A stretch of 14,218 nt of DNA from Promethearchaeota archaeon (GTDB taxonomy: Archaea; Asgardarchaeota; Lokiarchaeia; Sigynarchaeales; SOKP01). A model generated the notes under the pieces. The model was not told the DNA's origin. It worked only from the letters and a program-made list of their open reading frames with translations, and did no database searches. The DNA lies in NCBI GenBank assembly GCA_013375495.1, contig JABXKC010000054.1:1-14218 (forward strand), given 5' to 3'. A program made the translations under genes and the position numbers. Each line of letters begins with the position of its first letter. Within the stretch, counting starts at the first letter, position 1. This document shows positions 1 through 14,218 of the stretch, piece by piece.

Positions 1-2
1 AA

Positions 3-221
3 TACTCTGATTGGTGGTACGAGAAAGACCAGATAAAAAACGAGAAAGATCGCGAGGAACGAAAGAAATATTTAGACGATTTTCGCGATAAAATTAAGAA
101 TTACGACGGAACGAAGGTAGTTAAAGTTCCCTTTTATAGTATTAATCAAGTTGCCGACAAGAAGAGAGAAAGAGGGGATACAACTCCAATTTGGCGTCAA
201 AATATCGATTACTCAATGTAA
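3..221 (+). CDS. 3' end of an unrecognised protein (5' truncated by window edge)
   Basis: The frame starting at base 3 is open from the window edge to a TAA at 219-221 and encodes the last 72 residues of a protein. The first half is very rich in charged residues (a Lys/Glu/Asp/Arg stretch after a WWYEKDQ motif), which suggests a helical or coiled-coil segment. The second half contains KVVKVPFYSINQVADKK and ends IWRQNIDYSM. No family is recognised. The mix of CGC, CGA and CGT arginine codons together with the compact gene end gives it the feel of an accessory or viral gene, like the two open frames that follow, but that is an impression, not a measurement. The function is unknown. Confidence 0.6.
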   Translation, partial: YSDWWYEKDQIKNEKDREERKKYLDDFRDKIKNYDGTKVVKVPFYSINQVADKKRERGDTTPIWRQNIDYSM

Positions 222-223
222 AT

Positions 224-254
224 TTGAGATAGAATTTGAAATCATTAATCTCAA
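224..254 (+). terminator. Inverted repeat just after the first gene, possible terminator
   Basis: A 7-bp inverted repeat (TTGAGAT at 224-230 and ATCTCAA at 248-254) begins 3 bases after the stop codon at 219-221, with a 17-base spacer. A T-run follows at about 272-279. The position suits transcript termination or 3'-end protection, but the stem is weak. The stretch from 222 to 375 holds nothing else recognisable. Confidence 0.25.
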
Positions 255-468
255 TTTATTGAAAATACACACTTTTTTTGAATTATTTATTTTCAGAGAT
301 AATCAAGCGTAAGCGTAATCCATAAAAGAAGACCGAGAGTTATCAAACTTAACATTTTCAACTACAAGATAGTAGAATATTGAAAAAGTTTTTACTCAAT
401 TAGGAGGCGGGAAGCTATACATATTATCTGACGGTAGAACAGCGTTAGAATGGTGGAAAGACGGCAGT

Positions 469-738
469 GTGACTGGAGGAAAAGTTAAATCGAAGAGAAT
501 CTTTAAAGATCGGTTAGCTATGTTCAACAAACGAATTAAATTTTTAGTTGATTCTGGTCAAGATTACGAACAATGGATTAACCACTTTTATCCTGCCAAC
601 GGTCCTAACTGGATTGATTTGGGAAAAGTGCAAATGGTTTCATATCAATGGATGGTTGAAAATATAAACCATTTACATTTCTACGTTCATTTAGAAGATG
701 TTGATTTCATAAGAAACACATGGAGTATATGGACATAA
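469..738 (+). CDS. Unrecognised protein, open frame with unclear start
   Basis: The GTG at 469 is the first conventional start in this frame and gives 89 residues. The frame is open back to a TAG at 373-375, and the 31 codons before the GTG read like protein (LGGGKLYILSDGRTALEWW and onward), so the natural product is probably longer. No ATG, GTG or TTG lies in frame between 376 and 468; only ATT (379) and ATA (421) could serve. An AGGAGG at 402-407 lies 13 bases upstream of the ATA. The protein is rich in Trp, Tyr and His and ends in FIRNTWSIWT. No family is recognised. It may be a decayed or 5'-truncated gene, a gene with a non-canonical start, or the victim of a sequencing error upstream. 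Confidence 0.45.
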   Translation: MTGGKVKSKRIFKDRLAMFNKRIKFLVDSGQDYEQWINHFYPANGPNWIDLGKVQMVSYQWMVENINHLHFYVHLEDVDFIRNTWSIWT

Positions 739-746
739 ATATATAA
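737..746 (+). promoter_or_regulatory. TATA box for the DUF2695-like gene
   Basis: AAATATATAA is centred about 28 bp upstream of the ATG at 770, so transcription would start at or next to the start codon (leaderless mRNA). It overlaps the stop codon of the preceding open frame. No Shine-Dalgarno sequence lies before the ATG, which fits leaderless translation. Confidence 0.55.
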
Positions 747-769
747 CATTCTTTTCTTTTATATGGAAC

Positions 770-1321
770 ATGAAAAAAGAAAAAACGATTATTATTAGAA
801 GTCCTCGGCTTAGGAAGATTAGAAACGAATTTAGAGTCTTGCTCAATTTATGGGTATCTGATGTTATGACTTCTTTTCTTGAAAAAGATCATTTTGAGAA
901 AGAGTTATCCAGGTTAGATTTGGCACACGGTCTGTCAATTTGTTGTTGTCTTCATTGTGGTAATGGCGATAAAGACATGATATATCGACCAGTTATGAAA
1001 CAATGGCTGTGTCTTGAGTGTAACTCTAAAATTGTTTATTTCGAGAAGTTGAGAACAGAGCTTCAGTTGGATATGTGTATGGGCGTTTTAATCGAGTTTT
1101 TCCAAAGATTGGAAGGAAAGGAAGGTCTTGATATAAAGAATATCCCTCGGTTCCGTTTCAAATGTGGCGGGCAAACTTATCCGCTTTCAAAAAAAATCTT
1201 GAGTCGTATGGGTATTTCACAAGAAGTTCAGAAAAAATTTTTAGAGCTATGTTTTTTTTATGATGGTCATTGTGATTGCGAGATTTATCTTAACGCTAAG
1301 GAAGCCATCTTGGGATTATAA
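770..1321 (+). CDS. Cys-rich zinc-binding protein with DUF2695-like C-terminus
   Basis: This is a 183-residue protein. An N-terminal basic helix (about residues 1-35) is followed by a zinc-ribbon-like module with C60-x2-C63 and C81-x2-C84, the knuckles separated by 17 residues. The last 60 residues contain a helix-rich stretch ending in GHCDCEIYLN (C168, C170, E171), which resembles the CDCE signature at the end of DUF2695 proteins, whose function is unknown. I infer that it binds zinc. A DNA- or RNA-binding role is possible from the basic N-terminus but unproven. The ATG at 770 is chosen because the TATA box lies about 28 bp upstream, giving a leaderless transcript; the ATG at 763 is in another frame. 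The gene belongs to the accessory-looking block at the left of the window. Confidence 0.7.
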   Translation: MKKEKTIIIRSPRLRKIRNEFRVLLNLWVSDVMTSFLEKDHFEKELSRLDLAHGLSICCCLHCGNGDKDMIYRPVMKQWLCLECNSKIVYFEKLRTELQLDMCMGVLIEFFQRLEGKEGLDIKNIPRFRFKCGGQTYPLSKKILSRMGISQEVQKKFLELCFFYDGHCDCEIYLNAKEAILGL

Positions 1322-1514
1322 CCAAATTTTTTTATATGTAAATTATAATAAAAGCAAATCTTAAAATTAATATAAGTAAAATATTCAATATTTAATCACA
1401 AATTAATTTTACGATTTAATTTTTGCGAATATTATACATAATTATAAAATTGTATTTTTTAAATTTATAATATTTATTATGTAAGTCAAAGTTTCCGTTA
1501 AAAGATGAAATCAA

Positions 1515-2291
1515 ATGGGTAAATTGAAAAAATCTGTTATTTTAGAAAAGAATAATATCATTAGTGAGATTGAAAAAATTGATTTAGACAAAAATCAAAT
1601 TTCAACTAATTCAAAAAATGTCAATAAAGTTATAGGGGGTGGATTTCAATCGAGAAAAACATATGTGGTTTTTGGAGCAAATAAAACAGGAAAAACCCAA
1701 TTGTGTCATCAATTATCAATGCAAGCTTTTCGTAAATCTCAAAAAGTGATTTATTTAGACACAGAAAACACATTTCGTCCCGAAAGGATAAGAGAGTTGG
1801 CAGTTACAAATAATCTTGATGGTGAAAAAGCGTTAAAGAACATTATAGTTTCAAAAATTATGAGTAATACTGCCTTTCTATTAAAATTGAATGAGGTTGA
1901 ATATATAATCGAACGTAATAATATTAAAATGCTAATTGTTGACTCTATCAATAATTATTATAGACTCGAGCGTGGCGATAAAAAAATATCATTTTTTAAG
2001 GCCAGAACAACATTTCTAAAGATTTTAGAAAAAATTAACGATCTAACTCAGAAATATAATTTAATCAACATTTTAACGGCTCAAGTTGCTCCTAATTTCA
2101 ACGAAAACGCAATCATAAAGGAGATTCCTGTAGGAATGCAGTATTTGAATCATTTCTTTTCTGAGTTTCTACATTTAAGTTATAAAGAAAATGACATGAG
2201 TTATATTCATTCAGTAAACTCTCATTTATTACCAGAAAAAAAATTACTTTATAAGATTACAAAAAAAGGATTGGAAGACTATAAAATTTAG
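1515..2291 (+). CDS. RadA/RadB-like recombinase-family ATPase, no HhH domain
   Basis: This 258-residue P-loop ATPase belongs to the RecA/RadA/Rad51 family, whose members bind single-stranded DNA and act in recombinational repair or assist RadA. An entry motif IGGGF (40-44) is followed by Walker A GANKTGKT (54-61), the RadA-like LDTENTFRPER (81-91, with E84 in the place of the catalytic glutamate), Walker B MLIVDS (139-144), NILTAQVA (185-192) in the place of the RadA TNQV strand, and HLLPEKKLLYKITKKGLED near the C-terminus, matching the RadA LPE...ITE.GI.D ending. The N-terminal helix-hairpin-helix domain of RadA is absent, as in RadB. The L2 region (residues 193-212) lacks the usual Gly-Gly pair. 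It may be RadB or an Asgard RadA paralogue. The gene stands alone after a 193-bp AT-rich spacer with no other feature. Confidence 0.85.
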   Translation: MGKLKKSVILEKNNIISEIEKIDLDKNQISTNSKNVNKVIGGGFQSRKTYVVFGANKTGKTQLCHQLSMQAFRKSQKVIYLDTENTFRPERIRELAVTNNLDGEKALKNIIVSKIMSNTAFLLKLNEVEYIIERNNIKMLIVDSINNYYRLERGDKKISFFKARTTFLKILEKINDLTQKYNLINILTAQVAPNFNENAIIKEIPVGMQYLNHFFSEFLHLSYKENDMSYIHSVNSHLLPEKKLLYKITKKGLEDYKI

Positions 2292-2294
2292 ACT

Positions 2295-3134
2295 TTAGCT
2301 TTTTAAATATTTATTCTTAAACATTTCTAAAGTTAAACATTTCAAGTTAACCATGTCGATTTTTGAATTGACGAAATAAACGGGATTATTAATTTTGGGC
2401 AATAACCATTCAATAAGCTTCAATCCATATTGTAATTTCTTTAACTTAATAGGATCTGCTACATGATTCCTTTCCATTTCAAGTTTGCTATACTTGCCAA
2501 CAATATTATTGAAATCCATGCCTATAAGATATACTTCATGTGTAGGAATTAATAAAGAAGAAATAAAAAATAAAATCCTATCACCGTCAGTAAAACCGCC
2601 TGAATTAACAAGATTTTCAACTGGTTTTACTTGGGTCGTTCCTATAATGTTTGGAAAGCTTAAGATTTCGTTCTTAAAATATTTCAACTGGGGGATATTA
2701 TCTCCATGGGCATGAACAATGATAAAATCGGGCTTATCAAAATTGGTTTTAGTGATCCCATCTAAATCCGTAAAAATCGCGTCTATAGGAATTCTCCTTT
2801 CTTTCAATAATCGAGCTGCACCATCAGCAACTAAATTCACTGCATTTTGATAATTATTTTTTTCTTGAATTTTTAGTATATAATGGACAGTTTCTTCAAG
2901 CGAAGGACCACATCCATATATAAAAACATGTTTTTTCCCTTGAATTAATTGTTTAAAAGAAAGTAATATTTCTTCAAGACGCCATTCTTCACTTTTTTCT
3001 CTCAAAATACTAGATAAAAAATCTCTTGCCTCTAGATCTTTTTGATAATCGAAATTTAAATCATTTATTATCTTAAAATACCAATCTTCAAAATCAATAT
3101 GAGAATCTATTTGTTTTTTAATAGAATGCTTCAT
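2295..3134 (-). CDS. mptE: 6-hydroxymethyl-7,8-dihydropterin pyrophosphokinase, archaeal MptE type
   Basis: The 279-residue protein has the ordered motifs of archaeal MptE/DUF115 enzymes: GCGPSL (74-79), ADGA (103-106), TDLDG (122-126), VHAHGDN (140-146), GTTQ (165-168), GGFTDGDR (179-186) and IGMDF (204-208). These enzymes transfer pyrophosphate from ATP to 6-hydroxymethyl-7,8-dihydropterin, a step of tetrahydromethanopterin or folate synthesis in the cytoplasm. The length is a little greater than the roughly 220-250 residues usual for the family, because of an N-terminal helical extension that is also part of the DUF115 architecture. The stop codon lies 4 bp from the stop of the convergent RadA-like gene. 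The gene is divergent from gcvH, whose product works with a C1-carrying pterin. Function is well supported by the motifs; which pterin the host makes cannot be read here. Confidence 0.88.
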   Translation of the reverse strand: MKHSIKKQIDSHIDFEDWYFKIINDLNFDYQKDLEARDFLSSILREKSEEWRLEEILLSFKQLIQGKKHVFIYGCGPSLEETVHYILKIQEKNNYQNAVNLVADGAARLLKERRIPIDAIFTDLDGITKTNFDKPDFIIVHAHGDNIPQLKYFKNEILSFPNIIGTTQVKPVENLVNSGGFTDGDRILFFISSLLIPTHEVYLIGMDFNNIVGKYSKLEMERNHVADPIKLKKLQYGLKLIEWLLPKINNPVYFVNSKIDMVNLKCLTLEMFKNKYLKS

Positions 3135-3224
3135 TATTTAGCTATTTTGTTTTAAAAAATATTTTCAATAAAAAAATTTTAAATCTATGATATAATTAAT
3201 TTTATCATACAATTAAATTCAATA

Positions 3225-3234
3225 TTATATAAAT
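3225..3234 (+). promoter_or_regulatory. TATA box for gcvH
   Basis: TTATATAAAT is centred about 38 bp upstream of the gcvH ATG, predicting a transcript start near 3255 and a leader of about 12 nt. It lies in the 133-bp divergent mptE-gcvH intergenic region. No equally clear TATA box was found for mptE on the other strand. Confidence 0.5.
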
Positions 3235-3267
3235 TTCTAAAATTGTTAACAAAGAGTTGTAAAAAGA

Positions 3268-3669
3268 ATGACATATTGGTATACAAAAACCCACCAATGG
3301 TATAATGACGAAAATGGTGAAGTAGGACTTACACCCTATGCAGCTGAGCAATTAGGGGAGATATCCTTTGTGGATGTTGATGCTCTTGAAGGCGCTGAAC
3401 TTTCTCAAGTTACTATGGATGGAAATGAACCATCTTCAGATCCTATTGACGCTACAGTTGAGTCAAGTAAGGCCGTAGGAGACATCTATTGCCCCGTCTC
3501 AGGCACCGTTAAGGAAGTAAATAGTGATTTAATGGATGAACCTGAAAAAATAAACGAAGATGCCATTACTGCTTGGTTATTCAAGGTTGACGCTTCAAAT
3601 TGGGACGCAGAGAAAGGAAATCTATTAGACGAAGCCTCTTATAAATCTTTCGTTGAATCCCTCAGTTAA
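3268..3669 (+). CDS. gcvH: Glycine cleavage system H protein (lipoyl carrier)
   Basis: This is a 133-residue lipoyl carrier. It begins with YWYTKTHQWY, the usual YT.THEW opening, followed by VGLTPYAAEQLGEI, and the lipoylation site is ESSKAVGDIYCPVSG with the modified lysine at K68. It ends with the typical INEDAITAWLFKVD. The H protein shuttles the aminomethyl group of glycine among the P, T and L proteins, the methylene unit passing to tetrahydrofolate or an analogue. About nine extra residues (around 46-60, acidic and Ser-rich) lie before the lipoyl site compared with common H proteins. No gcvP, gcvT, lpd or lipoate ligase gene is in the window. A stand-alone H protein could also serve as a lipoyl carrier in another reaction. 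Confidence 0.93.
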   Translation: MTYWYTKTHQWYNDENGEVGLTPYAAEQLGEISFVDVDALEGAELSQVTMDGNEPSSDPIDATVESSKAVGDIYCPVSGTVKEVNSDLMDEPEKINEDAITAWLFKVDASNWDAEKGNLLDEASYKSFVESLS

Positions 3670-3702
3670 ATCTAATTTTAATATTTCTTAGAAAATTTTT
3701 AA

Positions 3703-3720
3703 TCTTTTCTTTTTTTCTTT
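3703..3720 (+). terminator. T-rich terminator after gcvH
   Basis: A pyrimidine tract with runs of four, seven and three T lies about 35 bp past the gcvH stop codon, with no stable hairpin. This is the usual archaeal intrinsic terminator form. The remaining spacer to 3811 holds nothing else recognisable. Confidence 0.5.
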
Positions 3721-3811
3721 AAATTAAATTTCATGTTGAAATAGGCATATTTATACTATTTTATTCAATTAAGAAAATGAAATTTATATTTTGATTTTGA
3801 ACAGAAATTAG

Positions 3812-4339
3812 TTAAATGTTAAATAATGTCTCTCCAAGCTTAATCGTAATCATTGCTTGGAGTGTGCCGAAAGCAATCAAAATCAAAATAATTCCTACAA
3901 CTAAATATCGTATTGCAATATTCTTATTGTATACATATTTAGATGCCTGATATAACAAAATAAAACCGATAGAACAAAGGAAAATAAAAATCGATGCGAC
4001 GATGCCTTCTATTATGAACGATTCATTAATATCTGGATATAGAAAAAGCGGTTGGCCAGATTGATCAGAACCTAAAGCCGGAACTTCTCTAAATATAAGA
4101 TAAACAATTCCCGTTTGTAAAAGGAACAAAATGATATAAACAGCTATTACTGCGATTGATTTGCCGGGAAGAGGTATATCCATTTTCGAAGTTTTTAAAT
4201 CTGGGAATATAATCTTAGGTTTTCGAAGTGTCTTACCAAAAATCCATGGAGTTTTCCCTCTAATCTTTTCGAAAACAGTCTCTGAACCTATTATTTCTTC
4301 TTTAGTAAGATTTGATTTGTTTTTTCTTTCCTCTTGCAT
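3812..4339 (-). CDS. OSTC-like membrane protein (OST3/OST6 family)
   Basis: This 175-residue protein has a 60-residue basic N-terminal region and three predicted membrane helices (about 61-83, 107-130 and 141-163). Recalled side by side with human OSTC, it shares the layout and several motifs: GIVY at the end of helix 1 (GIIY in OSTC), then EVPALGS (EPPSVGS), a G-x-P turn, ESFIIEGIVAS (QYIMEGLASS) at the start of helix 2, IGFILL (LGFIIL) at its end, and IKL after helix 3 (MKL). In eukaryotes OSTC is a subunit of the oligosaccharyltransferase that joins STT3A to the Sec61 translocon; the related OST3/OST6 (MagT1/TUSC3) proteins bear a thioredoxin domain, absent here. The extended N-terminus (PWIFGK...KPKIIFPDLK) is longer than in OSTC. 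I infer a role in N-glycosylation at the cell membrane. No STT3 gene is in the window. Confidence 0.75.
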   Translation of the reverse strand: MQEERKNKSNLTKEEIIGSETVFEKIRGKTPWIFGKTLRKPKIIFPDLKTSKMDIPLPGKSIAVIAVYIILFLLQTGIVYLIFREVPALGSDQSGQPLFLYPDINESFIIEGIVASIFIFLCSIGFILLYQASKYVYNKNIAIRYLVVGIILILIAFGTLQAMITIKLGETLFNI

Positions 4340-4398
4340 ACCAATCTTCGAATTTTGTTTACATTGATTAATAAATTTTTTTTAAATTAAAATTTTGT

Positions 4399-4410
4399 TA
4401 AAAAAAGAAG
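4399..4410 (-). terminator. T-run after pepD (minus strand)
   Basis: On the minus strand a C plus T-run follows the pepD stop codon by about 17 bp, suited to archaeal T-rich termination. The same 87-bp spacer must also hold the promoter of the OSTC-like gene; a weak candidate (AAATTTATTAATC on the minus strand, about 4365-4377) lies roughly 30 bp before its ATG. Confidence 0.4.
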
Positions 4411-4426
4411 TTGTTATTCAAGATAT

Positions 4427-5926
4427 CTAGTCTAAATTCTGTAGTAATGCAATTAAAAATTTCCATATTTTCGCAACGCTTTTTATTTTAAGGCGCTCGT
4501 CAGGAGAATGCCCACCAAGTACATCTGGTCCTAATGATATCATCTCCATGTCTGGATAATAATAACTAAAAAAGGCACACTCCAGTCCGGCATGAATCGC
4601 TTGAATAGTTACTTCATTATCAAAAAGATTTTTATATACTTGTTTCGATATCTCAGTTAGCTTTGAGTTAAAATCTGGTGGCCAACTTGGATAGAGAGTA
4701 ACTACTTCAATGTTGATGTCCAACCCAGAGATTTTAAAAATTGTTTTTAGCTTCTCAAACAAAGTATCTTTGTCATATTGTGTTAAACTCCTAGTGCTAA
4801 CTTTAAATTCAATTAGATTTTCTAATGTGTGCACCACAGCAAAATTCAGTGATGTATGAACTAAGCCCTCGCTTGTAGGGTGTAAAGAAATTGGTCCATT
4901 TGGCATTAGATGAAAGAGATCAACTAATCTATTTTGGAAATCCTTTGAAAATGCCGTTTTATCTATAAAATCTTTCATTATATCTAATGAAATTTCCAAG
5001 TTTGAATCTGTTCCTTCATAAAGCATTTTAATATTAGGGATTACACCTTTTAAAAATGCTTCAAGTTCATTTTTTTGACTTTGCTCTATAAATAAAATTG
5101 CATGTGCTTCCCTGGTAATCGCATTAGTTAAATTCCCTCCCTCTATAGAATTTATAAAAACATCAAATTCCGTATTTGTTTTCCATATTACTTCAGCTAA
5201 TATTTTTAAAGCATTCCCTCTGTTTTTGTTAATATCTGACCCAGAATGCCCACCCATTAATCCAGAAACGGATATTTTTACCGCTATTAAATTCACATTC
5301 CTTATTAGTTCTTTCTCATATTTTATATTGCCTATAAAGACTCTTCCACCAGCACACCCAATGGTAAATCTATCATCTTCTTCAGAATCAAGGTTTAATA
5401 AATATTTACCACTTATCAATTTTTTATCCATTTGGCTTGCACCAGAAAGACCTCTCTCCTCATCGACAGTGAATAATAAATCTAGATCAATACCACCAAA
5501 ATCTAAACTTCCATCGCGAATCTTTTTCATAATAGTCAGCTGATACGCGATCCCAACACCATTATCAGCACCTAATGTAGTGCCCTCTGCGGTTAGCCAT
5601 TTTTCATTGTCTATCTCAAGAAGCTTAAGTTTAAGAGAATCTTTCGCAAAGTCGTGTTGAGTTCTATCATGTTTTTCACATACCATATCCATATGACTTT
5701 GTAATACTACTTTCAATTTTTCAGCTTCCTTATCACTTTTACCAGGAATTCGAACTACTAAGTTTTGAATTTTATCTACCTCAGTCCGGTAACCCATTTT
5801 TTCCGCTTCCTTTAAAATATACTCTCGAATTATCTCTTCATGCTGAGAACATCGGGGAATTTTTGTAATTTCGTAAAAGTATTGCCAAAATTCTAACGGC
5901 TCGCCAAAATCTTTTAAATCTTCCAT
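4427..5926 (-). CDS. pepD: Xaa-His dipeptidase, M20C family (PepD-like)
   Basis: This cytosolic zinc metallopeptidase of 499 residues resembles PepD (aminoacyl-histidine dipeptidase), near the usual length of about 485. Numbered from the ATG at 5926, metal ligands and catalytic residues are visible: H78 and D80 in QSHMDMV, D121 in GADNG, the E156-E157 pair in VDEERGLSG, D180 in NLDSEE and H473 in LGGHSPDERL. The lid domain starts with SGLMGGHSGSDINKNRGNA. Such enzymes cleave dipeptides and short peptides during amino acid recycling. A TTG at 5941 would add five residues, but it lies only about 11 bp from the TATA box, whereas the ATG at 5926 is about 25 bp away and suits a leaderless transcript. 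The family is chiefly bacterial, so the gene may have been acquired. The gene is divergent from the zinc-finger gene. Confidence 0.92.
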   Translation of the reverse strand: MEDLKDFGEPLEFWQYFYEITKIPRCSQHEEIIREYILKEAEKMGYRTEVDKIQNLVVRIPGKSDKEAEKLKVVLQSHMDMVCEKHDRTQHDFAKDSLKLKLLEIDNEKWLTAEGTTLGADNGVGIAYQLTIMKKIRDGSLDFGGIDLDLLFTVDEERGLSGASQMDKKLISGKYLLNLDSEEDDRFTIGCAGGRVFIGNIKYEKELIRNVNLIAVKISVSGLMGGHSGSDINKNRGNALKILAEVIWKTNTEFDVFINSIEGGNLTNAITREAHAILFIEQSQKNELEAFLKGVIPNIKMLYEGTDSNLEISLDIMKDFIDKTAFSKDFQNRLVDLFHLMPNGPISLHPTSEGLVHTSLNFAVVHTLENLIEFKVSTRSLTQYDKDTLFEKLKTIFKISGLDINIEVVTLYPSWPPDFNSKLTEISKQVYKNLFDNEVTIQAIHAGLECAFFSYYYPDMEMISLGPDVLGGHSPDERLKIKSVAKIWKFLIALLQNLD

Positions 5927-5946
5927 AATTGTCGCTTCCAATGAAA

Positions 5947-5956
5947 ATATATATAT
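5947..5956 (-). promoter_or_regulatory. TATA box for pepD
   Basis: An alternating ATATATATAT is centred about 25 bp upstream of the ATG at 5926 on the minus strand, supporting a leaderless mRNA and that start codon over the TTG at 5941. It lies in the divergent region shared with the gene at 6025. Confidence 0.5.
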
Positions 5957-6024
5957 GAATTATTTTTTACTAGTTATACACAATAATATTTAATTCCTTA
6001 TAATAATGTATTAGAGGATACAAA

Positions 6025-7137
6025 ATGAGTAGTTATAAAGACATTTATTCAGAGGTTAAAAAGCGTAAAATGGAAGCACTTGATAAAAAAGACGTTGTAA
6101 AAGCAGTAGAAAAGCACGGTAAAATACTTGCGATTGAAGGTCGTTACGAACACCCTAGAAAGGTGATAGATCACATGTACGCCGCGAAACACATCACTAT
6201 TAAACCAAAGGATATCATGAAACACAATTTAAGTGATTACGATGTTGTGTTGATTGGATGCCCCGGAGACAAAATCCCGCATTCTGCATTCCCAAAAATC
6301 AGTGAATATGTGTCTTTAAAAGGAGGTTGGTTAATTACAACTGATTGGGCTTTAAGACATATAGTTGAAAACATTTTTCCTGGTTATATTAGATGGAACC
6401 AACAAAAAACTGCTGATGCTGTTGTCGCGTGCCAAATTGTTGAACCAAATCACCCCTTCTTAGAGGGTGTACTAAGCGAAATACAACAAGCTAAATGGCA
6501 AAAAATGACAGCTAAAGACACAAAGAAAGCTGAATTTAAGTGGTGGCTTGAAAATAGGTCGTTTCCAATACAAGTTCTTAACCCTGCAGTTCGTGTCCTA
6601 ATCCGGTCTTATCAAATTCAAAAAAAATGGGGTGAAGATCCAGTTCTTTGTTACTTTGACCATGGAAACGCTGGAGGACGTGTTATTCATTTAATTTCTC
6701 ACACGCATCTACAAAAAGGAGGAGCAAAAGGAAAATACGCTTCAGCTCTAATTTTAACCAATATATTGGATGAAAAAGTATCTACAAAGATGGGAATTTC
6801 GAAAGCACCCACAAAAGGGTACGTATCTGATTGGGAACAACCTGAACATTATACTCAACCACAACAAGCATCCCCCTCTGTATCAAATGAACAATACTTA
6901 AACCCTTCCACTCAAAATATGGGGTTAACAGGAACGGCGCAAATAGTCGAAGTGAATGCTAATGACGCCAATTTTTCATATGCAGATAAATGTAGTTACT
7001 GCGGATATGATTATGGCGAATACACAGGAAAAATTTATAAGTGCCAATCATGTGGTACGACTTACCACGAAAATTGTCTCAATATGCAAATTAATGAAGG
7101 AACATGTAAAAACTGTGGAAAGATTTTACTTTGGTAG
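6025..7137 (+). CDS. GATase1/ThuA-like domain fused to C-terminal RING/PHD-like zinc finger
   Basis: This 370-residue two-part protein has a Rossmann-like N-terminal region (about 32-265) showing features of the class I glutamine-amidotransferase/ThuA superfamily: a strand KILAIEG (33-39), DVVLIGCPGD (73-82) with a Cys after the strand, GGWLITTDWAL (100-110), HPFLEGV (143-149) and GGRVIHLISHTH. A Gln/Pro/Ser-rich linker (about 280-315) leads to a zinc finger with the order C323-x2-C326, C340-x2-C343, H348-x2-C351, C361-x2-C364. This Cys4-His-Cys3 layout, with CGTTYHENC, resembles prokaryotic RING fingers and also PHD or RING-variant fingers. The catalytic triad of a true amidotransferase is not evident, so the N-terminal part may bind a ligand. 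A GAGGA element 7 nt before the ATG supports the start. Ubiquitin-ligase activity is possible but unproven; no ubiquitin, E1 or E2 gene is nearby. Confidence 0.75.
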   Translation: MSSYKDIYSEVKKRKMEALDKKDVVKAVEKHGKILAIEGRYEHPRKVIDHMYAAKHITIKPKDIMKHNLSDYDVVLIGCPGDKIPHSAFPKISEYVSLKGGWLITTDWALRHIVENIFPGYIRWNQQKTADAVVACQIVEPNHPFLEGVLSEIQQAKWQKMTAKDTKKAEFKWWLENRSFPIQVLNPAVRVLIRSYQIQKKWGEDPVLCYFDHGNAGGRVIHLISHTHLQKGGAKGKYASALILTNILDEKVSTKMGISKAPTKGYVSDWEQPEHYTQPQQASPSVSNEQYLNPSTQNMGLTGTAQIVEVNANDANFSYADKCSYCGYDYGEYTGKIYKCQSCGTTYHENCLNMQINEGTCKNCGKILLW

Positions 7138-7230
7138 TATAAATAAAAAAGTTATATTTATTTCTTAATCTATTTTTATTCAGAACACTACAATATATCT
7201 CTACATATGTGGGTTGTGAGTATAAATCTT

Positions 7231-7250
7231 CGTGAAAGGCGGGTTTCACG
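7231..7250. other. Perfect hairpin between the zinc-finger gene and ferredoxin
   Basis: CGTGAAA (7231-7237), a GGCGGG loop (7238-7243) and TTTCACG (7244-7250) form a perfect 7-bp stem. It lies in the 202-bp spacer between two convergent genes and is G+C-rich for this DNA. A TATA-like CAATATATCT (7191-7200) lies about 25-30 bp before GGGTTGTGAG, so a small RNA starting near 7222 is conceivable. It could equally be a terminator hairpin, although no T-run follows on the plus strand. No known RNA family was recognised. Confidence 0.4.
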
Positions 7251-7281
7251 AACTAATTCTTTAAGAAAGCTTCAAACATTG

Positions 7282-7313
7282 AAAAAACAATAAAAAAATA
7301 ATTAAAAAAAAAA
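7282..7313 (-). terminator. T-rich terminator of the ferredoxin gene (minus strand)
   Basis: Three A-runs on the plus strand become T-runs on the minus strand about 27-58 bp past the ferredoxin stop codon. This is a typical archaeal poly-T termination zone. Confidence 0.55.
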
Positions 7314-7339
7314 TATATTCAAAAATATCTATGAGATTT

Positions 7340-7537
7340 TTATTCTTCAATAATCTCTATTACTTCTTCGGGACACTGGGTTTCACATGCTCTGCAACCG
7401 ACGCAATCATCTCTATTGTCTTCGAGAACATTTACCTTTCCGCCTTCTGGTTCCCCGAAACATTCACTTGGGCAGACTTCGTAACAAGTTCCACAACCAG
7501 TGCAACCATCTAAATCTAGCTTAATTTGAAAGCTCAT
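7340..7537 (-). CDS. 2[4Fe-4S] ferredoxin
   Basis: This 65-residue acidic ferredoxin has two complete cluster motifs: C12-x2-C15-x2-C18-x3-C22-P and C45-x2-C48-x2-C51-x3-C55-P. It carries electrons at low potential in the cytoplasm, for example to or from 2-oxoacid:ferredoxin oxidoreductases or hydrogenases. A strong Shine-Dalgarno sequence, GAGGAGT (7543-7549 on the plus strand), lies 5 nt before the ATG and fixes the start. This differs from the leaderless genes nearby and suits high expression. An extra cysteine, C26, follows the first cluster. No partner oxidoreductase is in the window, so its redox partner is unknown. Confidence 0.95.
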   Translation of the reverse strand: MSFQIKLDLDGCTGCGTCYEVCPSECFGEPEGGKVNVLEDNRDDCVGCRACETQCPEEVIEIIEE

Positions 7538-7542
7538 TTTTG

Positions 7543-7549
7543 ACTCCTC
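7543..7549 (-). promoter_or_regulatory. Strong Shine-Dalgarno site of the ferredoxin gene
   Basis: GAGGAGT on the minus strand lies 5 nt upstream of the ferredoxin ATG and is the best ribosome binding site in the window. The rest of the spacer up to about 7680 is AT-rich. A possible TATA element, ATTTAAATC, lies at about 7629-7637 on the minus strand, which would give a leader of several tens of bases. Confidence 0.6.
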
Positions 7550-7684
7550 ATCTATTTTTTTTCGGTATTAAGTAATTATCGAATTGATAAAATAACTATC
7601 TTTGTTTATCAGAATTATGTAAAAGATTTAAATTTCTTTCTTATTTTATGAAATGATCAGCATAGGAATTCGTATTTTCATAAA

Positions 7685-7701
7685 TAAAAAAAAGTAAAAA
7701 A
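7685..7701 (-). terminator. T-rich terminator after the four-helix membrane protein (minus strand)
   Basis: A-runs on the plus strand, read as T-runs of five or more on the minus strand, lie about 14-30 bp past the stop codon of the 7715-8179 gene. This suggests that it and the ferredoxin gene are separate transcripts. Confidence 0.5.
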
Positions 7702-7714
7702 GTGTATTTTTCCC

Positions 7715-8179
7715 TTATAATTCAAGATTTTTGAGACCAAGGAAATATAATACTGTTGCGAATGCGCTCCCAATTATTCCACCATAAAATCCTGCGTCAA
7801 ACCACCACCAGACATCTTCTATCTCCATATCTACAGCAAAAATTATGCCACCAATTAAGCTCAGAGTAAATACGAGTGCTGCAGCGTAAAAACCGAGCTG
7901 TACCATTTTCTTATCAGGAATTTTTTCAGGAAACCAAAGTACCAGTACTGATACAGCAGCACAGTATAAGAGTAAAAATCCGGAGATTGCAATTGGAATG
8001 CCATAAATACTGTTCCACGCATCTATACCTCCCCATATATAAACTCCAAGGTAATAATTTGATCCGTTCCATCCTCCGAAATCAAAAACTAAGAGTAGTA
8101 TACCACCAACAGCACTAAAGATTAAAGCCCCCATAAAATATATTGTTTGCTGGGAAATTTCATTTCTTTCACTCGACAT
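7715..8179 (-). CDS. Four-helix integral membrane protein of unknown function
   Basis: This 154-residue protein has four predicted membrane helices (about 13-33, 58-82, 94-116 and 129-147), short connecting loops and no enzymatic motif. The loop between helices 1 and 2 is aromatic and Gly-rich (FGGWNGSNYYLGVYIWGG, with one NGS sequon), and a Trp cluster (VWWWFDAG) precedes helix 4. The N-terminus is short and polar, so no cleaved signal peptide is expected. AAGTGAT about 5 nt before the ATG is a weak ribosome binding site and supports the start. No family is recognised. The T-rich tract downstream separates it from the ferredoxin gene. The gene is divergent from the FG-GAP propeller gene, with a 141-bp promoter region between them. 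Confidence 0.75.
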   Translation of the reverse strand: MSSERNEISQQTIYFMGALIFSAVGGILLLVFDFGGWNGSNYYLGVYIWGGIDAWNSIYGIPIAISGFLLLYCAAVSVLVLWFPEKIPDKKMVQLGFYAAALVFTLSLIGGIIFAVDMEIEDVWWWFDAGFYGGIIGSAFATVLYFLGLKNLEL

Positions 8180-8320
8180 CTTTTATCACTTTTTATTTTA
8201 AGGTTAGATGATTAAATAAAAATTATTTCTATTTTTATTTATAATTATATTTTATTAAAAATAAATTCTGTTTCAAATAATTTCCTATTAACAAATTTAT
8301 GAAAGTATAGTAGGTGTAGG

Positions 8321-9442
8321 ATGGTCAATATTAAAGAAAAATGGAACTTCCATTCCAGTGAATCGATTCTTGGGATTGAAATAGGAGATCTCAATAATAA
8401 TAGTCAAAATGAAATTTTAGGATTCTCCAAATCCGGGAAACTTCTTGTTATTTCACTAAGTGGTAAAAAAATAACCGAATTAGACATCTTAGAAAATTCA
8501 CCAATTTGGCAAGCAAAAATATGTGATATTGATCGTGACAATAAAAACGAAGTAATTTTAGGGGGTTTAGATGGTCTCTTAAGAACATTCAAATCTAGCA
8601 CCTCTTATGAATTACAACCTTTATGGGCACATCAATTTGGTGCCTCTATAAGTGGATTCTTTCTTGCAGATGTTAATGATGATTGTTATGAAGAAATCAT
8701 AGCTTATTCAATTGATAAGAGTATACGATGTTTAAATTCCATGGATGGATCTTTATTATGGGGACAATTGTTTGAAGATGGAATTGGTGATGCCATTATA
8801 TGGAAAGATACTATAAAACCTTCTAGAAAAGAGATAATAGCGTGCGGGAATGACGGAACTATCCGCAGTTTTAAAGGAGAAAATGGTGAACTCAGTTGGT
8901 TCAAGCGGTTTAATGATAAAATTCGTTGTGTTTCAATCCTACTATCAAATGAAAAAGATATGATTGTCTGCGGAGGAGATGAAAAACAACTTCATATCCT
9001 TGATAGAAATACACAAGAAGATATATTATCGCTTCAATTCGATGACTTCGTTTGGAAGTGTTTGTCGTTTCCACCTGAAGAGAAATCAAATTTATTGGTA
9101 AGCACCTACTCCTTTAGCTTTTTTGACGATTCTCTTAAAATCGAGGATATCAAATTTAGTTCAAAAATAATGTGTTTAAATTCTGATTTAAAGAAAAAAT
9201 GGGAGATTTTGAATATAAACGTAGAATGCATACTGCTTACTAAAATGTTTTCGAATAACTATATCATTATTGGAACTACTAAAGGGAATCTTTTAATCTT
9301 GGAAGCTATATCTGGTAAAGTTGTTGCTGAAATTAATAAAGACTCCTGTGTTAATGACATGAAATATGATTCAGAGTTAAATACTCTTATTAGCTCTCAT
9401 GATAACGGTTCTATATTCGCTTACTTTTTAGGTAAGTCTTAA
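8321..9442 (+). CDS. Cytosolic beta-propeller protein with FG-GAP-like repeats
   Basis: This 373-residue protein consists of repeated beta-blade units without a signal peptide, so it is probably cytosolic. The N-terminal half has three FG-GAP-like loops with an Asp/Asn-rich calcium-binding style and a trailing acidic-hydrophobic pair: GDLNNNSQNEIL (22-33), CDIDRDNKNEVILG (68-81) and ADVNDDCYEEII (116-127). Each is followed by a strand such as GLLRTF or SIRCLN. Later blades (IIACGNDGTIRSF, MIVCGGDEKQLHIL, IIIGTTKGNLLIL) look like PQQ/WD-type blades, suggesting a seven-bladed fold. The repeats recall eukaryotic FG-GAP propellers such as ITFG2 or BBS subunits, but the likeness is only at the level of the repeat. 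It probably acts as a protein-interaction scaffold. An AGGTG precedes the ATG. The amidotransferase gene follows 38 bp downstream and may be co-transcribed. Confidence 0.75.
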   Translation: MVNIKEKWNFHSSESILGIEIGDLNNNSQNEILGFSKSGKLLVISLSGKKITELDILENSPIWQAKICDIDRDNKNEVILGGLDGLLRTFKSSTSYELQPLWAHQFGASISGFFLADVNDDCYEEIIAYSIDKSIRCLNSMDGSLLWGQLFEDGIGDAIIWKDTIKPSRKEIIACGNDGTIRSFKGENGELSWFKRFNDKIRCVSILLSNEKDMIVCGGDEKQLHILDRNTQEDILSLQFDDFVWKCLSFPPEEKSNLLVSTYSFSFFDDSLKIEDIKFSSKIMCLNSDLKKKWEILNINVECILLTKMFSNNYIIIGTTKGNLLILEAISGKVVAEINKDSCVNDMKYDSELNTLISSHDNGSIFAYFLGKS

Positions 9443-9480
9443 TTTTATTATTTGGCTAAAATTATTCTAATTGATTATTC

Positions 9481-10221
9481 ATGTGTCGTATGTTCTTTAA
9501 GTGCTCTCTTGAACCTTTTTATTTGGATTACAATATTTTAAAAAAATATATAAAATCCTGCCACTGGCGCTATTTAAGGAAGTATGACCTCCTTGGACAC
9601 CATGGATTAGGTTGGGGCTTCGCTTACCTCTCTGAAAGTGACAATAAACTCGTAATAAAGCGTGACATAAGTCCCATTTACCACGCAGACTGGAAAGGTC
9701 TTACTAAAATTAAAACTCGATTCATATTAGTCCACGCAAGAAAAATTCTTCCTTGGAAAAAGAACTTAGGAAATGTTCACCCTATTAGTATTAAAGAGAA
9801 ATATCTTTTAACTCACAATGGAATTATTAAAAACTTTCCAAGTAAAAAATTAAAAAACCCAAGATTGGATAACATTTATAATGAGACTGACTTAGATACT
9901 CGAAAATATCTTTGTTCAATTATTAACGAATTACAAGAGGGCAAAGATTTGAAGATTGGCTTAGAAAGCATCTTTAAAAGCATTGAAATAGGCGCTGGAG
10001 CTAACGCTTTTCTTTTTAATTCAAAAAGTTGCAATGTTATCACTAACCATAAAAATAATTTTAATGGGAGACACCATACACTATTTTTAAGTAAAAATAA
10101 AGACGGCATCCTCGTAAGCACAACACCATTAACTGAAAATGCTAAAGAAATTCCAAACCATTCCTTGATGCAAATTGATTTAATTGACCTAAATGTGAAT
10201 ATTGTGAAGTTAGAATTTTAG
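9481..10221 (+). CDS. Class II glutamine amidotransferase (YafJ/EgtC-like)
   Basis: This 246-residue Ntn-hydrolase-fold protein starts MCRMF, so removal of Met1 would expose the nucleophile C2. Other family marks are HHGLGWGFAY (40-49), LVHARK (83-88), the HPI element at 100-102 and THNGIIKNF (111-119), which forms the glutamine-binding loop. The domain hydrolyses glutamine or a gamma-glutamyl amide. Stand-alone members such as YafJ, EgtC and DUG3 work as amidohydrolases, or supply ammonia to a partner. No synthetase domain is fused and none is encoded nearby, so the substrate is unknown. The ATG at 9481 is compulsory because Cys must be residue 2. There is no Shine-Dalgarno sequence. The gene follows the FG-GAP propeller by 38 bp and may form an operon with it. 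Confidence 0.9.
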   Translation: MCRMFFKCSLEPFYLDYNILKKYIKSCHWRYLRKYDLLGHHGLGWGFAYLSESDNKLVIKRDISPIYHADWKGLTKIKTRFILVHARKILPWKKNLGNVHPISIKEKYLLTHNGIIKNFPSKKLKNPRLDNIYNETDLDTRKYLCSIINELQEGKDLKIGLESIFKSIEIGAGANAFLFNSKSCNVITNHKNNFNGRHHTLFLSKNKDGILVSTTPLTENAKEIPNHSLMQIDLIDLNVNIVKLEF

Positions 10222-10247
10222 AAACCTTTTATTTGTATCTTACATAA

Positions 10248-10257
10248 TTTTTTATAT
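10248..10257 (+). promoter_or_regulatory. TATA box for the secreted propeller gene
   Basis: A T-rich TATA element (TTTTTATAT) is centred about 25 bp upstream of the GTG start at 10277, giving a leaderless transcript. This supports an own promoter rather than read-through from the amidotransferase gene. Confidence 0.45.
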
Positions 10258-10276
10258 CTAAATAGAATAATAAAAG

Positions 10277-11515
10277 GTGAATAATATCAAAACGTACAAA
10301 TCTATTTTGTTGACATTCACAATAGTCCTCTTATTTACTCTTTCCGTAGCTACGCAAAATATAAAAGGTCAAACAAGCACTGGATCATGGAGATTTTCTA
10401 TACAAACAAATACAGTGTATAGTACATATGAAACGATCGCTTTTTCCGCAGATGATACCTATCTTGCATCTGGATATCTTGATAAAGTTTATTTGTTTAA
10501 TAAAAGTAGCTCTATACCTCTCTGGACTGGTACTGTAGACGGCCGTGTGAATACTGTTGCAATTTCTGGAAATGGTAGTTATGTAGTAGTAGGAGTAGAT
10601 TTACAGAAAATTTACCTGTTTAACAATACTGGTTCAGAGATTTGGCAATATGAAATCACTACTGGAGGTTTCCACTCTGTTTCAATATCCTTTGACGGGA
10701 AATACATCGTTGGTGGATGTGGGGATAATAAAGTTTATCTATTTAACAACACAAGTCCTACACCACTATGGAATTATACTACGGGGGGGTATATTAATTC
10801 TGCAAAAATTTCTGCAGATGGTAATTATATTGCCGTAGGGTCAGAAGACCATTCTCTCTATCTGTTTAATCGTTCAAGTTTGAGTCTTATGTGGAGCTAT
10901 CCTACAGGAGGTCATATTTATGACGTAGCAATCACTCCTGTTGGGAGCTATATTGTTGCAGGAAGTTTAGACAACACTATTTATTTCTTTAATTTAACTA
11001 GCTCAACCCCATTATGGACGAATATAACTAATGGCTATGTTCAGAAGGTAGATATTTCAGATGATGGAACATATATTGTCGCAAACGGAGGTTCTAAACT
11101 ATATCTCTTAAATAAATCAAGCGCAATGCCTTTATGGACCTACGAGACTGAAAACGATGTTGAAGACGTTGCAATTTCTGCTGATGGAAAGTTTATCGTT
11201 TTAGGAATGCAGGATGGTACTTTAGACAATACGGTATTAATTTTTAACGATACATCTCCCTTATCTAGCCCGAACCCTATAGTATCACTCTCTCAAAGTG
11301 CACAAATTGATTGTGTTGATATAACAAGTAATGGTGATTACTTTACTGTTCAATTACCCCGCAGCATTACATTATATGATCGTTATGACCTTACGCTCCC
11401 AAGCCCACCATCGCCTCAATTAATCAGTTTCTATATTATTCCAGGATTTATGTTTTCATTATTTATTATTGCATACATATATACCAAAATCATGAAACAA
11501 AATCATAATTCTTAA
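10277..11515 (+). CDS. Secreted, membrane-anchored WD40/PQQ-like propeller, sequon-rich
   Basis: This 412-residue cell-surface protein begins with an N-terminal signal peptide or anchor (hydrophobic about 9-26). About seven blades follow, each reading roughly VAIS.DG.YIV.G..D...YLFN.SS..PLW, and then a Pro/Ser-rich stalk (LPSPPSPQ). A single C-terminal membrane helix lies at about 383-404, with a short basic tail on the inside. Eleven N-x-S/T sequons lie in the outer part, many at the blade turn (FNKS, FNNTS, FNRS, FNLT, LNKS, FNDTS), so heavy N-glycosylation is likely. The start is a GTG with a TATA element about 25 bp upstream and no ribosome binding site. The role may be binding or structure at the cell surface; no catalytic residues are visible. 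It is probably a client of the cell's oligosaccharyltransferase. Confidence 0.82.
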   Translation: MNNIKTYKSILLTFTIVLLFTLSVATQNIKGQTSTGSWRFSIQTNTVYSTYETIAFSADDTYLASGYLDKVYLFNKSSSIPLWTGTVDGRVNTVAISGNGSYVVVGVDLQKIYLFNNTGSEIWQYEITTGGFHSVSISFDGKYIVGGCGDNKVYLFNNTSPTPLWNYTTGGYINSAKISADGNYIAVGSEDHSLYLFNRSSLSLMWSYPTGGHIYDVAITPVGSYIVAGSLDNTIYFFNLTSSTPLWTNITNGYVQKVDISDDGTYIVANGGSKLYLLNKSSAMPLWTYETENDVEDVAISADGKFIVLGMQDGTLDNTVLIFNDTSPLSSPNPIVSLSQSAQIDCVDITSNGDYFTVQLPRSITLYDRYDLTLPSPPSPQLISFYIIPGFMFSLFIIAYIYTKIMKQNHNS

Positions 11516-11516
11516 T

Positions 11517-11536
11517 TCTTTTTTTTTATTTGTTTT
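11517..11536 (+). terminator. T-rich terminator after the secreted propeller
   Basis: A run of ten T within a pyrimidine-rich stretch starts 2 bp past the stop codon. A small inverted repeat (CCAAAA at 11545-11550, TTTTGG at 11556-11561) follows. The rest of the spacer holds only A-runs belonging to the opposite strand. Confidence 0.55.
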
Positions 11537-11607
11537 AAATCAGACCAAAAAAAGGTTTTGGAGCTAATTTTGAATCTCAATAATTAGAATTTGGGAAATA
11601 TTTGATT

Positions 11608-11632
11608 AAAAATAAAATAAAAAAATAAAAAA
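11608..11632 (-). terminator. T-rich terminator of the small membrane protein (minus strand)
   Basis: A-runs on the plus strand, read as T-runs on the minus strand, lie about 18-42 bp past the stop codon of the 11650-11967 gene. Together with the tract at 11517-11536 this ends both convergent transcripts. Confidence 0.55.
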
Positions 11633-11649
11633 GATTAATAATACTCTGC

Positions 11650-11967
11650 CTATTCTCCGGATTCCTCTTCAGCAGCTAATTCCTCTTCCAATTCTTCGAG
11701 TGGAACTGGTGCGGGGGTCGTAAGCATGCTATAACCAATCCAAATAGCAATTATAGCAATTAATAGTACCATAATCCAGAGTGGTAGAACGGTAAATAGT
11801 CTGTAATCGAGCCAATCGACCTCAAAAAGCCGGAAAATATTATCCCAATTTGGGTTACCCCCCAGCGTATTAAAATATAAATCCACAACACTTCCCATGG
11901 TGTAGATAATAGCGATTAGGATGCCGAGGATCATAACGATTGCTCCAATTATTTTGTCTTTAGCCAT
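11650..11967 (-). CDS. Small two-helix membrane protein with acidic tail
   Basis: This 105-residue protein starts MAKDKIIGAIVMILG. It has a first helix at about 7-30, an outer loop with FNTLGGNPNWDN and FEVDWLDYRLF, a second helix at about 60-82 ending in IWIGYSM, then TTPAPVP and a strongly acidic C-terminus (about residues 89-105, mostly Glu). The start at 11967 is preferred because AAAGGTG lies about 6 nt upstream on the minus strand. An ATG at 12036 would add 23 residues that are Lys/Leu-rich and unlike the rest. No family name is certain. The tail could bind a basic partner. The gene has its own T-rich terminator and faces away from the kinase-cupin operon. Confidence 0.72.
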   Translation of the reverse strand: MAKDKIIGAIVMILGILIAIIYTMGSVVDLYFNTLGGNPNWDNIFRLFEVDWLDYRLFTVLPLWIMVLLIAIIAIWIGYSMLTTPAPVPLEELEEELAAEEESGE

Positions 11968-12134
11968 ATTAAACACCTTTATGAGTTTCAGACATTCTTT
12001 TTTTCTTGTAATTTCGAGCAAGTTTACTTTGCTCAATATTATTTTTAAAATTATATTAAATTAAAACCATTCGTTAAGAATTACTTGGTTTTAATTGTGA
12101 TGAACCATAAATTGATAATATAAAAGCAAGATTG

Positions 12135-12144
12135 TTATATAAAT
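12135..12144 (+). promoter_or_regulatory. TATA box for the kinase-cupin operon
   Basis: TTATATAAAT is centred about 27 bp upstream of the ATG at 12167, so the transcript would start at the start codon. It is identical in sequence to the gcvH TATA box at 3225-3234. Confidence 0.55.
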
Positions 12145-12166
12145 TGGTTTTATTAATGAGAATAAT

Positions 12167-13138
12167 ATGCTAAATCACGACCAGTACGTTCTAATCATTG
12201 GTTCAAGTAACATGGATTTGAATATCTACTCACAACGGTTCCCTAAGCCAGGTGAAACCGTTACAGGGGGTATTTTTAAACAATTCTTGGGGGGAAAAGG
12301 CGCGAACCAAGCGGTAGCTTCTGTGAGGTCTGGATCCAAAACAAAATTTATTGGTAAGGTTGGCCTAGACACATTTGGAAACGATATGATATCTCAATTA
12401 AGCAAAGAAGGAGTAAATATAGAGCATATAATAAGGGATCCACACGAATCAAGTGGTGTTGCCTTTATATTGATAGATGAAACTGGAGAAAATATGATTA
12501 GTGTAGCGCCTGGAGCCAATTTTAAATTAACTCCAGAAGAAGTTCAAGTTAATTCAGATGTTATTAAAAATGCTAAATGTTTGATTGTTCAAATGGAGAT
12601 TCCCATCGAGACAATAGAAGAAATTTATAAAATTGCAGCCAAAGGGGAAGTCGTAAAAATTCTCAATCCAGCTCCTTTAAAGCCAATTGGTTTATCAATT
12701 TTAAGTAATATTGATATTATCATTCCTAACGAGGGAGAGCTGTTACAATTACATTCGCTTTTGAAGTTTAAAGAATCGATTGGCAATAGGAAAGATAAAA
12801 TTATTCGTGCTTCAAAAGAAATATCAAGTTTAGGAATAAAAACGATAATAACTACTCTAGGTAAAAAAGGCTGTATTATTTATGTTGCAGAAGAGGATAA
12901 AATAATAGAAGTTCCAGCTTTTAAAGTTCAAGCTATTGATACTGTAGGTGCGGGAGATTGCTTTAATGGGGTTGTAGCTAGTAAATTATGCCAAGGAGAA
13001 AATATACATACTTCGGTAAAATACGCTACAGCAGCAGCCTCCATCGCTATAACAAGACAAGGAGCACAAGCATCAATGCCGTATCTTAACGAAATAGAGG
13101 ATCGTTTCAAGCATTATATTAATTTACATAAAATATAG
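12167..13138 (+). CDS. PfkB-family sugar kinase, ribokinase-like
   Basis: This 323-residue kinase of the PfkB/ribokinase family, of usual length, phosphorylates a sugar or nucleoside with ATP. Visible signatures are IGSSNMDLN (11-19), the first PfkB motif FLGGKGANQAVA (40-51), VAPGANF (113-119) and PNEGE (187-191), whose N188 and E191 match the N-x-x-E metal site. TTLGKKG (229-235) and the second motif IDTVGAGDCFNG (257-268) with catalytic base D264 follow. GGKGANQA and the SSNMDL start favour ribokinase (ribose to ribose 5-phosphate), but deoxyribose or nucleoside substrates cannot be excluded. The gene is followed after 10 bp by a cupin gene, probably in one transcript, so the substrate may be linked to the cupin's substrate. 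Confidence 0.9.
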   Translation: MLNHDQYVLIIGSSNMDLNIYSQRFPKPGETVTGGIFKQFLGGKGANQAVASVRSGSKTKFIGKVGLDTFGNDMISQLSKEGVNIEHIIRDPHESSGVAFILIDETGENMISVAPGANFKLTPEEVQVNSDVIKNAKCLIVQMEIPIETIEEIYKIAAKGEVVKILNPAPLKPIGLSILSNIDIIIPNEGELLQLHSLLKFKESIGNRKDKIIRASKEISSLGIKTIITTLGKKGCIIYVAEEDKIIEVPAFKVQAIDTVGAGDCFNGVVASKLCQGENIHTSVKYATAAASIAITRQGAQASMPYLNEIEDRFKHYINLHKI

Positions 13139-13148
13139 GAAAATAAAA

Positions 13149-13823
13149 ATGAGGGAAGAGACGCTTCAACCCAACAAGGGTACAAACCTTAGAAAAAATG
13201 GAAACGAGGAACTTAAATTATCGATTGATTCTAAATCTCTAAATAAAATTTTTCTTGTAAACGGAACATCTTTTTTTGCGGGACAATTAAAAGAGGCTAA
13301 CTTAAAGATAAAACCAAACGATTATTACATGATAATTAACAAATGGGATAAGGATGTAAAAGTAAATTATAGTACTAATATAGCAAGTCATAAAATAATA
13401 TATCAACCGTATAAATTCGAATTTATGAAAAAAGAAAAATTTGACCCGGTGGAATTTAGTAAGAAACATAATGTACCAAGCGGATATATTGATGTATTGA
13501 ATAAATGGTACAGCATTAAATTCACTTATAGTGATTATAGTCTAATATTTATCAAACCAGAGATTGGTATTTCAATACAAATTCACCAACATAGAAGTGA
13601 ACATTGGAAAATTCTGGAAGGCAACCCAATTATAATAAATGCTAACAAAGTTCATTATTTTGTGGAAAAGGGAACAGAATTTTTAAACGCAAAAATGACC
13701 TATCACTCAGTGCTGAATCCTAATAAAAATCCTGAACAATTCGTAATAATAGAAGAAAAGTGGAGCGGGAAATTCGACGAAGAAGACATAACTAGAGTAT
13801 TCAACCCTAATAATTATTATTAG
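13149..13823 (+). CDS. Cupin protein, type II phosphomannose-isomerase-like
   Basis: The C-terminal half of this 224-residue protein is a cupin like the isomerase domain of type II mannose-6-phosphate isomerases (the ManC/AlgA C-terminus). The metal-binding motif G140-x5-H146-x-H148-x2-E151-x6-G158 (IQIHQHRSEHW) is present. A later H186 (TYHSVLNP) fits the fourth ligand, and EEKWSGKFDEEDITRVFN is the typical end. The N-terminal half (about 30-90) has beta-strands that may be a second, decayed cupin. The guanylyltransferase domain of bifunctional ManC is absent. The probable reaction is fructose-6-phosphate/mannose-6-phosphate isomerisation or another sugar-binding role. The gene starts 10 bp after the kinase stop codon, so the two are probably co-transcribed and the pair suggests a sugar pathway. 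Confidence 0.8.
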   Translation: MREETLQPNKGTNLRKNGNEELKLSIDSKSLNKIFLVNGTSFFAGQLKEANLKIKPNDYYMIINKWDKDVKVNYSTNIASHKIIYQPYKFEFMKKEKFDPVEFSKKHNVPSGYIDVLNKWYSIKFTYSDYSLIFIKPEIGISIQIHQHRSEHWKILEGNPIIINANKVHYFVEKGTEFLNAKMTYHSVLNPNKNPEQFVIIEEKWSGKFDEEDITRVFNPNNYY

Positions 13824-13858
13824 TTCGTTTTTACGAAACTTGAAATTCTCCACTTGAT

Positions 13859-13908
13859 ACCTTCGATAAAATTTAGGATTTTAAGATATTTTGTTTTTCC
13901 TCGAAGGT
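13859..13908. repeat. 8-bp inverted repeat downstream of the cupin gene
   Basis: ACCTTCGA (13859-13866) and TCGAAGGT (13901-13908) form a perfect inverted repeat across a 34-base AT-rich spacer. ATA/TAT can extend it after a two-base bulge. The T-rich stretch at 13925-13947 just after could be a plus-strand terminator. The 234-bp spacer 13824-14057 holds no other feature that I recognise apart from a 5-bp hairpin at 13824-13837. Confidence 0.4.
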
Positions 13909-14048
13909 CGTATGGCACCCTTTAAAGTTTTTGGTTTTTAGTTCTCTCGTTTTAATAAAATTAAAATTTGATAGATAACTAAATTCATTACACGTGTCAA
14001 TATAAGCGTAAAAAATAAACAAAATATAGTGAATGGAACAAATAGATT

Positions 14049-14053
14049 GGTGG
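14049..14053 (+). promoter_or_regulatory. Ribosome binding site of the last gene
   Basis: GGTGG lies 4 nt before the ATG at 14058 and fits the archaeal anti-Shine-Dalgarno sequence. An in-frame TAG at 14043-14045 rules out an upstream start. A weak TATA-like AAATATAG lies at about 14022-14029. Confidence 0.5.
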
Positions 14054-14057
14054 GAAT

Positions 14058-14218
14058 ATGTCTCCGAATGAAGAACAAGATAATGAAGAACAAAAAGAAA
14101 TGACAACTGAGAAAGCAACAGAAGAATCTTCAGAAGAACTTGAAGAAGAAATAGATGATAAAGAATTAGATTTAGCAAAAGAGAGAGATCGTCTCAAATT
14201 TCATTATCGCGGCCATAC
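14058..14218 (+). CDS. N-terminus of an acidic, coiled-coil-like protein (3' truncated by window edge)
   Basis: The frame runs from ATG 14058 to the window edge (53 codons). The first 45 residues are dominated by Glu, with Gln, Asp and Lys (MSPNEEQDNEEQKE..., ...EELEEEIDDKELDLAKERDRL), which predicts a disordered acidic tail and then a helix or coiled coil. The last residues are KFHYRGH. This pattern recalls GrpE-like or other proteins with a charged N-terminal tail, but no family can be named from so little. A GGTGG ribosome binding site supports the start. Confidence 0.65.
   Translation, partial: MSPNEEQDNEEQKEMTTEKATEESSEELEEEIDDKELDLAKERDRLKFHYRGH

Follow-up and report, generated by a model that had tools for sequence, protein, structure and literature searches.

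What does the gene at positions 3812 to 4339 of this Asgard contig encode, and does its product bear on the origin of the eukaryotic oligosaccharyltransferase (OST)? An earlier note, made from the letters alone, had proposed a homologue of the OST subunit OSTC (DC2), with three membrane helices, the OSTC motifs in order and a long basic cytosolic tail. The window, meaning the whole stretch of 14,218 nucleotides that was analysed, holds the gene on its minus strand. The gene and the parts of its product are as follows.

3812..4339, minus strand: OSTC-type OST subunit, 175 aa, ATG start (Pfam, PDB and profile searches)
4169..4339, minus strand: basic N-terminal tail, presumably cytosolic, residues 1–57 (alignments, net charge)
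4091..4168, minus strand: predicted transmembrane helix 1, residues 58–83, including GIVY (predicted model)
4040..4078, minus strand: hairpin, presumably on the outer side, residues 88–100, with strands 88–91 and 97–100 (predicted model; DC2 hairpin in the excerpt of PMC12804085)
3938..4030, minus strand: predicted transmembrane helix 2, residues 104–134, including E111 and G125 (predicted model and alignment)
3836..3925, minus strand: predicted transmembrane helix 3, residues 139–168, including G149 and K167 (predicted model and alignment)

The earlier note's observation is confirmed. All of the motifs that had been quoted are present in the expected order in the 175-residue protein (GIVY, 77–80; EVPALGS, 85–91; ESFIIEGIVAS, 106–116; IGFILL, 124–129; IKL, 166–168), and HMMER aligned them to GIIY, EPPSVGS, QYIMEGLASS, LGFIIL and MKL of OSTC. 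The predicted model likewise has three membrane helices. In an alignment of 44 Asgard members, from which a 114-aa ORF (L067) was omitted and in which L018 and L069 are not included, G77, E111, G125 and G149 are invariant and P41, P56 and K167 nearly so. The tail is indeed basic, with a net charge of +5 over residues 1–56, and its PW..G and RKPK stretches are kept in close relatives. Its counterpart is net positive in all 44 aligned members, where it measures 24 to 72 residues from start codons that are as predicted and unverified. This charge points to a cytosolic N-terminus, and the protein would then cross the membrane with its N-terminus inside and its C-terminus outside. Taken alone, the N-terminal segment has a weak resemblance to that of OSTC (36 of 1000 shuffles, 791 of them with a reported score, scored at least as high) and was set aside as independent evidence.

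Searches with the window protein placed it in the OSTC/Ost3–Ost6 family. The Pfam OST3_OST6 profile (PF04756), which the earlier note had named as a check, matched significantly and above the gathering cut-off (41.4 bits, cut-off 27, E 1.6e-10). This match is confined to profile positions 180–289 of 294, corresponding to the last three helices. NCBIfam returned no match. The single-sequence PDB search found mammalian OSTC at E 1.7e-8 and 2.8e-7, and MAGT1, Ost3 and Ost6 were all absent up to E 10. A profile of the 44 Asgard members matched human OSTC with 76.8 bits (E 1.2e-20, residues 12–144), canine OSTC with 66.5 bits from helix 1 onward, and MAGT1 with 31 bits (E 1.4e-6); yeast Ost3 and Ost6 in the PDB were not matched up to E 10.

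Comparison of the membrane cores, in which MAGT1 alone represents OST3/6 and OSTC is represented by animals, showed a higher pairwise score for OSTC than for MAGT1 in all 44 Asgard cores and a higher z in 43 of them, the exception being L065 (z 4.5 for MAGT1, 3.5 for OSTC). The median z was 12.65 against OSTC and 4.35 against MAGT1. Human OSTC and MAGT1 gave a z of only 4.8 when compared with each other, so the likeness of the Asgard cores to OSTC is far above that between the human paralogues. The match to OSTC is significant and better than that to the thinly sampled OST3/6, and the OSTC-type interpretation of the earlier note is supported.

The predicted structure is consistent with this assignment. 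The model of the window protein that was used is of moderate confidence (mean pLDDT 70.3, pTM 0.49), with residues 1–57 poorly placed and of low confidence. It replaced one that drew on 27 close sequences and had reached a mean pLDDT of 62.9. The eight best Foldseek matches in the PDB were OSTC (four), Ost3 (two), Ost6 and MAGT1, led by OSTC (8b6l_J, E 1.6e-4). Chain names were assigned through PDB sequence matches, and that of Ost6 through the entry title. Superposition on OSTC, also suggested at the outset, indicates that the membrane part of this moderate-confidence model has the OSTC fold; the Ost3/6 folds match too. By structure comparison alone OSTC and MAGT1 tie among the listed chains, which the VIA-align and Foldseek comparisons cover.

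Short hydrophobic proteins yield spurious matches, and weak ones were seen here (insulin receptor, CP24), which would allow two unrelated three-helix membrane proteins to look alike by chance. We find this explanation scarcely credible. The best spurious match of the 44-member profile has an E of 0.0079 as against 1.2e-20 for OSTC, the likeness of the window-protein core to OSTC stands at z 15.1 against 200 composition-preserving shuffles, and only the OSTC/Ost3–Ost6 family came ahead of the noise in Foldseek.

The family is widespread in Asgard archaea. A protein database search gave 369 relatives at E ≤ 0.01, with lengths of 162–178 aa among the best 120 of the 369. A genome scan gave 24 loci, 23 in Lokiarchaeota or Lokiarchaeia and one in a Njordarchaeum. 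A profile of 27 close relatives matched 176 of 227 Asgard genomes and the profile of 44 diverse members matched 207, with open frames of 139–219 aa in all 150 tallied rows of the latter result. PF04756 itself matched 214 of the 227 genomes, in 171 of them above the cut-off. Two 10-base stubs (L116, L117) were excluded. Among 15 pattern matches on viral contigs there was no relative. Tandem OSTC-type copies occur in one Asgard group (L067, at 4718 and 5184; L101, at 3709 and 4347), and second copies lie on other contigs in G114, G115, G121, G123, G124 and G129.

The window protein has no OST3/OST6 thioredoxin domain, as had been claimed, and among the rows listed no relative is fused to one: each PF04756 match covers the membrane portion or the thioredoxin portion, never both. 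Some of the thioredoxin-part matches extend to about profile position 180, through stop codons. The thioredoxin matches read in L103, L104, L109 and L115 belong to ORFs of their own, 144 to 149 aa long. One candidate for a fused form, a 336-aa open frame in G184, was discarded: it holds a 276-aa ORF that carries the membrane part only, according to Pfam.

These results bear on a rival reading, in which the protein is the Asgard orthologue of Ost3/Ost6 (TUSC3/MAGT1), has shed the thioredoxin domain and works as a redox-free subunit of OST-B type. We judge this to be unlikely. With the 44-member profile OSTC is ahead by 46 bits, in agreement with the scores of all 44 cores, and since no fused form is found among the rows listed, any loss of the thioredoxin domain would need to have happened early in the phylum. 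In a phylogenetic tree the eukaryotic OSTC sequences fell among the Asgard rows with modest support (87/87). The tree was set aside as evidence on which form, OSTC or thioredoxin-bearing, is ancestral, as a single clade of all eukaryotic rows was not rejected (p-AU 0.53). Sampling for the tree and the cores covers Asgard archaea, OSTC from animals, and OST3/6 as one full membrane core (MAGT1) and one partial one (yeast Ost3, in the tree); among the best 120 of 1169 proteins, the matches with a named organism are animals.

If the protein is OSTC-type, its most likely partner would be the catalytic subunit STT3. STT3 was found in 204 of the 227 Asgard genomes and ribophorin I in 127. The co-occurrence with STT3 that the earlier note had pointed to is extensive, the two being found together in 192 to 195 genomes (three genomes are unlisted). 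Joint absence is above chance (p 2e-4), a result that incomplete genomes could also produce. Among 110 genomes in which both genes were placed, STT3 lies on the same contig in 41 and within 6 kb in 32, and in 31 of those 32 it is on the same strand as the OSTC-type gene, 2.4–5.3 kb away. All but one of these 31 cases fall in the genome block G181–G223, the sampled members of which form one clade in the tree. Ribophorin I is on the same contig in 27 of 83 genomes, within 35 kb in 22, and on the opposite strand in 20 of these 22. For both genes the distances run from low end to low end of the matches and are not intergenic gaps, and the proximity counts cover part of the listed rows and related genomes, not independent events. 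In G112 (L123, 9752–13964) ribophorin I adjoins a Trm112-like gene and a glycosyltransferase family 4 gene, the latter presumably of Alg7/GPT type. Separately, G176–G178 have three to four STT3 matches per genome, and in G178 and G179 a single ribophorin I match spans almost the full Pfam profile, which it does not in most of the other listed rows.

The immediate surroundings of the window gene are of another kind.

3268..3669, plus strand: glycine cleavage H protein (GcvH), conserved as a neighbour in both Loki-type and Thor-type loci
2295..3134, minus strand: MptE-like 6-hydroxymethylpterin diphosphokinase, conserved as a neighbour in both Loki-type and Thor-type loci
1515..2291, plus strand: Rad51/RadB-type ATPase, a conserved neighbour in Loki-type loci
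4427..5941, minus strand: M20-family peptidase, a conserved neighbour in Loki-type loci

GcvH lies on a constant side of the OSTC-type gene in 23 of 24 loci (the window and L001–L023), with space for one gene between them in some; L022 shows no gene of the set that was looked for. Where the contig permits, the MptE and Rad51-type genes are on the GcvH side and the M20 peptidase on the other. Ten loci, assigned by inference to a Thor-type lineage (L081–L089, L102), have the order topoisomerase–OSTC–MptE–FolP–GcvT–GcvH, with Pfam gene names taken from one locus (G185), and in eight of the ten STT3 comes next after GcvH. FolP, MptE, GcvT and GcvH sit between the OSTC-type gene and STT3 (L081–L089, L102, L124). 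The two do not form one operon, because FolP and MptE intervene on the other strand in the loci that were read.

Sixteen further window ORFs scanned with Pfam contain no other OST subunit above the cut-off. Several of the window genes have features of their own. The plus-strand gene at 6025–7137 encodes a 370-aa protein with a zinc-finger-like C-terminal end (C1 and PHD matches below cut-off) and keeps its position by the M20 peptidase and OSTC-type genes in Loki-type loci. A plus-strand beta-propeller gene at 8321–9442 matches the BBSome parts BBS2_Mid (35.3 bits) and BBS7 (28 bits), barely above the Pfam cut-off of 27 that applies to each, among many generic propeller matches. A small membrane-protein-like ORF at 11650–12036 (minus) has a weak match, 17.4 bits and below the cut-off of 39.3, to PIG-P, a subunit for GPI-anchor synthesis. 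At 13149–13823 (plus), after a PfkB-family sugar kinase, is a domain of mannose-6-phosphate isomerase C-terminal type (43.6 bits, cut-off 23.6).

The nearest genes in the window, GcvH, MptE-like, Rad51-type and M20 peptidase, are not for glycosylation, and for MAGT1 a role as Mg2+ transporter has been described (excerpt of PMC13022745). Both points would suit a member of the family by descent that performs another task, for example the transport of Mg2+ or a scaffold function unrelated to N-glycosylation. Given the co-occurrence with STT3, its same-strand proximity in 31 genomes, the ribophorin I genes nearby and the glycosyltransferase gene of G112, we regard such a task as distinctly unlikely.

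Beyond the homology, domain make-up, predicted fold, spread and neighbourhood observed here, we infer the membrane topology, binding to STT3 and coupling to SecY/Sec61. The protein is probably an Asgard member of the OSTC/Ost3–Ost6 family in OSTC form, which most likely packs on STT3/AglB and holds it beside SecY/Sec61. It would pack against the transmembrane part of STT3/AglB, like OSTC on STT3A, and would keep the enzyme next to the channel, so that sequons could be glycosylated while the chain exits. An OSTC-like site on STT3 together with coupling to SecY/Sec61 is the most economical reading because the model shows the same parts, the KCP2 partner apart. KCP2 was found in none of the 227 Asgard genomes by a search whose controls were equally silent. 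In the excerpts of earlier work, DC2 and KCP2 mediate the link between mammalian OST and the translocon, and in yeast three Ost3 helices touch STT3 helices 10, 11 and 13, with Ost3 helices 3–4 docked against Sec61 (PMC7226087). A recent structure shows the DC2 hairpin packing at the displaced SEC61alpha plug and the DC2 N-terminus running along the membrane to KCP2 (excerpt of PMC12804085). The closest competing reading of its role makes the protein a purely structural partner of STT3, with no coupling to the translocon.

Homologues of OST subunits in Asgard archaea are already known, as the earlier note had said; the papers that follow are represented by excerpts. Eme et al. 2023 cite Ost3 (Tusc3) as reported earlier in Asgard and add five more subunits (PMC10307638). 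Carilo et al. 2024 predict OST1, OST3/6 and STT3 in MK-D1, report OST1 and OST3/6 from TACK too, and show that MK-D1 OST3/6-EGFP localises to the HeLa ER (PMC11417166). Asgard OST3 or Ost3/6 is also named in a 2022 genome paper (PMC8813620) and a 2022 Agl24 paper (PMC8993221), and a 2025 preprint associates the core of the OST complex with Asgard, using "OSTC" for the complex and not the subunit (PMC12338589). In Lombard 2016 the non-catalytic subunits had no promising candidate among prokaryotes (PMC4973528). A 2025 paper counts MagT1 with the Mg2+ transport proteins whose ancestry is nonprokaryotic (PMC13022745), which is odd beside Asgard homologues of its membrane part.

At the level of the family, the window gene very probably corresponds to what Eme et al. 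2023 and Carilo et al. 2024 report from Asgard archaea as "OST3/6". The excerpts of these two papers use the label Ost3 (Tusc3) or OST3/6 and leave OSTC undiscussed. Within the literature covered, the main texts of open-access papers, we found none that calls the Asgard form OSTC-type or thioredoxin-less. The family is thus known under another name, and the OSTC-type form across the phylum is the new part.

Should the OSTC-type reading of the Asgard subunit hold, the published "Ost3/6" label names the eukaryotic counterpart that is less similar to it. The physical coupling of glycosylation to the export channel may then be an archaeal inheritance, and the redox domain a eukaryotic addition. 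The stripped-down form across Asgard relatives suggests that an OSTC-type linker may predate the endoplasmic reticulum. We propose more tentatively, with slightly less than even confidence, that thioredoxin-bearing Ost3/Ost6 arose as a later eukaryotic paralogue when a thioredoxin domain and one helix were fused to a duplicated OSTC-type gene. Co-translational glycosylation would then predate the endoplasmic reticulum, and post-translational OST-B would be derived.

Compared to known systems, the Asgard protein shares its Pfam family with Ost3/Ost6 and MAGT1/TUSC3, and the last three helices are similar in fold. It differs from them in lacking the thioredoxin domain and the first helix, with three membrane helices in the model instead of four, and in its weaker sequence similarity. 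The window protein, with 175 aa, is similar in length to OSTC, a subunit of metazoan OST-A with 149 aa. Both have three helices with a hairpin joining the first two (predicted in the Asgard protein), and neither has a thioredoxin domain. The residues GG.Y in OSTC helix 1 and EG where helix 2 begins match the majority in the 44 Asgard rows, and the window protein has TGIVY and EG at these positions. The Loki-type N-tail is longer than that of OSTC, most STT3-bearing Asgard genomes show a single STT3 match, unlike the OSTC system, and the Asgard subunit would sit in the cell membrane, unlike OSTC.
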